The translations under genes were made by a program, and so were the position numbers. Shown piece after piece: positions 1 to 64,000 of a DNA stretch of 64,000 nucleotides. How positions within the stretch are numbered: position 1 is the first letter of the stretch; each line of letters begins with the position of its first letter. The stretch is from the NCBI GenBank assembly GCA_937884605.1, contig CALGDM010000028.1, forward strand, positions 1 to 64,000, written 5' to 3'. The DNA comes from an uncultured Spiribacter sp. (lineage in GTDB: Bacteria > Pseudomonadota > Gammaproteobacteria > Nitrococcales > Nitrococcaceae). The notes below the pieces were generated by a model. It did no database searches, had not been told where the DNA came from, and saw nothing but the letters and a program-made list of their open reading frames with translations.

Positions 1-2
1 GC

Positions 3-401
3 CTTGGTTGGCCGCTGCCGGACGGGCTAGACGACGCGCAGCTTGAGGCGATGCTTTATGCCAAGGCCCGTCCGTCGTCCAAACGCCCCGAACCGGACTG
101 GAGATCGGTCGAGCGCGAGCTACAGCACCGCGGCATGACCCGGCGTCAGGTCTGGCTCGAGTACCGCGAAGTCCATCCCGACGGTTACAACTACTCCTGG
201 TTCCGCGAGCAACTGCGCAATCGATCCGGTAGCGCCGAACCGTCCATGCGCCAGAACCATAAAGCCGGCGAGGCGATGTTCGTCGACTACGCCGGGATGA
301 CGCTGCCAAACACCAACCCGGACACCGGCCAGATCCACGAATCGCAGGTCTTCGTCGGTGCGCTCGGCCGTAAGCTCTCCACTCCAGAGGACAGGTCATA
401 A
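3..401 (+). pseudogene. IS21-family transposase (IstA-like), truncated fragment
   Basis: The reading frame is open from the left edge of the window, so the gene begins upstream. The part present matches the middle of IS21-type IstA transposases: a helix-turn-helix-like stretch with a GYNYSWFRE motif, followed by the start of the DDE catalytic domain with EAMFVDYAG, whose Asp is the usual first catalytic residue. Similarity ends after VFVGALG near position 369. The last dozen codons to the TAA at 399-401 are read from the IS3 element. The rest of the catalytic domain and any istB helper gene are not seen on the other side, so this is a dead remnant. I am sure of the family; the exact break point is uncertain by about 10 bases. 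Confidence 0.8.
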
Positions 402-412
402 GTAGACACTTC
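389..412 (+). repeat. Left terminal inverted repeat of the IS3 element
   Basis: GGACAG at 389-394 followed by AAGTAGACACTTC at 400-412 is matched in reverse complement at 1540-1563. The spacing between the two blocks is the same at both ends. Weaker matching continues outwards to about position 380. Confidence 0.7.
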
Positions 413-448
413 TGCCATCATTGAGTGTATGTGATGGAGGAAGTGGCA

Positions 449-712
449 ATGAGGAAGTCCCGTTTCAGCGAGAGCCAGATCGTCTCGATCCTCAAGGAGG
501 CGGAGAACGGTCGTAAGGTGAAGGATCTTTGCCGAGAGCACGGCATCAGCACGGCCTGCTTCTATCAGTGGAAGTCGAAGTATGGTGGCCTCGAGGCGTC
601 GGATCTGAGGCGCCTGAAGGAGCTGGAGGCCGAGAACAATCGGCTGAAGAAGATGTATGCCGACATGGCGCTGGAGCATCAGGCCATGAAGGATTTGCTG
701 GGAAAACTCTGA
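449..712 (+). CDS. IS3-family transposase OrfA (helix-turn-helix)
   Basis: This 87-residue protein begins MRKSRFSESQIV and has the usual OrfA layout. An N-terminal helix-turn-helix (about residues 8-50, with KVKDLCREHGIS) binds the element ends. A leucine-zipper-like helix follows (about 55-87, LKELEAENNRLKK). The ATG at 449 is chosen over an in-frame ATG at 425 because GGAGG at 436-440 sits 8 bases in front of it. The gene ends at TGA 710-712 directly after a G GGA AAA slippery heptamer, so a fraction of ribosomes should continue into orfB. OrfA looks intact. Alone it is a regulator or DNA-binding subunit, not a transposase. Confidence 0.9.
   Translation: MRKSRFSESQIVSILKEAENGRKVKDLCREHGISTACFYQWKSKYGGLEASDLRRLKELEAENNRLKKMYADMALEHQAMKDLLGKL
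700..706 (+). other. Programmed -1 frameshift site (slippery heptamer)
   Basis: G GGA AAA, read in the orfA frame, fits the X XXY YYZ pattern of -1 slippage. It lies one codon before the orfA stop, and the orfB frame is -1 relative to orfA, as expected for IS3 elements. No stimulatory structure was examined. Confidence 0.6.
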
Positions 713-1569
713 GGCCGTCCGACCGCCGTTGGGCGGCCGAGTACCTGACCCGGGTCTGGTCGCTGTCCATCTCCCGTGCCTGCGGGCTCGTCGATCTCGC
801 CCGCAGTGCCTGGTATCGCGGGGATGCGGCTGAGAAGCAGGCGCAGGTCGACGCCCCGGTCATTGATGCGCTCAACGACATCATCGAAGACCACGGGCGC
901 TGGGGGTTTTGGAAGTGCTTCGACACGCTCCGGAACCGGGGCCACCGCTGGAACCACAAGCGTGTCTGGCGGGTATATCGGGCCATGGGACTCAACCAGA
1001 AGCGGCGGACCAAAAAGCGCCTGCCGGATCGCGAGCCCCAACCGCTGGAGGTGCCGGCCGAGATGAACCACACCTGGTCGTTCGATTTCATGAGTGATGC
1101 GCTGTACGGCGGTCGCCGGTTTAGGTGTCTGAACATCATCGACGAGGGCACGCGTGAAGCGCTCGGCATTGTCCCTGACACATCGTTGCCCGCGGCCCGG
1201 GTCGTACGCGAGCTCGAGCAGATCGGCTCCGTTAGGGGGTTGCCGCAGCGCATCCGCATCGACAACGGTCCCGAGATGCTCGCGCAGGTGTTTACCGACT
1301 GGTGCAAGGACAACGGCATTGAGCTTGCCTACATCCAGCCCGGAAAGCCGAACCAGAATGCCTACATCGAGCGGTTCAACCGCTCCTTCCTCGATGAGTT
1401 ACTGGACCCGTATCTGTTCACAACCATGAGCTAGGTCCGGGAGATGGCTGCCGCGTGGATGATCAGCTACAACGAAGAGCGACCGCATGACTCGCTCGGA
1501 CGAATACCGCCGGCGGAATTCCGGCGGCAGATAACCGGCGAAGTGTCTACTTTCAAACTGTCCGCTTGA
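703..1569 (+). pseudogene. IS3-family transposase OrfB (rve integrase), amber-interrupted
   Basis: This frame encodes the DDE integrase half of the OrfAB transposase. The three catalytic acids are visible: Asp in WSFDFMSD, Asp in RIDNGPE and Glu in YIERFNR. It has an HTH_21-like region near WGFWKCFDTLRNRG before the catalytic core. The frame is stopped by TAG at 1432-1434, but the same frame continues as VREMAAAWMISYNEERPHDSLG to a TGA at 1567-1569. That tail is the conserved C-terminus of this family, where a Glu codon normally precedes VREMA. A single GAG to TAG change therefore explains the stop. Without the last 45 residues the protein is probably inactive, unless an amber suppressor exists. 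Confidence 0.85.
1540..1563 (-). repeat. Right terminal inverted repeat of the IS3 element
   Basis: GAAGTGTCTACTT at 1540-1552 and CTGTCC at 1558-1563 are the reverse complement of the left repeat blocks, with a few mismatches between the blocks. Confidence 0.7.
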
Positions 1570-1704
1570 CGGGGAGTCTACGACCTCTGGCCCGCTTACG
1601 CCCGTGAGGCCATCCTCGAGCAGACTCTTGAACGGGTCCGTCGCGGTGACGAGGAAGTCGTGAGTGCCGCGGAGTTGCGGAGTCGCGACTACCTCAAACG
1701 CTAG
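1570..1704 (+). pseudogene. 3' remnant of an unidentified gene beside the IS
   Basis: After the orfB stop the same frame stays open for about 44 codons, beginning near VYDLWPAYAR and ending SRDYLKR with TAG at 1702-1704. There is no start codon or ribosome site of its own, so it reads like the tail of a gene cut by insertion or deletion. The pattern LEQTLERVRRGDEEVVSAAEL resembles the tails of small ribbon-helix-helix or RelB-type antitoxins, but this is only an impression. It does not match the missing part of the IS21 transposase. Its stop overlaps the stop of the convergent gene in a shared CTAG. Confidence 0.35.
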
Positions 1705-1889
1705 CGCTTATTCCGCTTCCAGGTCCCGCCGTACTGATAGGTATCCGGGAAGCGGCCTTTAACGCTGAGCAGACACGCCTTGCATAAAAACACCCAGTCC
1801 GTCCGGCCGTCGTATCGACACCGGTAGAGCACGTCATCCCGCGCTTCGCACCGGGCGCAGGGCTTGGTTCGCGTTCGGACGGCCATCAC
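1701..1889 (-). CDS. Small zinc-ribbon protein, function unknown
   Basis: This is a 62-residue basic protein. Two cysteine pairs (CARC near residues 11-14 and CKAC near 36-39) and the aromatic spacing between them suggest a single zinc ribbon. Similar short proteins with a C-terminal YGGTWK(R) motif occur in other Gammaproteobacteria as hypothetical proteins; I know of no assigned role. The start is MMAVRTRTK; the second Met is equally possible. It stands alone between the IS remnant and the flavoprotein gene. Nucleic-acid binding is plausible from its fold and charge but unproven. Confidence 0.65.
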   Translation of the reverse strand: MMAVRTRTKPCARCEARDDVLYRCRYDGRTDWVFLCKACLLSVKGRFPDTYQYGGTWKRNKR

Positions 1890-1905
1890 GGACGGCGGGC
1901 GCGCG

Positions 1906-2475
1906 CTACGGCACTAGCCACTGCCCGGCCCAGTCCTGCGAGCGATCAAACCCGGCGCGGCGATGCCGGTGACCCAGATGCAGTACCTCGAGGTGCGTGA
2001 CGTTCAGCTCAATCACCGCGAAATCCTCGGGCTGGGGCCAGACCTCGTAATCCAGGGCATCGGCAATGGCCAGGCCGGACGCCGGCTGGAAGCCGTAGCA
2101 GCGTTGGGCATGGGTCGAGAGCCCGCTCCAGATGCGTTCCACTGCGTCCCCCGTGTGAATCACGGCCTCCGCCACCGCGCGGATCTGCAGGTGCGCCGTC
2201 TGATCCCAGACATGCACTGCCGCCCGGGGCGTGTGTAACAGCTCCGCGACTTTGCCCGCCTTGCGGTCGGTGTAGACGGTCAGCTGCGAAGCGGCGCGAT
2301 CGGCCCCGCGCAGCACCACCGTTCGCGCCTGGGGCCAGCCGTCGGCGTCGACTGTCGCCAATGTCGGGTGTCGCGCCGCCGCCCGTCGGTCAGCCACCCC
2401 GCGGCCAAGCCGCTTCCAGGCCTGCTCGAGCAGTCCGTCCAGTGATCGGGCCCAGTCGTGCCGCTCTTCTGTCAT
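1906..2475 (-). CDS. Pyridoxamine 5'-phosphate oxidase-family flavin-binding protein
   Basis: The product has 189 residues with the split-barrel FMN-binding fold of the PdxH family. The visible blocks are HPTLATVDADGWPQARTVVLR, which aligns with the FMN phosphate-binding RTVVLK region of PdxH, then TDRKAGKVAEL, and a C-terminal VIELNVTHLEVLHLG strand pair. The canonical C-terminal PdxH substrate motif is not evident, so a true pyridoxine oxidase role is doubtful. The start at MTEERHDWARSL is chosen over a much longer open frame because homologous sequence begins there. It is divergent from the membrane methyltransferase at 2568. Confidence 0.75.
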   Translation of the reverse strand: MTEERHDWARSLDGLLEQAWKRLGRGVADRRAAARHPTLATVDADGWPQARTVVLRGADRAASQLTVYTDRKAGKVAELLHTPRAAVHVWDQTAHLQIRAVAEAVIHTGDAVERIWSGLSTHAQRCYGFQPASGLAIADALDYEVWPQPEDFAVIELNVTHLEVLHLGHRHRRAGFDRSQDWAGQWLVP

Positions 2476-2567
2476 TCTCTGTCTTGCCCTGTCGTTGTTC
2501 CCGTGGAACCTTTCGGCGCCCCGCCGGGGTCTCAACCCTGCATTGATGATTGCCTGGGAGTGTGTGC

Positions 2568-3389
2568 ATGCCCTCGGACCCGCGTCTCGCCGGAATGTTG
2601 CAGCTGATGACCGCCGCGCTACGCCCGCCGCCCGGCAAGGGCCGCGTTGCCCTGGCACTCGGCATGGGTATCGTGACACATCTCGTCTTTGCCGGCGGCG
2701 TGCTTGCCATGATGATCGCCATGTTCAACGGCATGAGCGCGACCTTTGGCCGCGTCCCCCAGCCCTGGGCCTGGGGCGTGAATGCGTTGCTGATCCTGCA
2801 ATTCCCACTCGCCCACTCGCTGCTGCTGACCCGTCGCGGCGGGCGCTGGCTCAGCCGGCTGGTGCCCGGCCCGCACGGCGGCACGCTTGCCACCACCACC
2901 TATGCGCTGATCGCGGCTTTGCAGCTACTCGCGCTTTTCACGCTCTGGACGCCCAGCGGTATCGTCTGGTGGCGGGCGGAGGGCGCCGCCTTTGGGGTGA
3001 TCGTGGCCGCCTATGCACTGGCGTGGCTGATGCTGAGCAAGGCGAGCTTTGATGCCGGTGTCGAGGTGCAGTCCGGCGCACTGGGGTGGATGTCGCTGCT
3101 GGCACGGATCAAACCCGCCTTTCCCGATATGCCCACCCGGGGGCTGTTTCGGGTGATCCGCCAGCCGATCTATGTGGCCTTCGCGCTCACGCTCTGGACC
3201 GTGCCGGTCTGGACCCCCGATCAGCTCCTGCTGGCAATCAGCTATACTGCCTACTGTCTGTTGGCGCCGCGGCTGAAAGAGCGTCGTTTCGCTGCCCGCT
3301 ACGGGGAGCGATTCGGGCGCTACAAAGCCGCGGTACCCTACGCCCTGCCCCGCTGGCACCGCCGCGCCGAGGATCGCAATGCGCAATAA
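2568..3389 (+). CDS. ICMT/MddA-like integral membrane methyltransferase
   Basis: This 273-residue protein has about six hydrophobic segments. Its C-terminal half resembles isoprenylcysteine carboxyl methyltransferase, NnrU and methanethiol S-methyltransferase (MddA) proteins: RVIRQPIYVAF, then KERRFAARYGERFGRYKAAVPYALPR, where the second block contributes to S-adenosylmethionine binding. The family usually has RHPxY in the first block; here the His is Gln. The ATG at 2568 is preferred over a TTG at 2550 because GGGAG at 2556-2560 precedes it. It overlaps the following methyltransferase gene by 11 bases, so the two are probably co-transcribed. The substrate is unknown. Confidence 0.7.
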   Translation: MPSDPRLAGMLQLMTAALRPPPGKGRVALALGMGIVTHLVFAGGVLAMMIAMFNGMSATFGRVPQPWAWGVNALLILQFPLAHSLLLTRRGGRWLSRLVPGPHGGTLATTTYALIAALQLLALFTLWTPSGIVWWRAEGAAFGVIVAAYALAWLMLSKASFDAGVEVQSGALGWMSLLARIKPAFPDMPTRGLFRVIRQPIYVAFALTLWTVPVWTPDQLLLAISYTAYCLLAPRLKERRFAARYGERFGRYKAAVPYALPRWHRRAEDRNAQ

Positions 3390-4089
3390 TCTGGCTATCT
3401 ATGACGACGTCGCCGATCAGTGGTGGTCGGACGACATCCGCTGGGTGCGGACCCTGAAAAACCTGGTCCCGGGGCGACTCGCGTGGATGGACCGCCAGCT
3501 CGACTGGCGGGATCGTGACGTGCTCGATCTCGGCTGCGCCGGGGGCTTTATGGCCGAGGCGCTGGACGACCGCGGCGCGCGGGTCAGCGGCATCGACCCG
3601 GCCGCCCGGGCCATCGCCGCCGCCGATCAGCACGCCCGCGCGGCGGGCCGGGCCATTGACTACACCACCGGCGTGGGCGAGGCGCTGCCCTACCCCGATC
3701 AAGGCTTCGACGCGGTGGTCTGCGTCGATGTGCTCGAGCATGTACAGGATCTCGATCAGGTGCTCGCGGAAGTCCACCGCGTGCTCCGGCCCGGCGGCTG
3801 CTTTGTGTTTGACACCATCAACCGCAACGCCCTGGCCCGACTTGCCACCATTACCGTCGCCGAGGATATCCTGCGTCTGCTGCCCCGCGGCACCCACGAC
3901 CCGGCGCTGTTCATCAAGCCCGCCGAACTGCGCACCGCACTGACGGGCGCAGGGCTTGAGCCAGGCCGGTTCACCGGCCTCGGCCCCCGCGGCATCAACC
4001 GCCGCGGGGACCTGACCTTTGGCCGCCTGCCGCTGACCGCCATCCTCTACATGGGCACGGCGGAGAAACCCCTGTCGCCGAACGACTAG
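3379..4089 (+). CDS. UbiG-like class I SAM-dependent methyltransferase (second copy)
   Basis: This 236-residue protein has a Rossmann methyltransferase core. Motif I is VLDLGCAGGFMAEAL (about residues 48-62), the acidic end of strand 2 is VSGID, and motif II lies around AVVCVDVLEHVQD. The C-terminal TINRNALARL and LLPRGTHDPALFIKPAEL blocks are shared with the genuine UbiG at 28449 in this same window, so the two are paralogues. The tail is different (GINRRGDLTFG). It may modify a quinone or another phenolic or lipid substrate. It overlaps the upstream membrane methyltransferase, and joint action of the two is an inference. Confidence 0.75.
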   Translation: MRNNLAIYDDVADQWWSDDIRWVRTLKNLVPGRLAWMDRQLDWRDRDVLDLGCAGGFMAEALDDRGARVSGIDPAARAIAAADQHARAAGRAIDYTTGVGEALPYPDQGFDAVVCVDVLEHVQDLDQVLAEVHRVLRPGGCFVFDTINRNALARLATITVAEDILRLLPRGTHDPALFIKPAELRTALTGAGLEPGRFTGLGPRGINRRGDLTFGRLPLTAILYMGTAEKPLSPND

Positions 4090-4095
4090 GCGCGG

Positions 4096-5169
4096 CTAGC
4101 GGGACTCGACCTCGCGCCAGATCTGCTGGAGAAACTCGAGCGAGTCACCCTGCAGGCTGGGGATGAAGGTCAGCCGTTCCATCTGCTCATCGGTGGGCAT
4201 GATCGGCGGGGCCTGCAACACCTCATCGAGCATGGGCAGCGCCGCCGCGTTGGGGCTCGAGTAGTAGTTCCAGTTGGACAGCTGGGCGCCGATCTCGGCC
4301 TCGAGAATGTAGTTGATAAAGGCGTGAGCCAGCTCGGGATTGGGGGCGTTGGCGGGGATCATCATGTTGTCCACCCAGCGCTCGGCCCCCTCTTCGGGGA
4401 TCACGAATCGAATATCCTCGAAGCCTTCCGGATCCTCGCTCTTGTAGAACAGGTAGTCACCATTGAAGGTCATCCCGGCTGCCACGGAACCGCGCACCAG
4501 CTGCTGGAGGATCGGCGTACCCTGAACAAAGCCGGCAAAGTTGTCGCGTTGCTTGGCATCGAGTACCTCACGCGCCGCCGCTTCAAGGGCCGAGCGGCTG
4601 GTGCAGTCATAACCCTCGCCCTGGTAGGCGCAGGCTGCCCCCAGACTCACCTGGGCGTCCTCGGGCACGGCAAACGGGGCATCCGGGTTGACCGCTGGAT
4701 CAAACAGCACCGCCCAGCTGTTGGGGACATCGCCCAGGGCGGATTCATCGTAGATCAGCCCCGTGGTCCCCCACTGGTAGGCCACGCTGTAGGTGTTACC
4801 CGGGTCGAAGGCCGGATCAACGAACGACTCCATCAGGTTATCCAGATTGGGCAGCTGGGTATGATCGAGCGGCTGTACCAGATCGCTGTTGATCAGGCGC
4901 GGGACATAATAGTTCGACGGCACGATGACGTCGTACTGGCTGTCACCGCCGGCCTGCAGTTTGGCGAACAGCTCGCCGTTGGAGTTGAAGTAGTTGCGCA
5001 CTACATCGACCCCGTAGCGGTCTTCAAACTGCTCGATGATCGCCGGATCCATGTACTGCGACCAGTTGAACAGATAAAGGGTCTCGCCCTCGAACTGGGC
5101 GCTGGCAGAGCCGGCGCCGGTGGCGAGGGTGGCGGCGAGCAGACCCGCCCTTAGCGTTGGATGCGTCAT
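4096..5169 (-). CDS. potD: Polyamine ABC transporter periplasmic binding protein
   Basis: This 357-residue protein starts with a signal peptide (about residues 1-24, cleavage after ASA). The mature part has the PotD/PotF signature: LYLFNWSQYMDPAII, then FEDRYGVDVVRNYFNSNGELFAKLQAG and YDVIVPSNYYV. Later blocks include QWGTTGLIYD and the MMIPANAPNPELAHAFINYIL helix. It would capture spermidine or putrescine in the periplasm. The mature protein is notably acidic, as in halophiles. Its start overlaps the end of the potC-like gene in ATGA, so it is the last gene of the operon. Which polyamine it binds cannot be decided from sequence. Confidence 0.9.
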   Translation of the reverse strand: MTHPTLRAGLLAATLATGAGSASAQFEGETLYLFNWSQYMDPAIIEQFEDRYGVDVVRNYFNSNGELFAKLQAGGDSQYDVIVPSNYYVPRLINSDLVQPLDHTQLPNLDNLMESFVDPAFDPGNTYSVAYQWGTTGLIYDESALGDVPNSWAVLFDPAVNPDAPFAVPEDAQVSLGAACAYQGEGYDCTSRSALEAAAREVLDAKQRDNFAGFVQGTPILQQLVRGSVAAGMTFNGDYLFYKSEDPEGFEDIRFVIPEEGAERWVDNMMIPANAPNPELAHAFINYILEAEIGAQLSNWNYYSSPNAAALPMLDEVLQAPPIMPTDEQMERLTFIPSLQGDSLEFLQQIWREVESR

Positions 5170-5993
5170 GATGAGGCGCTCCTGTTGGTGGTGGATGACG
5201 CCGATGGCCGTCGCTGGACGACCAGGCTGATCAGGGCCATGAAAAAGACACTACCGATCATCAGCGTGGCGATGGCGTTGACCTCGGGGGTGACGCCTTT
5301 TTTGATCGCACTCCAGATATAGATCGGCAGGGTCGTGCTCTCCGGGCCAGCGGTGAAAAAGCTGATCACAAAATCATCGATGGACAATGTCAACGCCAGC
5401 AGAAAGCTCGAGACGATGGCCGGCGAGAGCACCGGCAGCAGAAAGAACCGCGCCCGCTGCCAGGGCGAGGCATAGAGATCCTGCGAGGCTTCGAACAGCT
5501 GCGGGTCGAGCGCCAGCAGACGGGCGTTGACCAGCAACGCGACAAACGGCACCTGAAATGTGACATGGGCAATGATCATGGTGCCCAGCCCGGGCCCGAG
5601 GATGCCCAGGCGCTCGTCAATCGCGATAAAAAAGATCATCTCGGCGATGCCGAAGATAATATCCGGCATGACCATGGGCAGATAGATCAGCCAGATCAGC
5701 CAGCTGAGCCGACGCAGCCGATAGCGGTAGAAGCCATAACCCAGCATCCCGCCGATCACGATCGCGATCAGCGACGAAGTGAGCGCCAGCGCCACGGTAT
5801 TGAGCAGCGCGCCGATGATGGCGTCATTGCTGAATAGCTGCTCGTACCAGGTCAGCGAAAACCCGGCAAAGCGCGCCGATGAGTTGATGGCGTTAAACGA
5901 GTAAAACACCACCACCGCCAGTGGCGCATAGAGAAACACCAGCAGCAGATACCAGAAGCCGCGCAGGGCGAGCGCCAGGCTCCGACCAGTCAT
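5166..5993 (-). CDS. potC: Polyamine ABC transporter permease
   Basis: This 275-residue inner-membrane protein has six predicted transmembrane segments. The first is WYLLLVFLYAPLAVVVFYSF, followed by the usual PotC text FSLTWYEQLFSND. The EAA loop that contacts the ATPase is visible as FEASQDLYASPWQRARFFLLPVLSPAI (about residues 165-190). IDDFVISFFTAG is also typical of PotC. It overlaps its neighbours by four bases on both sides. Confidence 0.9.
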   Translation of the reverse strand: MTGRSLALALRGFWYLLLVFLYAPLAVVVFYSFNAINSSARFAGFSLTWYEQLFSNDAIIGALLNTVALALTSSLIAIVIGGMLGYGFYRYRLRRLSWLIWLIYLPMVMPDIIFGIAEMIFFIAIDERLGILGPGLGTMIIAHVTFQVPFVALLVNARLLALDPQLFEASQDLYASPWQRARFFLLPVLSPAIVSSFLLALTLSIDDFVISFFTAGPESTTLPIYIWSAIKKGVTPEVNAIATLMIGSVFFMALISLVVQRRPSASSTTNRSASS

Positions 5994-6919
5994 AGCAGTA
6001 CCTCACGGTCACCGCCCACGCGCCGGCCCAGATCCCGCAGCACCTTCAGCCCAATGAGCGTTACCACGATCATGATGATCGCGCCGGCGGCACCCAGCGG
6101 CCAGTTGCTGGCCTGAACGAACTGCCGGGCCACCAGGTTGCCGATCATGGTGGCCTTGCCGCCGCCGAGCAGCTCGGTGACCACGTACATACCGAACGCC
6201 GGTATCGCCACCAGCACCGTGCCAGCCATCAGTCCGGGCAGGGTCTGGGGAAAGACCGCATGCCGGAACACGGCCACCGGCGAGGCGAACAGGTCCCGGG
6301 CCGCCTCGACCTGTTCGGTGTCGAGGCGCTCGAACGCCGCATAGAGCGGCAGCACCATGAACGGCAGAAAGTTGTAGACCAGACCCACGATCACCGCGAA
6401 CTGCGAGGGGAACAGCCCCATCTGCGGCTCGGTGAGTCCCACGCGCACCGCCAGGTCCGAGACCACCGTGTCCGGGGCAAAGATGTTCATCCAGCCCACC
6501 GAGCGGATCACCTGGTTGGTCCATGACGGCACCACCACCGCCAGCAGCATGACCGCCCGCCAGCGCACCGGCTGGCGGCTGATGTAGTACGCCGCCGGAT
6601 AGGCGATGACGATCACGATGGCGGTGGCCAGCAGGCTCTGCCACACCGAGCGGATCAGCGTGTAGAGATTGCCGGGACTCCAGCCGAGGAAGCCGAAGCC
6701 GGCGAGTTCGCGGAACGCGTCCAGCGTGAGCGGCGCGGTGGGTAGCCCGTACGGTCCGTTACTGAGGAATGCCATGGCGACCAGATAGGCACTGGGCAGG
6801 ACCAGAAAGACAACAATGAAAAACACCCCGGGGGCGGTGGTCGCCAACAGATAGCGGGTATCGCGACGCAGTCCGGACAATCGATACGGCCCCTTAATCC
6901 GAAACCGTGGCGGTGCCAT
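5990..6919 (-). CDS. potB: Polyamine ABC transporter permease
   Basis: The 309-residue product has six predicted membrane segments, beginning TAPGVFFIVVFLVLPSAYLVAM. The EAA loop reads VEAARDLFASPVAVFRHAVFPQTLPGL. WTNQVIRSVGWMNIF and FGMYVVTELLGGG are characteristic of PotB/PotH permeases. The start at MAPPRFRIKG is chosen although the frame is open much farther upstream: the extra part would lie inside the ATPase gene in another frame and has no permease character. This start still overlaps the ATPase gene by 26 bases, so translational coupling is likely. Confidence 0.87.
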   Translation of the reverse strand: MAPPRFRIKGPYRLSGLRRDTRYLLATTAPGVFFIVVFLVLPSAYLVAMAFLSNGPYGLPTAPLTLDAFRELAGFGFLGWSPGNLYTLIRSVWQSLLATAIVIVIAYPAAYYISRQPVRWRAVMLLAVVVPSWTNQVIRSVGWMNIFAPDTVVSDLAVRVGLTEPQMGLFPSQFAVIVGLVYNFLPFMVLPLYAAFERLDTEQVEAARDLFASPVAVFRHAVFPQTLPGLMAGTVLVAIPAFGMYVVTELLGGGKATMIGNLVARQFVQASNWPLGAAGAIIMIVVTLIGLKVLRDLGRRVGGDREVLL

Positions 6920-7964
6920 GGGGTGAGACGCCGACGCGGATGGTCTCCCCCACCCGATGCTCGGGCTGGCCGCGGTTGGCGCGACTCGCCAGCAGGCGCA
7001 GACCGCCGCAGGCCAGGCGATACTCCGTGGTCTCGCCCCGGTAGAGCCGTTCCTCGACAGTGGCCTCAAAGCAGTTGGGGACTGTCTGCGCCTCGTCATC
7101 CAGGCGGATCGTCTCGGGGCGCAACAGCAGATGGTCGCCCGCGCCAAACGCCCCCTCGAGACGACCCAGCGGGGTCTCCACGCCCGTCGCGTCGCGGGCA
7201 TGGATGGGGACGAAGTTCTGATGCCCCATGAACCGCGCCACGAACAGCGCCGCGGGTGCCTCGTAGATGGCATCCGGTGTGCCGACCTGAACGATCCGCC
7301 CGGCGTCGAGCACCGCCATGCGATCGCTCATGACCATGGCCTCTTCCTGATCGTGGGTGACAAACACGAAGGTCATGCCAAGGCGTCGTTGCAGCCGCTT
7401 CAACTCGAGCTGCAGGCGACCGCGCAGATCGGCATCAAGGGCGGACAGCGGCTCGTCGAGTAACAGCACATCGGGCTCATTGATGAGCGCCCGGGCCAGC
7501 GCGACGCGCTGACGCTGGCCGCCGGAGAGCTGCGCGACTTCGCGATCGAGCAGGCCATCGATGCCGATGAGTTCGGCCATGCGCTGGGTCCGCTCGTCGA
7601 TCTCGCCGGCGTCGATGCCCCGCATTTCAAGGCCAAAACCGATGTTGCGCCGGACATTGCGATGCGGGAACAGCGCATACGACTGGAACACGGTATTGAC
7701 GCTGCGCCGGTGCGGCGGAACCCCGTCCATCACCTGCCCGCCAATGGTGATGCGCCCGCTATCGGGCTGCTCGAGCCCGGCGAGCAGACGCAGCAGCGTC
7801 GTCTTGCCGCATCCCGAGGGCCCGAGCAGGGTAAAGAATTCCCCTGCGCCGACCTCAAGATTAACGGCATCAACAGCCCGCACACCCCGCTCGAATGACT
7901 TGCTTGTCGCGTCCACGCGGATTGCGGATTCGGTTCGCGGTGAACCGACGGCTGGATCGGCCAT
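6894..7964 (-). CDS. potA: Polyamine ABC transporter ATP-binding protein
   Basis: This is a 356-residue ABC ATPase. Walker A is GPSGCGKTT, the Q-loop is VFQSYALFPH, the signature is LSGGQRQRV, Walker B is VLLLDEPLSALD and the switch His lies in FVTHDQEEA. The C-terminal third is the TOBE/OB regulatory region (LLLRPETIRL) found in PotA and related importers. It is the first gene of a potA-potB-potC-potD operon and energises polyamine import. The start at MADPAVGS (ATG at 7964) has a GAGAG about 10 bases upstream; a TTG two codons earlier is the alternative. Confidence 0.92.
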   Translation of the reverse strand: MADPAVGSPRTESAIRVDATSKSFERGVRAVDAVNLEVGAGEFFTLLGPSGCGKTTLLRLLAGLEQPDSGRITIGGQVMDGVPPHRRSVNTVFQSYALFPHRNVRRNIGFGLEMRGIDAGEIDERTQRMAELIGIDGLLDREVAQLSGGQRQRVALARALINEPDVLLLDEPLSALDADLRGRLQLELKRLQRRLGMTFVFVTHDQEEAMVMSDRMAVLDAGRIVQVGTPDAIYEAPAALFVARFMGHQNFVPIHARDATGVETPLGRLEGAFGAGDHLLLRPETIRLDDEAQTVPNCFEATVEERLYRGETTEYRLACGGLRLLASRANRGQPEHRVGETIRVGVSPHGTATVSD

Positions 7965-8035
7965 GCGCAAAATCTCTCGACGGCTTTGTCTCGCTGGATC
8001 AGCCAGTATACCGAAACTCGGCCGCCGATGGCGGA

Positions 8036-8371
8036 TCAGGGCGCGGGAAGATTGGCCTGTTCGCGGGCAAGCCGCTCGCGGGCCCCGCTGCAGACGATGT
8101 CGCAGAGGTCAAAAATGAACGGAGCCGTGATCTCGAAATAGGCACGATTGCCGGCCTGACGACGTCCGACAAGCCCTGCCGCGCGCAGCGTGGCGAGGTG
8201 TTTGGACACGTTGGAGGGGCTGGCCCCGGTCCGCGAGGCGATCTCGCCCACCGTGCGTTCGCCGCCCTGCAGACAGTGGAGAATACCCAGCCGCTGGGCA
8301 TCCCCCAGCACCCGGAAGTACTGGGCGATCAACTCCATGGTCTCGGGCCGCTGGGCGTCGATATCCGACAT
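8036..8371 (-). CDS. ArsR/SmtB-family transcriptional repressor
   Basis: This 111-residue winged-helix protein has the ArsR recognition helix (TGASPSNVSKHLATLRAAGLV, about residues 48-68) and a wing (RRQAGNRAYFEI). No classical metal box is present. Three cysteines, C33 in the helix before the reader helix and C90 and C94 near the C-terminus, are spaced roughly like the two redox-active cysteines of BigR/SqrR-type sulfide or persulfide sensors. That makes dithiol sensing possible but unproven. The start has AGGAGA at 8378-8383. It is divergent from the exporter operon at 8441, and a perfect palindrome lies between them, so it probably represses that operon. Confidence 0.85.
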   Translation of the reverse strand: MSDIDAQRPETMELIAQYFRVLGDAQRLGILHCLQGGERTVGEIASRTGASPSNVSKHLATLRAAGLVGRRQAGNRAYFEITAPFIFDLCDIVCSGARERLAREQANLPAP

Positions 8372-8382
8372 GGCTCATCTCC

Positions 8383-8411
8383 TTTACTATATGACTATCT
8401 ACGCATATAGT
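8383..8411 (+). promoter_or_regulatory. Sigma-70-type promoter of the RND exporter operon
   Basis: TTTACT at 8383-8388 and TATAGT at 8406-8411 are separated by 17 bases. Transcription would start near 8418, leaving a short leader that includes the GGGAG ribosome site before the ATG at 8441. The palindrome gives a mirror-image pair on the other strand, but its start point would fall inside the ribosome site of the arsR-like gene, so that one is less likely to be used. Confidence 0.5.
8386..8411. promoter_or_regulatory. Palindromic operator between arsR-like gene and exporter operon
   Basis: ACTATATG at 8386-8393 and CATATAGT at 8404-8411 form a perfect 8-base inverted repeat with a 10-base spacer. 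The AT-rich arms stand out in this high-GC sequence. The right arm contains the -10 hexamer of the exporter promoter, so a bound repressor would block RNA polymerase. Confidence 0.7.
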
Positions 8412-8440
8412 GAAACGTCTTTCAAGGATCGGGAGCACTC

Positions 8441-11041
8441 ATGGGCCGCCAGATTGCCAGTCTTGCCATGCACCACCCGCGATTGGTCTTTCTGGCCACA
8501 TTGCTGCTCACGGTGATCGGCACCGCCCTGATCCCACTCATCGAGATCGACACCGATCCCGAGAATATGCTCCCCGCCGATCAGGCCGATCGCGTTCGCC
8601 ACAACGCGATCAAGGAGCAGTTCAACCTCCACGACATGATCGTCGTGGGTGTGGTCAACGAGCAGCGCGACGAGGGCGTGTTCAACCCGCGCTCACTGGG
8701 TGCGGTGCATACGCTGAGCGACGCAGTGGCCGAGATCGACGGTGTCATCCGCCGGGATCTGCTGTCGCTGGCCACCGTCGACAACATCACTCAGGCGGGC
8801 CCCGGCACCCTCCGCTTCGAGTGGATGATGAATACGCCGCCGCAGACCCAGGCCGAGGCCAACCGCATTCGCGAGGCAACGCTGGATCTGCCGCTGTTCC
8901 GCGACACGCTCATCTCGGGCGATGGCGAGGCGACCGCGCTCTATGTGCCCATCGAGTCCAAGGATCAGAGTCATCGCATTGCCGGCGAGATCGAGGCTCT
9001 GATCGCCGGGCTCGACAGTGGCGATGAATACCACATCACCGGTCTGCCGGTGGCCGAAGACACCTTTGGCGTGGAGATGTTCATCCAGATGGCCATCTCC
9101 GCGCCCCTGGCCGCGCTGGTGATCTTTGCCCTGATGTGGGGATTCTTTCGCTCGGTGACGCTGGTCGTCGCGCCCATGCTCATGGCCTTTGCCGTGGTAC
9201 TCACCACCATGGGGGCGCTGATCGGCATGGGCTACACCGTGCATATCATGAGTTCGATGATCCCGATCTTTCTCATGCCCATTGCGGTGGTCGACTCGGT
9301 GCATATCATCTCGGAGTTTGCTGACCGCTACCGCCCTGAGCGCGGCGCGCGCGAGACCATGAAGGCGGTCATGGGGCACCTGTTCAAACCCATGCTCTAC
9401 ACCTCGATCACCTCGGGCATCGGCTTTGCGTCGCTGGCGTTTACCCCGATTCCGCCGGTTCAGGTGTTCGGCCTGTTTGTGGGCGCAGGCATCGTTCTGG
9501 CGTTTGTCCTCACCATTGTTTTCATCCCCGCCTACGTGGTCTGCCTCAAGCCCGAGCGGCTGGCCGCCATGCAGGCCGCCGGCCGGCAGCGTGATCCCGA
9601 GCATACGCCGCTTGCCCGCGGACTGCAGGGCCTCGGCGGACTGGCATTGCGGCATGCCAAGTGGGTGGTCAGCGGGTTCGCCATCGCCATCATCGTTGCC
9701 GGCTATGGCATCAGCCAGATCACCGTCAACGACAACCCGATCCGCTGGTTTCAGCCGGATCACCGCATCCGGGTCGCCGATCGGGTGCTCAACGAGCATT
9801 TCGCCGGCACCTACAGCGCCTACCTGCGGCTTGAGTCAGATGTGGCCGAGGACGCCCCCGAGCGCTTGCGCGAGACCGCCGACTCGATCCTCGATGACGC
9901 CGCCCAGGACGACGTGGCGCTGCGCGAGGCCTGGGAGCGGATGCGGGCATCAGCACGGGCGGACAGCGAGACCTTCGAGGCCGAACTTGAAGCCCTCGGC
10001 TCGGACCTCTCGGATCGGTTGTTCAGCGCCGATGAAGCCGCCATCCCCTACTGGGAGTCACTGCTAACAGCAGTGGATGAGGCCCGCGGCGCGCTCAATT
10101 ACTTCCAGCGCCCCGAGGTGCTGGGCTATATGGCTGACTTTGAGGCGGCACTGGTGGAGGCGCCCGAGGTAGGCAAGGTCAACAGCCTTACCCACCTGGT
10201 GCGCACCGTCTATCGCGAACTGCGCAGCGGCGAGCCGGCGGACTACCAGATCCCCGAGTCGCGCCGGGGTGTGGCGCAGACGCTGCTGAGCTTTCAGGGC
10301 TCGCACCGCCCGCATGATCTGTGGCGAATGGTGACCCAGGACTATCAGGCGGCCAACCTGTGGCTGCAGCTCTCGAGCGGCGACAATCAGGACATGCAGG
10401 CCGTGGTCGAGCGCGCCGAGGCCTATGTGGCGGAAAACCCGCTGCCCGAGGGCGTGACCATGAGCTGGGGCGGACTCAACTACATTAACGTCGTCTGGCA
10501 GGATGCCATGGTCAAGGGCATGGCCCAGAGCCTGGCGATCGCCTGGGTCATGGTCGCGGTGATGATGCTGGCGCTGTTCCGCTCACTGCGCTTTGGTCTG
10601 CTGGCCATGGTGCCGATGACGGTCAGCATCGCGCTCATCTATGGCGTCATCGGGCTGATCGGCAAGCCCTACGACATGCCTATCGCGGTGCTTTCGTCGC
10701 TGACGCTGGGCCTGTCAGTGGACTTCGCCATCCACTTCATCGAGCGCAGCCGCGAGGCGTATCGGCGTACCGGCCGGTTCCTGCAGAGCATGCGATCGGT
10801 GCTGGGTGAGCCGGCCCGCGCGATCAGCCGCAACGCCATCGTAATCGCGGTGGGCTTTACGCCTTTGCTGGCCGCCCCGCTGGTGCCCTACAACACGGTC
10901 GGCATCTTTCTGGCGAGTATCATGGCGGCCTCGGCCCTGGCCTCGATCGTCCTGCTGCCGGCGCTGTTGTCCCTGGGGCGGTCGCGGTTGATGCCCGATG
11001 TCGCCCCCCTCACCGACGAATCGACGGAGGAGCGCTCATGA
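8441..11041 (+). CDS. RND-superfamily (MMPL-type) lipid or hydrophobic-molecule exporter
   Basis: The 866-residue inner-membrane protein is a tandem duplication. A first membrane segment (about residues 12-34) is followed by a periplasmic domain (35-205) and a block of membrane segments (about 213-360). A second segment (about 406-425), another periplasmic domain (430-690) and a last membrane block (693-850) repeat the pattern. The layout and the motif GLSVDFAIHFIERSREAYRRTG place it in the MMPL/SSD branch of RND exporters, which includes hopanoid transporter HpnN, not in the multidrug AcrB branch. It heads an operon with a LolA-like protein and a beta-barrel. The substrate is unknown; a lipid is inferred from the partners. 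Confidence 0.85.
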   Translation: MGRQIASLAMHHPRLVFLATLLLTVIGTALIPLIEIDTDPENMLPADQADRVRHNAIKEQFNLHDMIVVGVVNEQRDEGVFNPRSLGAVHTLSDAVAEIDGVIRRDLLSLATVDNITQAGPGTLRFEWMMNTPPQTQAEANRIREATLDLPLFRDTLISGDGEATALYVPIESKDQSHRIAGEIEALIAGLDSGDEYHITGLPVAEDTFGVEMFIQMAISAPLAALVIFALMWGFFRSVTLVVAPMLMAFAVVLTTMGALIGMGYTVHIMSSMIPIFLMPIAVVDSVHIISEFADRYRPERGARETMKAVMGHLFKPMLYTSITSGIGFASLAFTPIPPVQVFGLFVGAGIVLAFVLTIVFIPAYVVCLKPERLAAMQAAGRQRDPEHTPLARGLQGLGGLALRHAKWVVSGFAIAIIVAGYGISQITVNDNPIRWFQPDHRIRVADRVLNEHFAGTYSAYLRLESDVAEDAPERLRETADSILDDAAQDDVALREAWERMRASARADSETFEAELEALGSDLSDRLFSADEAAIPYWESLLTAVDEARGALNYFQRPEVLGYMADFEAALVEAPEVGKVNSLTHLVRTVYRELRSGEPADYQIPESRRGVAQTLLSFQGSHRPHDLWRMVTQDYQAANLWLQLSSGDNQDMQAVVERAEAYVAENPLPEGVTMSWGGLNYINVVWQDAMVKGMAQSLAIAWVMVAVMMLALFRSLRFGLLAMVPMTVSIALIYGVIGLIGKPYDMPIAVLSSLTLGLSVDFAIHFIERSREAYRRTGRFLQSMRSVLGEPARAISRNAIVIAVGFTPLLAAPLVPYNTVGIFLASIMAASALASIVLLPALLSLGRSRLMPDVAPLTDESTEERS

Positions 11042-11835
11042 TCCCTGCACTCAGACTTGCCGTGGTGCTGGCCGCCGCGCTGCTGGCCGGCGCCACCCAG
11101 GCCCAGATGACCGATGCCACGGCGATCGTGGAGGCCGCCAACAAGGCGTCCTATTACGCCGGCGACGACGGTCGATCCGCCGCCCGCATGATGATTGTCG
11201 ATGGCAACGGCAACCGCCAGCGCCGGCAGTTCACGCTGCTGCGCCAGGACGTCGAGGATGGCGGTGACCAGCGCTATCTGGTGGTGTTCAGTCGCCCGGC
11301 GGATATCCGCGGTACGGTGTTTCGGGTGGAAAAACAGGTTGGCGAGAGCGACGACCGCTGGCTTTATCTGCCGGCACTCGATCTGGTCAAGCGCATCGCA
11401 GCCGGCGACAAGCGAACCAGTTTTGTCGGCTCGCATTTCTACTACGAGGATATTTCCGGGCGCGGGACCAGCGAAGACCGCCATTCGCTGATCGAGACCA
11501 CCGACGAGGCCTATATCATCGAGAGCACACCGCGGGACCCCGCGACCGTCGAGTTCGCCCGCTATCGCACGCGCATTGACCGCGACACCCTGCTGCCCAT
11601 GCGCACCGAATACGAGCGCGCCGACGGCGAGGTCTACCGGCGCATGGAAGTCACCGAGGTGGAAACCATCGACGGCTACCCCACCGGTACCGAGACCCGG
11701 ATGACGGATCTGGACAGCGGCGGCTATACCGTCACCCAGTTCCGCTATTCGGAATACGACATCGGGGTGCCGGCGGATATCTTCAGCGAGCGCTCGCTGC
11801 GCAACCCGCCGCGGGACTGGCTGCGCCGCGACTGA
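11038..11835 (+). CDS. LolA-like outer-membrane lipoprotein-sorting family protein
   Basis: This 265-residue periplasmic protein has a signal peptide (about residues 1-22, ending LAGATQAQ). The mature part matches the 'outer membrane lipoprotein-sorting protein' family: RQFTLLRQDVEDGGDQRYLVVFSRPADIRGT, then DRWLYLPALDLVKRI and the TSFVGSHFYYEDISGR block. Members have the half-open barrel of LolA, which carries acyl chains through the periplasm. Its ATG overlaps the stop of the RND gene (ATGA). It probably ferries the exporter's lipid-like cargo towards the outer membrane; this is inferred from fold and context. Confidence 0.85.
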   Translation: MIPALRLAVVLAAALLAGATQAQMTDATAIVEAANKASYYAGDDGRSAARMMIVDGNGNRQRRQFTLLRQDVEDGGDQRYLVVFSRPADIRGTVFRVEKQVGESDDRWLYLPALDLVKRIAAGDKRTSFVGSHFYYEDISGRGTSEDRHSLIETTDEAYIIESTPRDPATVEFARYRTRIDRDTLLPMRTEYERADGEVYRRMEVTEVETIDGYPTGTETRMTDLDSGGYTVTQFRYSEYDIGVPADIFSERSLRNPPRDWLRRD

Positions 11836-11854
11836 CAGCAGGAGGCGGTCGGCA

Positions 11855-13180
11855 ATGGGCCATTCAACACAACGCATCGGCGCCAGGCTGGCCCTGGGGA
11901 TCATGCTGGCCGGGCTTGTACCGGGACTCGGCAACGCCCAGGACACCGATTCGGGCTGGGACGACGAGGGCTGGGGGGATGATCCCTGGGCCGAAGAACA
12001 GACCGGCTGGCAGTGGTATGGCTTTATCGAAGGCGCAGTCGCCCCGCGCCTGCAGTCCGATCCGGCCGTCAATGACGATTTCACCCTTGCCGAGACGCGT
12101 CTGCAGCTCGAGGGCGAGCGCCAGCTGGGCGACTACACCGCCACCCTCAAGGGCGATGTCTGGCTGGACGGCGTTGAGGACGGCGGGCGCGGGGATCTGC
12201 GCGAAGCCAATCTGGCCGGCCGGCTCACAGCGCAGACCGACGTTGTCGTGGGTCGGCAAATCATCACCTGGGGCACGGGCGATCTGGTGTTCCTCAACGA
12301 CCTGTTCCCCAAGGACTATGTGGCGTTTTTCAGCGGCCGCAGCGACGAGTACCTGAAAGCCCCCACGGATGCCCTCAAGCTGTCCTGGTTTGGCCCGCTC
12401 AATGTCGACTTTGTCTGGATGCCGCAGGCCACGCCCAATCGGTTTATCACCGGCGAGCGCCTGTCCTACTTCAGCCCGCAGGCGGGACGGCGGGTGGCGG
12501 CCCCACCCAGGCTCGATCCGCGCGATCGCGATGACCTGGGGGAGGACAGCGAGCTGGCCCTGCGGCTGTATCAGACCCTCGATGGCGTGGAGCTCGCGGG
12601 CTACGCCTATCACGGCTTCGACAAGCAGCCGAGCGCCCAGGACGCCGACGGCAACGCCTACTTCCCGCGTCTGTCATCCCTGGGCGCGAGCGTCCGCGCC
12701 CCGTTACTCGGCGGCATCGCCAACCTGGAAACCGCCTATTACCACGGCGAGGATGACAGCGGGCGGGATCCGGATCGGCCCAATGATCAATGGCGCTGGC
12801 TGGCCGGATTCGAGAACGAGCCGATATCCGATCTGACTCTGGGCTGGCAGTACTCGCTGGAGTGGATTCAGGACCACGATGCCCTGCTCGACGCCCTGTC
12901 ACCCGAACAGCGGCGCTACGCGCCCGACGAGTACCGGCAGCTGCTGACCAACCGCATCACCTGGCAGGGCTCGCGACAGGACCTGACCCTGTCGATGTTC
13001 ACTTTCTACTCGCCCTCGGACGCCGATTACTATCTTCGGCCGCGGGCACATTACCGGTTCAGTGACCGTTTGAGCGGCACCCTCGGTGCCAACCTGTTCG
13101 GTGGCAAGGACGACTGGACGTTCCACACCCAGCTCGAGGACAACAGCAACACCTATCTGCGGCTTCGCTACAGCTTCTAG
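11855..13180 (+). CDS. Outer-membrane beta-barrel protein (DUF1302/alginate-export-like)
   Basis: This 441-residue protein has a signal peptide (about residues 1-29). An acidic, Trp-rich linker follows (DSGWDDEGWGDDPW), then alternating strand-like sequence to the end. The final residues YLRLRYSF end in Phe, the usual signal for outer-membrane barrel assembly. The segment DVVVGRQIITWGTGDLVFLND is typical of DUF1302-like barrels that accompany RND exporters. It starts 19 bases after the LolA-like gene, with AGGAGG in front. It is the probable outer-membrane member of the same system. Confidence 0.78.
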   Translation: MGHSTQRIGARLALGIMLAGLVPGLGNAQDTDSGWDDEGWGDDPWAEEQTGWQWYGFIEGAVAPRLQSDPAVNDDFTLAETRLQLEGERQLGDYTATLKGDVWLDGVEDGGRGDLREANLAGRLTAQTDVVVGRQIITWGTGDLVFLNDLFPKDYVAFFSGRSDEYLKAPTDALKLSWFGPLNVDFVWMPQATPNRFITGERLSYFSPQAGRRVAAPPRLDPRDRDDLGEDSELALRLYQTLDGVELAGYAYHGFDKQPSAQDADGNAYFPRLSSLGASVRAPLLGGIANLETAYYHGEDDSGRDPDRPNDQWRWLAGFENEPISDLTLGWQYSLEWIQDHDALLDALSPEQRRYAPDEYRQLLTNRITWQGSRQDLTLSMFTFYSPSDADYYLRPRAHYRFSDRLSGTLGANLFGGKDDWTFHTQLEDNSNTYLRLRYSF

Positions 13181-13195
13181 CGGCGAACAGCCCTT

Positions 13196-14074
13196 TCAGC
13201 GGTTGCGCTTGGCCAGGTAGTCGGCAAACGCATCGCCAAACTCGGGGTGCTTGACCCCGAATTCCACGGTGGCCTGCAGGTAGCCGAGTTTATCCCCGCA
13301 GTCATAGCGGGTGCCCTCGAACTCGTAGGTAAAGACGGGGGCCTCCTGCATAAGGGCGGCAATGGCATCGGTGAGCTGTATCTCGCCACCCGCACCCGGG
13401 GCGGTGGCGCGGAGTTTCTCGAAGACCCGACCGTCGAGCACATAGCGGCCGACAACGCCCAGGTTGGAGGGCGCCCGCGCCGGGTCGGGCTTCTCGACAA
13501 TGCCCTTCAATCGGCCCAGGCGCGGTGAGACCGCTTCGGTATCCACGACGCCGTACCGATCCGTGCGCTCCGGTGGCACCCGCTCGACGCCCAGAATACT
13601 CGCGAGCTGTTCGTCGTAGCGCTCGACCATCTGCGCGAGACAACCGCCGTTGCGCTCATCATCGATCAGATCGTCCGCGAGGATGACGGCAAACGGCTCG
13701 TCGCCGACCACTGGCTCCGCGCAGAGCACCGCATGCCCAAGCCCCAGCGCCTCGGACTGGCGGATATAGATGCAAGCCACCTCGGGCGGGACGATGTTGC
13801 GGACCGCCTCAAGACGCTCGAGCTTGCCCGATTCCTCGAGCTCGGTCTCGAGCTCGTAGGCCTTGTCAAAATGATCCGGGATACTGCGCTTGTTACGCCC
13901 GTTAACAAAAATGAGGGTGTCAATGCCGGCCCGCACCGCCTCCTCGGCGGCGTACTGGATCAGTGGCTTGTCAACGACCGGCAGCATTTCCTTGGGATTG
14001 GCCTTGGTCGCCGGCAGGAAACGCGTCCCCAGCCCGGCGACGGGGAAAACCGCTTTGCGCACTCGTTGAGACAT
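13196..14074 (-). CDS. galU: UTP–glucose-1-phosphate uridylyltransferase
   Basis: GalU makes UDP-glucose from UTP and glucose-1-phosphate for surface polysaccharides and osmolytes. The 292-residue protein has the nucleotide-binding signature [23 protein letters not shown] near the N-terminus, then [39 protein letters not shown] and GIVEKPDP. Its length and all these blocks agree with bacterial GalU. It is a single gene, separated from the comEA-like gene by a terminator-like hairpin and convergent with the barrel gene, with only 15 bases between them. Confidence 0.95.
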
Positions 14075-14120
14075 TGGCCACTACTCTCCCTGTTGGACAC
14101 TTGTTGTTCTGCCGAAGAGC

Positions 14121-14156
14121 ATAAACCAAGCCGGCAGACCTGTCAGGCCTGCCGGC
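14121..14156 (-). terminator. Hairpin terminator after the comEA-like gene
   Basis: GCCGGCAG at 14130-14137 pairs with CTGCCGGC at 14149-14156. On the minus strand it is followed by a moderately T-rich stretch, TTGGTTTAT. The run of T is weak, so efficiency is uncertain. Confidence 0.5.
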
Positions 14157-14166
14157 GGTGGAAGGG

Positions 14167-14433
14167 TCAGTCGAGGGTGACCGACTCGCGCAGGCTCTCG
14201 AGGGTGGACTCGCCAATGCCGTTGACGCGGGTCATGGCGTCGATGCGATCGAATGGCCCATTCTCCTGACGGTCCTGAATGATGGCCTCCGCCGTCGCCG
14301 GGCCGACGCCGTTGAGCTGCTGGAGACGGTCGATGCCGGCCTCGTTGACATTGACAGGATCGGTGCTGGCGACGGCGGCACCGGCAATCAGGCTGGAGAC
14401 GGCCAGCAGGCCGAGGGAACGCGAAACAGTCAT
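14167..14433 (-). CDS. ComEA-like helix-hairpin-helix DNA-binding protein
   Basis: This 88-residue protein has a signal peptide (about residues 1-22, ending AVAS). A tandem helix-hairpin-helix domain follows: VNVNEAGIDRLQQLNGVGPATAEAII and IDAMTRVNGIGESTLE. Short exported proteins of this type are ComEA/YbaV-like. In competent bacteria they bind incoming DNA in the periplasm. The rest of a competence system is not present in the window, so the role here is inferred from the fold only. Confidence 0.85.
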   Translation of the reverse strand: MTVSRSLGLLAVSSLIAGAAVASTDPVNVNEAGIDRLQQLNGVGPATAEAIIQDRQENGPFDRIDAMTRVNGIGESTLESLRESVTLD

Positions 14434-14469
14434 AGCAGGCTCCTTGGTTGGGCTAATGACACCCGAAGC

Positions 14470-15195
14470 CTAGCGCTCGTCCATGGCGCTCGCTGTGACC
14501 TGCATCTCAGCGAGAATGATCTCGACGGCGTGCGCCGGGTCGGCAGCCTGGGTAATCGGCCGCCCCACCACCAGGTCCGTCGCCCCGGCTCGGATCGCGG
14601 CGGCAGGCGTCAGCACCCGACGCTGATCGCCACGCGCCGAGTCGGCCGGCCGCACGCCGGGCGTCACCCGACGAAAGCCGGGGCCGGCCTGATCACGCAC
14701 CGCGCCGGCTTCTTCGCCCGAACAGACCACACCATCCAGACCGGCGGCCGTGGCAAGCCCGGTGAGCCGTGTCACCGCATCGGCGGGTGTCCCGCGCAGC
14801 CCGATGGCATCGAGCGTGGCCTGATCATGGCTGGTCAACACGGTGACCGCCGTCAGCAGCGGCGCCGACCCTGACTGCGCATCCACCGCCGCGCGCGCCG
14901 CGGCCAGCATCGCCGGCCCCCCAAGGGCGTGGACGTTGACCATCCAGACACCCAGATCCGCGGCGGCACGGCAGGCACCGGCAACGGTGTTCGGAATGTC
15001 GTGGAATTTGAGATCAAGGAATACCTCCCAACCGTCGCGGGCCCATTCCTCGATCAGCGCCGGACCCGCACGCGTAAACAGCGTCTTGCCCACCTTCAGC
15101 CGGCAACCGCCAACGGGCAGGTTGTCCACCAGACGCCGGGCGGCGGCAGGGTCGTCGTAATCGAGCGCAACGATCAGGCTTGGCGCGGGGTTCAT
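14470..15195 (-). CDS. pyrF: Orotidine 5'-phosphate decarboxylase
   Basis: PyrF catalyses the last step of UMP synthesis. The 241-residue product is a TIM barrel. The catalytic DLKFHDIPNTV motif is present, with the N-terminal LIVALDYDD strand and the C-terminal phosphate-binding loop (RVLTPAAAIRAGATDLVVGRPIT). The start at MNPAPSLIVALD is chosen because it overlaps the lapB stop in ATGA, while the longer open frame adds sequence without homology. The lapB-pyrF order is common in Gammaproteobacteria. Confidence 0.95.
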   Translation of the reverse strand: MNPAPSLIVALDYDDPAAARRLVDNLPVGGCRLKVGKTLFTRAGPALIEEWARDGWEVFLDLKFHDIPNTVAGACRAAADLGVWMVNVHALGGPAMLAAARAAVDAQSGSAPLLTAVTVLTSHDQATLDAIGLRGTPADAVTRLTGLATAAGLDGVVCSGEEAGAVRDQAGPGFRRVTPGVRPADSARGDQRRVLTPAAAIRAGATDLVVGRPITQAADPAHAVEIILAEMQVTASAMDER

Positions 15196-16361
15196 TCTCC
15201 CTCCAGTCCGCGGCGCGGTTTGATGGTGGCCCAGCCCCGACAGCTCGGGCACTGCCAATGCAATTGACGCCCCTCAAACCCACAACTCACGCAGCGATAC
15301 GGCAGACGATCAGCCAGCAGGGCCTGGAAGAGCTCGCGCAGGACATTCAGATCGCGCTGCCGGCGCTCATCCATGTCATCGTCCTGGATATTGAGCTCGA
15401 TCAGCCGGTTGAGCCCGCGCACCGAGGGCCGCTCGCGGAGCTGTGATGCGAGGAACTCCACCGCCGATTCGCGCCCATCGTCCGCCTCGATCAGCTCGCT
15501 CAACTTGAGGATCACCGAAACCGTGGGCTGTCGATCGAGTAACCGGGTGAGCGCCTGGCGAAACCCACGGTGGTCATTGACGGCCCCATAGGCGGTCTCG
15601 AGCCGGGGCAAGACCTCGGGAATATAGTCCGGGTCCTGATGCTTGACCGCCTCACACGCCTTGATGGCCGCCCGCCAGCGCCCCTCGTCCTGCTCAAGAT
15701 CGGCTTTTAGCAGCGATGCCCGCACGCAGGACCGATCAAAGTGCATGGCCCGCCGCAGAATCTGACGAATCGCCGAGGGCTCACCGTGCTGGCGGCGCAG
15801 GCGTTCGGCCTGCTCGCAGGCAAACTGCGCCATTTCGGTGTGCAGATCGCGTCCGTCAGCGCGCTGCAGCCGCTGCGCGGTGGTGATCGCCGCGTCCCAC
15901 TCGCCCTCCTGCTGATAAATCTCAAGCAGTGACTGGAGTGACTGGACGCGAAAATCGGGGAATTCCATCGCCTCGATGAACAGCGTTTCGGCCCGATCCA
16001 GAAGCCCCGCTGCGAGGTAGTCCCGCCCAAGTTCCAGTAACGCGGCGGCGCGCTGCTCAGGGGCCAGCGATGGGCGCGCAATCAGATTCTGATGGATGCG
16101 CACGGCGCGATCGGCCTCGCCGCGGCGGCGAAACAGATTGCCCAGGGTTAGATGCGTTTCGACGGTCTCGGAGTCCACCTCGACCATGCGGGTGAAGACC
16201 TCGATGGCGCGGTCGGGCTGCTCGTTGAGCAGATAATTGAGCCCCTGGAAATAATCCGCCGGCAGGCGGGGAGAGCCGGATTCCGAAGGCGACGACCGGC
16301 GGCCGATCCACCAGCCGGACAGGGCTGCCAGCGGGAGTAGCAGCCAGAGCGCTTGCCACAT
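15192..16361 (-). CDS. lapB: Lipopolysaccharide assembly protein B
   Basis: LapB (YciM) is an inner-membrane adaptor that controls LpxC degradation by FtsH and so balances lipopolysaccharide synthesis. The 389-residue protein has an N-terminal membrane helix (WQALWLLLPLAALSGWWIG) and a series of tetratricopeptide repeats (about residues 35-340). A C-terminal rubredoxin-type metal site has two CxxC pairs (CVSC and CPSC). All parts of the family architecture are present. It lies between lapA and pyrF with near-zero spacing. Confidence 0.95.
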   Translation of the reverse strand: MWQALWLLLPLAALSGWWIGRRSSPSESGSPRLPADYFQGLNYLLNEQPDRAIEVFTRMVEVDSETVETHLTLGNLFRRRGEADRAVRIHQNLIARPSLAPEQRAAALLELGRDYLAAGLLDRAETLFIEAMEFPDFRVQSLQSLLEIYQQEGEWDAAITTAQRLQRADGRDLHTEMAQFACEQAERLRRQHGEPSAIRQILRRAMHFDRSCVRASLLKADLEQDEGRWRAAIKACEAVKHQDPDYIPEVLPRLETAYGAVNDHRGFRQALTRLLDRQPTVSVILKLSELIEADDGRESAVEFLASQLRERPSVRGLNRLIELNIQDDDMDERRQRDLNVLRELFQALLADRLPYRCVSCGFEGRQLHWQCPSCRGWATIKPRRGLEGE

Positions 16362-16363
16362 GA

Positions 16364-16657
16364 TCAGTTGTGGGTCCGGAGCGGCAACTTGCGTAGTTCC
16401 GAGACCTCTTCGCGCGACGAGGCAGCCTCGCGCCGAAGCCGGTTGAGCTGCCAGCGCTGGCGGGTCAGGATCCCCAGCGCCGAGCCCAGCCCCAGCAGGA
16501 CACCCACCGCAAGGGCCAGCACCAGCCAGAGTGATACGGGGAGCGAAAGCTCACCGAGGTAGAAATCCAGCGTGATCGGCTCGGAGTTGAGCATGGCAAA
16601 GCTCAGCCCCACGGCGACCACGACCAATGCCAGCAATAGCACGATCAGGCGTTTCAT
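16364..16657 (-). CDS. lapA: Lipopolysaccharide assembly protein A (DUF1049)
   Basis: This 97-residue protein has two membrane segments (about residues 4-22 and 40-64) and a basic, coiled-coil-like tail ([21 protein letters not shown]). This is the LapA/YciS layout. LapA works with LapB in the lipopolysaccharide control complex. It overlaps the end of ihfB by four bases and is followed by lapB after two bases. Confidence 0.9.
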
Positions 16658-16962
16658 ACGTCCTCCCCGGCGGACCGGCGCCCACTTTCGTCGACCCGCT
16701 GGCGCATGGCCTTGCCGGGCTTGAAGTGCGGGACATACTTGCCGGGCAGGGAGACGGGCTCGCCCGTGCGCGGGTTGCGGCCAATACGCGGCGGGCGATG
16801 ATGGAGGGCAAAACTCCCAAACCCGCGGATCTCGATACGATGACCGCCGGCAAGGGATTCACTCATCTGTTCGAGCAGGGTTTTGACAGCCAACTCGACG
16901 TCCCGCTGTGCCAGTTGCTGTTGCTGACTGGCAATCCGGTCAATCAATTCGGACTTGGTCAT
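16654..16962 (-). CDS. ihfB: Integration host factor beta subunit
   Basis: This 102-residue member of the HU/IHF family begins [11 protein letters not shown], the usual IhfB start. It contains the DNA-bending arm [17 protein letters not shown] with the intercalating Pro, and the GFGSF turn. IHF binds and bends DNA as a heterodimer with IhfA, which is not in the window. The position between rpsA and lapA is the standard one. IHF may matter locally because the sigma-54 promoter at 46715 could need DNA bending. Confidence 0.95.
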
Positions 16963-16983
16963 GCGGACTTAACCCTCGTTACC

Positions 16984-17023
16984 GTGTGGGTGGTCCGTCG
17001 CTGCTGCGCCGGGCCACCCACAC
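16984..17023 (-). other. Strong hairpin between rpsA and ihfB
   Basis: GTGTGGGTGG at 16984-16993 and CCACCCACAC at 17014-17023 form a perfect 10-base stem with a 20-base loop. No T run follows on the minus strand, so it is not a standard intrinsic terminator. It could be an RNA-processing or stabilising structure, or a partial attenuator between the two genes. Confidence 0.5.
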
Positions 17024-17034
17024 TACCGACGGCC

Positions 17035-18717
17035 TCAGCTGTCGTTGCCGCGGTCACCCATCTGCTCCTTGAGCAGATCGCCCAGCGTCGTCGTACCGGC
17101 GGCGCCGGTGCTGCCAAAGCCTTCCAGCGCCTCACGCTCGTCCTGCTGGTCCTTGGCCCGGACAGACAGGCTGATCATGCGATTGCGCCGATCGACCGCC
17201 ATCACCTTGGCCTCGACCTCGTCACCCTGACTGACCAGCGAGCGCGCGTCATCAGTGCGCTCCTGAGCCAGATCGGCGGCGCGGACATAGCCCTGGACCT
17301 CTTCGTCGAGATCAACGACCACGCCCTTGGCGTCCACCTCGCTGGCTGTCCCGGTCACCACGGTCCCCTTGGGATGGTTGGCCACCCACTGCGACACCGG
17401 ATCCTGTGCCAGCTGCTTGACGCCCAGGCTGATGCGCTCGCGCTCCGGGTCCACCGACAGGACGACGGCCTCGACCTCTTCGCCCTTCTGGAAGTCACGG
17501 ATCGCTTCCTCGCCGGCATCGCTCCAGGACAGGTCCGAGAGATGGACCAGGCCGTCGATGCCGCCCTCGAGGCCGACAAAAATACCGAAGTCGGTGATCG
17601 ACTTGATGGTGCCGGTCACACGGTCACCCTTGTTGCGGGTGGCGGCAAACTCGTCCCACGGGTTCGGCTGGCACTGCTTCATGCCCAGCGAAATGCGGCG
17701 ACGCTCCTCGTCGATGTCGAGGATCATGACCTCAACCTCATCGCCCACCGAGACCATCTTGGCGGGATTGACGTTCTTGTTGGTCCAGTCCATCTCGGAG
17801 ACATGGACCAGGCCCTCGACGCCCTCTTCGATCTCGACGAATGCACCGTAATCGGTGATGTTGGTGACCTTGCCCACCACCCGGCTGCTTTCCGGATAGC
17901 GGCGCGCGATGGCCTCCCACGGATCCTCGCCCAGCTGCTTGAGGCCCAGCGAGACACGATTGCGCTCGCGGTCGAACTTGAGAACCTTGACCTCGATCTC
18001 CTGACCGACGTCCACCACCTCGGAGGGGTGCTTGACGCGGCGCCAGGCCATATCGGTGATATGCAGCAGGCCATCGATGCCCCCCAGGTCGACGAAGGCG
18101 CCGTAGTCCGTGAGGTTTTTGACGATGCCCTTGATGGACTGGCCTTCCTGGAGCTTTTCGAGCAGCGCTTCGCGCTCGGCGCTGTACTCTTCCTCGACCA
18201 CCGCGCGGCGCGAGACGACCACGTTGTTGCGGCGGGCATCGAGCTTGATCACCTTGAACTCGAGATCCTTGCCCTCGAGATACGTGGTGTCGCGCACCGG
18301 CCGGATGTCCACGAGCGAGCCCGGCAGGAAGGCCCGGATGTGTCCGAGATCGACGGTAAACCCGCCCTTGACCTTGCCGCTGATCTGACCGTTGACGGTT
18401 TCGCTGTTCTCGTAGGCTGCCTCGAGCACCCGCCAGGCACGGGCCCGTTTGGCCTTCTCGCGGGACAGGCGTGTCTCGCCGCTCCCGTCCTCGACCGCGT
18501 CGAGGGCGACTTCCACGTCGTCCCCCACGCTGACTTCGACTTCGCCGTTCTCATTGGTGAACTGACGAAGCGGGATGACCGCCTCGGACTTCAGCCCGGC
18601 ATTGACAACCACGTCCTCGCCGTCAACGGCGACCACTTGGGCGGTGACAATCGAGCCCGGCCGCATGTCGGTCTGTACAAGGCTCTCTTCGAAAAGTTCT
18701 GCAAAGCTTTCGCTCAT
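17035..18717 (-). CDS. rpsA: 30S ribosomal protein S1
   Basis: This 560-residue protein has six S1 domains in tandem, close to the 557 residues of E. coli S1. Repeats are visible at [45 protein letters not shown] and [24 protein letters not shown]1 binds mRNA leaders on the 30S subunit and allows initiation on structured messages. The start at [13 protein letters not shown] is chosen over a Met 12 codons upstream by family length. It is very acidic. It lies between cmk and ihfB as in most Gammaproteobacteria. Confidence 0.96.
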
Positions 18718-18793
18718 GGGATGATTTGATCCGGGATCGACAGGCCGATCCATTTGGTTGCTGAAAAAAACGGCGCCACTCCGGCGGCACCCC

Positions 18794-19474
18794 CTATTGG
18801 AGACAGGCCCGAGCCCGCTCCATCACTGTCTGGATCACCGTATCGATCGACGCCCCGGTCGTATCCACGGTGACCGCGTCTTCTGCCGGTCTGAGCGGCG
18901 CGGTCTGGCGCTGCGAATCGCGAGCGTCACGGGCCTTCAGCTCATCCAGAAGATCGTCGAGACTAGCAGTAACACCCTGTTCCATCAACTGCTTATGCCG
19001 TCGACGCGCCCGCTCCTCGGCGCTCGCGGTGAGGAAGATCTTGACCGGTGCGTCGGGGAAGATGACGGTCCCCATGTCGCGGCCATCGGCGACCAGTCCG
19101 GGCGCCTGACGAAACGCTCGCTGGCGGGCCTTGAGCGCGTCACGCACCGGCGACAGCGCCGCCAGCACCGACGCCCGCTCGCCGCAGGCCTCGTCGCGGA
19201 TCGCCTTCCCCACCGGCTGACCATCGAGCATGGCTTCACCCGCATGCTCACCGTCGACCCGAAAATCGATATCCAGCTGCTCAGCCCGCTCGGTGAGGCG
19301 CGGCAGATCGTCGGGGGCGATCCCGTCACGCAACGAGGCCAGCGCCAGAAGCCGGTAGATGGCGCCGCTGTCGAGCAGGTGAAAACCCAGCCGCTGCGCC
19401 ACTGCGCGCGCGATCGTGCCCTTGCCGGCACCGCCGGGCCCGTCGATGGTGATGACTGCCGGGCGATCTGTCAT
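18794..19474 (-). CDS. cmk: Cytidylate kinase
   Basis: Cmk phosphorylates CMP and dCMP. The 226-residue protein begins with the P-loop [34 protein letters not shown] is the CMP-binding block, [15 protein letters not shown] is the conserved DGRDxGTV motif, and RARRRHKQL is the lid. It overlaps the aroA stop by four bases and is separated from rpsA by 76 bases. Confidence 0.95.
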
Positions 19475-20799
19475 GCCGATCCCTCCTCGCTGTGAATCCG
19501 CAGCCCGGCCTCGCGGGCGCGCTCGACAAAACCGGGAAAGGACGTATCCACCTCGCTGCAGCCGTCGATGGCAATTGGCGCATCCGCCACCAGCCCGGCC
19601 ATGGCAAAGGCCATAGCGATGCGGTGATCGCCATGGGCCTGAACATGCCCGCCGTGCAGGGGGCCGCCGACGATGCGAATCCCGTCGGGGGTCGGCTCGG
19701 CCTGGATGCCGAGGGCACCGAGACCGTCGGCCATTACCGCGATGCGGTCGCTTTCCTTGACCCGCAGCTCCTCCGCGCCGGTCAGTGTGGTCTCGCCCTC
19801 GGCGCAGGCCGCGGCAATGAACAGCGCTGGAAACTCGTCAATCGCAAGCGGCACCTGATCGGGCGGGATCGCGATGCCCTGCAGTCGCGATGGCTCCACC
19901 GTCAGGGTGGCCACCGGTTCGCCGGCTCCGGTGTCCTCGCGCTCGACATGGATCCGCGCCCCCATTCGCTGGAGGATATCGATAACACCGGTGCGGGTCG
20001 GATTGAGCCCGACATTGACCAGCGTCAGCGTGCCGGCCCCGGCAATCGAGGCGCCGACCAGAAAGAACGCGGCCGAGGAGATATCGCCCGGCACCACGAC
20101 CGGGCCGCCTTGCAGTCGGGGACCACCGCGCACGCTCACCTGCGACCCGGTCACGCGGACATCGGCGCCGAAGGCCTCGAGCATGCGCTCGGTGTGGTCG
20201 CGGGTAACCGCGGGTTCGGTAACGCGGGTCTCGCCGCTTGCATACAGCCCGGCCAGCAACAGGGCGGATTTGACCTGGGCGCTCGCCACCGGCAGATCGT
20301 AGTCGATGCCCTCGAGCGCGGCGACGGGCGCAATCACCAGTGGCGCGGTGCCGTCAGGCTCGGTGCCGATCCGGGCCCCCATCCGCCCCAGGGGCTCGGT
20401 CACCCGGCGCATGGGCCGCCGCATCAGCGAGTGATCTCCCACCAGTCGACTCGCAAACCGCTGGCCCGCCAGCAGGCCGGCGAGCAGGCGCATGGAGGTC
20501 CCCGAATTGCCCAGATCCAGCGCCCCGGAGGCCTCGCGCAGCCCGCTCAGGCCGACCCCCTGAATGCGCAGCCGCCCCTGCTCGGGCCCCTCGATGACAA
20601 CCCCCAGGGCACGCATAGCGGCCAGGGTCGCCATGGCATCATCGCCGTCCAGAAAGCCGCTGACCGCGGTCTCGCCCTCGGCAACGGCACCGAGCATGAC
20701 CGCCCGGTGCGAAATGGACTTGTCACCGGGGACCTGCAGTGTGCCACTCAGTGTGCCGCCGGGCTCAACGATAAACCGGCGCTCGGTTGTCTCGGTCAT
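19471..20799 (-). CDS. aroA: 3-phosphoshikimate 1-carboxyvinyltransferase (EPSP synthase)
   Basis: AroA joins shikimate-3-phosphate and phosphoenolpyruvate in aromatic amino acid synthesis. The 442-residue product has [35 protein letters not shown] and the C-terminal [15 protein letters not shown] block. The G-N-S-G-T-S stretch marks the phosphoenolpyruvate site. The start at [15 protein letters not shown] replaces a longer open frame that would cover the end of tyrA. The gap to tyrA is about 20 bases, so they are likely in one operon. Confidence 0.95.
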
Positions 20800-20818
20800 G
20801 ATGGTGTTCCTGGCTGCA

Positions 20819-21697
20819 TCAGCGCTCGAATCCGTGTTTGTGGGCGTCGCGGGTGGCTTTGGCGCTGCGGAATACCCCTTCGAGCCCGCTTGCGTCGGCC
20901 GCTTCAACCTTCTCGGTCAACTGCTCGAGGTCGCGGCGGAAATGCCCCAGCGCCTCGAGGACCGCGTCGCGGTTGCCCAGACAGATGTCCCGCCACATCA
21001 CCGGATCACTGGAGGCGATACGGGTAAAGTCGCGGAATCCGCCGGCGGCGTAGCCGAGGATTTCCTCGTGATCAGGTTCATGGGCCAGCATGTCCACGAG
21101 GCCAAACGCGAGCAGGTGCGGCAGGTGCGAGGTGATCGCCAGCATGCGATCGTGATGGTCGACGGACATGGCGGTCACCTCGGCACCCGCCTGCCGCCAT
21201 AACCAGTCGACGGCGCTGACCGCCGCCGGGGCGCTGGATTCGAGCGGCGTGATAATCACTCGCCGGCCGTCGAACAGCTCGGCGAATGCCGCTTCGACAC
21301 CACTGTGCTCGGTGCCGGCGATGGGATGGCCGGGCACGAACCCCGCCGGCAGCCGGCCCAGCGCGGTGCGGGTGTCGTCCACGACGCAGCCCTTGGCACT
21401 GCCCACATCGGTGATCACCTGTTCGTCACGCAGATGGGGTTCGAGGTCACGCAGCACCGCCGCGGTGGCCCCCAGTGGCACCCCCAGCACCACCATATCG
21501 GCATCGGCCAGTGCCTGGGCCGGGTCCGTGGTGCCATGATCGATGGCGCCCACGGCCCGAGCGCGCGCCAGGCGCTGCGGGTCACGGCCGAGGCCAATGA
21601 TGCACTCGGTGGCGCTGGCGCGTTTGAGCGCCAGGCCCAGTGACCCGGCAATCAGGCCAACGCCGACCAGGCAGATCCGTCGTGGCTGGGTGTTCAA
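20819..21697 (-). CDS. tyrA: Prephenate dehydrogenase
   Basis: This 292-residue enzyme makes 4-hydroxyphenylpyruvate for tyrosine. The N-terminal NAD(P) motif is CLVGVGLIAGSLGLAL. VVLGVPLGA and DVGSAKG are conserved, and GHPIAGTEHSGVEAA contains the catalytic His. SHLPHLLAFGL lies in the helical dimer domain. It has no fused chorismate mutase domain and no C-terminal ACT domain. In many relatives a hisC aminotransferase gene lies between pheA and tyrA; here only nine bases separate them. Confidence 0.95.
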   Translation of the reverse strand: MNTQPRRICLVGVGLIAGSLGLALKRASATECIIGLGRDPQRLARARAVGAIDHGTTDPAQALADADMVVLGVPLGATAAVLRDLEPHLRDEQVITDVGSAKGCVVDDTRTALGRLPAGFVPGHPIAGTEHSGVEAAFAELFDGRRVIITPLESSAPAAVSAVDWLWRQAGAEVTAMSVDHHDRMLAITSHLPHLLAFGLVDMLAHEPDHEEILGYAAGGFRDFTRIASSDPVMWRDICLGNRDAVLEALGHFRRDLEQLTEKVEAADASGLEGVFRSAKATRDAHKHGFER

Positions 21698-21706
21698 GCC
21701 GGCGAC

Positions 21707-22789
21707 CTAGACCACCGAGCGCGGATACGAGCCCAGCACCTTGAGCAGACTGGCGAGCTTCTGCATTTCGCCCAGCGCACGCTTGAGATCGGGATCCTCG
21801 GCATGACCCAGCAGATCGACGAAAAACACATACTCCCACATGCCTTCCGGCGACGGCCGGGATTCGAGCCGGGTCATGTTCAGCCCGTAGCGCGCCAGCG
21901 GCGCGAGCAACCCCGCGAGACCGCCCGGGCGATTTTCCCGAGCGATGACCAGCGATGTCTTGTCCTCGCCGGTGGGTTCCGGGCTCTCGCGGCCCAGCAC
22001 CAGAAACCGCGTCGCATTACGCGATCCGTCCTGCATAGCGGCCTGCAGGATCGGCAGCTCGTAACGCTCAGCGGCCGCCTCGGAGGCGATAGCCGCCGCG
22101 CTGTCATCGAGGCTGGCCAGGCGGGCGGCCTCGGCGGTGCTCGCCACGGGAATGCGATCCACCGCCGGCAGATGCCGGTCGAGCCACGACCGACACTGCG
22201 CAAGCCCCTGGCTGTGCGAGTAGACGCGCTGAATCGAGGCGACGTCCGCGGCCCGGGTCGCGAGGCTGTGCACCACCGGCATCTCCACCTCGCCGACAAT
22301 CTGCAGCGGCGAGGATGGCAGCCGATCGAGGGTATGCGTGACCATGCCCTCGGTGGAGTTCTCCACCGGCACCACGCCGTAGGCGGCTTCACCGGACTCC
22401 ACCTCACGGAAGACCGCGTCGATGTTGTCCATGGGCCGGCTGTCGACGGAGTGACCGAAGTGCTTCAGCGCCGCCTCCTGGGTAAAGGTGCCTTCGGGCC
22501 CCAGAAAGGCCACGGTCAGGGGACGCTGCAGGGCCAGACAGGAGGACATGATCTCGCGGAAAAGCCGCGTGACATCGGCATCGGTCAGCGGCCCGGCATT
22601 GGCATCACGAAGCCGCCGCAGCACCTCCGCCTCGCGCGCCGGCCGGTAGAAATCCGCCGACTCGCCAGCAGCCTGCTTGGCCCCGGCCACCTCGGCCGCC
22701 GCCGCGGCCCGCTCGTTGACCAACGCCAGGATCTGATCATCAATGCCGTCGATGCGCGCCCGGATGCGCTTCAGCGTTTCGTCGTTCAC
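21707..22789 (-). CDS. pheA: Bifunctional chorismate mutase/prephenate dehydratase
   Basis: This 360-residue P-protein has three domains. An AroQ chorismate mutase (about 1-90, LKRIRARIDGIDDQILALVNERA) is followed by prephenate dehydratase (about 93-270, with TVAFLGPEGTFTQEAA and the catalytic RNATRFLVLG) and an ACT domain (about 278-355). The ACT domain has the ESRP motif that binds phenylalanine, so feedback inhibition by phenylalanine is expected. It lies between serA and tyrA on the same strand. Confidence 0.95.
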   Translation of the reverse strand: MNDETLKRIRARIDGIDDQILALVNERAAAAAEVAGAKQAAGESADFYRPAREAEVLRRLRDANAGPLTDADVTRLFREIMSSCLALQRPLTVAFLGPEGTFTQEAALKHFGHSVDSRPMDNIDAVFREVESGEAAYGVVPVENSTEGMVTHTLDRLPSSPLQIVGEVEMPVVHSLATRAADVASIQRVYSHSQGLAQCRSWLDRHLPAVDRIPVASTAEAARLASLDDSAAAIASEAAAERYELPILQAAMQDGSRNATRFLVLGRESPEPTGEDKTSLVIARENRPGGLAGLLAPLARYGLNMTRLESRPSPEGMWEYVFFVDLLGHAEDPDLKRALGEMQKLASLLKVLGSYPRSVV

Positions 22790-22811
22790 GCTCGCCCCCC
22801 GTTGTCAGTCG

Positions 22812-23978
22812 CTAGATAACCCGAACCATGAGCACGCCATCAATGCCCTGCAGCTGCTCGATGACCGCCGGCGGGATCGTGCCGCCGACATCGGCCACGC
22901 TGTAGGCGAGTTCGCCCTGCGACTTGTTGTACATGTCGTCGATGTTGAGGCCCGCCTCGGCCAGCGCCGAGGAGATCTGCCCGAGCATGTTGGGGACGTT
23001 GGCGTTGACCACGGTCAGGCGGTCGCCCCCGGCATTGCGCGGCAGGATGAGCTCGGGAAAGTTGACGGAGTTGGTGACGTTGCCGGTCTCGAGAAAGTCG
23101 CGGATCTCGTCGGCGGCCATGATCGCGCAGTTCTCCTGCGCCTCGTTGGTCGAGGCACCGATGTGCGGCAGTGCGACCACACCGTCGTGCCCCTTGAGTG
23201 CCGCGGCGGGGAAATCGCAGACGTAGCGGCCCAGCCGACCCTCGTCCAGCGCCTTGACGATGGCGTCGTCATCGACGATGCCGGCACGGGCAAAGTTGAG
23301 CAGGACCTGCCCCTCGCGCGAGGCGGCCAGGCGCGCGGCATTGATCATGCCGCGGGTCTCGTCCACCTCCGGCACATGCAGCGTGACAATGTCCGAGGCG
23401 GTCATCACCTCGTCGACACTCTGCGCACGGTAGACCCCCGACTGCAGATTCCAGGCGCTGCGCACGGTGATCTTGGGATCATAGCCGACCACCTTCATGC
23501 CCAGCGCAGCGGCGGCATTGGCGACGCTGACGCCGATGGCCCCGAGGCCGATCACGCCCAGCGTGCGCCCGGGCAGTTCAAAGCCGGTGAACTGCTTTTT
23601 GCCGGCTTCGGCCGCCTTGTTCATCGTGGCGTCATCGCCTTCGAGCGTCTGGGCAAAGGCCCAGGCGGGGCAGATATTGCGAGCGGCGAGGAACATACCG
23701 GCCAGCACCAGCTCCTTGACCGCGTTGGCGTTGGCGCCCGGCGCGTTGAATACCGGGATGCCGCGCTCGTTCATCGCCGCCATCGGGATATTGTTGACAC
23801 CCGCACCGGCGCGGCCCACGGCCTTGAGCGTATCCGGGACCGCCCAGTCATGGAGCTTGGCAGAGCGCAGGAGCACCGCATCGGGATGCTGGATCTCGGA
23901 GGAAACCTCGAACCGCTCGCGCGGCAGGCGCTCCAGTCCACGCGGAGAAATATTATTGAATGTCAGGATCTTGTACAT
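22812..23978 (-). CDS. serA: D-3-phosphoglycerate dehydrogenase
   Basis: SerA starts serine synthesis by oxidising 3-phosphoglycerate. The 388-residue form has the NAD-binding motif GVIGLGAIGVSVANAAAALG, the catalytic PHIGASTNEAQENCA block and a C-terminal ACT domain (VVNANVPNMLGQISSAL). It belongs to the short type without the intervening domain of long SerA proteins. The start at MYKILTFNNISP is chosen because homologous sequence begins there; the frame extends 32 codons further into serC. It sits directly downstream of serC, so the two serine genes are together. Confidence 0.95.
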   Translation of the reverse strand: MYKILTFNNISPRGLERLPRERFEVSSEIQHPDAVLLRSAKLHDWAVPDTLKAVGRAGAGVNNIPMAAMNERGIPVFNAPGANANAVKELVLAGMFLAARNICPAWAFAQTLEGDDATMNKAAEAGKKQFTGFELPGRTLGVIGLGAIGVSVANAAAALGMKVVGYDPKITVRSAWNLQSGVYRAQSVDEVMTASDIVTLHVPEVDETRGMINAARLAASREGQVLLNFARAGIVDDDAIVKALDEGRLGRYVCDFPAAALKGHDGVVALPHIGASTNEAQENCAIMAADEIRDFLETGNVTNSVNFPELILPRNAGGDRLTVVNANVPNMLGQISSALAEAGLNIDDMYNKSQGELAYSVADVGGTIPPAVIEQLQGIDGVLMVRVI

Positions 23979-23988
23979 TTTATCTCGA

Positions 23989-25071
23989 TTATCCGTGGCG
24001 TCGCTCGAAATCGGCCATGAAGTCGATGAGGGCATCCACTCCGGCCTCGGGCATCGCATTGTAGATGCTGGCACGCATGCCGCCTACCGAGCGGTGACCC
24101 TTGAGGGTCTCCAGACCGGCGGCACTGGCCTCCTTGAGGAACGTGGCGTCCAGCGAATCATCAGCCAGCACGAACGGCACATTCATCCAGGACCGCGCAT
24201 CCGGGGCCACCGGGTTACGGTAGAACGCCGAATCGTCGATGGCCTGGTAGAGCCGGGCGGCCTTGCGTCGGTTGATCTCGCCCATCGCGGCCAGTCCGCC
24301 CTCGTCCTTGAGCCACTGGAACACCAGGCCGGCAATGTAGAGGCTGTAGGTGGCCGGCGTGTTGAGCATGGAGTCGGCCTCGGCCTGACGCCGATAGTCC
24401 CAGATCGCCGGGACCTGGGCGCTGGCGCGATCCAGCAGATCATCGCGGACAATCACCACGGTCAAGCCCGCGGGGCCAAAGTTCTTCTGGGCGCCGGCGT
24501 AGATGACGCCAAATCGCGAGACGTCCAGCGGCCGCGACAGAAACGTCGAGGACAGGTCGCTGACCAGCGGCACGTCGCCCGCATCCGGGATCTCGGGGAA
24601 TTCGACACCGGTAATGGTCTCATTGGCGCAGTAGTGCAGATAGGCGGCATTGGGATCGCACTGCCACTCGGACTGGGGCGGAATCGCCATGGGGTCACCA
24701 TTGCCCCCCTCGGCCGCCACGTTGACCGCCGTGTACTTGCGCGCCTCGGCAATGGCCTTTTTCGACCAGCTGCCGGTGTTGACGTAGTCGACGCTCGAGG
24801 CGTCGCCGATCAGGTTCAGAGGCACTGCCGAGAACTGGGCGGTGGCGCCACCCTGCAGAAACAGCACCCGGTAGTTGTCGGGCACTTCGAGGAGTTCCCG
24901 AAGATCGGCCTCGGCCCGCTCGGCGATGGACACAAAGGCCTTGCCGCGATGGCTCATTTCCATCACCGACATCCCGGTGCCGTGCCAGTCGAGCATTTCC
25001 TCGGCGGCCTGGCGCAGGACGGGTTCCGGCAACGTCGCCGGCCCCGCGCTAAAGTTGTATACACGCGACAT
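23989..25071 (-). CDS. serC: Phosphoserine aminotransferase
   Basis: SerC converts 3-phosphohydroxypyruvate to phosphoserine with pyridoxal phosphate and also serves vitamin B6 synthesis. The 360-residue protein begins [20 protein letters not shown], has [19 protein letters not shown], and the PLP lysine in [13 protein letters not shown]. The end, [23 protein letters not shown], is also typical. It follows gyrA with 41 bases between and precedes serA by ten bases. Confidence 0.96.
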
Positions 25072-25112
25072 AATGCGCTCCCGCTATTTGATTGACTGCA
25101 TATCGGACGGGA

Positions 25113-27677
25113 TCAGTCGTCGGCGGCCTCGTCGTCGGCGCCGGCCTCCTCGCCCAGCGCCTCGACCCGGGCAAGCCCGACCAGCGCCTCGTCCTCGGAC
25201 AGGGCGATCAGCTTGACCCCCTGGGTGTTGCGGCTCAGCACCGAGACCTCGGCCGCGCGTGTGCGCACCAGTGTCCCGCCGTTGGTGATGAGCATGATTT
25301 CGTTGTCCTGGGTGACCTGCAGCGCCCCCACGACGCCGCCATTGCGCGCCGTGGTCTGGATGCTGATCACGCCCATGCCACCACGACCGCGGAGCGGATA
25401 GTCCGTTACCGGCGTCAGCTTGCCGAAGCCGTTTTCGGTCACGGTCAGGACATCGCCCGCGTCGAGTATCAGGGACTGGATAACCGTCTGATCAGTTCCC
25501 AGCCGCACGCCGCGCACGCCGGTGGCGGTGCGCCCCATGGGCCGGACCTCGGATTCGTTGAACCGGATCGCCTTGCCGGCATTGGTCAACAGCATGACAT
25601 CGCGCTGGCCATCGGTGACGCCGACATTCACCAGACTGTCGTCCTCACCCAGGTTGAGGGCAATGATGCCGTTGGCGCGGGGTCGCGAAAAGTCCACCAG
25701 CGGCGTCTTCTTGACGGTGCCCTGACGGGTCGCCATGAACACGAAATGATCGGCGTCGAATTCACTGACCGGCAGCACCGCATTGATGCGCTCGTCGGTC
25801 TCCAGCGGCAGCAGATTGACGATCGGCTTACCCCGCGCCCCGCGGCTGCCGTGGGGCAGCTCGTAGACCTTGAGCCAGTAGCATTTGCCGCGACTGGAAA
25901 AGCACAGCAGCGTGTCGTGGGTGTTGGCCACCCAGAGTTTGTCGACAAAGTCCTCGCCGCGCATCTGGGTGGCCGCCTTGCCCTTGCCGCCACGGCGCTG
26001 CGCCTGATAGACGTCCAACGGTTGCGATTTGGCATAGCCGCTATGCGAGAGCGTGACCACCACGTCCTGCGGCGGAATCAGATCCTCAATGGACAGATCG
26101 AGTCGGGTCTCGAGGATCTCGCTGCGGCGCTCGTCCCCATAGCGCTCACGGATCGCGGTCAGCTCGTCGCGGATCACCTGCATGAGTCGGTCGCTGCTGG
26201 CAAGAATGTCCAGCAGATCGGCGATGGTCTCGAGGATCTGCCGGTACTCATCGACGATCTTGTCCTGCTCGAGACCGGTCAGCCGGTGCAGTCGCAGGTC
26301 GAGGATGGCCTGAGCCTGGGCCTCGGTCAGGCGATAGCCGCTGTCGAGCCAGCCGACACCGGCATCGAGCGTTTCCGGGCGCGATGCCTCAGCGCCGGCG
26401 CGCGAGAGCATGTCGCTGACGATCCCTGGCGCCCAGTCACGACTGACCAGCGCGGCGCGCGCATCCGCGGCTGACGGCGACGCCTTGATCAGCGCAATCA
26501 CCTCGTCGATGTTGGCCAGTGCGACGGCCAGCCCCTCGAGGACGTGGGCGCGATCGCGGGCCTTGCGCAGCTCGAACACGGTGCGCCGGGTGACCACCTC
26601 GCGGCGATGGCTGATGAATGCATCCAGCACGTCGCGCAGGTTGTGCTGCCGCGGCTGTCCCTCGTGAAGGGCGACCATGTTGATGCCAAAAACCGTCTCA
26701 AGCTGGGTGTGCTGATAGAGGTTGTTCAGCACCACCTCGGGCACCTCGCCGCGGCGCAGCTCGATGACCATGCGGATGCCGTCCTTGTCGGACTCGTCGC
26801 GCAGCTCGGTAATGCCCTCGATGCGCTTTTCCTTGACCAGCTCAGCGATTTTCTCGAGCAGCCGGGCCTTATTGACCTGATAGGGCAGCTCTTCGACGAT
26901 GATCGATGCCTTGCCGTTGGCGGGATCATGCTCGAAGCGGCAGCGCGCCCGCATCACCATGCGCCCGCGCCCGGTGCGGTAGGCCTCGCGAATGCCCTCG
27001 ACCCCGTTGATGATGCCGCGGGTGGGCAGATCGGGGCCCGGGATGTAGGCCATCAACGCCTCGACATCGAGACTGTCGTCGTCGATGAGCGCCAGACAGG
27101 CGTCCACCACCTCGCACAGATTGTGTGGCGGCACGTTGGTGGCCATGCCCACGGCAATGCCCGAGCCGCCGTTGACCAGGAAGTTGGGCACGCGAGTGGG
27201 CAGGACCTCGGGCTCCTGCTCGGAGCCGTCGTAGTTGTCGCCGAAGTCCACCGTTTCCTTGTCGATATCGGCGAGCAGCTCATGGGCTATCCGCGCCATG
27301 CGGACCTCGGTGTAACGCATCGCCGCGGCGTTGTCGCCGTCGATGGAACCGAAGTTGCCCTGCCCGTCCACCAGCAGATAGCGCATCGAAAAGTCCTGCG
27401 CCATTCGCACGATGGTGTCATAGACCGCCGTGTCGCCATGCGGGTGATACTTACCGATGACATCACCCACCACACGGGCGGATTTCTTGTACGGCCGATT
27501 CCAGTCATTGCCCAGCTCGCGCATGGCGTAGAGCACGCGCCGGTGGACAGGCTTGAGCCCGTCACGCACGTCCGGCAGGGCTCGGCCAACGATGACGCTC
27601 ATGGCGTAGTCCAGATAGGACTGACGCATCTCGTCTTCGAGATTGACCGGGAGGATTTCCTTGGCAACGCTGGACAT
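25113..27677 (-). CDS. gyrA: DNA gyrase subunit A
   Basis: This 854-residue GyrA has the catalytic Tyr in [10 protein letters not shown] and the C-terminal beta-pinwheel that wraps DNA, including the GyrA box QRRGGKG. The region equivalent to the E. coli quinolone pocket reads [10 protein letters not shown]: residue 83 is Thr instead of Ser and residue 87 is Asp. Thr83 is natural in some Gammaproteobacteria such as Pseudomonas aeruginosa, so it is not evidence of selected resistance. The C-terminus is acidic ([12 protein letters not shown]). GyrA pairs with GyrB to introduce negative supercoils. Confidence 0.96.
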
Positions 27678-27735
27678 GGCGGGGGTCTCGATCGTCGTGA
27701 AATTCGCTTTGTTTAAGCGCTCAGTCTAACACGCG

Positions 27736-27762
27736 CTGGCCGCCGCGGCACGGCGGAGCCAG
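27736..27762 (-). other. Hairpin between ppiA-like gene and gyrA
   Basis: CTGGC followed by CGCCG at 27736-27745 can pair with CGGCG and GCCAG at 27751-27762, with a two-base bulge. No clear T run follows on the minus strand. It may end transcription of the upstream gene before the gyrA promoter. Confidence 0.35.
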
Positions 27763-27770
27763 CCCGTTAC

Positions 27771-28334
27771 TCAGTCGCCCTCCACGCGCCGCGTCGCCTC
27801 GACCACCACCGGTTCCACCGGGACATCGGCCATGCCGTTGCGGCGCCCGGTTTCGGCCCCGGCAATGCGATCCACCACCGCCATGCCATCGACAACCCGG
27901 GCAAAGACGGCGTAGCCGAAGTCGCGCTCGCCATGATCGAGGAAGGTGTTGTCCGACAGGTTCACAAAGAACTGCGACGTGGCGCTGTCACGCTCGCGGG
28001 TGCGGGCCATGGACAGGGTGCCGCGCTGGTTCAGGCGACCATTGTCGGCCTCGTTGACGATGGGCTCGCGGGTGGGCTTGCGCTCGAGGTCGGCGCTGAA
28101 TCCGCCGCCCTGAATGACAAAGCCGGGGATCACCCGATGAAAGATCGTGCCGCGATAGAAGCCGTCATCCACATAACCGAGGAAGTTCTCGACGCTCACC
28201 GGCGCGTCGTCCTGAAACAGCTCGATGCGGATATCGCCCGCGGTGGTTTCGAACACCACCTGCGGGTTCGCGGCGCCCACCGCGCCGGTGCCGACTGCGG
28301 CGGCCAGGGCAAGACCCAGGGGAAGGGCTTTCAT
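27771..28334 (-). CDS. ppiA: Periplasmic cyclophilin-type peptidyl-prolyl isomerase
   Basis: This 187-residue protein has a signal peptide (about residues 1-21, ending GAVGAA). A cyclophilin domain follows: [20 protein letters not shown], then [19 protein letters not shown] with the catalytic Arg, and [15 protein letters not shown]. It should speed proline isomerisation of exported proteins. The start at [13 protein letters not shown] has a good ribosome site (GGAGA). The open frame 15 codons upstream is not used because it would separate the signal peptide from the N-terminus. Confidence 0.9.
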
Positions 28335-28448
28335 GGCGAAATCTCCTGCACTTGAGGTAAAGCCGGCAGTATCCCACATCCGGCGCCGATAGGCGCTCCC
28401 GTGCTATCATGAAGCCGTCATTTCAGCGGATCACGAACGGACGGCCCC

Positions 28449-29165
28449 ATGCCCGAGCACAACGCGGACGCGGATGAAATCGCCAAATTCGACGACGCCG
28501 CGGACGCCTGGTGGGACCCCGAGGGACCCTTCGCACCGCTGCATGCCATCAACCCCCTGCGCCTCGATTACATCGAGCGCCGCAGCGGGCCGATCCGCGG
28601 CCAGCGGGTGGCGGATGTCGGCTGTGGCGGTGGACTGGTGAGCGAAGGGCTCGCCGCGCGCGGTGCACACTCCGTGGTGGGCATCGATCTGGCCGCCGAC
28701 AGTCTCGACGTGGCGGCGCGCCACGCCCGCGGGCAGTTTTCGAACATCGATTACCGATGCACCGCGGCGGAGTCCCTGGCCGCGGCCCATCCGGGCGAAT
28801 TCGATCGGGTCACCTGTCTCGAGCTGCTTGAGCATGTCCCCGATCCGGCCGCCATCGTTCAGGCCTGTGCACAACTCGTCCGCCCGGGCGGTTCGGTGTT
28901 TTTTTCGACGATCAACCGCAACACCCGGGCCTGGCTGCTGGCCGTGCTGGCGGCGGAACGGGTGCTGGGCCTGCTGCCCCGGGGCACCCACGACGCCCGC
29001 GCATTCATCCGTCCCGCCGAACTCGGCCGCTGGGCCCGCCAGGCCGGGCTGCAGCTGCGCGATCTGACCGGGCTGCACTACCACCCGGTCAGCCGCGAGT
29101 ACACGCTGGGCGGCGACACCCGCGTCAACTACCTGGCCCACTGCCAGCGTCCGGAGGCGCAATGA
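28449..29165 (+). CDS. ubiG: Ubiquinone biosynthesis O-methyltransferase
   Basis: UbiG carries out both O-methylations of the ubiquinone ring. The 238-residue protein has the UbiG N-terminus (EIAKFDDAADAWWDPEGPFAPLHAINPLRLDYI), motif I VADVGCGGGLVSEGLA, CLELLEHVPDP, and the membrane-associating VFFSTINRNTRAW and HDARAFIRPAEL segments. It is the first gene of a plus-strand group and overlaps gph by four bases, the usual ubiG-gph pairing. A shorter-tailed paralogue lies at 3379. Confidence 0.95.
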   Translation: MPEHNADADEIAKFDDAADAWWDPEGPFAPLHAINPLRLDYIERRSGPIRGQRVADVGCGGGLVSEGLAARGAHSVVGIDLAADSLDVAARHARGQFSNIDYRCTAAESLAAAHPGEFDRVTCLELLEHVPDPAAIVQACAQLVRPGGSVFFSTINRNTRAWLLAVLAAERVLGLLPRGTHDARAFIRPAELGRWARQAGLQLRDLTGLHYHPVSREYTLGGDTRVNYLAHCQRPEAQ

Positions 29166-29869
29166 GCGCGACGATCGGGGAGCGGGCCCACGGTGTTCTG
29201 CTGGATCTGGATGGGACGCTACTCGACACGGCGCCCGATCTGATCGACAGCCTGAACCAGCTGCGCGACGAGCGGGGACTGGCGCCGCTGGCCGACGCCG
29301 AGTTTTTGCATGCCGTCGGGCATGGCAGTATTCCGATGATTGCCCGCGGCTTTAACTGCCACCCGGGTGATCCGGGTTTCGACGCCCTGCGGGACCGCTT
29401 TCTGGCGATTTATGCCGAATCGGTCAGCCGTCGCACCCGGCCCTATCCAGGCATGGAGACAACCCTTGAGGCGCTCGAGGCGGCAGCCATTCCCTGGGGC
29501 ATCGTCACCAACAAGCCGGGCTGGCTGACAACGCCCCTGCTCGCTGATCTGGGCTATGACGGCCGGCCGGCCTGCGTGGTCGCCGGTGATGATCTGGCCC
29601 GTCGCAAGCCCCATCCCTACCAGATCACCGAGGCGGCGCGTCAGCTCGATCTGCCGCCCTCGGCCTGCCTCGTGGTGGGCGACACCGAGCGGGATATCCG
29701 CGCCGGGCGTCAGGCCGGGGCGCTGACTGTGGTCGCGCTTTACGGCTACCTGAGTGGCGACGATCATGTCGAGCACTGGGGTGCGGACGGCCTGATCGGT
29801 CAGCCCGCCGAGCTGCTGCGCTGGGTGGCCGACCCGGCATCGCCCCACCGTCAAGCCATCGCGGTCTGA
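29162..29869 (+). CDS. gph: Phosphoglycolate phosphatase (HAD family)
   Basis: This 235-residue haloacid-dehalogenase-type phosphatase has motif I LLDLDGTLLDTAPDL, the TNKPGWL motif II region and motif IV VVGDTERDIRAGRQAG. It would dephosphorylate 2-phosphoglycolate formed in DNA repair and oxygenation reactions. The pairing with ubiG by a four-base overlap supports the Gph assignment over other HAD enzymes. Phosphatases of this family can be promiscuous. Confidence 0.9.
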   Translation: MSATIGERAHGVLLDLDGTLLDTAPDLIDSLNQLRDERGLAPLADAEFLHAVGHGSIPMIARGFNCHPGDPGFDALRDRFLAIYAESVSRRTRPYPGMETTLEALEAAAIPWGIVTNKPGWLTTPLLADLGYDGRPACVVAGDDLARRKPHPYQITEAARQLDLPPSACLVVGDTERDIRAGRQAGALTVVALYGYLSGDDHVEHWGADGLIGQPAELLRWVADPASPHRQAIAV

Positions 29870-29872
29870 ATC

Positions 29873-30742
29873 ATGGAACCGATCGAATACTGCCGGCGCA
29901 AGGTCGCGCCGGACGGCTCAAGCACCTATTACGCCCTGCTGTTCGCACCGGCCTCGGCGCGGGACGGGCTCGCGGCACTGGCCGCCTACCGCGCCGAAGT
30001 GCTCGAGATCCCGCGCGAGGTCAGTGACCCGGGCGTGGGCGCGGTCAAGCTCAACTGGTGGCAGGAGGAGCTCGAGCGCCTCGCCGCCGGCGCGCCCCGG
30101 CACCCGGTCAGCCAGGCACTGCTGCCCGCCCTGCGTGACCATCAGCTCGACATGGACGGGCTGAGCGAAGTCATCGAAGCGAGCCGCATGGATCTGGAGT
30201 ACGGGCGCTATCCAACCCTGCGCGAGCTCACACTCTACTGCCATCGCGCCGGTGGCGCGGTGGCCGATCTGGCCTGGCGGATGACCGGCTCGACCGGCCT
30301 CGAAGCAGCGCCCTTCGCCCATGACCTGGCCATGGGGCTTGAACTCACCCGCATGCTGCGCCACCTGCGCCGCGATGTCCGCGCCGGGCGGCTGTACATC
30401 CCCGAAGACGAACTCACCCTGAGCGGGCTTGGCAGCGAGGATCTGCTCTCGGCCGACCAGGGCGACGCCGTTCGCAGCCTGCTGACGCGCCAGGGCAACC
30501 GCGCGCGACAGTTTCTCGACAGTGCCATCACCCGGCTGCCGCACTCGGCGCGCTCGGCTCAGGCCTACGGGCTGGTGCTGGCGGTCCTGCACCGGCGCCT
30601 GCTCGACGACATGGCGGCCGACGGCTACGCGGTGACCGAGCGGCAGGTCCACCTGACGCCCCTGCGCAAGCTCTGGCTGGCCTGGCGCACCGCTCGCCGT
30701 CCGCACAAAGTCCACCCCCTTCCGGAGTCCTCATCGACATGA
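29873..30742 (+). CDS. Squalene/phytoene synthase-fold protein lacking the first Asp-rich motif
   Basis: This 289-residue protein has the overall helical pattern of trans-isoprenyl diphosphate synthases. The second conserved region is recognisable (LTRMLRHLRRDVRAGRLYIPEDEL). The first Asp-rich motif, which binds the Mg-diphosphate, is replaced by AYRAEVLEIPREVSD, followed by VKLNWWQEELE. This resembles the NDUFAF6-like branch (AFNVELA...RxxWWRD), whose human member helps assemble respiratory complex I. A true squalene or phytoene synthase is therefore unlikely. It lies between gph and an SDR gene with almost no spacing, and crt or hpn genes are absent. Confidence 0.75.
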   Translation: MEPIEYCRRKVAPDGSSTYYALLFAPASARDGLAALAAYRAEVLEIPREVSDPGVGAVKLNWWQEELERLAAGAPRHPVSQALLPALRDHQLDMDGLSEVIEASRMDLEYGRYPTLRELTLYCHRAGGAVADLAWRMTGSTGLEAAPFAHDLAMGLELTRMLRHLRRDVRAGRLYIPEDELTLSGLGSEDLLSADQGDAVRSLLTRQGNRARQFLDSAITRLPHSARSAQAYGLVLAVLHRRLLDDMAADGYAVTERQVHLTPLRKLWLAWRTARRPHKVHPLPESSST

Positions 30743-31500
30743 GCCAGGCCCTTTTCGCCCCCGCCGATGCCACGATCAACCCGACCCGACTGAGCGGGCA
30801 GCGTATCCTTGTCACCGGCGCCGCGGGTGCGCTCGGCAGCGCATTGGCCGAGCTTCTCGCCGCGCAGGGCGCCGAGGGGGTGCTGCTCGACAAATCGCTG
30901 AACGGGCTCGAAGCGCTGCATGACCGCATCGAGGCGGCCGGCCACGGCCAACCGGCCCTCTACCCGCTGGATCTAATGGGCGCCGGGCCGGATGACTATG
31001 CCGAGCTCGCCGACCGGCTGGCGGAGTCGCTGGGCGGTGTCGATGCGGTGGTGCATGCAGCGGCGGATTTTGGCTCGCCATCGCCACTCGGTCTCTATGA
31101 CCCGCAGGCCTGGCTCAAGTGTCTGCATGTCAATATCAACGCCGCGTTTCTACTGACCCAGGCGCTGCTGGGGCTGTTGCGCGACAGTCGCGGTCGGGTG
31201 ATCTTCATCTCCGACGCGGCCGGGCGCAGCGGCCAGGCGGCAATGGGGGCGTATGGCGTCAGCAAATGGGCGATCGAAGGGATGGCGGCCACGCTGGCAG
31301 CGGAGTACTCCGCCGCCCATCCCGTGATCAGCTGCAGTGTCGACCCGGGCCCCATCCAGTCGACCCTGCGGCGACAACTTTTTACCGGCGAAACGGTCGA
31401 TGAAGTACCCACGGCCGCGACGGCAGCGCGGGCGATTGCAACGCTGCTTGATCCTGCCGGGACACCCGCCAACGGCGCGCTTTACGAAGTCTCGCGCTGA
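30739..31500 (+). CDS. Short-chain dehydrogenase/reductase (YciK-like)
   Basis: This 253-residue Rossmann enzyme has the cofactor motif LVTGAAGALGSALAELL and the YGVSK catalytic Tyr/Lys pair, with Ser in VIFISDAAGRSG. The second glycine of the usual TGxxxGxG is Ala. Text such as LKCLHVNINAAFLLTQALLGLL and AAEYSAAHPVI resembles YciK of Enterobacteria, whose substrate is not established. It overlaps the previous gene in ATGA and ends the ubiG-gph cluster. Confidence 0.82.
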   Translation: MSQALFAPADATINPTRLSGQRILVTGAAGALGSALAELLAAQGAEGVLLDKSLNGLEALHDRIEAAGHGQPALYPLDLMGAGPDDYAELADRLAESLGGVDAVVHAAADFGSPSPLGLYDPQAWLKCLHVNINAAFLLTQALLGLLRDSRGRVIFISDAAGRSGQAAMGAYGVSKWAIEGMAATLAAEYSAAHPVISCSVDPGPIQSTLRRQLFTGETVDEVPTAATAARAIATLLDPAGTPANGALYEVSR

Positions 31501-31578
31501 CAGAGATGGCAGGCTTGTGACAAGGCCCGCGGAAGTGCAAGCATGCGCAACATTTGAACGGGATTGGAGAATAACCCC

Positions 31579-32052
31579 ATGGGATTTGCCTTATCGGCCA
31601 TGCAGGCGCGCAGCAATGCGTTCGGCCCCCATCAGCCCATTCCGGTGCGCTACACCGGCGAGGGTGAGGACATTGCACCGGCGCTTCACTGGACCGGTGC
31701 CCCCGAAGGCACGCAGGGTTTTGCGGTCATCTGCCACGACCCGGATGCCCCGCTGGTCAATCCTGGCAGTTACGGCTTTGTGCACTGGGTGTACTACAAC
31801 ATCCCCCACGATGTGACCTCGCTCGAGGAAGGCAGCGAGGCCTACACCCACGGCGTCACCGACTTCGGCCGCCAGACCTACGGCGGGCCCATGCCCCCGG
31901 AAGGCCACGGCGTGCATCACTACTACTTCTGGGTGCTGGCGCTTGATCAGGCCCTGCAGCTCGAGCCCGGGCTGACCATGCGCCAGTTCCTCGAGCAGGT
32001 CGAGCCCCATGTCATCGGCATGAGCCGGGTGATCGGCACCTACGAGCGCTGA
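31579..32052 (+). CDS. PEBP/YbhB family protein
   Basis: This 157-residue member of the phosphatidylethanolamine-binding/Raf-kinase-inhibitor-like family has the ligand pocket motifs CHDPDAPLVNPGSYGFVHW and GPMPPEGHGVHHYYFWVLALD. The role of bacterial members is not well defined. The ATG at 31579 has GGAG at 31566-31569. The gene end overlaps the end of the convergent glycosylase gene by 13 bases. Confidence 0.88.
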   Translation: MGFALSAMQARSNAFGPHQPIPVRYTGEGEDIAPALHWTGAPEGTQGFAVICHDPDAPLVNPGSYGFVHWVYYNIPHDVTSLEEGSEAYTHGVTDFGRQTYGGPMPPEGHGVHHYYFWVLALDQALQLEPGLTMRQFLEQVEPHVIGMSRVIGTYER

Positions 32053-32723
32053 GGGCCGGCCGCCGGGCGCCGGCCATGATCGCAGACTGGCTGCAGCGGA
32101 CAGGCGCTGCAGCGCGGTAAGCGCGGCCTGCAATAATCCTTGCCCACGCCCACGATCAGCGCGTGGGCCTCGTTAAAGCGCGCCGCATCCCGCGGCAGCT
32201 CGGCCTCGAAGGCCGCCTGCAGATCGTTGTAGCCGATGTTCGCCGGCACCACGCCGACGCGCGAGAAGATCCGCCGGGTATAGGCATCAACCACGAACAC
32301 CGGGCGGTGAAACCCGTAGAGCAGGACATCATCGACACTCTCCGGACCCAGTCCCTTGACCGCCAGCAGCTCGGCCCGCGCCGCATCGGTGGACATCCGC
32401 GCAATGCCCGACTCACCCCCCAGCGCCAGCCAGGTCTGGCAGGCGGCGCGCAGGCGCTGGGTCTTGACGTTGTAATAGCCACTCGGGCGAAGGCAGTCCC
32501 GCAGGGCGTCGACCGGTGCGTTGACGATGGCCGATGGCGACAACCAGTCCCGCGCCTTGAGCCGGCCGATGGCGGTCTCGACATTGCGCCAGGCCGTATT
32601 CTGGGTCAGCACGGCGCCGACCAGCACCTCGAAGGCCGTATCGGCCGGCCACCACTGCTGGGGGCCAAATGCCTGCGAGAGGCGATCCAGCAGGGCCGGC
32701 ATATCGCGGGATCCGGTGGTCAT
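32040..32723 (-). CDS. HhH-GPD DNA glycosylase, MagIII-like, with Fe-S cluster
   Basis: This 227-residue protein has the endonuclease III fold with a helix-hairpin-helix (LLAVKGLGPESVDDVLLYG) and the catalytic Asp region VFVVDAYTRR. The Lys that endonuclease III uses for its lyase step (GxGRKTA) is not present; the motif is GPES as in the 3-methyladenine glycosylase MagIII. A complete C-x6-C-x2-C-x5-C cluster motif (CRPRLPRCSACPLQPVC) closes the protein. A monofunctional alkyl-base glycosylase is the best guess. It overlaps rluB by four bases. Confidence 0.8.
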   Translation of the reverse strand: MTTGSRDMPALLDRLSQAFGPQQWWPADTAFEVLVGAVLTQNTAWRNVETAIGRLKARDWLSPSAIVNAPVDALRDCLRPSGYYNVKTQRLRAACQTWLALGGESGIARMSTDAARAELLAVKGLGPESVDDVLLYGFHRPVFVVDAYTRRIFSRVGVVPANIGYNDLQAAFEAELPRDAARFNEAHALIVGVGKDYCRPRLPRCSACPLQPVCDHGRRPAAGPQRS

Positions 32724-33496
32724 GAGCGGGATCTCCCCGCACCGTCAGCGCCATCGGCCAGACCCACGCGCTGGGCCAGGTCACGCACCTCGCCGGCGGT
32801 AAAGGCGTGAACCTGGCCCTCGCGCAATCGCGGGGGCATTTCATAGGGACCGTACTGCACGCGGATCAGCCGACTGATCTGCACGCCCTGGGATTCCCAT
32901 AGCCGGCGCACCAGCCGGTTCTTGCCCTCCCGCAGCCGCACGCGGTACCAGGTGTTGGCCTGCTCGCCCCTGTCCAGCGGCTGGATCGATTCGAAGGCCG
33001 CGCGGCCATCATCCAGATCGACGCCGGTCAGCAACCGCTGGCGTACCGACTCATCCACCGCGCCGAAAATGCGCACCGCATAGTCGCGCACCATTTGATA
33101 CGACGGATGGGCCAGCCGGTTGGCCAGTTCGCCGTCATTGGTGAACAGCAGCAAGCCCGAGGTGTTGATGTCGAGCCGGCCCACCGACAACCAGCGCCCG
33201 CTGCGCAGCCGCGGCAGACGCCGAAAGACGGTGCGGCGCCCCTCGGGATCATGACGGGTGACCACCTCACCGGTGGGCTTATGGTAGGCAATGACCTGGC
33301 GCTCGCCGGCACTGCGCGCGGCAGCGCCCACCACACGGCCATCAACGCGGATCCGGGCGCGCTCATCAACACGGTCGCCCAGGCTTGCCCGACGGCCGTT
33401 GACTTCGACGCGTCCCTCCTCGATGACGCGCTCCATCTCGCGGCGTGAGCCGATGCCCGCGCGGGCCAGGACTTTCTGCAGTTTCTCCGAGGTCAT
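32720..33496 (-). CDS. rluB: 23S rRNA pseudouridine 2605 synthase
   Basis: This 258-residue RsuA-family synthase has an N-terminal S4 RNA-binding domain (KLQKVLARAGIGSRREMERVIEEGRVEVNG) and the catalytic block GRLDINTSGLLLFTNDG with the nucleophilic Asp. The C-terminal REGKNRLVRRLWESQG segment is also conserved. The context scpA-scpB-rluB, all with four-base overlaps, is the standard one for RluB. Confidence 0.92.
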   Translation of the reverse strand: MTSEKLQKVLARAGIGSRREMERVIEEGRVEVNGRRASLGDRVDERARIRVDGRVVGAAARSAGERQVIAYHKPTGEVVTRHDPEGRRTVFRRLPRLRSGRWLSVGRLDINTSGLLLFTNDGELANRLAHPSYQMVRDYAVRIFGAVDESVRQRLLTGVDLDDGRAAFESIQPLDRGEQANTWYRVRLREGKNRLVRRLWESQGVQISRLIRVQYGPYEMPPRLREGQVHAFTAGEVRDLAQRVGLADGADGAGRSRS

Positions 33497-34035
33497 TCGT
33501 TTTCCTGTTCGGGGTGGTCCGTCAATGTCGGTAATTCGTCGAGGCTGGCGAGGTTGAAATGATCCAGAAAATCCCGGGTGGTGGCGAACACCGCCGGCCG
33601 GCCGGGGCTGTCGCGATGGCCCGCCACCCGAATCCAGCCCCGGGACTGGAGCGTCTGCATGATGGCGGTACTGGGCGAGACACCGCGGATGGCCTCGATT
33701 TCAGCCCGCGTCACAGGCTGTCGATAGGCAATGATGGCAAGCGTCTCGAGCACGGCCCGGGAATAGCGCGCGGGCTTTTCCTCCCACAGCCGTGCCACCC
33801 AGGGCGCGCAGCGCGCTGGCACCTGCAGCCGCCAGCCCCCGGCCACCCGAGCCAGCTCCACGCCGCGGTCGGCAAGCTGCGTCTCGAGCCGTGCCAGCGC
33901 CGCCTCGAGGCTCTCGCGGTCGGGCGGATCGTCGCCGAACACCGCCTGGAGCTGCTGCAGATCGAGCGGCGTCCCGGCGGCAAGCAGCGCGGCCTCGAGG
34001 ATAACCTCGGGCGCTGGTTGACCCCCGTCGCTCAT
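33493..34035 (-). CDS. scpB: Segregation and condensation protein B
   Basis: This 180-residue protein has two winged-helix domains. The typical block RYSRAVLETLAIIAYRQPVTRAEIEAIRGV is present. ScpB forms the SMC–ScpAB condensin with ScpA and Smc; smc is also in this window at 41153. It overlaps scpA and rluB by four bases each. Confidence 0.93.
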   Translation of the reverse strand: MSDGGQPAPEVILEAALLAAGTPLDLQQLQAVFGDDPPDRESLEAALARLETQLADRGVELARVAGGWRLQVPARCAPWVARLWEEKPARYSRAVLETLAIIAYRQPVTRAEIEAIRGVSPSTAIMQTLQSRGWIRVAGHRDSPGRPAVFATTRDFLDHFNLASLDELPTLTDHPEQENE

Positions 34036-34829
34036 GCCTGTGCGGCTCCCGCTTCGGAGCCGCCCCGGGCGCGCAGATACAGCGGGGCAAACGCCTCGGC
34101 CTGAACGATCTCGAGCAGCGCATCCTTGAGCAGCTCGAGGACGGCCAGAAAGGTCACGACCACACCGGCCCGGCCCTCGCGGGCGTCGAGCAGGTCCGTC
34201 AGCGCCACAAACCGCTCACCCTGCAGTCGGGCCAGCGTTGTGCTCATGCGCTCGCGCACCGACAGCGCCTCGCGGCGGACGGCGTGATGGGTGCTGAGAT
34301 CGGCCCGTGCCATGACCGCGGCAAAGGCCTCGAACAGCTCATCAAGCGCCACCGCCGGAGCGGCTCGTGTCACTGCGGGCGCTGAATGGCTGGCCTGAGC
34401 CGGGAACACGTCCCGCGCCACCCGCGGCAACTGGTCGATCTGCTCGCCGGCCGCTCGAAACTGCTCGTACTCACGCAGCCGCCGCACCAGTTCGGCGCGC
34501 GGGTCGGGGTCATCCTCGTCATCCCCGCTGGACGTCCGCGGCATGAGCATGCGCGCCTTGATCTCGGCAAGCATGGCGGCCATCACCAGATATTCCGCCG
34601 CCAGCGCGAGGCGCTGGTCGCTCATCAGCTCGACGTAGCGCATGTACTGATCGGTGATACGGGCGATGGGGATATCGAGAATATCCAGATTCTGACGCCG
34701 GATCAGATACAGCAACAGATCCAGCGGCCCCTCGAAGGTCTCGAGAAACACCTCGAGGGCATCCGGCGGGATGTAGAGGTCATGGGGCAGAGCCTCGTAG
34801 GGCTCGCCCCGAACCGTGGCAATGCTCAT
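34032..34829 (-). CDS. scpA: Segregation and condensation protein A
   Basis: This 265-residue kleisin has the N-terminal FEGPLDLLLYLIRRQNLDILDIPIARITDQYMRYVE segment that binds the Smc neck and a C-terminal winged helix that binds the Smc head. It bridges the Smc dimer. It overlaps trpS in ATGA. The acidic segment DEDDPDPR in the linker is longer than usual and fits the acidic character of the proteome. Confidence 0.94.
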   Translation of the reverse strand: MSIATVRGEPYEALPHDLYIPPDALEVFLETFEGPLDLLLYLIRRQNLDILDIPIARITDQYMRYVELMSDQRLALAAEYLVMAAMLAEIKARMLMPRTSSGDDEDDPDPRAELVRRLREYEQFRAAGEQIDQLPRVARDVFPAQASHSAPAVTRAAPAVALDELFEAFAAVMARADLSTHHAVRREALSVRERMSTTLARLQGERFVALTDLLDAREGRAGVVVTFLAVLELLKDALLEIVQAEAFAPLYLRARGGSEAGAAQA

Positions 34830-36049
34830 CGCTGCCGGTAGTCCAGGCCAATGGCCGAGCGCACTTCCTTCATGGTGTCGCGGGCCACGTGGCGGGCACG
34901 GTCGCAGCCATCGTTGATGATCTGCTGGACATGATCGGGATCGGCCTCGAGCTCGGCGGCACGCTCGCGAATCGGCGCCACCTCGGCCTGGACCGCGTCG
35001 ATGAGGGGCTTCTTGCAGTCCAGACAGCCAATGCCCGCGGATCGGCAGCCCTCCTCGACCCAGCGCCGGGTGGCGTCATCGGCATAGACCTTGTGCAGAT
35101 CGAAGACCGGGCATTTTTCGGGCTCACCGGGATCATTGCGCCGCACTCGCGCCGGGTCGGTGGGCATCGTGCGGATCTTGCGATCGATATCGGCGTCCGA
35201 CTCGCGCAACGACAGGGTATTGCCGTAGGACTTGGACATCTTGCGGCCGTCAAGGCCGGGCATGCGCGGGGCTCGGGTGAGCAGTGCCTCCGGCTCGGTG
35301 AGCACGCTGCGACCGCCGCCGTCGAGATAACCCGCCAGGCGCGCCCGATCGGCGATGGTCAGGTTCTGTTGATTGTCCAGCAGCGCCTGGCCTTCGCTGA
35401 GCGCCTCACCGTCGCCGGCTTCCTGATAGCGTCGCCGCAGCGATCGATACAGTCGGGCGTGTTTCTTGCCCATCTTGGCAATGGCCGCCTCGGCCTTCTC
35501 GGCAAAACCCGGCTCGCGGCCAAACAGGTGGTTGAAGCGCCGTGCCAGCTCGCGGGTCAACTCGACGTGGGAGACCTGATCTTCGCCCACCGGCACGCCG
35601 CTGGCCCCGTAGATGAGGATGTCGGCACTCTGCAGCACCGGGTAACCCAGAAACCCGTAGGTGGCCAGATCCCGATCCCGCAGCTCGGCAATCTGATCCT
35701 TATAGGTGGGCACCCGCTCGAGCCAGCCCAGTGGCGCAATCATCGACAGCAGCAGATGCAGCTCGGCATGCTCCATCACCCGCGACTGGATGAACAGCGT
35801 CGAGAGATTGGGATTGACCCCGGCGGCCAGCCAGTCCACCACCATGTCCCAGACACTCTGCGAGATGACTTCGCGGTTTTCGTAGGCCGTGGTCAGCGCA
35901 TGCCAGTCGGCGACAAAGAAGAAGCACTCGTGCGAGGCCTGCAGCGAGGTCCAGTTGCGCAGAACCCCGTGGTAGTGACCCAGATGCAGACGCCCGGTGG
36001 GGCGCATGCCCGAGAGGATACGATCGCGACTTGCTGGCGATTGGCTCAA
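34826..36049 (-). CDS. trpS: Tryptophanyl-tRNA synthetase (long form)
   Basis: This 407-residue class I synthetase has the HIGH-type motif GRLHLGHY near residue 20 and KMSKS in GRKMSKSYGN. It is longer than the 334-residue E. coli enzyme because of an insertion (about residues 195-260, LYRSLRRRYQEAGDGEALSEGQA) before the KMSKS loop. Such long forms occur in other Gamma- and Betaproteobacteria. It heads the trpS-scpA-scpB-rluB run. Confidence 0.93.
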   Translation of the reverse strand: MSQSPASRDRILSGMRPTGRLHLGHYHGVLRNWTSLQASHECFFFVADWHALTTAYENREVISQSVWDMVVDWLAAGVNPNLSTLFIQSRVMEHAELHLLLSMIAPLGWLERVPTYKDQIAELRDRDLATYGFLGYPVLQSADILIYGASGVPVGEDQVSHVELTRELARRFNHLFGREPGFAEKAEAAIAKMGKKHARLYRSLRRRYQEAGDGEALSEGQALLDNQQNLTIADRARLAGYLDGGGRSVLTEPEALLTRAPRMPGLDGRKMSKSYGNTLSLRESDADIDRKIRTMPTDPARVRRNDPGEPEKCPVFDLHKVYADDATRRWVEEGCRSAGIGCLDCKKPLIDAVQAEVAPIRERAAELEADPDHVQQIINDGCDRARHVARDTMKEVRSAIGLDYRQR

Positions 36050-36093
36050 GATGACCTCCGCATGGACCGTTGACTGACCCCCATCATAGCCGA

Positions 36094-36717
36094 TCAGCCC
36101 TCGAAAACGTGTGCATCACCAGCGCCCCGGCGGAGAACCTCGGGCCGCTCACCGCTCAGATCCACCACGGTGCTGGGTACGAGCCCGCCGGGTCCGGCAT
36201 CAATGACGGCATCCACCTGGCGGCCGAGGCGCTCGCGCATGTCCACCGGATCGGTCATGGGATCGGTCTCGTCGGGCAGCAGCAGGGTACTGGTGGTCAG
36301 CGGCTCGCCCAGCGCCTCGAGCAGCGCCTGGGCCACGGGGTGATCCGGCACGCGGATCCCGATGGTCTTGCGGCGGGTATGCTGAACCCGGCGCGGAACC
36401 TCGGCGGTGGCTCGCAGCACGAAGGTGTAGGGCCCCGGGACATGGGCCTTGAGCAGGCGGAAGGCGGTGTTATCGAGGCGGGTGTAGCTGCCGATGTCCG
36501 AGAGATCGCGACAGGCCAGCGTAAAATGGTGGCGCGCTTCGAGGCCACGCAGCTCGCGGATGCGGTCGATGGCGGCCTTCTCGCCCATGACACAGCCAAG
36601 CGCATAGGTGGTGCCGGTGGGATAGACGATGACGCCGCCGTCGCGGAGTCTCTCGACGGCGCGCCGAATGAGCCGCGGCTGCGGGGTCTGCGGATGAATC
36701 TCAAAGTACTGACTCAT
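36094..36717 (-). CDS. yciO: YciO/Sua5-family L-threonylcarbamoyladenylate synthase-like protein
   Basis: This 207-residue protein has the Sua5/YrdC core: [16 protein letters not shown] and the KRxx-like basic groove near [18 protein letters not shown]. Length and the start [16 protein letters not shown] match YciO, a relative of TsaC that is often adjacent to trpS and scpA. A role in the tRNA t6A pathway is possible, but for YciO it is less certain than for TsaC. Confidence 0.88.
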
Positions 36718-36787
36718 GAGGCAACTCCTCGGGTGTCCAGCGCACCCAGTTATGGTAGCGTCGCCACAGTTTAACGAACGGAAGCCT

Positions 36788-37087
36788 ATGTACTACGCGA
36801 TTATCAGTGAAGACGTGAGCGACAGCCGCGAGCGCCGCGCCGGTGCCCGGGACGCCCATATCGCCCGGCTTCGGGCCCTGCGCGACGATGGCCGCCTGCT
36901 GGTGGCCGGCCCGACACCGGCCATTGATGCCGACGACCCCGGCGAGGCGGGCTTCAGTGGCAGTCTCGTGATCGCCGAGTTCGACTCGCTGGCGAGCGCC
37001 CGGGCCTGGGCCGATGCCGATCCCTACGTGGCTGCAGGCGTTTACCGCGAGGTGACCGTCAAACCGTTCAAGAAGGTGCTGCCATGA
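36788..37087 (+). CDS. yciI: YciI family protein
   Basis: This 99-residue dimeric ferredoxin-like protein has the family blocks [37 protein letters not shown] and [21 protein letters not shown]. His and Asp residues of the putative active site are present (the His in DAHIARL). The function of YciI proteins is not established. The ATG at 36788 is chosen over an open frame 24 codons longer. It overlaps the bolA-like gene in ATGA. Confidence 0.9.
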
Positions 37088-37395
37088 GTGAAATTCCACG
37101 CCGCGAGCGGCCGGCCATGATCCGCTCGCGACTCGAGAACAACCTGTCCATCGACTCGCTCGAGGTCCAGGATGACAGCCACCGGCATGTCGGCCATGCC
37201 GGCGCCCAGGCCGGTGGCGGCCACTACAGCCTGCGAATCGTCAGCGACGACTTCGCCGGCCGGCGTCGCCTCCAGCGGCATCGTCTGGTCTACGACGCGA
37301 TGGGGGACGCAATGCGCAATGACTGCATTCATGCCCTCAGCATCGAGGCCCTGACACCGGCCGAAGCCCGGTCCCAATCCCCTCAAAGCAAATGA
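37084..37395 (+). CDS. bolA: BolA-family protein
   Basis: This 103-residue protein has the BolA/IbaG core: [10 protein letters not shown] and [29 protein letters not shown], with the His residues that share an Fe-S cluster with monothiol glutaredoxins. It would act in iron-sulfur handling or as a stress regulator. It lies in the yciI-bolA-parvulin group; its end overlaps the next start by four bases. Whether it is BolA or IbaG type cannot be settled here; the RHR signature favours BolA. Confidence 0.87.
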
Positions 37396-38264
37396 GTAAT
37401 ACCATGCCTGTCAGTCCCTTCACCGCCCTTCGCCTGACCCTGCCCGCCCTCGCCCTCGGCGCCGGAATGGGTCTGGCCCAGGCCCAGGAATCGGCCGACA
37501 GCGCGGACAGCGCCGGGGTCGAGGTGCTCGCCGAGATCAATGGCGAGACCCTGACCGCCCGCGAGCTCGATGCGCTGGTCTCGCAGCAGACTCAGGGCCA
37601 GACGGAGATCCCCCCGCCGCAGCGCCGCCAGTTTCTCGAGGAGATCATCAACCTGATGCTGCTGGCCCAGGCCGGCGATGCCGCCGGCATTGATGACGCC
37701 CCGGATGTGGCGGCACAGCTCAACAATGATCGTCGCCGCACCCTGGCGCAGGGCTTTGTGCGCCAGATCACCGAAAGCGATCCGGTGGCCGAATCGGTGC
37801 TGCGCGATCGCTACGATGAGGTCTACGGGGCCGAGGCCCCGCGCGAGTACAAGGCACGGCACATCCTGGTCTCCGACCGCGAGCAGGCGGCGGCCGTGAT
37901 CGACCGACTCGACAGCGGCGAGGCCTTCGTCGAACTGGCCGGTCAGTACTCCGAGGATGGCACCTCGCGGGATGGCGGCGACCTGGGGTGGTTTGCCCCG
38001 GGCGACATGGTCGAGCCGTTTTCGGCGGCGGTCGCCGAGCTCGAGCCGGGCGAGGTGACCGACGAACCCGTGGAAACCCGCTTCGGTTTTCATGTCATCC
38101 GGCTTGATGACACTCGGCAGACCGAAGCGCCGGCGTTTTCCGATGTCGCCAGTCAGCTGCGCATGAGCATCGTCAACGAGCGGATTCAGGCCGAGCTTGA
38201 GAGCCTTCGCAACGATGCCGAGATCGACTACGAAGCGGCCTGGGCCCAGCCCGACAACGGCTGA
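37392..38264 (+). CDS. Exported parvulin-type peptidyl-prolyl isomerase (PpiC/SurA-like)
   Basis: This 290-residue protein has a signal peptide (about residues 1-32, ending AQAQ). An N-terminal helical chaperone-like region follows (about 40-145). A single parvulin domain (about 153-250) contains EYKARHILVSDREQA, GGDLGWFAPGDMVEPFS and GFHVIRLDD. One isomerase domain instead of the two of SurA makes it PpiC/PrsA-like. It probably assists folding of exported proteins. A hairpin follows before ligA. Confidence 0.9.
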   Translation: MSNTMPVSPFTALRLTLPALALGAGMGLAQAQESADSADSAGVEVLAEINGETLTARELDALVSQQTQGQTEIPPPQRRQFLEEIINLMLLAQAGDAAGIDDAPDVAAQLNNDRRRTLAQGFVRQITESDPVAESVLRDRYDEVYGAEAPREYKARHILVSDREQAAAVIDRLDSGEAFVELAGQYSEDGTSRDGGDLGWFAPGDMVEPFSAAVAELEPGEVTDEPVETRFGFHVIRLDDTRQTEAPAFSDVASQLRMSIVNERIQAELESLRNDAEIDYEAAWAQPDNG

Positions 38265-38283
38265 TCCAGACCGCCGGTTCGAC

Positions 38284-38306
38284 GACCGCCTCCACAGCGG
38301 GGCGGT

Positions 38307-38307
<1 letters not shown>
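38284..38307. terminator. Hairpin between the convergent parvulin and ligA genes
   Basis: GACCGCC at 38284-38290 pairs with GGCGGTC at 38301-38307. It lies in the 42-base gap between two convergent genes. There is no T run on either strand, so terminator activity is only likely by position. Confidence 0.4.
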
Positions 38308-41098
<2,791 letters not shown>

Positions 41099-41152
41099 TC
41101 CCCGTTCCGTTCCCCCAGAGGGTTGTCAGGTTGCAACGCCACCTGTTTCAAC

Positions 41153-44100
41153 TCAAGTCTCGCCAGCGGTCATCTCCACCGCCGCCTCCACATCCACGGC
41201 CACCAGGCGCGACACCCCCGGTTCGGCCATGGTGACCCCGGCCAGATGGCTGGCTGCCTCCATGGTGGCCTTATTGTGCGTGATCACGATGAACTGGACA
41301 CGATCGGAGAGGGTTCGCAACAGATCGCAGAAGCGCCCGACATTGGCCTCGTCCAGCGGCGCATCGACCTCGTCGAGCATGCAGAATGGCGCCGGGTTGA
41401 GCTCGAAGATCGCAAACACCAGCGCCACGGCTGCCAGCGCCTTCTCGCCCCCGGAGAGCAGGTGGATATTGCTGATGCGCTTGCCGGGCGGCCGCGCCAT
41501 CAGGGTAACGCCGGTTTCGAGCAGATCCGCTTCGGTCATCTCCAGATAGGCCTCACCGCCACCGAAAAGCGTCGGAAACAACCCCTGCAGGCCGGCGTTA
41601 ACGGCATCGAACGTCGCCCGAAAACGGTTGCGGGTCTCGCGATCGATGCGCTGGATGGCGGTTTCGAGGGTCTCCAGCGCGGCACTCAGGTCGGCCTGCT
41701 GTTCATCGAGGTAGTCCTTGCGCTCGGCCAGCGTGGCCTGCTCATCGATGGCCGCCAGATTGATCGCCCCCAGCGCCTCAATGGCTGCCGCGAGGCGCTC
41801 GAGTTCGGCCAGATACGCCGATTCACTGGCGTCCTCGGGCAATGCCCCGGCAATCGTCGGGCCGTCCACCGGCAGTGCGGCAAACTGCTCGCGCCGGTTG
41901 GCAAGCCGCGCCTCCACCTCGACTTCGCGGTGACGCAGGCCATCGCGGGCCTCGCGTCGCTCGCGCACCGCCTGTTCCGCCAGCGAGCGCTCGGTATCGA
42001 GTTGACGCAGGGCTGTCTCGTGCTCATCGAGACGCCGACGCGCGGCCTCAAGGGCGGTCTCGCGCTCGGCACGCCGACTCAGCAGGGCCTGGCGCTCGCT
42101 GGCCCGGGTATCGTCCGGATCACTCAGCGCATCGATGGTGGCCTGCAGCTCATCGGCTCGATGCTGCAAATCGCGGGCCTGAGCCTCCAGCCGCGCAATG
42201 GCCTGATCCCGCGACTGCCGAGCGGTTTCGGCCCGCTCCAGACGCAGGGCGATCGCCTGGCGCTGGTCGCGGGCGGCGGCGGCATCCGCCCGGGCGCGTT
42301 CGAGGGCCGCCCGCGCCGTATCGAGCGAGGCATCCAGCGGCGCTCGTCGCTCACCGGCGGACTGCGCCCGGGCCTGGGCGGCATCACGCTCGGTCGCGGC
42401 CTGGGAGATGGCCGCGTGCGCCTCATCCCGCGATCGGCTCAGTTCCGATCGCTCGCGCTCCAGGCGCTGGCGTTGCTCGTCGCGCGCCTTTTGCTGATCA
42501 AGCGCGGCCTGATGCCGGGCACGGGCCGCCGCCAGCGTCTGATCCAGCGTTTGACGCTGCTCTACCGCCGCCTGCCGCTCGGCCTGTGCCTCGGCGCTGC
42601 GGGCTTCGGCGGCATCACGCTGGCGTGTCAGGCCATCCAGCGTTTGCCGGGCCGCCGCAATCTCCGCCACCAGGGCCTCGATCGCCCGGCCCCGCGCCAC
42701 CACACCGGCCTCCGGGTCGGTGGCATTGGCGCGCAGTCGCTGCCAGCCATGGCCATACCAGTGGCCCTCCGCGGTCATCACCGACTCGCCGGGCGCCAGG
42801 CGACTCAGCCAGCGCTGCGCTTCCGCGCGGGTCGCCGCCGCCCGGATCCGGACCAGCAGATCCGTCACCGCCGCCGGACCTTCCACCCGGGCAGCCAGCG
42901 AGTCTGGCGGAATGCTGGGCGTCGGGACGGATCGGTACAGCATCACCTCGCCGGCCTCAGGCGTGTCCGGTTCGGCGTCGCCCGCCTCCACGGCTTCGAG
43001 GGCACGCTCCAGGGCCCACTCGACCGCCATTTCCCAACCCGGCGCCACGGCAAGCTGATCCGCGAGCCGCCGCTGCCCGTCAAGCCCCTGCTCGTGCAGC
43101 CACCGGGCCATTGCGTCATCCCGGCCCAGCGCCTCGTCCTGGAGTGTCTGCAGTGATTCCCGGCGGGCCTCGCGGGCGGTCAGCACCGAGCGCTGCTGTT
43201 GGATCTGCGCATCCAGCGACTCGCGGGCCTCTCCCGCCGCAGCCAGCGCCGCATCGGCGTCGGCGATCCGCGCGTCCAGCGGCGCGCGATCGGTCTCGAG
43301 GGCATCGATGTCGGCGCTATCGGTGGCACCGACGGCGGACACCGCCTGCGCCTGCGCCTCGAGCTCCTCGGCAATGCGCTCGAGGCGCCGATCCTGCTCG
43401 GCGGTGCGGGCCTCGAGCTGCTCGATCCGGGTCTGCTCGAGCTGCATTTGACGCTCGGCCTCGGCGTGTTCACGGGCCACCGCGTCGCGGTGCTCGCGAG
43501 CTTCCTCGAGCCCGGCACTGGCCGTCGCGACGGCCTGATCGGCCCCGGCGAGGGTCTGGTCCGCGGCCTCCAGGGCCGGCGTCTCGGCGGCGATGGTTGC
43601 CGTCAGCGCCTCGCGCTCATTGCGATCATCGCTGAGGGCACGGGTGTTGTCAGCGATGGCGTTGTGCGTCTGCTCGAGCGCCTCGCGGCTTTGGCGGCGG
43701 GTCTCCTGATCGTGGCGAATGCGCTGCTCGAGCGCCGCCAGGGTCGAGCCCAGCTCGTAGTACTCCGCCTGAACGGCGTTCAGCTGATCACTGGCCTGGG
43801 TCTGCTCGGCCCGCACCGATTCCATGTCGCGCTCGCAGCGACGCTGCTCGGCCAGTCGTGCCTCGAGGGCGGTCTCGGCCTGGGCGCGCTCCGCCTCCAG
43901 ACCGGCATGTTCGGCCTCAAGCTGGCGAATCCGCAGCAGGGTCAGTTCGGCATGACATTGGCGTTCGTCGGCTTTGAGCTGACGGTAGCGCTCGGCGGTA
44001 CGCGCCTGATCATTGAGCTTGTCGAGCTGCCGGGCGACTTCGCCACGCATGTCATCGAGCCGCTCGAGATTCTCGCGAGTATCGCGGATGCGGCGCTCGG

Positions 44101-44638
44101 TCTCGCGGCGGCGCTCCTTGTACAGGCTGATGCCGGCGGCCTCCTCGAGATAGCCGCGCAATGCCTCGGGACGTGCCTCGATGAGCCGCGAAATGGTGCC
44201 CTGCTCGATGATCGAATAACTGCGCGGCCCAAGCCCGGTGCCCAGAAAGACATCGGTGATGTCGCGGCGTCGACAGCGACTGCCATTGAGAAAATAGGCC
44301 GATTGCCCGTCGCGGTTGACCTGACGGCGGATGGCGATTTCGCTGAAGCCGGCGTACTGCCCGCCCAGCGAGCCGTCGGCGTTGTCGAACACCAGCTCGA
44401 TACTCGCCTGCCCCACCGGCTTGCGGCTGCCGGATCCGCTGAAGATGACATCGGCCATGGAGCCACCGCGCAGATGCTTGGCCGAGCGCTCGCCCATCAC
44501 CCAGCGTACCGCGTCGATGATGTTGGATTTGCCGCAGCCATTGGGCCCGACGATGGCGGTAATGCCCGTTCCCAGGGGAACCGGCGTGGTATCGACGAAG
44601 GATTTGAAACCGCTCAGGCGGATTTTACTCAGGCGCAT
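41153..44638 (-). CDS. smc: Chromosome partition protein Smc
   Basis: This 1161-residue condensin ATPase has an N-terminal head with Walker A VGPNGCGKSN, a long Ala-, Arg- and Glu-rich coiled coil (about residues 170-480 and 650-1000) interrupted by a hinge (about 500-640), and a C-terminal head with signature LSGGEKALAAVALVFA and Walker B FCMLDEVDAPLDEANV. The start at MRLSKIRLSGFKSF is the family start; the frame extends 44 codons upstream without homology. It works with ScpA and ScpB, encoded at 34032 and 33493. Long antisense frames in this gene are shadows. Confidence 0.96.
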   Translation of the reverse strand: MRLSKIRLSGFKSFVDTTPVPLGTGITAIVGPNGCGKSNIIDAVRWVMGERSAKHLRGGSMADVIFSGSGSRKPVGQASIELVFDNADGSLGGQYAGFSEIAIRRQVNRDGQSAYFLNGSRCRRRDITDVFLGTGLGPRSYSIIEQGTISRLIEARPEALRGYLEEAAGISLYKERRRETERRIRDTRENLERLDDMRGEVARQLDKLNDQARTAERYRQLKADERQCHAELTLLRIRQLEAEHAGLEAERAQAETALEARLAEQRRCERDMESVRAEQTQASDQLNAVQAEYYELGSTLAALEQRIRHDQETRRQSREALEQTHNAIADNTRALSDDRNEREALTATIAAETPALEAADQTLAGADQAVATASAGLEEAREHRDAVAREHAEAERQMQLEQTRIEQLEARTAEQDRRLERIAEELEAQAQAVSAVGATDSADIDALETDRAPLDARIADADAALAAAGEARESLDAQIQQQRSVLTAREARRESLQTLQDEALGRDDAMARWLHEQGLDGQRRLADQLAVAPGWEMAVEWALERALEAVEAGDAEPDTPEAGEVMLYRSVPTPSIPPDSLAARVEGPAAVTDLLVRIRAAATRAEAQRWLSRLAPGESVMTAEGHWYGHGWQRLRANATDPEAGVVARGRAIEALVAEIAAARQTLDGLTRQRDAAEARSAEAQAERQAAVEQRQTLDQTLAAARARHQAALDQQKARDEQRQRLERERSELSRSRDEAHAAISQAATERDAAQARAQSAGERRAPLDASLDTARAALERARADAAAARDQRQAIALRLERAETARQSRDQAIARLEAQARDLQHRADELQATIDALSDPDDTRASERQALLSRRAERETALEAARRRLDEHETALRQLDTERSLAEQAVRERREARDGLRHREVEVEARLANRREQFAALPVDGPTIAGALPEDASESAYLAELERLAAAIEALGAINLAAIDEQATLAERKDYLDEQQADLSAALETLETAIQRIDRETRNRFRATFDAVNAGLQGLFPTLFGGGEAYLEMTEADLLETGVTLMARPPGKRISNIHLLSGGEKALAAVALVFAIFELNPAPFCMLDEVDAPLDEANVGRFCDLLRTLSDRVQFIVITHNKATMEAASHLAGVTMAEPGVSRLVAVDVEAAVEMTAGET

Positions 44639-44678
44639 CGGCGCTAACGCCCCGTTTGCAGTGCAGTATTCAAGATAC

Positions 44679-46577
44679 TCACTTTCCTGCAGACGAGGAA
44701 CCGATACGCCGGTACAGCGTGCTGCGACTGATGCCAAGCGCCCGCGCCGCGCGGCTGACATTGCCGCCATGCTCGGTCAGTGCCGCCTCGATGTGGCGCT
44801 GTTCGACGGTGCGCAGGTCGGTGGCGCTCGCCAGCGACTCCGATGCCAGCGCACCCGTCGCCGCCGCGACGCCATCGGGCAGATCGGCCAGCGTCACCGG
44901 CCCACCGGGCCGGCGCAGTGCGAGCGCCGTCTGCATCACGCTGTGCAACTGGCGCAGATTGCCGGGCCAGGGATAGGCAAGCAGCCGCGCACGGGCCTCT
45001 GCCGAGAGCGTGGCCGTGGGATCCTGCTCGGCCACGAGCCGATCGATCAGCGCCTCGCGATCGCTGCGCTCGCGAAGGGGCGGGAGCTCAACCCGCAATC
45101 CGCACAGGCGGTAGTAGAGATCGGCCCGAAACGTCCCCGCGGTCACCCGAGCACCAAGATCGCAATGCGTGGCACTGACCAGCGAAAAGTCCACCGCCCG
45201 GGGCTTGCCCCCACCCACCGGTAGCACCGTGCGCTCCTGCAACACCCGCAGCAATCGCGTCTGCAGCGCGACCGGCATATCGCCGATCTCGTCGAGGAAT
45301 AGCGTCCCGCCATTGGCCTCGACGATGCGGCCCTCCGCCCCGCGGGGGCTGGCCCCGGTAAACGCCCCGGGCACGTAGCCGAACAGCTCCGCCTCGGCAA
45401 GGCCCTCGGGAATCGCCGCGCAATTGACCGCCACGACCGACCCATTGGCCCGCGGCCCCTGCGCATGCAGAGCACGGACCACCCACTCTTTGCCAGTGCC
45501 GGTTTCGCCTTCGATCAGCAGGGGGATGTTGCGGGCGAACACCCGGTGGGCACGGCCGAGCGTCTCGGCCACCCCCCGGTCACCGGCGTGCAGCCCATCA
45601 AGGGTGGGGCCCGCGGATGCCGTCGCCGTGGGCGTCGACCGGGGCGCGGGTACTGCAGCCGATGCCGGGTTGCGAGCCGGTGGCGGGACCAGCCGCAGGC
45701 AGGTCATGATCCCGGTGGCGGTCCGCCGCAGGGGCGTTGACTCGTCGCTGCGCAGTAACCCTTCGAAGGTCTCCTCGAACAGGGCCTCGAACCGGGTGCC
45801 GATACACCCGTCGCCAAAGTAATCACGGGCCACCTCGTTCAGCGCCAGTACCTGACCGTCGCCATCGAGCGCGATGATGCCCTCGCCGAGTGTCCCGAGC
45901 AGTTCCGGGCGGGCATGCAGGTGCAGGTGGAAGGCGTCGTTGAACTGCGCGGTCAGCCATCGATTCTCGATCATGCGCGCGCCCATGCGGACCAGCCCCA
46001 GGGCGTGGATCTGGCGGGCCGACTGATCCCCCGAGACATCCAGCAGGCCGATTACCCTGCCGTTCGTATCGTGGATGGGCGCGGCCGCACAGGTGAGAAA
46101 CGTATTGCACTGCAGATAGTGTTCGGGCCCATGCACGGATGCCGGCGCCCCGTGGGCGAGTGCCAGGCCGATGGCGTTGGTGCCGCGCACGCCTTCGTCC
46201 CAGCAGGCGCCGGGTGCCAGGGCCACACGCTGGCTACGCTCGTGGAAGTACGGATCGCCGTGGCGCTCGAGAATCATGCCAGAGGCGTCCGTGAGCAGAA
46301 CCGCGCTGTTGCTGCCACTGATCTGGTGGTAGAGGTTTTCGATTTCCGGCAGCGCCAGCGCGATCAACGATTCGTTTTCCGCGCGGGCCGCCCGCAGCGC
46401 AGCGGCATCGACGACGGCATCACCCGCGCGTTGTTGTGGCGATAACCCGGCGGTTCTCACCCGCTGCCAGGACGCGGGGACGCCCATTGCCGCGCCCGCG
46501 GGCATCGGTTCGCCAGCCAGTAGCTGACGCCGCACCCCGACGAGCCTGGCGCGGTCGTTGAACGGCTGCTCGTCCAT
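44679..46577 (-). CDS. acoR: AcoR-like sigma-54-dependent transcriptional activator
   Basis: This 632-residue activator has an N-terminal GAF-type sensor (about residues 70-220, SGMILERHGDP and CWDEGVRGTNAIGLALAHGAP). A short PAS-like region follows (about 225-290), then an AAA+ domain with Walker A EGETGTGKEW and the sigma-54 contact loop GAFTGA, and a Fis-type helix-turn-helix at the end (NVSRAARALGISRSTLYRRI). It belongs to the AcoR/AcxR group that controls acetoin, alcohol or aldehyde use. The start at MDEQPFNDRARL has GGAGGAGGG in front. It is divergent from the aldehyde dehydrogenase gene, which has a -24/-12 promoter. Confidence 0.9.
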   Translation of the reverse strand: MDEQPFNDRARLVGVRRQLLAGEPMPAGAAMGVPASWQRVRTAGLSPQQRAGDAVVDAAALRAARAENESLIALALPEIENLYHQISGSNSAVLLTDASGMILERHGDPYFHERSQRVALAPGACWDEGVRGTNAIGLALAHGAPASVHGPEHYLQCNTFLTCAAAPIHDTNGRVIGLLDVSGDQSARQIHALGLVRMGARMIENRWLTAQFNDAFHLHLHARPELLGTLGEGIIALDGDGQVLALNEVARDYFGDGCIGTRFEALFEETFEGLLRSDESTPLRRTATGIMTCLRLVPPPARNPASAAVPAPRSTPTATASAGPTLDGLHAGDRGVAETLGRAHRVFARNIPLLIEGETGTGKEWVVRALHAQGPRANGSVVAVNCAAIPEGLAEAELFGYVPGAFTGASPRGAEGRIVEANGGTLFLDEIGDMPVALQTRLLRVLQERTVLPVGGGKPRAVDFSLVSATHCDLGARVTAGTFRADLYYRLCGLRVELPPLRERSDREALIDRLVAEQDPTATLSAEARARLLAYPWPGNLRQLHSVMQTALALRRPGGPVTLADLPDGVAAATGALASESLASATDLRTVEQRHIEAALTEHGGNVSRAARALGISRSTLYRRIGSSSAGK

Positions 46578-46590
46578 CGCCCTCCTCCCC

Positions 46591-46607
46591 TGTCGCAATG
46601 TGCGACA
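46591..46607. promoter_or_regulatory. Palindromic activator site (UAS) for the AcoR-like protein
   Basis: TGTCGCAATGTGCGACA is a perfect inverted repeat with seven-base arms and a three-base centre. It lies about 110 bases upstream of the -24 element, the usual distance for an enhancer-type site. It is also 14 bases from the activator's own start codon, so it could serve autoregulation. Confidence 0.65.
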
Positions 46608-46714
46608 GATTGTTCGAAAACGGCACAGCGGCCTCCCGCCTCTATCGGGCGAGTTGAGCATCACAATCGCCCAGTCGCGGGCATGACGCAAGCACGCGGC
46701 GGCCGGCGGCGGAT

Positions 46715-46730
46715 TGGCGCGGATCTTGCT
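46715..46730 (+). promoter_or_regulatory. Sigma-54 (-24/-12) promoter of the aldehyde dehydrogenase operon
   Basis: TTGGCGCGGATCTTGCT (46714-46730) matches the consensus TGGCACG-N4-TTGCW. The GG pair at 46716-46717 and the GC pair at 46728-46729 are exactly 10 bases apart. Transcription should start near 46741, giving a leader of about 48 bases. Confidence 0.85.
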
Positions 46731-46788
46731 GGGATGGGGGTGTCGGCGCGCATGGCGTACCGACCCATAAAAAAACGGAGGAGAGAGC

Positions 46789-48309
46789 ATGATCTACGCC
46801 AATCCCGGCAGTGCCAACGCCATTGTCCATTTCAAGAGCGAGTACCAGAACTTCATCGGTGGCGACTGGCAACCCCCGCTTGACGGGGAGTATTTCGACA
46901 ACCCGACACCGGTCACCGGACAGACTTTCTGCCGGATTCCGCGCTCCAAGGCCGCTGACATCGAACGGGCGCTGGACGCCGCCCATGGCGCGAAAACGGC
47001 CTGGGGCAAAACGCCGGTGGCCGAGCGGGCGGTCATCCTGAACACCATCGCCGATCGCATGGAGGCCAACCTCGAGGCCCTCGCCGTCGCCGAGACCTGG
47101 GAGAACGGCAAGCCCGTGCGCGAGACACTGGCCGCCGACCTGCCCCTCGCGATCGATCACTTCCGCTACTTTGCCGGGGTCATTCGCGCCCAGGAGGGCT
47201 CACTCGGCGAGCTCGACGACGACACCGTGTCGTATCAGATCCACGAGCCGCTGGGCGTGGTCGGTCAGATCATCCCGTGGAACTTTCCGATCCTGATGGC
47301 GACCTGGAAGCTGGCGCCGGCACTGGCCGCCGGCAACTGCGTGGTCCTCAAGCCGGCGGAACAGACCCCGGCGAGCATCCTGATGCTCACCGAACTGATC
47401 GCCGATCTGCTGCCGGCCGGCGTGCTCAATATCGTCAATGGCTTTGGCGCCGAGGCAGGCAAGGCGCTGGCCTCCAACCCGCGGATCGCCAAAGTGGCCT
47501 TTACCGGTGAGACCACCACCGGGCGGCTGATCATGCAGTACGCCTCGGAGAACCTCATCCCGGTCACCCTCGAACTGGGTGGCAAGTCACCCAACGTGTT
47601 CTTTGCTGACTGCTTTGCCGAGAACGACGGGTTTCGCGAAAAAAGCCTCGAGGGCTTCGCGATGTTCGCCCTCAACCAGGGCGAGGTCTGCACCTGCCCG
47701 TCCCGCGCGTTGGTGCAGCGCTCGTTCTACGGCGATTTCATGGACGCCGCTCTGGATCGGGTGGCGCGGATCAAGACCGGCAATCCCCTCGACACCGAGA
47801 CCATGGTGGGCGCTCAGGCGTCGCGCGATCAGCTCGAGAAGATCATGGCCTACCTCGACATCGGCAGGCAGGAAGGCGCGCGGGTCCTTGCTGGCGGTGA
47901 GCCGCTCGATCCGGGCGGCGAGTTGAGCGGTGGCTACTACGTCCAGCCCACCGTGTTCGAGGGCAACAACCGCATGCGCGTGTTCCAGGAGGAGATCTTT
48001 GGTCCGGTGGTCTCGGTCACCGGCTTCGATGACCGGGAGGATGCCCTGGGGATTGCCAACGACACGCTCTACGGCCTGGGCGCCGGGTTGTGGACACGCA
48101 ACGTCAACACCGCCTATCGCATGGGACGCGGCATCCAGGCCGGTCGTGTGTGGACCAACTGCTACCACCTCTACCCCGCCCATGCGGCATTCGGTGGCTA
48201 CAAGCAGTCCGGGTTCGGCCGGGAAAACCACCTCATGATGCTCGCGCATTACCAGCAGACCAAAAACCTGCTGGTGAGCTACAGCGAGTCCCCGATGGGG
48301 CTTTTCTAA
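46789..48309 (+). CDS. NAD-dependent acetaldehyde-type aldehyde dehydrogenase (AcoD/ExaC-like)
   Basis: This 506-residue enzyme oxidises aldehydes, most likely acetaldehyde, to acids. The catalytic Cys301 lies in [11 protein letters not shown], the general base Glu262 in LELGGKSPN, and the NAD-binding segment in [22 protein letters not shown]. The sequence from the N-terminus ([16 protein letters not shown]) agrees with the AcoD/ExaC branch, which is regulated by sigma-54 activators in several bacteria. The ribosome site is GGAGGAGAG. It is followed by a DUF779 gene, the standard companion of this branch. Confidence 0.92.
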
Positions 48310-48345
48310 TGCCCTGAGCGCCTGGCGCTTGAGGTCACCCCCTGT

Positions 48346-48371
48346 GGGCCGGACACCTTGCGTGCCGGCCC
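48346..48371 (+). other. Hairpin between the aldehyde dehydrogenase and DUF779 genes
   Basis: GGGCCGG at 48346-48352 pairs with CCGGCCC at 48365-48371. No T run follows. It may moderate downstream expression or protect the upstream mRNA end. Confidence 0.4.
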
Positions 48372-48396
48372 GGGTCTTGCCAGACAGGAGGACGCG

Positions 48397-48750
48397 ATGG
48401 ACACGAATGAACCCGGCGTGGTCGCAACACCCGCTGCCGAGGCGCTGATCGCCGATCTGCAGCGGCGCCACGGGCCCCTTCTTTTCCACCAGTCCGGCGG
48501 GTGCTGTGACGGCAGTGCGCCCATGTGCTACCCCCGCGACGAATTCCGCATCGGCGCGCGCGATGTCCACCTCGGTGACATCGGCGGACAGCCCTTCTAC
48601 ATCGGGGGCGATCAATACGCACTGTGGTCGCACACCCGCTTGATCATCGATGTCATCGACGGGCGCGGCTCGGGGTTTTCACTGGAAGCGCCGGAGGGCA
48701 AACGCTTCCTGACCCGCTCCGAAGTATGCACGCCCCCCGGACGGGATTAG
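48397..48750 (+). CDS. DUF779 domain protein
   Basis: This 117-residue protein has the family core HGPLLFHQSGGCCDGSAPMCY and FYIGGDQYALWSHTRLIIDV. The Cys-rich GGCCDGS stretch and Cys near the end suggest metal or redox chemistry. DUF779 genes regularly follow AcoD/ExaC-type aldehyde dehydrogenase genes; the biochemical role is not known to me. The ATG at 48397 has AGGAGG at 48386-48391, so the open frame 13 codons longer is not used. Confidence 0.88.
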   Translation: MDTNEPGVVATPAAEALIADLQRRHGPLLFHQSGGCCDGSAPMCYPRDEFRIGARDVHLGDIGGQPFYIGGDQYALWSHTRLIIDVIDGRGSGFSLEAPEGKRFLTRSEVCTPPGRD

Positions 48751-49919
48751 CCCCCGGCGGCCAGAAAACGCTCGATCCGCCGCACCGCCTCGCCCAGACG
48801 ATCGGTATTGGTGGTGTAGGCAAAGCGCACATGCCGCTCGGGCGCGGTGCGCTCAAAGTCGAGGCCGGGCGTGACAGCCACGCCGGCCTGCTCGAGCAGA
48901 CCATGGGCCAGCTCGGTGCTGTCATCGCCCAGTGCGGTGATATCGGCATACAGATAGAACGCCCCGGCGGGATTGCCGGGGATATGAAAGCCGAGATCGC
49001 GCAGCGCGGGCAGCAGATCGTCCCGACGCCGGCGGAACGCGGCGCGGCGCTCCTCGAAGATCGCCTGCGAGGCCGGGGTAAAGCAGGCCAGGGCCGCGTA
49101 CTGCGCCGGCGTCGAGGCGCTGATGAAAAGGTTTTGCATCAGTTTTTCGGCCACCGGCACCCAGTCCGTCGGGACCACCATCCAGCCAAGGCGCCAGCCG
49201 GTCATGCCGAAGTATTTGGAGAAACTGTTGACCACAATCGCCTCCGGCGCATGCGCCAATGCCTGGGCGGGCACGCCGTCGTAATGCAGGCCGTGATAGA
49301 TCTCGTCGACAATCAGGCCAATGCCGCGGCGCTCGCCCAGTGCCGCGAGGCCAGCCAGGTCCGCCGCACTCGCGAGCGTACCGGTGGGATTGCCCGGCGA
49401 GCCCACCAGCATCGCGGCCGTGCGCTCGTCACAGGCCGCCGCCGCCAGCCCCGGCGTCAACTGATAATCGGTGCCGGCATCCACGCGCACTGCTCGGGGG
49501 ACGGCGTCCACCGCTTCGACAAAGTTGCGATTGCACGGATAGCCCGGATCCGGCAGCAGCACATTGCGGCCCGGATCGGCCAGCATCGCCAGGGCCACCA
49601 GCAATGCGCCGCTCGCCCCCGGCGTGATGAGTATGCGGCCCGGGTCGACGCTGACTTTGTAGGCACGCTGATAGTGCCCGGCGATGGCCTCGCGCAGGGC
49701 TGGCAGCCCAGCCGCCGGCTGATACCCCGTCAATCCATCGGCCAGCGCCTGCCGACCCGCCTCGCGAACCGGCGCTGCGGTGGCAAAGTCGGGCTCGCCG
49801 ATCTCCATGTGGATGATGTCCGCACCGCCCGCCTCAAGCTCGCGCGCCCGGGCCAGCAGGGCCATGACATGAAAGGGCTGAACGCGGTGACTGCGCGCGG
49901 AAAGATCAGGGCGTGGCAC
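48747..49919 (-). CDS. Class I/II PLP-dependent aminotransferase
   Basis: This 390-residue aminotransferase of the AspC-like group has YQPAAGLPALREAIA, the PLP-binding SPGNPTGT and VDEIYHGL blocks, and the Schiff-base Lys in NSFSKYFGMTGWRLGW. The C-terminal HVRFAYTTN supplies the substrate-carboxylate Arg. A GTG start at 49919 is chosen (MPRPDLSARSHRVQPF) because GAGG lies five bases before it and a longer frame would cover the gluQ start. The amino donor is not predictable. Since hisC is missing from the pheA-tyrA block, it may help aromatic amination, but this is speculation. Confidence 0.82.
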   Translation of the reverse strand: MPRPDLSARSHRVQPFHVMALLARARELEAGGADIIHMEIGEPDFATAAPVREAGRQALADGLTGYQPAAGLPALREAIAGHYQRAYKVSVDPGRILITPGASGALLVALAMLADPGRNVLLPDPGYPCNRNFVEAVDAVPRAVRVDAGTDYQLTPGLAAAACDERTAAMLVGSPGNPTGTLASAADLAGLAALGERRGIGLIVDEIYHGLHYDGVPAQALAHAPEAIVVNSFSKYFGMTGWRLGWMVVPTDWVPVAEKLMQNLFISASTPAQYAALACFTPASQAIFEERRAAFRRRRDDLLPALRDLGFHIPGNPAGAFYLYADITALGDDSTELAHGLLEQAGVAVTPGLDFERTAPERHVRFAYTTNTDRLGEAVRRIERFLAAGG

Positions 49920-49997
49920 GGAGACCTCGGCGAATGACTGGACTCGCAGTGTAGCAATCCCCGTGGCAGAGTGAGACGACGACGCTAGGACGGCGCT

Positions 49998-50927
49998 ATG
50001 ACTGACACGCACACCATCGGCCGCTTTGCCCCCAGCCCGACGGGCCCGCTCCACCGCGGTTCACTGATCGCGGCACTGGCGAGCTGGCTGGATGCGCGGG
50101 CGGCCGGCGGCGAATGGCGATTGCGCATCGATGATGTCGATCGGGGCCGTTCGCGGGCATCAGCGGCGCGCGACATCCGCACGGCCCTGGAGGCACTCGG
50201 GCTCGAGTGGGACGGTGCAGTGCAGTACCAGAATAGCCGCCGCGAGCACTATCAGGCGGCCCTCGAGCAACTCCAGCGCAGCGGCCACGCCTATCCGTGC
50301 GCCTGCACTCGGCGCGAAGTGGCCGCGCTCGGCGAGGTCGGTCCGGCGGGTATCATCTACCCGGGGACCTGCCGCGCCGGCCTGCCCGCCGGTCGTGACG
50401 CCCGCAGCTGGCGGTTTCGGGTGCCCGAGGGCACTTTGAGCTTCGTCGATCGGCGTCTGGGCCCGCAATCCTTTGTCCCGGCGGCGGCGATTGGCGATTT
50501 TGTGATCCGGCGCGGCGACGGCCTGCACGCCTATCACCTGGCCATGGTGGTGGATGACGCCGCGTTGGGCGTCACCGATGTGGTCCGGGGAGCCGACCTG
50601 CTGGCCGCCACGCCGGCGCAGTTGATGCTGCGAGAGGCACTGGGGCTGCCCGAGCCGCGCCATCTGCATGTGCCGGTGGCCACCGACCCGCGCGGGCGAA
50701 AACTCAGCAAAACCAATGCCGCGCCCGCTGTGGATACCCGCCGGGCGGGAGCCGCGGTGGCCGATGCGCTCGGGTTTCTGGGGCATCCACCCCCGGCCGA
50801 TCTCGCCGATGCCCCGCCGGCGATGATCCTTGAATGGGGAGTCACCCACTGGCAATCCCGGGCAATTCCCGACAACGGCTTGGCATCAGGCCTTCAACAC
50901 CCGCAGTATACGGGCTATAAGATCTAG
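49998..50927 (+). CDS. gluQ: Glutamyl-Q tRNA(Asp) synthetase
   Basis: This 309-residue truncated glutamyl-tRNA synthetase has the HIGH-type motif [18 protein letters not shown] and the KLSKTNAA version of KMSKS. A zinc site is formed by YPCACTRRE with a later Cys in GTCRAG. The anticodon-binding domain is absent, as expected for GluQ, which attaches glutamate to queuosine in tRNA-Asp. It is divergent from the aminotransferase gene and ends just before acs. A possible acs promoter lies in its last codons. Confidence 0.93.
50893..50921 (+). promoter_or_regulatory. Possible sigma-70 promoter of acs
   Basis: TTCAAC at 50893-50898 and TATAAG at 50916-50921 are separated by 17 bases, in the 3' end of gluQ. 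The start point would be near 50928, about 40 bases before the acs ATG. No sigma-54 promoter was found here. Confidence 0.4.
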
Positions 50928-50968
50928 AACAGACGTTGCATTCTGTCATTGACGAGGAGAAGAACGGC

Positions 50969-52906
50969 ATGGCCGCAGAAAAACGCTATCCGGTGCCGCC
51001 GGAAACCGCCGACAATGCCCTGCTGGGGCGTGAAGCGTATGAGCGCATGTATCGGCGCTCGCTCGAGGACCCGGACGCGTTCTGGGGCGAGCAGGCGGAG
51101 ACCTTCCTTACCTGGTTCGAGCCGTGGGACCGCGTCCGCAACAACGACCTCACGCAGGGGCAGATCCGCTGGTTCGAGGGCGGCAAGCTTAACGTCAGCT
51201 ACAACTGCCTCGACCGCCATCTCGACACGCATGGCGACCGCAACGCCATCATCTGGGAAGGCGACGAGCCGGGGGTCACCCGGCATATCACCTACCGCGA
51301 ACTGCATGCCGATGTCTGCCGACTCGCCAATGTGCTCAAGTCGCGCGGCGTCTCGCGGGGTGACCGGGTATCGATCTACATGCCGATGATCCCCGAGGCC
51401 GTCGTCGCCATGCTGGCCTGCACCCGGATCGGGGCGGTCCACTCCATCGTTTTCGGCGGCTTCTCGCCGCACGCCCTGCGTGATCGCATCGAGGATGCCG
51501 ACTGCCGCACCGTCATCACCGCCGACCAGGGCCTGCGTAGCGGCAAGCCGGTCCCGCTCAAGGAGAATGTCGACAAGGCCATCGCCGATCTCGACCGTGT
51601 GCACTCGGTGATCACGGTGCGCCACACCGGCAACTCGGTGCCCTGGAATGACGAGCGCGACATCGACTACGGCAAGGCGCTTGCCGCTGCCTCCGATGAC
51701 TGCGCGCCCGAGGCGATGGATGCCGAGGATCCGCTGTTCATCCTCTATACCTCGGGGTCCACCGGCAAGCCGAAGGGCGTGCTGCACACCACCGGCGGCT
51801 ACCTGCTGCAGGCGGCGATGACCTTCAAGTACGTCTTCGACTATCACGATGGCGAAGTCTACTGGTGCACTGCCGACGTCGGCTGGATCACGGGGCATAG
51901 TTATATCGTTTACGGGCCGCTCGCCAACGGCGCCACCAGCCTGGTGTTCGAGGGCGTTCCGACCTACCCCGATGCGGGACGGTTCTGGCAGGTCATCGAC
52001 GACCATCAGGTCAACATCTTCTACACCGCGCCCACCGCCATCCGGTCACTGATGGGTCAGGGCGAAGCGATGGTCAAAAAGCACTCCCGGCAGTCCCTGC
52101 GTGTGCTGGGCACGGTGGGTGAGCCCATCAACCCCGAGGCCTGGGAGTGGTATTACCGCGTGGTCGGTGACGAGCGCTGCCGCATCGTCGACACCTGGTG
52201 GCAGACGGAGACCGGCGCGATCATGATCTCGGCACTGCCGGGTGCCGTCGATCTCAAGCCCGGCTCGGCGACGCTGCCGTTCTTTGGTGTCGAGCCGCAG
52301 CTCGTGGACAACGAGGGCAACGTCCTCGAGGGTGCCACCGAGGGCAATCTGTGCATCACTCAGGCCTGGCCGAGCATGATGCGCACGATCCACGGCGACC
52401 ATGAGCGCTTCATGAACACCTACCTCACGACCTACCCTGGCAAGTACTTTACCGGCGACGGCGCACGCCGCGACGAGGAAGGTTACTACTGGATCACCGG
52501 CCGAGTGGACGACGTGCTCAACGTCTCGGGCCATCGCATGGGCACCGCCGAAATCGAAAGTGCGCTGGTGCTGCATGATGCCGTGGCCGAGGCCGCCGTG
52601 GTGGGATACCCCCATGACCTGAAGGGTCAGGGCATCTACTGCTATGTCACGCTGGTGCAGGGCAAAGAGCCCAGCGACGACCTGCAGAAAGAGCTCGCCG
52701 GTCTGGTGCGCAGTGAAATTGGTCCCATCGCCAAGCCCGATGTCATCCAGTGGGCCCCGGGCCTGCCCAAGACACGCTCGGGCAAGATCATGCGGCGGAT
52801 CCTGCGCAAGGTGGCCACCAACGAGCTGGATAGTCTGGGAGACACCAGCACCCTGGCCGACCCGGGCGTGGTGGATGATCTGATCAGCCAGCGGGCCAAC
52901 CAGTAG
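50969..52906 (+). CDS. acs: Acetyl-coenzyme A synthetase
   Basis: Acs activates acetate to acetyl-CoA through acetyl-AMP. The 645-residue enzyme has the AMP-forming motifs [40 protein letters not shown] and the acetylation-controlled Lys in [13 protein letters not shown] near the C-terminus. The ATG at 50969 has GAGGAGA eight bases upstream. A terminator-like hairpin follows and then the symporter genes, so it forms a conserved acetate-use locus with them. It would consume the acetate made by the aldehyde dehydrogenase at 46789. Confidence 0.96.
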
Positions 52907-52914
52907 AAACGCCT

Positions 52915-52951
52915 GCCCGGCGATTTCCCAGGGGATTCGCCGGGCGGTTTT
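52915..52951 (+). terminator. Intrinsic terminator after acs
   Basis: GCCCGGCGA at 52915-52923 pairs perfectly with TCGCCGGGC at 52937-52945, with flanking CC/GG pairs, and is followed by GGTTTT. The T run is short, so some read-through into the symporter genes is likely. Confidence 0.65.
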
Positions 52952-53078
52952 ACCGCGATAGACCGAGCCAGGGAGGACCTCACCAACACGACGAGATTGC
53001 CACCGATCCATAATCACAAAAAGCGACAGGTCGCCGGACGACACTGTCATACGACATCACCGCAGGAGGAGCGGAAGC

Positions 53079-53345
53079 ATGGCTTCTAATCAGGAACAGG
53101 CCGCCATGGCCTACTGGAAGGAGAACGTCAGACTGCTGATCACGCTGCTGATCATCTGGTTTGTCGTCTCTTATGGACTGGGCATCATTCTGGCCCCATT
53201 GCTCAATAACATCATGATCGCGGGCTATCCCCTCGGCTTCTGGTTCGCCCAGCAGGGCGCGATTTACACGTTTATCGTCCTGATTTTCGTCTACGTGTTC
53301 AGAATGAATGCGCTGGATCGAAAATACGACGTGTACGAAAAGTAA
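53079..53345 (+). CDS. DUF4212 small membrane subunit of a sodium/solute symporter
   Basis: This 88-residue protein has two membrane helices (about residues 17-40 and 54-76) and the family text YWKENVRLLITLLIIWFVVSYG, GYPLGFWFAQQG and the final VFRMNALDRKYDVYEK. DUF4212 proteins are encoded directly before VC_2705-type acetate symporters and are thought to be their small partner. The ribosome site GGAGGAGCGG lies just upstream. The symporter starts 15 bases after its stop. Confidence 0.93.
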   Translation: MASNQEQAAMAYWKENVRLLITLLIIWFVVSYGLGIILAPLLNNIMIAGYPLGFWFAQQGAIYTFIVLIFVYVFRMNALDRKYDVYEK

Positions 53346-53360
53346 CGAGGGGAATTCGAC

Positions 53361-55115
53361 ATGGATCTCGCACTTACTACTTATCTGATTGTCGGCGCTA
53401 CCTTCGTCCTGTATATCGGTATCGCGATCTGGGCCAAGGCAGGAAGCACCGGCGAATTCTATGTCGCCGGCAAGGGGGTTCACCCAATTGCCAACGGCAT
53501 GGCCACCGCAGCGGACTGGATGTCCGCGGCCTCCTTTATTTCGATGGCCGGTCTCATCGCCTTTCTGGGTTACGACGCCTCTGTCTACCTGATGGGATGG
53601 ACTGGCGGCTATGTGCTCCTGGCACTGCTGCTTGCGCCTTATCTGCGCAAATTCGGTAAGTTCACGGTCCCCGAATTCATCGGCGACCGGTTCTACTCCA
53701 AGACGGCCCGCGTCATTGCGGTCATTGCCCTGATCGTTGCCTCGATCACCTACGTCATCGGGCAGATGAAGGGCATTGGCGTCGCCTTTTCGCGTTTCCT
53801 CGAGACGAGCTACGAGGTTGGGCTTTTCATCGGTATGGCGATCGTCTTTTTCTATGCCGTGATCGGTGGCATGAAGGGCATCACCTATACCCAGATCGCC
53901 CAGTACTGCGTGATGATCTTTGCCTACACGATCCCGGCGATCTTCATCTCGCTGGCCATTACGGGCAATCCGGCGCCACAGCTGGGTCTGGGCGGCACGG
54001 TCGCCGACGGCCAGTATCTGCTCAACACCCTCGACAACATCCTTGTCGATCTCGGGTTTTCGCAGTACACGGCGATGAAGGGCACCACACTCAACATGTT
54101 CTTCCTGACCATGTCGCTGATGATCGGCACCGCCGGTCTGCCCCACGTCATCGTGCGCTTTTTCACGGTGCCAAGGGTCCGGGATGCCCGACTGTCGGCC
54201 GGATGGACGTTGATTTTCATCGCCATTCTCTACACCACGGCACCGGCCGTGGGCGCGATGTCGTTCTACAACCTGATCAACACCGTCCAGCCGGGTGAGA
54301 TCGGGGCCGAGGACGGCAACCTGGCCTACGAGAATGTGCCGGGCTGGTTCTCGCGCTGGGAAGAGACCGGCCTCCTCGCCTGGGACGACAAGAACGACGA
54401 CGGCCGTATCCAGTACTACAACGCCGACAACCCGGCCTTCGAGTCCACCGCCGAGTCCTATGGCTGGCAGGGCAATGAGCTGACCGTTGATCGCGACATC
54501 ATGGTCATGGCCAACCCGGAGATCGCACAGTTGCCCAACTGGGTGATCGCGCTGACAGTCGCCGGTGGCCTCGCGGCAGCCCTGTCCACAGCGGCCGGAC
54601 TGCTCATGGCGATCTCCTCGTCGATCTCCCATGACCTGATCAAGGGGGTCATCAACCCGAAGATAGGCGAGAAGAGCGAGTTGCTGGCGGCGCGAATAGC
54701 GATGGGCGTAGCGGTCCTTGTGGCCGGCTACTTAGGCCTGAATCCACCCGGATTTGCGGCTCAGGTCGTCGCACTGGCCTTCGGACTGGCGGCCTCCTCG
54801 CTGTTCCCGGTTCTCATGCTCGGCATCTTCAACCGGCGTATGAACAGTTCCGGCGCCATCGCAGGCATGCTCTCGGGGCTAACCTTCACCTTGATCTATG
54901 TGTTCATCTTCAAGGGCTGGTTCTTCATCCCCGGCACCAACATGCTGCCGGACACGCCGGAGAACTGGCTGTTCGGGATCGGACCTCAGTCCATCGGTGC
55001 CATTGGCGCGTTGATCAACGTTATCGTGGCTGCGCTCGTGTCACGGGCCACGGCCCCGCCGCCGAAGGAAATCCAGGAACTGGTGGAGAGTATTCGGGTG
55101 CCGCGCTCGGCCTGA
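53361..55115 (+). CDS. actP: ActP-like sodium/acetate symporter (VC_2705 subfamily)
   Basis: This 584-residue SSS-family transporter has about 13 membrane segments, beginning LALTTYLIVGATFVLYIGIAIW. AGKGVHPIANGMATAADWMSAASFISMAG is the sodium-site region; VIGGMKGITYTQIAQY and GLAAALSTAAGLLMAISSSISHDL are also conserved. An extracytoplasmic insertion (about residues 315-385, rich in Asp and Glu) is typical of this subfamily. Partners and gene order with acs point to acetate or another short carboxylate. A strong terminator follows. Confidence 0.92.
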   Translation: MDLALTTYLIVGATFVLYIGIAIWAKAGSTGEFYVAGKGVHPIANGMATAADWMSAASFISMAGLIAFLGYDASVYLMGWTGGYVLLALLLAPYLRKFGKFTVPEFIGDRFYSKTARVIAVIALIVASITYVIGQMKGIGVAFSRFLETSYEVGLFIGMAIVFFYAVIGGMKGITYTQIAQYCVMIFAYTIPAIFISLAITGNPAPQLGLGGTVADGQYLLNTLDNILVDLGFSQYTAMKGTTLNMFFLTMSLMIGTAGLPHVIVRFFTVPRVRDARLSAGWTLIFIAILYTTAPAVGAMSFYNLINTVQPGEIGAEDGNLAYENVPGWFSRWEETGLLAWDDKNDDGRIQYYNADNPAFESTAESYGWQGNELTVDRDIMVMANPEIAQLPNWVIALTVAGGLAAALSTAAGLLMAISSSISHDLIKGVINPKIGEKSELLAARIAMGVAVLVAGYLGLNPPGFAAQVVALAFGLAASSLFPVLMLGIFNRRMNSSGAIAGMLSGLTFTLIYVFIFKGWFFIPGTNMLPDTPENWLFGIGPQSIGAIGALINVIVAALVSRATAPPPKEIQELVESIRVPRSA

Positions 55116-55137
55116 GCGCCCTGACCCGTCAAGCCAA

Positions 55138-55167
55138 CCCCGGTGGCCCTGCCACCGGGGTTTTTTT
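55138..55167. terminator. Strong intrinsic terminator after actP
   Basis: CCCCGGTGGC at 55138-55147 pairs perfectly with GCCACCGGGG at 55151-55160 across a three-base loop and is followed by seven T. It overlaps the last codon of the convergent DUF294 gene. On the minus strand it lacks a T run, so it mainly serves actP. Confidence 0.92.
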
Positions 55168-57052
55168 ATAGCTGAAACCGCACTTCGAGCTTCTTGTGAA
55201 GCCGCCGCGCCTCGCGGAAGGCCTCCTTGAGGATCCGCCGATCCATCGGATTGACGTTCTCGGGATCCAGACGGTTGCCCATGGTGTCGCCGGTGACCGA
55301 CTGCTGCTGGTGCTCGCGCATTCTGAGCAACTGGACAAAGGCAAACGAACGCTCGAACGCTCCGGCATCCTCGGCGGTGAGTACGCCTGCGCGGGCGAGT
55401 TCGCGAAACCGGGTCTGGGTGTGCCCATCGGCAATGCCCGCCTGCAGGGCCAGCACCCGGGAGGCATCGACAAACGGGGTCAGACCCCGCACCTTGAGGT
55501 CCAGTCGATGGACGCCGTCGACATCGCGATCGGTCACAAAGTCCCGGAACACCCCCAGCGGCGGTTTGATGGCCAGTGCATTGGCCGCCAGTGTATGGAG
55601 GAATACCGAATTGCCCGCGGCCAGCTCCACCACCCGACGCTGCAGGGCCTCACCGGTGACCAGATCGCCCCATACGGGTCGAAAGTCGAAGTAGATCGTT
55701 GAACTGAGCACATTCTCCGGCGTGGCACTGGCCACCAGCCGGGCAAAGGTCGCCTCCCACTCCTCAAAGCTCAGGCACAGTCCCGGGTTGCTAGCCATCA
55801 CATTCCCCGTGCACAACGCAAAACCGCAGGCATCCAGCACCTCGTTGATACGCCGGGCCAGCGGCAGCAGGCGCTCGCGCACGGCTTCCGGTGTCTCGTC
55901 GCCGGGATCAAACAGGATGCCGTTGTCCTGATCGGTGACCCGGGTCTGCTCGCGTCGCCCCTCGCTGCCAAAGGCAATCCAGGTAAACGCGACGCCAGGA
56001 TCGCCACGCTCGGCCAGAACCAGCTCGATGGCGCGGGTGACCGTGCGGTCATTGAGCAGCGTGATGATACGGGTGATCTGCTCGACGCCGGCGCCATGGG
56101 CCATCATGCTGTCGATCAATGCCCCGACCTGGCCGCGCGCCAGCACCAGCGAGTCCACATCCTCGGCGCCGGTGATCGAGCGTGTCAGGTGGACCAGATT
56201 GATGCGCTGCAGGGCAAAGATGTCGCGCTCGGAAATGACACCGGCCAGTCGCCCGCGGGCGTCGGTGACGATCATGTGACGGATATGATGCCGCGCCATC
56301 TCGACCACCGCCTCGAAGGCGTAGGTCTGGGTATCCAGCGTGATCGGCTCGCGGGTCATCACCGCCGCCAGCGATTCATCCAGATGGCTGCCCTGCGCGA
56401 CCACGCTGCGCAGGTCGTGCAGTGTAAAGATGCCCTGGGGGCGCTCGTCGGCATCAGTGACCAGCACACTGCCCACCTTGCGTGTCTGCATGGTGGCCAC
56501 GGCCTCGCGGACCGAGGTGTGGGCCTCGCAGGTCAGCGGATGGCGATTCATGAGCTCGCCCAGCGGGGTGTCCATGGTGGTATCGCTGCCCAGGTTGCCG
56601 GCGGCGCGGTGCTGGATGTCCTGCTGGACCTGATCGAGTAATCCGCTCACTCCGCGCAGGCAGTAGTCACGGAACATGGGACTTTCGCTGACGAGATGCT
56701 CGAAGGTGGTCCGGGGGATGCGCAGACACTGCGTCGGCGTGCCGGCGCGATAGACCGTGCGGGTGGCTCGCTGACCGATCATCGCCGCCATCGGGAAATT
56801 GTCCCCGGGACCCAGCTCAAAACGCTCGCCACCGGGGCGCTCGGCGCGCACCTGACCGTCGACAATCAAGTAGAAATAGCCGGCCGGCTCCACCGACGGC
56901 TCGAGAATGACCGTGCCGGCGGTATAGCGGCAGACCTCGCAATGCTCGCGAAAATGCCGCTGCAGCGCCCGTGGCAAACGGTCGAAAGGGGCATGCGCAT
57001 CCAGAAATCCGCGTACCACCGAAGCGTCGGTGTCGGCCGTGTCGTCGGTCAT
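55166..57052 (-). CDS. cNMP-binding/CBS/DUF294 nucleotidyltransferase-like regulatory protein
   Basis: This 628-residue cytoplasmic protein has a cyclic-nucleotide-binding domain (about residues 20-135, including VEPAGYFYLIVDGQVRAE), a CBS pair (about 165-290, HTSVREAVATMQTRKVGSVLVTD and HHIRHMIVTDARGRLAGVISERDI), a DUF294 nucleotidyltransferase domain with AFGSEGRREQTRVTDQDNGILF, and a C-terminal DUF294_C domain. The GS..R and DxD residues of the GlnD-like active site are intact. It probably reads cAMP and adenylate levels and may modify a partner, perhaps the symporter. It is convergent with actP and divergent from the receiver gene. Confidence 0.88.
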   Translation of the reverse strand: MTDDTADTDASVVRGFLDAHAPFDRLPRALQRHFREHCEVCRYTAGTVILEPSVEPAGYFYLIVDGQVRAERPGGERFELGPGDNFPMAAMIGQRATRTVYRAGTPTQCLRIPRTTFEHLVSESPMFRDYCLRGVSGLLDQVQQDIQHRAAGNLGSDTTMDTPLGELMNRHPLTCEAHTSVREAVATMQTRKVGSVLVTDADERPQGIFTLHDLRSVVAQGSHLDESLAAVMTREPITLDTQTYAFEAVVEMARHHIRHMIVTDARGRLAGVISERDIFALQRINLVHLTRSITGAEDVDSLVLARGQVGALIDSMMAHGAGVEQITRIITLLNDRTVTRAIELVLAERGDPGVAFTWIAFGSEGRREQTRVTDQDNGILFDPGDETPEAVRERLLPLARRINEVLDACGFALCTGNVMASNPGLCLSFEEWEATFARLVASATPENVLSSTIYFDFRPVWGDLVTGEALQRRVVELAAGNSVFLHTLAANALAIKPPLGVFRDFVTDRDVDGVHRLDLKVRGLTPFVDASRVLALQAGIADGHTQTRFRELARAGVLTAEDAGAFERSFAFVQLLRMREHQQQSVTGDTMGNRLDPENVNPMDRRILKEAFREARRLHKKLEVRFQL

Positions 57053-57121
57053 CGCTGTCTCCCGGGTGATTCATTGACGTCTACTGGCAGCGTACCTCGA
57101 CAAACGGGCATGGGAGTAGCC

Positions 57122-57127
57122 TATACT
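57122..57127 (+). promoter_or_regulatory. Candidate -10 element for the pseudo-receiver operon
   Basis: TATACT is a good -10 hexamer. The best -35, TCGACA at 57097-57102, is 19 bases upstream, which is longer than optimal. Transcription would start near 57134, just before a GA-rich ribosome site. Confidence 0.35.
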
Positions 57128-57158
57128 GGCCGAAAAGAGGAGGAGGCAGCATCCACGG

Positions 57159-57173
57159 ATGCTGAGCGGCTAA
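57159..57173 (+). CDS. Possible four-codon upstream peptide (MLSG), translationally coupled
   Basis: ATG CTG AGC GGC TAA follows a strong GAGGAGGAGG at 57137-57146. The TAA shares its last A with the ATG of the receiver gene (TAATG). The receiver start itself has no good ribosome site within 15 bases. A coupled leader would explain how it is translated. The spacing of 12 bases from the GA-rich site is long, so this is tentative. Confidence 0.35.
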   Translation: MLSG

Positions 57174-57547
57174 TGGTTAAAACAATTCTGATTGTCGACC
57201 ATGAATCCAACCTGACCAGTGCCCTGCGTTTTCTACTCGAGCAGTCGGGCTTTCGGGTGGCACTCGCCAACAATGGCACTCAGGCCGAGGCAGCAATGGC
57301 CGAGGCCGCCCCGGATGTCGCGCTGGTCAACACCACATTGCCCGATCGCAGCGGTTATGACCTCTGCCAGCGCCTGCTCCGGGGCGCCGGCGCCATGGGG
57401 CTACCGATCCTGATGCTGACCTCACACAGTCTCGAGGTGGAGCGCGAAAAGGCCTTCTCGCTGGGCGCCACGGACTTTATCGTCAAGCCCTTCGATCCGA
57501 CCGCCATCCTCGGCCGGATCCGCTCGCTGGCAAGCGGAGCCGCCTGA
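57173..57547 (+). CDS. Pseudo-receiver domain protein (phospho-acceptor Asp replaced by Asn)
   Basis: This 124-residue protein is a stand-alone CheY-like receiver. The fold markers are present: ILIVDHESNL with the acidic pocket D9 and E11, LMLTSH with the conserved Thr, and FIVKPFDP with Lys105. At the position of the phosphorylated Asp the sequence is ALVNTTLPDRSGYDLC, so residue 53 is Asn. It cannot be phosphorylated normally and may be locked in one state or bind a partner or ligand. It is followed after two bases by the pseudo-kinase/exonuclease gene. No output domain is present. Confidence 0.85.
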   Translation: MVKTILIVDHESNLTSALRFLLEQSGFRVALANNGTQAEAAMAEAAPDVALVNTTLPDRSGYDLCQRLLRGAGAMGLPILMLTSHSLEVEREKAFSLGATDFIVKPFDPTAILGRIRSLASGAA

Positions 57548-57549
57548 GG

Positions 57550-59619
57550 GTGCGAGCCTTTCGGCTCCCGCGGCTGCGCAAGCGGCTCTGGGGATCGACG
57601 GCGGTCATCGCCGCAAGCGGTGCCCTGGCCGCCACCGCGCTGAGTGGGGTCCACCCGCTGCTGGCCGGTGCGGCGGCGGGGCTCGCGCCGGTGGCTGCAG
57701 GGCTGCTGCTGGATCGGCGTGTTACCCGCCCACTGAGTGCCACCGAGCGCGGGGCCGGCATTATCGCCAGCTCCAACCCCGGCCATCGGCTGGAACTGCC
57801 AGCGCGCCACTGGCTGGGTCGTCTGCCCGAGACCGTCGAGCAGCTCGGCGGTACCGTGGCGCGCAGTCGTCGCGAGATGGAAGAAGCCGCCTCGGCGTGG
57901 ACCACGCGCATCGAAGCCCGCAAGGCCCGGCTGGAGACCATCCTGCGCGAGATCCGCGAAGGCGTCGTGGTGTGTCGCGACGATGGCCGCATCACGCTCT
58001 ACAACCGCACCGCCCGCCTGCTGCTGGACGCCGAACCGGCACTGGGGCTGGGCCGGTACCTGCACGAAGTCCTTAACGACGGGCCCCTGCGGCACGCGCT
58101 GGGCCTGCTTGATCCATCCGCCGATGCCGCCAACGGTGCCGATACCGAACTGGTCTGCGCGACGGCAAGTGGTGAGCGGCTTTTACGCTGTCGGGTGGCG
58201 CGACTGATCACCGATGACCCTGGCACCGACGGTTTTGTGATCACCCTCACCGATGTCTCGCGCCAGACCCGGGCGGTGCTGCGGCGCGAGCAGAGCCTGC
58301 GCGAAGCGGTGGAATCACTGCGTGATCCACTGACCAGCCTGTGTACGGTCAGCGAGAGCCTGCGGCTCGCCCAGCAGGCACAGATGGGAGACGACGCCGA
58401 GCGCTTCGGGCGCATGCTGCATGAAGAGACCCGACGGCTGACCGATGCCTTTGCTCACCTGTCGGATGAGACGGCGTCAATGGTCACCGATAACTGGCGG
58501 CTCGAGGATCTACACCTGGGCAGTCTGGTGGCGGGCATCAAGAAAAATGCCGCTGCAAACCAGCTGCCGCGGGTGCAGTGCAGCGCCGACGTGTGGGTGT
58601 CCGCCGAACCCTATCTGCTCAGTCAGGTGATCGAGGCTTTGCTGATGCGGCTGGCCGATACCCTGGGCGTCAGCGCGGTCGCCCTGTCCGGGCGCGAGCA
58701 GGGCAGCCTGGTCTATCTGGACATGAACTGGTCGGGTGATGTGGTGAGCCCCGATCAACTCGACGCGTGGCTGGATGCCGGTCTGGATGACGTCGGGGGC
58801 ACGGTGACGTTACGCGAGGTCCTGCAGCGTCATGACACGACGGTGTGGAGTCAGCCCGACCTCTCACGCCCCCACCGCGCGCTGCTCAGACTCCCCCTGC
58901 CCGGTGCCCCCGCAAAAACCGAGGCGCCCACCACCGTTGCCGCGCGGCCCGAGTACTACGACTTTGCCGCCGACGAGGCTGAGCCGGTGCGGGCGTTGGG
59001 GGATGAGGCGGAACGCCGGCTCGGCGATCTCGACTATGTGGTCTTTGATTGCGAAACCACTGGCCTGGAGCCGGGCCACGGCGATGAGATCGTTGCCATT
59101 GGTGCGGTGCGCATCCACCAGGGCCGCGTCATGCATGGCGAGACCTTCGAGCTGCTCGCCAACCCCGAGCGGCCGATACCGGCGCTGGCTTCAAGCATCC
59201 ACGGCATCCATGACGAGGATGTTGCCGATGCGCCGCCGGTGGACGAGGCGGTGCGGCGCTTTCATGCCTTTGCCGGCAACGCCGTGCTGGTGGGCTTTAA
59301 CATCGCCTTCGACATGCGCTTTCTGCGCCTCAAGCAGCGCCGATGTGGCGTGCGCTTTGATCACCCCACGCTGGATGCGCTCCTGCTGTCCATTCTGCTG
59401 CATGACCATACCGGCGAGCATACCCTCGAGGGGGTCGCCCGGCGGCTGGGCGTGGGCGTGGGGGGCCGGCATACCGCGCTGGGTGATTCGCTGACCACCG
59501 CCGAGATCATGATCCAGCTCTTTGAACTGCTCCCCGAAGCGGGCATTACCCGACTCGAAGAAGCAATCGACGCCCAGGAAAAAATGGTCGAGTTCCGTCG
59601 TCAGCAACGCGCCTTCTAA
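57550..59619 (+). CDS. Membrane PAS/pseudo-histidine-kinase fused to a DnaQ-type 3'-5' exonuclease
   Basis: This 689-residue protein starts at GTG 57550 with GGAG ten bases upstream. Two membrane helices (about residues 14-52) are followed by a HAMP-like and coiled-coil region and a PAS domain (about 125-235, ILREIREGVVVCRDDGRITLYN). A histidine-kinase-like core follows (about 245-455). Its H-box reads VESLRDPLTSL, with Glu255 where the phosphorylated His should be. The N-box (QVIEALLMRLAD) and the G-boxes have lost their Asn and Gly residues. The C-terminal exonuclease (about 490-675) keeps the DEDDh set: D500, E502, D588, H641, D646. The kinase half should be inactive and the nuclease half active. 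Confidence 0.85.
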   Translation: MRAFRLPRLRKRLWGSTAVIAASGALAATALSGVHPLLAGAAAGLAPVAAGLLLDRRVTRPLSATERGAGIIASSNPGHRLELPARHWLGRLPETVEQLGGTVARSRREMEEAASAWTTRIEARKARLETILREIREGVVVCRDDGRITLYNRTARLLLDAEPALGLGRYLHEVLNDGPLRHALGLLDPSADAANGADTELVCATASGERLLRCRVARLITDDPGTDGFVITLTDVSRQTRAVLRREQSLREAVESLRDPLTSLCTVSESLRLAQQAQMGDDAERFGRMLHEETRRLTDAFAHLSDETASMVTDNWRLEDLHLGSLVAGIKKNAAANQLPRVQCSADVWVSAEPYLLSQVIEALLMRLADTLGVSAVALSGREQGSLVYLDMNWSGDVVSPDQLDAWLDAGLDDVGGTVTLREVLQRHDTTVWSQPDLSRPHRALLRLPLPGAPAKTEAPTTVAARPEYYDFAADEAEPVRALGDEAERRLGDLDYVVFDCETTGLEPGHGDEIVAIGAVRIHQGRVMHGETFELLANPERPIPALASSIHGIHDEDVADAPPVDEAVRRFHAFAGNAVLVGFNIAFDMRFLRLKQRRCGVRFDHPTLDALLLSILLHDHTGEHTLEGVARRLGVGVGGRHTALGDSLTTAEIMIQLFELLPEAGITRLEEAIDAQEKMVEFRRQQRAF

Positions 59620-59625
59620 CCATTA

Positions 59626-59660
59626 AAAAACCCCGGGGCCCGGTGGACCGCGGGGTTTTT
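59626..59660. terminator. Bidirectional terminator between the exonuclease fusion gene and pnp
   Basis: AAAAACCCCG at 59626-59635 pairs with CGGGGTTTTT at 59651-59660. It has an A run on one side and a T run on the other, so it can end transcription from both convergent genes. Confidence 0.88.
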
Positions 59661-59693
59661 GCCGGGCCGCCCCCATCAGGACGGCACCGAGAA

Positions 59694-61805
59694 TCAGCTC
59701 TCGGCTTCTTCCTCGCCCAGCGCCTTGATGCTCAGACGGATACGTCCCTGACGATCCACTTCCAGCACTTTAACGCGCAGATGCTGGCCTTCGGCGAGTT
59801 CATCGGAGACGCTTTCCACCCGCCGATCCGAGATCTGCGAGATGTGCACCAGCCCGTCGCGGCCGGGGAGGATGTTCACGAACGCCCCAAAGTCCATCAA
59901 CTTGATGACCTTGCCCTCGTAGACCTGCCCGACCTCGACATCGGCGGTCAGCAGCTCGATGCGACGTCGGGCTTCTTCGCCAGCCGCCTTGTCCACCGAC
60001 CCGATGGTGACCACGCCCTCATCGGTAATGTCGATGGTGGTACCGGTCTCCTCGGTCAGCTGACGGATGGTGGCACCGCCCTTGCCGATGACATCGCGGA
60101 TCTTGTCCGGATCAATCCGCAGCGTGATCAGCCGTGGCGCATAGGCGGACATCTCTTCGCGGTGCTCGGCGATCACGCCGTTCATTTCCCCGAGGATGTG
60201 CAACCGTCCGTCCCGGGCCTGACCCAGAGCCTGCTCCATGACCTCGCGGGTGATGCCATCGATCTTGATGTCCATCTGCAGCGCGGTGACGCCGCTGTCC
60301 GTACCGGCCACCTTAAAGTCCATGTCGCCGAGGTGGTCCTCGTCACCAAGGATGTCGGTGAGCACGGCAAAGTCGTCGCCCTCCTTGATCAGGCCCATGG
60401 CAATGCCGGCCACCGGCGCCTTGATCGGTACGCCGGCGTCCATCAGCGACAGGCTGGTGCCGCAGACCGAAGCCATGGAGCTCGACCCGTTGGACTCGGT
60501 GATCTCGGAGACCACACGGACCACATAAGGGCAGTCCTCGGGCTCGGGCATCACCGCCTGGACGCCGCGCTTGGCCAGCTTGCCGTGGCCGATCTCGCGA
60601 CGCTTCGGCGTTCCCATGAAGCCGGCCTCGCCGACGCTGTAGGGCGGGAAATTGTAATGCAGCATGAACGGCTCGCGGCGCTCGCCCTCGATGCCATCAA
60701 TGATCTGCGCATCACGGCCGGTGCCGAGGGTCGTCACCACGATGGCCTGGGTCTCGCCCCGGGTGAAGATCGCCGAACCATGAGTGCGGGGCAGCGACCC
60801 GACTTCGATGTCGATGGGCCGCACGCTGTGGTTGTCACGGCCGTCGATGCGTCGCTCGCCCGCAAGGATACGGCCCCGCACGATGGTCTTCTCGAGGGCC
60901 TTGAAGGCGTCACTCACCGCTTCCGCGGACCAGCCCTCCTGCCCGTCATCGGCGGCGACCAGGGCGGCATTGACGGTCTCGCGCACGCTGGCCACCGCCT
61001 CCTGCCGCGCCTGCTTGTCGGCCACCCCATAGGCCTCGGTCAGAGGCTTCTCGGCGTGCTCGCGCACCCGCTCGGCCAGTGTCTGATCGGCTTGTTCCGG
61101 CGACCAGTCCCAGCGCGGCTTGCCGGCCTCGGCGGCCAGCTCGTTAATGGCGGTGATGGCGGACTGCATCTGCTCGTGACCGAACAGCACCGCGTCGAGC
61201 ATGGTCTGCTCGGGCAGCCGGTCAGCCTCGGACTCGACCATGAGCACGCCCTGCTCGGTGCCCGCGACCACCAGGTCCAGGGCCGAGTCGTCGAGCTGCG
61301 AGATGGCCGGGTTGAGGACGAACTCGCCGTCCCGATAGCCCACTCGAGCGGCGCCAATGGGCCCGTCAAACGGAATACCACTGACCGCCAGCGCTGCCGA
61401 TGTGCCGATCAGCGCCGGGATGTCGGGATCGACCTCGGGGTTCATGGAGATCACGGTGGCAACGACCTGCACCTCATTGGTGAAGCCGTTGGGGAAGAGC
61501 GGCCGGATCGGCCGGTCGATCAGACGACAGACCAGGGTTTCCTTCTCGGAGGGACGCCCCTCGCGCTTGAAGAATCCGCCGGGGATCTTGCCCGCTGCGT
61601 AGGTCCGCTCCTGGTAGTTGACCGTGAGCGGCAGAAAGCTTCGTCCGGGCACGACTTCGCGCTTGCCGACGACCGTGACAAGGACAACGGTATCGGCCAT
61701 GTTGACCATGACCGCCCCGCTCGCCTGCCGGGCAATCTTGCCGGTCTCGAGCGTGACGTTGTGTTCCCCGTATTGGAAAGATTTTTTGACGGCAGTTGGA
61801 GTCAC
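59694..61805 (-). CDS. pnp: Polyribonucleotide nucleotidyltransferase (PNPase)
   Basis: This 703-residue phosphorolytic exoribonuclease has two RNase PH domains (about residues 10-210 and 310-545), separated by a helical domain. A KH domain (about 553-615, [18 protein letters not shown]) and a C-terminal S1 domain (about 620-690, [21 protein letters not shown]) follow. It degrades mRNA and is part of the RNA degradosome in relatives. It follows rpsO as usual. A 721-residue antisense frame here is a shadow. Confidence 0.96.
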
Positions 61806-61839
61806 TGAGTTTTATCCCCTGGTCTTCTTGTGGAGCGCC

Positions 61840-62109
61840 TTACTTGCGCAGGCCGAGCCGCTTGATCACCGTCTGATAGCGTTCGAGGCTCTTGCGGTGG
61901 AGATAATCCAGCAGCTGCCGACGCTGATTGACGAGCTTGAGCAGCCCGCGGCGGGAGTGGTGGTCCTGTTTATGGGTGGCGAAGTGATCGGTGAGGTACT
62001 GGATCCGGGCGGTGAGAAGCGCGATCTGCACTTCCGGGGATCCGGTATCACCTTCCGCCCGCCCGTAATCACGGACGATCTCCTGCTTCTGCTGCGCGCT
62101 GAGCGACAT
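61840..62109 (-). CDS. rpsO: 30S ribosomal protein S15
   Basis: This 89-residue protein has the S15 signature [37 protein letters not shown]. The ATG at 62109 has AGGAG six bases upstream; a TTG one codon earlier is not used. S15 binds the 16S rRNA central domain. The 34-base gap before pnp may hold the RNase III site known in E. coli, but no long stem is evident. Confidence 0.96.
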
Positions 62110-62153
62110 CAATGACTCCTGAATGAAAAACTGATTAACAACAATTCGATATT

Positions 62154-63083
62154 CTATCCGTGGGGGCGGCGCTGAACAAGCAAACGCCGGGGAGCAACGC
62201 CCCGATCACCGGCGCGCTCACCCATCCCGAGAAAACCCTCCGCTTCGGCATAGACCCGACACAGCCCGGCCGGTGCGGTTTCATCGGCCGCCAGGGCCAC
62301 GGCCTGTCCCTGGCAAAAGCGCACCGAGGCGGTGGTGGGCAGGGTAACCGCTGGATAAGACCGCAACCCGGCATCGGCCGGCAGGAGGCAGGCGTCAAGG
62401 CCCTCGGGATCGGCCATGTGACGCTGCTCGAGGGCCTCAAGGGTCCACATGCCGTCGCCCTCGAAGGGCCCCAGTGCCGTGCGCCGGAGCGTTTCGACAT
62501 GCGCACCGCAGCCCAGCGCCTCGCCAATATCGGTCACCAGGCTGCGGATGTAGGTCCCCTTGGAGCATTCAACGGTGAGCCGCAGCCGGTCGGGCTCGGT
62601 CCACTCGCCGGTGAGCGAATGAATGGTGACCGGGCGCGGCGGCCGCTCCACCGTCCGGCCCTCGCGCGCGAGCTCGTGCAGGCGACGCCCCTCATGCTTG
62701 AGCGCCGAGACCATGGGCGGAACCTGCTCGATCGCTCCGCGAAACTCAGCCAGGACCGATTCAAGGCGTTCGGCGTCGACACCGGGGACCGGCCGCTCGG
62801 CCAGGGGCTTGCCATCCGCATCGGCGCTGTCGGTCACCACGCCGAGTCGGGCGGTGGCGACATATCGTTTATCGGCATCCAGCAGCCAGCCACTGATCTT
62901 GGTGGCCTCGCCGAAACACATCACGAGCAGGCCCGTGGCGAGCGGATCGAGATTGCCGGTATGCCCCGCCTTGCGCGCATTCAGCCAGCCGCTGACCCGT
63001 CGCAGGGTCTGGTTGGACGTCTGCCCGGCGGGCTTGTCCGCCAACAGGATGCCGTCCACCGCTCGGCCCTTGCGACGCCCCAT
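62154..63083 (-). CDS. truB: tRNA pseudouridine 55 synthase
   Basis: TruB makes the universal pseudouridine 55 of the tRNA T-arm. The 309-residue protein has [14 protein letters not shown], the catalytic Asp in [12 protein letters not shown], and [10 protein letters not shown]. The C-terminal PUA-like region is present. It lies between rbfA and rpsO, ten bases after rbfA. Confidence 0.95.
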
Positions 63084-63092
63084 GGTCCCGGG

Positions 63093-63473
63093 TCAGTCCG
63101 AGTCCGGCGGAGTCGCGCTGTTGTCCGGCTGGACATCGTCGATCAGCCGGTTAAGCCGGGCCCCGCGCTCAAAAGTGGGGTCGTACTGAAAGCGCAGGGT
63201 GGGCACCTTGCGCAGCGTCAGTCGCCGCGCGAGCTGATGACGCAGGAAGGCCCCCGCGCCGGTCAGCACCCGCACCATGTCGCGGGACTGGTCGGCGTCC
63301 ATCCCCAGCCCCGTGACAAACACATCGGCATAGGAAAAATCCCGGCTGACCTGAACCTCCGAGACGGTGACCGACCCCACGCGGGGGTCGCGGACCTCGT
63401 CCCGGATCAGTTCCGCCAGCTCGCGCTGGATCTGGTCGCCGACACGACGCGCACGCGAGAAATCCCGCGGCAT
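63093..63473 (-). CDS. rbfA: Ribosome-binding factor A
   Basis: This 126-residue KH-like protein helps mature the 16S rRNA 5' end. The family text is SRARRVGDQIQRELAELIRDEVRDPRVGSVTVSEVQVSRDFSYADVFVT and LRHQLARRLTLRKVPTLRF. The start at MPRDFSRARRV is the family start; the frame extends 13 codons into infB. The gap to infB is two bases. Confidence 0.94.
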   Translation of the reverse strand: MPRDFSRARRVGDQIQRELAELIRDEVRDPRVGSVTVSEVQVSRDFSYADVFVTGLGMDADQSRDMVRVLTGAGAFLRHQLARRLTLRKVPTLRFQYDPTFERGARLNRLIDDVQPDNSATPPDSD

Positions 63474-63475
63474 CC

Positions 63476-64000
63476 CTACAGCGTCCGCTCGACGGTGATG
63501 CGCTCGTAGCACTCGATCTGGTCACCGGCGCGCACATCGTTGTAGTGCTTCACGCCGATGCCGCATTCGGTACCCGACTGCACTTCCTTGACGTCGTCCT
63601 TGAAACGCCGCAGCGATTCGAGCTCGCCTTCGAACACCACCACGCTCTCGCGCAGCACGCGAATCGGGTTGCGCCGCCGCACGACCCCGTCGACCACCAG
63701 GCAGCCGGCAATCTGGCCGAGCTGCGACGAGCGGAACACTTCGCGCACCTCGGCGGTGCCGATGATGTTCTCGCGGGTCTCGGGCTCGAGCATGCCACTG
63801 ATGGCATTGCGCAGCTGATCGATGGCGTCGTAGATGATGCTGTAGTAGTGCGGCTTGACGTCGTTTTCCTGCGCCAGGCGTCGGGCCTTGGCGTCGGCAC
63901 GCACGTTAAAGCCGATCAGCAGCGCTTCCGAGGCGATCGCCAGGTTGACGTCGGACTCGTTGATCGCGCCAACCCCCGTGGCCACCGGCACGATGCGCAC
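63476..64000 (-). CDS. infB: Translation initiation factor IF-2, C-terminal part (cut by window edge)
   Basis: The last 174 residues of IF-2 are present. They begin in domain III ([33 protein letters not shown]) and include the domain IV block that binds fMet-tRNA, ending [18 protein letters not shown]. The GTPase domain lies beyond the right edge. The infB-rbfA-truB-rpsO-pnp order is the classical one. Confidence 0.95.

Follow-up and report, generated by a model that had tools for sequence, protein, structure and literature searches.

The stretch of DNA analysed here, referred to as the window, comprises 64,000 nucleotides of a Spiribacter-like genome of 1.80 Mb. Genes for acetyl-CoA synthetase (acs) and an ActP-like symporter (actP) are followed by a DUF294 gene on the opposite strand, a stand-alone receiver (REC), and a membrane-anchored protein that ends in an exonuclease (KEXO), beyond which pnp and truB face back. 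The features are:

50936..52906, + strand: acetyl-CoA synthetase (Acs) open reading frame
53361..55115, + strand: SSF symporter, ActP-like
55166..57052, - strand: cNMP-binding/CBS/DUF294 nucleotidyltransferase-like protein, divergent from REC
57173..57547, + strand: REC, stand-alone receiver domain of 124 aa (Pfam Response_reg, 3.1e-24)
57329..57331, + strand: codon for Asn53, the phospho-acceptor position of REC
57550..59619, + strand: KEXO, membrane-anchored PAS, pseudo-histidine-kinase, and DEDDh exonuclease protein of 689 aa
57586..57708, + strand: two hydrophobic stretches of KEXO, at about residues 13-53, a likely membrane hairpin (by eye)
57925..58269, + strand: KEXO PAS domain (Pfam PAS_4, residues 134-240, or PAS_9)
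58270..58503, + strand: KEXO pseudo-DHp domain, the proposed receiver dock
58312-58314, + strand: codon for KEXO E255, at the phospho-His position
58321-58323, + strand: codon for KEXO R258, an invariant residue
58504..58899, + strand: degenerate ATP-binding (CA) domain of KEXO
58729-58731, + strand: codon for KEXO W394, aligned with the G1-box Asp
59038..59508, + strand: DnaQ-like DEDDh exonuclease of KEXO (Pfam RNase_T, residues 497-653, 3.1e-30)

KEXO starts with a GTG at 57550, two bases past the REC stop codon, which ends at 57547. A search for sigma-70 promoters gave no match, and the one terminator-like match obtained was within chance. DUF294 genes also lie near many other KEXO loci.

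The window REC carries D9, H10, E11, N53, T83, and K105, and it departs from a phosphorylatable receiver, which has Asp53 and two acidic metal ligands, at N53 and H10. A preliminary description of this DNA had reported Asn53 with the Thr and Lys retained, as found here; it had also held the acidic pocket to be kept, which is true of D9, whereas the second acid of the pair that relatives carry at positions 9 and 10 is His in the window. The membrane anchor and PAS domain that it ascribed to KEXO correspond to the two hydrophobic stretches seen by eye and to the Pfam PAS matches. Pfam registered neither HisKA nor HATPase_c in KEXO, and the middle of the protein was recognized as a histidine kinase core solely by profile: NCBIfam WalK (1.5e-15) and PnpS (3.2e-13) match it, both below their curated cut-offs, an 18-member KEXO profile matches the VicK-like kinase 4i5s in PDB (1.2e-18), and the family profile aligns with the kinase cores of HK1, a kinase described below, at an hhalign probability of 98.9 (E 3.8e-17). 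In this last alignment, E255 falls at the H-box His, W394 falls at the G1-box Asp, and the N-box Asn is not kept, so the earlier reading of a kinase-like core with Glu255 in the H-box and lost N- and G-box residues was upheld. KEXO is thus without the H-box His, N-box Asn, and G1-box Asp of an active histidine kinase and, as in DivL, combines homology to a kinase core with the absence of a phospho-His. VicK/WalK-type kinases (PDB 4i5s, 3a0r, and others) are the likely source of this part; they share the HAMP/PAS/DHp/CA layout, but are ordinary kinases and carry no nuclease. An AlphaFold2 model of KEXO built from a two-row alignment had a mean pLDDT of 33 and was set aside. DEDDh (DnaQ-like) exonucleases share the motif DxE ... 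D ... H(x4)D, and all five of these residues (D500, E502, D588, H641, and D646) are present in the window KEXO, confirming the intact nuclease of the preliminary description; the domain is predicted to be active.

Across 99 distinct KEXO open reading frames, His was found at none of the 94 aligned residues at position 255, nor at any of the 18 aligned from 20 rows in other lineages of the phylum, which rules out a decay of the kinase partner private to this genome. Outside the decayed clade, the 73 pairs that include a receiver carried Glu (58), Arg (5), Gln (3), or another residue (7) at this position, and R258 and W394 were each present in 73/73. An 18-row KEXO alignment was invariant at E293, W349, V388, G396, W407, H428, W433, and R447. 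Because His255 is absent from all aligned relatives and R258 and W394 are fixed, the pseudokinase is old and constrained.

HK1 is an SLC5-transporter-like histidine kinase, absent from the window, that comprises the SSF-like histidine kinase found after KEXO at locus L101 and its relatives at at least 44% identity. By its residues it would pair an SSF transporter-like N-terminus with an active kinase core: the H, N, and G boxes are intact, with the His, Asn, and Asp all present in 35/35 rows (34 distinct proteins), and Pfam recognized SSF (3.1e-06), HisKA, and HATPase_c in L121 and only HisKA and HATPase_c in L101. In 92 near-full-length KEXO rows, the window included, a same-strand REC lay within 100 bp in 70, HK1 lay within 500 bp in 52, and the two occurred together in 50; 48 of these 52 HK1 genes were downstream of KEXO and 4 upstream, and three (L026, L027, and L087) encoded the kinase core alone. 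Within the class sample (Gammaproteobacteria), 21 of 369 genomes had an HK1 match at E ≤ 1e-150, which in G223 and G323 covered only the transporter part of longer proteins; 14 of the other 19 also had KEXO, and five were without it at E ≤ 1e-40, absences in the class and phylum searches, which scored two or three candidates per genome, being soft. REC adjoins HK1 in all five (L174-L178), followed in L178 by a CBS-DUF294 protein, and REC-HK1 is thus a pair that also occurs independently of KEXO. The full HK1-REC-KEXO module appears from these searches to be widespread, being present in Gammaproteobacteria and elsewhere in the phylum. Acetyl phosphate as the sole phospho-donor would leave the HK1 linkage unexplained.

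No HK1 was found in the 14 genomes of the window's genus. Ten of them had only a second class of SLC5-like kinase, 32-38% identical to HK1 (34-38% in these ten), which we identify as CbrA by its position next to acs and another regulator; at L179, this kinase lies beside acs and an open reading frame with a 31%-identical receiver stretch. The second class was also absent, at E ≤ 1e-40, from G000, G039, G042, and G051, which are exactly the genomes with Asn53, a coincidence that amounts to one event on one branch.

Asn53 occurred only in the window and the three genomes closest to it, and Asp occupied this position in nearly all other adjacent receivers. Positions 9, 10, and 53 of the receivers within the genus read D-S/N/H-D in eight rows, D-D-D in one (L015), and D-H-N in four (the window, G042, G051, and G039). 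Outside the genus, adjacent receivers were normal except in G052 (D9 H10 E53), which rules out receiver decay throughout the family. Alignment to homologues had been proposed earlier as a check on whether Asn53 and Glu255 are conserved, with close homologues bearing a normal Asp and His taken as a sign of recent random loss; position 255 is never His and mostly Glu, Asn53 is limited to four rows, and close homologues with Asp do exist (genus members L081, L082, L083, L116, and others with D53, and L015 with D9/D10/D53), but none has His255. Only the loss in the pseudokinase is ancestral. Decay of REC is recent, is confined to the window's genus and one other, and occurs where HK1 is missing.

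Receiver integrity was scored against HK1 in 78 rows of a 95-row tree, the rows left out being L024 (at a contig edge) and 16 HK1-bearing rows with no adjacent receiver. The 95 rows were the 99 KEXO open reading frames minus five (the partial L127, L131, and L132, the 275-aa half of L086, and L006, which was entered as L011), plus L011. REC was intact in 60/60 HK1-bearing rows and in 1/18 HK1-less rows. The values without L055 (59/59) and without L040 (1/17) are sounder because the "receiver" of L055 is a different regulator, 773 bp off and on the other strand, and because the region upstream of L040 runs off its 3,224-base contig, leaving its receiver status indeterminable. Thirteen of the 18 HK1-less rows belong to one genus. 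On the tree, four changes account for the HK1 state and five for the receiver state. Of four independent pairs, an average of 3.7 agreed and none disagreed (p=0.125, the lowest value that four pairs can give); a Fisher test on the raw counts gave 2.9e-16, a value that ignores relatedness and on which no weight was placed. Phylum rows were counted apart from this table, and 12/12 of those with HK1 had intact receivers (HK1 beside KEXO in 9 and elsewhere in the genome in 3). The co-loss rule has exceptions because L194, L204, and L207 keep the acidic pair and D53 in genomes without a full HK1 at E ≤ 1e-60, the HK1 match of L194 (G700) being partial and inside a longer protein; L015, which keeps D9/D10/D53 with no HK1, is a further one. 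Two of the three phylum exceptions (G546 and G498) have a GAF-containing hybrid kinase beside KEXO, which could be a swapped-in kinase.

With moderate confidence, we propose that HK1 phosphorylates REC, that REC docks on the pseudokinase and gates the exonuclease, and that the window lineage is a silenced, HK1-less derivative of this arrangement. HK1 would respond to a small carboxylate, or to the flux of one, by passing phosphate to REC; REC~P would then dock on the pseudo-DHp helices around E255/R258, and the pseudokinase, also set by its own PAS, would alter the activity or access of the exonuclease, serving as a receptor for the receiver and not as a phosphate source, like DivL for DivK~P. 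In the window lineage, HK1 would have been lost, the acids D10 and D53 of REC would have gone in that order, and REC and KEXO may remain together in a fixed complex governed by the PAS and/or by expression level.

Nei-Gojobori dN/dS values from comparisons of the window with G042, G051, and G039, which are rough in that several dS exceed 1, were 0.066, 0.108, and 0.059 for REC and 0.065, 0.091, and 0.073 for the whole of KEXO. Within KEXO, they were 0.035, 0.043, and 0.044 for the exonuclease, 0.257, 0.120, and 0.103 for the membrane part, 0.032-0.088 for the DHp, and 0.045-0.135 for the CA; truB gave 0.138, 0.180, and 0.192, and pnp gave 0.023, 0.061, and 0.054. Both REC and KEXO are under purifying selection in the N53 clade, with REC constrained like its partner. 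These values bear on plain decay in a small genome, with REC and the kinase core as drifting remnants and the exonuclease alone of importance, an explanation that we consider unlikely. Decay of this kind fits the absence of HK1 from the genus, the genome sizes of 1.2-2.2 Mb, the split of the G040 KEXO into two overlapping open reading frames (L086), the absence of an adjacent receiver or recognizable DHp in G032 (L076), and the DHp scores of 39-54 in the genus, against a 5th percentile of 70 and a minimum of 53 among the 52 module members on which the segment profiles were trained. However, REC, DHp, and CA in the N53 clade all evolve under dN/dS below that of truB (0.138-0.192), and REC is still an open reading frame at the locus, as scored in 13 rows of the genus.

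The preliminary description had read the pair as a phosphorylation-independent sensor, in which receiver and kinase-like protein would sense a ligand directly and control the nuclease. The window lineage itself fits such a model, with N53, H10, and E255, no HK1 or second-class kinase at E ≤ 1e-40, and persisting selection, and phosphotransfer through the pair in this genome does look impossible; but this is not the design of the family, most of whose members retain an intact kinase together with a receiver that can be phosphorylated, and we regard the model as quite improbable. Its core observation, the coupling of an inactive kinase core to an intact nuclease at an acetate locus, was borne out. 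The observation was therefore correct and its interpretation partly so, and the more important result is the HK1-REC-KEXO module, together with its silencing in the window's genus. Within that genus, the phospho-signal is removed stepwise (D9/D10/D53, then D10 lost, then D53 lost) and the protein partners stay, a natural series for following such a loss.

The docking of REC on the pseudo-DHp that we propose was compared with the fate of this segment across the family, and its support is indirect, coming from co-variation and co-loss, with exceptions. Six copies with DHp scores of -3 to 4 (L076, L105, L196, L197, L202, and L203) have no adjacent receiver, and their exonuclease domains score 216-281; L076 (G032) is also without HK1 and keeps a weak PAS with its exonuclease. 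Against docking, nine class II copies with no adjacent receiver (L063-L065 and L067-L072) have DHp scores of 75-86, and a receiver may act on them in trans, given that REC-HK1 lies near pnp in G005 and G009 (L180 and L181). Also against it, L099 retains a DHp score of 46 with neither receiver nor HK1, L198 and L194 score 15 and 34 with receivers, and L202 and L203 have lost the DHp in genomes that hold an HK1-like kinase. Correlations of REC distances with those of each KEXO segment, given the other segments, were 0.39 for DHp, 0.23 for CA, 0.16 for EXO, -0.07 for TM, and -0.25 for PAS in 85 pairs; they carry no p-value because the pairs are not independent, and they omit L006, L055, L077, L102, L200, and receivers of <30% identity. 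Without the decayed clade (73 pairs), the values were 0.32, 0.30, 0.11, -0.06, and -0.07, with wide subsample ranges (0.05-0.42 for DHp) and DHp about equal to CA. R258 of KEXO lies at H+3, the same position as R553 of DivL, and marks docking weakly because an Arg there also fits an ordinary H-box (HELR).

The five catalytic residues persist in all full-length KEXO rows scored other than L077, where they are replaced, and L115, where the exonuclease domain is absent; both loci keep REC, the pseudokinase, and HK1. No other single observation speaks as strongly against the nuclease being the sole output as these two loci, and they suit a KEXO that acts on REC~P as a phosphatase or sink, or that serves as a receiver-regulated scaffold with the nuclease as a secondary passenger. 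Such a role appears highly improbable given the persistence of the catalytic residues elsewhere, the absence of a His at 255, and the dN/dS values, which were lowest for the exonuclease in two of the three comparisons, although the DHp (0.032) was lowest in the third. Gating of the exonuclease through REC and the pseudokinase stays the preferred reading. Its broader form, a new two-component output class running from a transporter-like kinase through a lone receiver to a pseudokinase-exonuclease and coupling uptake to nucleic-acid or nucleotide turnover, with the Spiribacter circuit rewired to a phosphate-free constitutive complex under selection, is put forward tentatively and at rather less than even confidence.

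DivL is known to act on the kinase CckA. In Caulobacter, DivL and DivK resemble KEXO and REC in joining a PAS and a histidine kinase core without a phospho-His, bearing Arg at H+3, to a single-domain receiver; the DivL core, without kinase or phosphatase activity, binds DivK~P, and R553A (H+3) weakens the binding (PMC4211667). Unlike DivL, KEXO has a fused nuclease, mostly Glu in place of Tyr, and an invariant Trp for the G1-box Asp. The usual targets of receivers are DNA-binding or second-messenger domains; if our proposal is correct, the path from phospho-receiver to dead kinase to nuclease would add a new kind of output, and KEXO would join DivL as a second and more widespread receiver-reading pseudokinase. 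A search of the open-access literature in PMC found no description of an HK1-REC-KEXO module, which is apparently undescribed. HK1, with its SSF-like N-terminus and histidine kinase core, resembles the SLC5/STAC kinases CbrA and CrbS/MxtR (PMC5715377, PMC7918813), as well as RpuS; HK1 differs from them in that its partner receiver carries no output domain.

The likeliest role of the module would be to place the turnover of RNA or nucleotides under carboxylate-linked control, a view drawn from facts on related loci and on the DUF294 neighbor. In Pseudomonas putida, PP_0353, of the RNase_T family, forms an operon with the CBS-domain protein PP_0354; according to the sections of the report that treat it, normal growth requires it when the carbon source is pyruvate but not when it is 20 mM acetate, and the authors speculate on mRNA decay (PMC9927547). 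The pair is a target of MxtR/ErdR, with ErdR binding the PP_0354 promoter, in the part of a second report that concerns it (PMC8402216). Like the KEXO locus, it joins an RNase_T protein to a CBS protein, and its homologues in P. aeruginosa PAO1 adjoin actP (PMC9927547), in agreement with the preliminary description, which placed nuclease and DUF294 genes beside actP. Unlike KEXO, and comparing by description, PP_0353 is presented in the relevant passages of both papers only as an RNase_T protein or exonuclease, with no receiver or kinase-like region mentioned there (PMC9927547, PMC8402216). If correct, our proposal would supply a signaling context for the exonuclease and CBS-DUF294 genes of acetate and pyruvate regulons, for which the portions of the report that cover them give no mechanism (PMC9927547). 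The DUF294 neighbor of REC has a domain make-up like that of Pflu5625 (cAMP-binding, CBS, and nucleotidyltransferase), which is placed in the CrbR regulon in the corresponding section of its report (PMC5715377).

Two relatives' loci, L204:5493-8918 and L207:5446-8574, contain a different, GAF-bearing hybrid kinase adjoining KEXO, the membrane-anchored pseudo-histidine-kinase fused to a DEDDh exonuclease; both hybrid kinases carry receiver domains, with an Hpt domain also present in L207, and HK1, the SLC5-transporter-like histidine kinase, was not found for either locus, where the stand-alone receiver, REC, stays intact. The second, CbrA-like class of SLC5 kinase was not found at E<=1e-40 in the four genomes with Asn53 at the phospho-acceptor position of REC (G000, the source of the window, G039, G042, and G051), whereas the other ten genus members hold it.

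The exonuclease has been lost from two KEXO copies whose neighbouring REC and HK1 are intact: its catalytic residues are replaced at L077:7872-9944, and the whole domain is absent at L115:7830-9029. A further fusion of the KEXO-type exonuclease is encoded at L113:7959-9464, adjoining DUF294 and actP; this protein is 502 aa long and has hydrophobic stretches at its N-terminus but no kinase-like core. In one genus member (G040; L086, 7815-10069), KEXO is broken around the CA domain into two overlapping reading frames of 589 and 275 aa, reflecting either a frameshift or an assembly error.

At L178:6992-11610, HK1, REC, and a CBS-DUF294 protein form a row on one strand, with no KEXO near this row at the locus; the CBS-DUF294 protein is possibly a second output of the same receiver. 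Finally, pnp and truB lie close to REC-HK1 or REC-KEXO pairs in L174, L175, L180, L181, L090, L091, L093, and the window, a proximity seen in several genomes both with and without KEXO, which may reflect either a common ancestral location or a connection to RNA decay.
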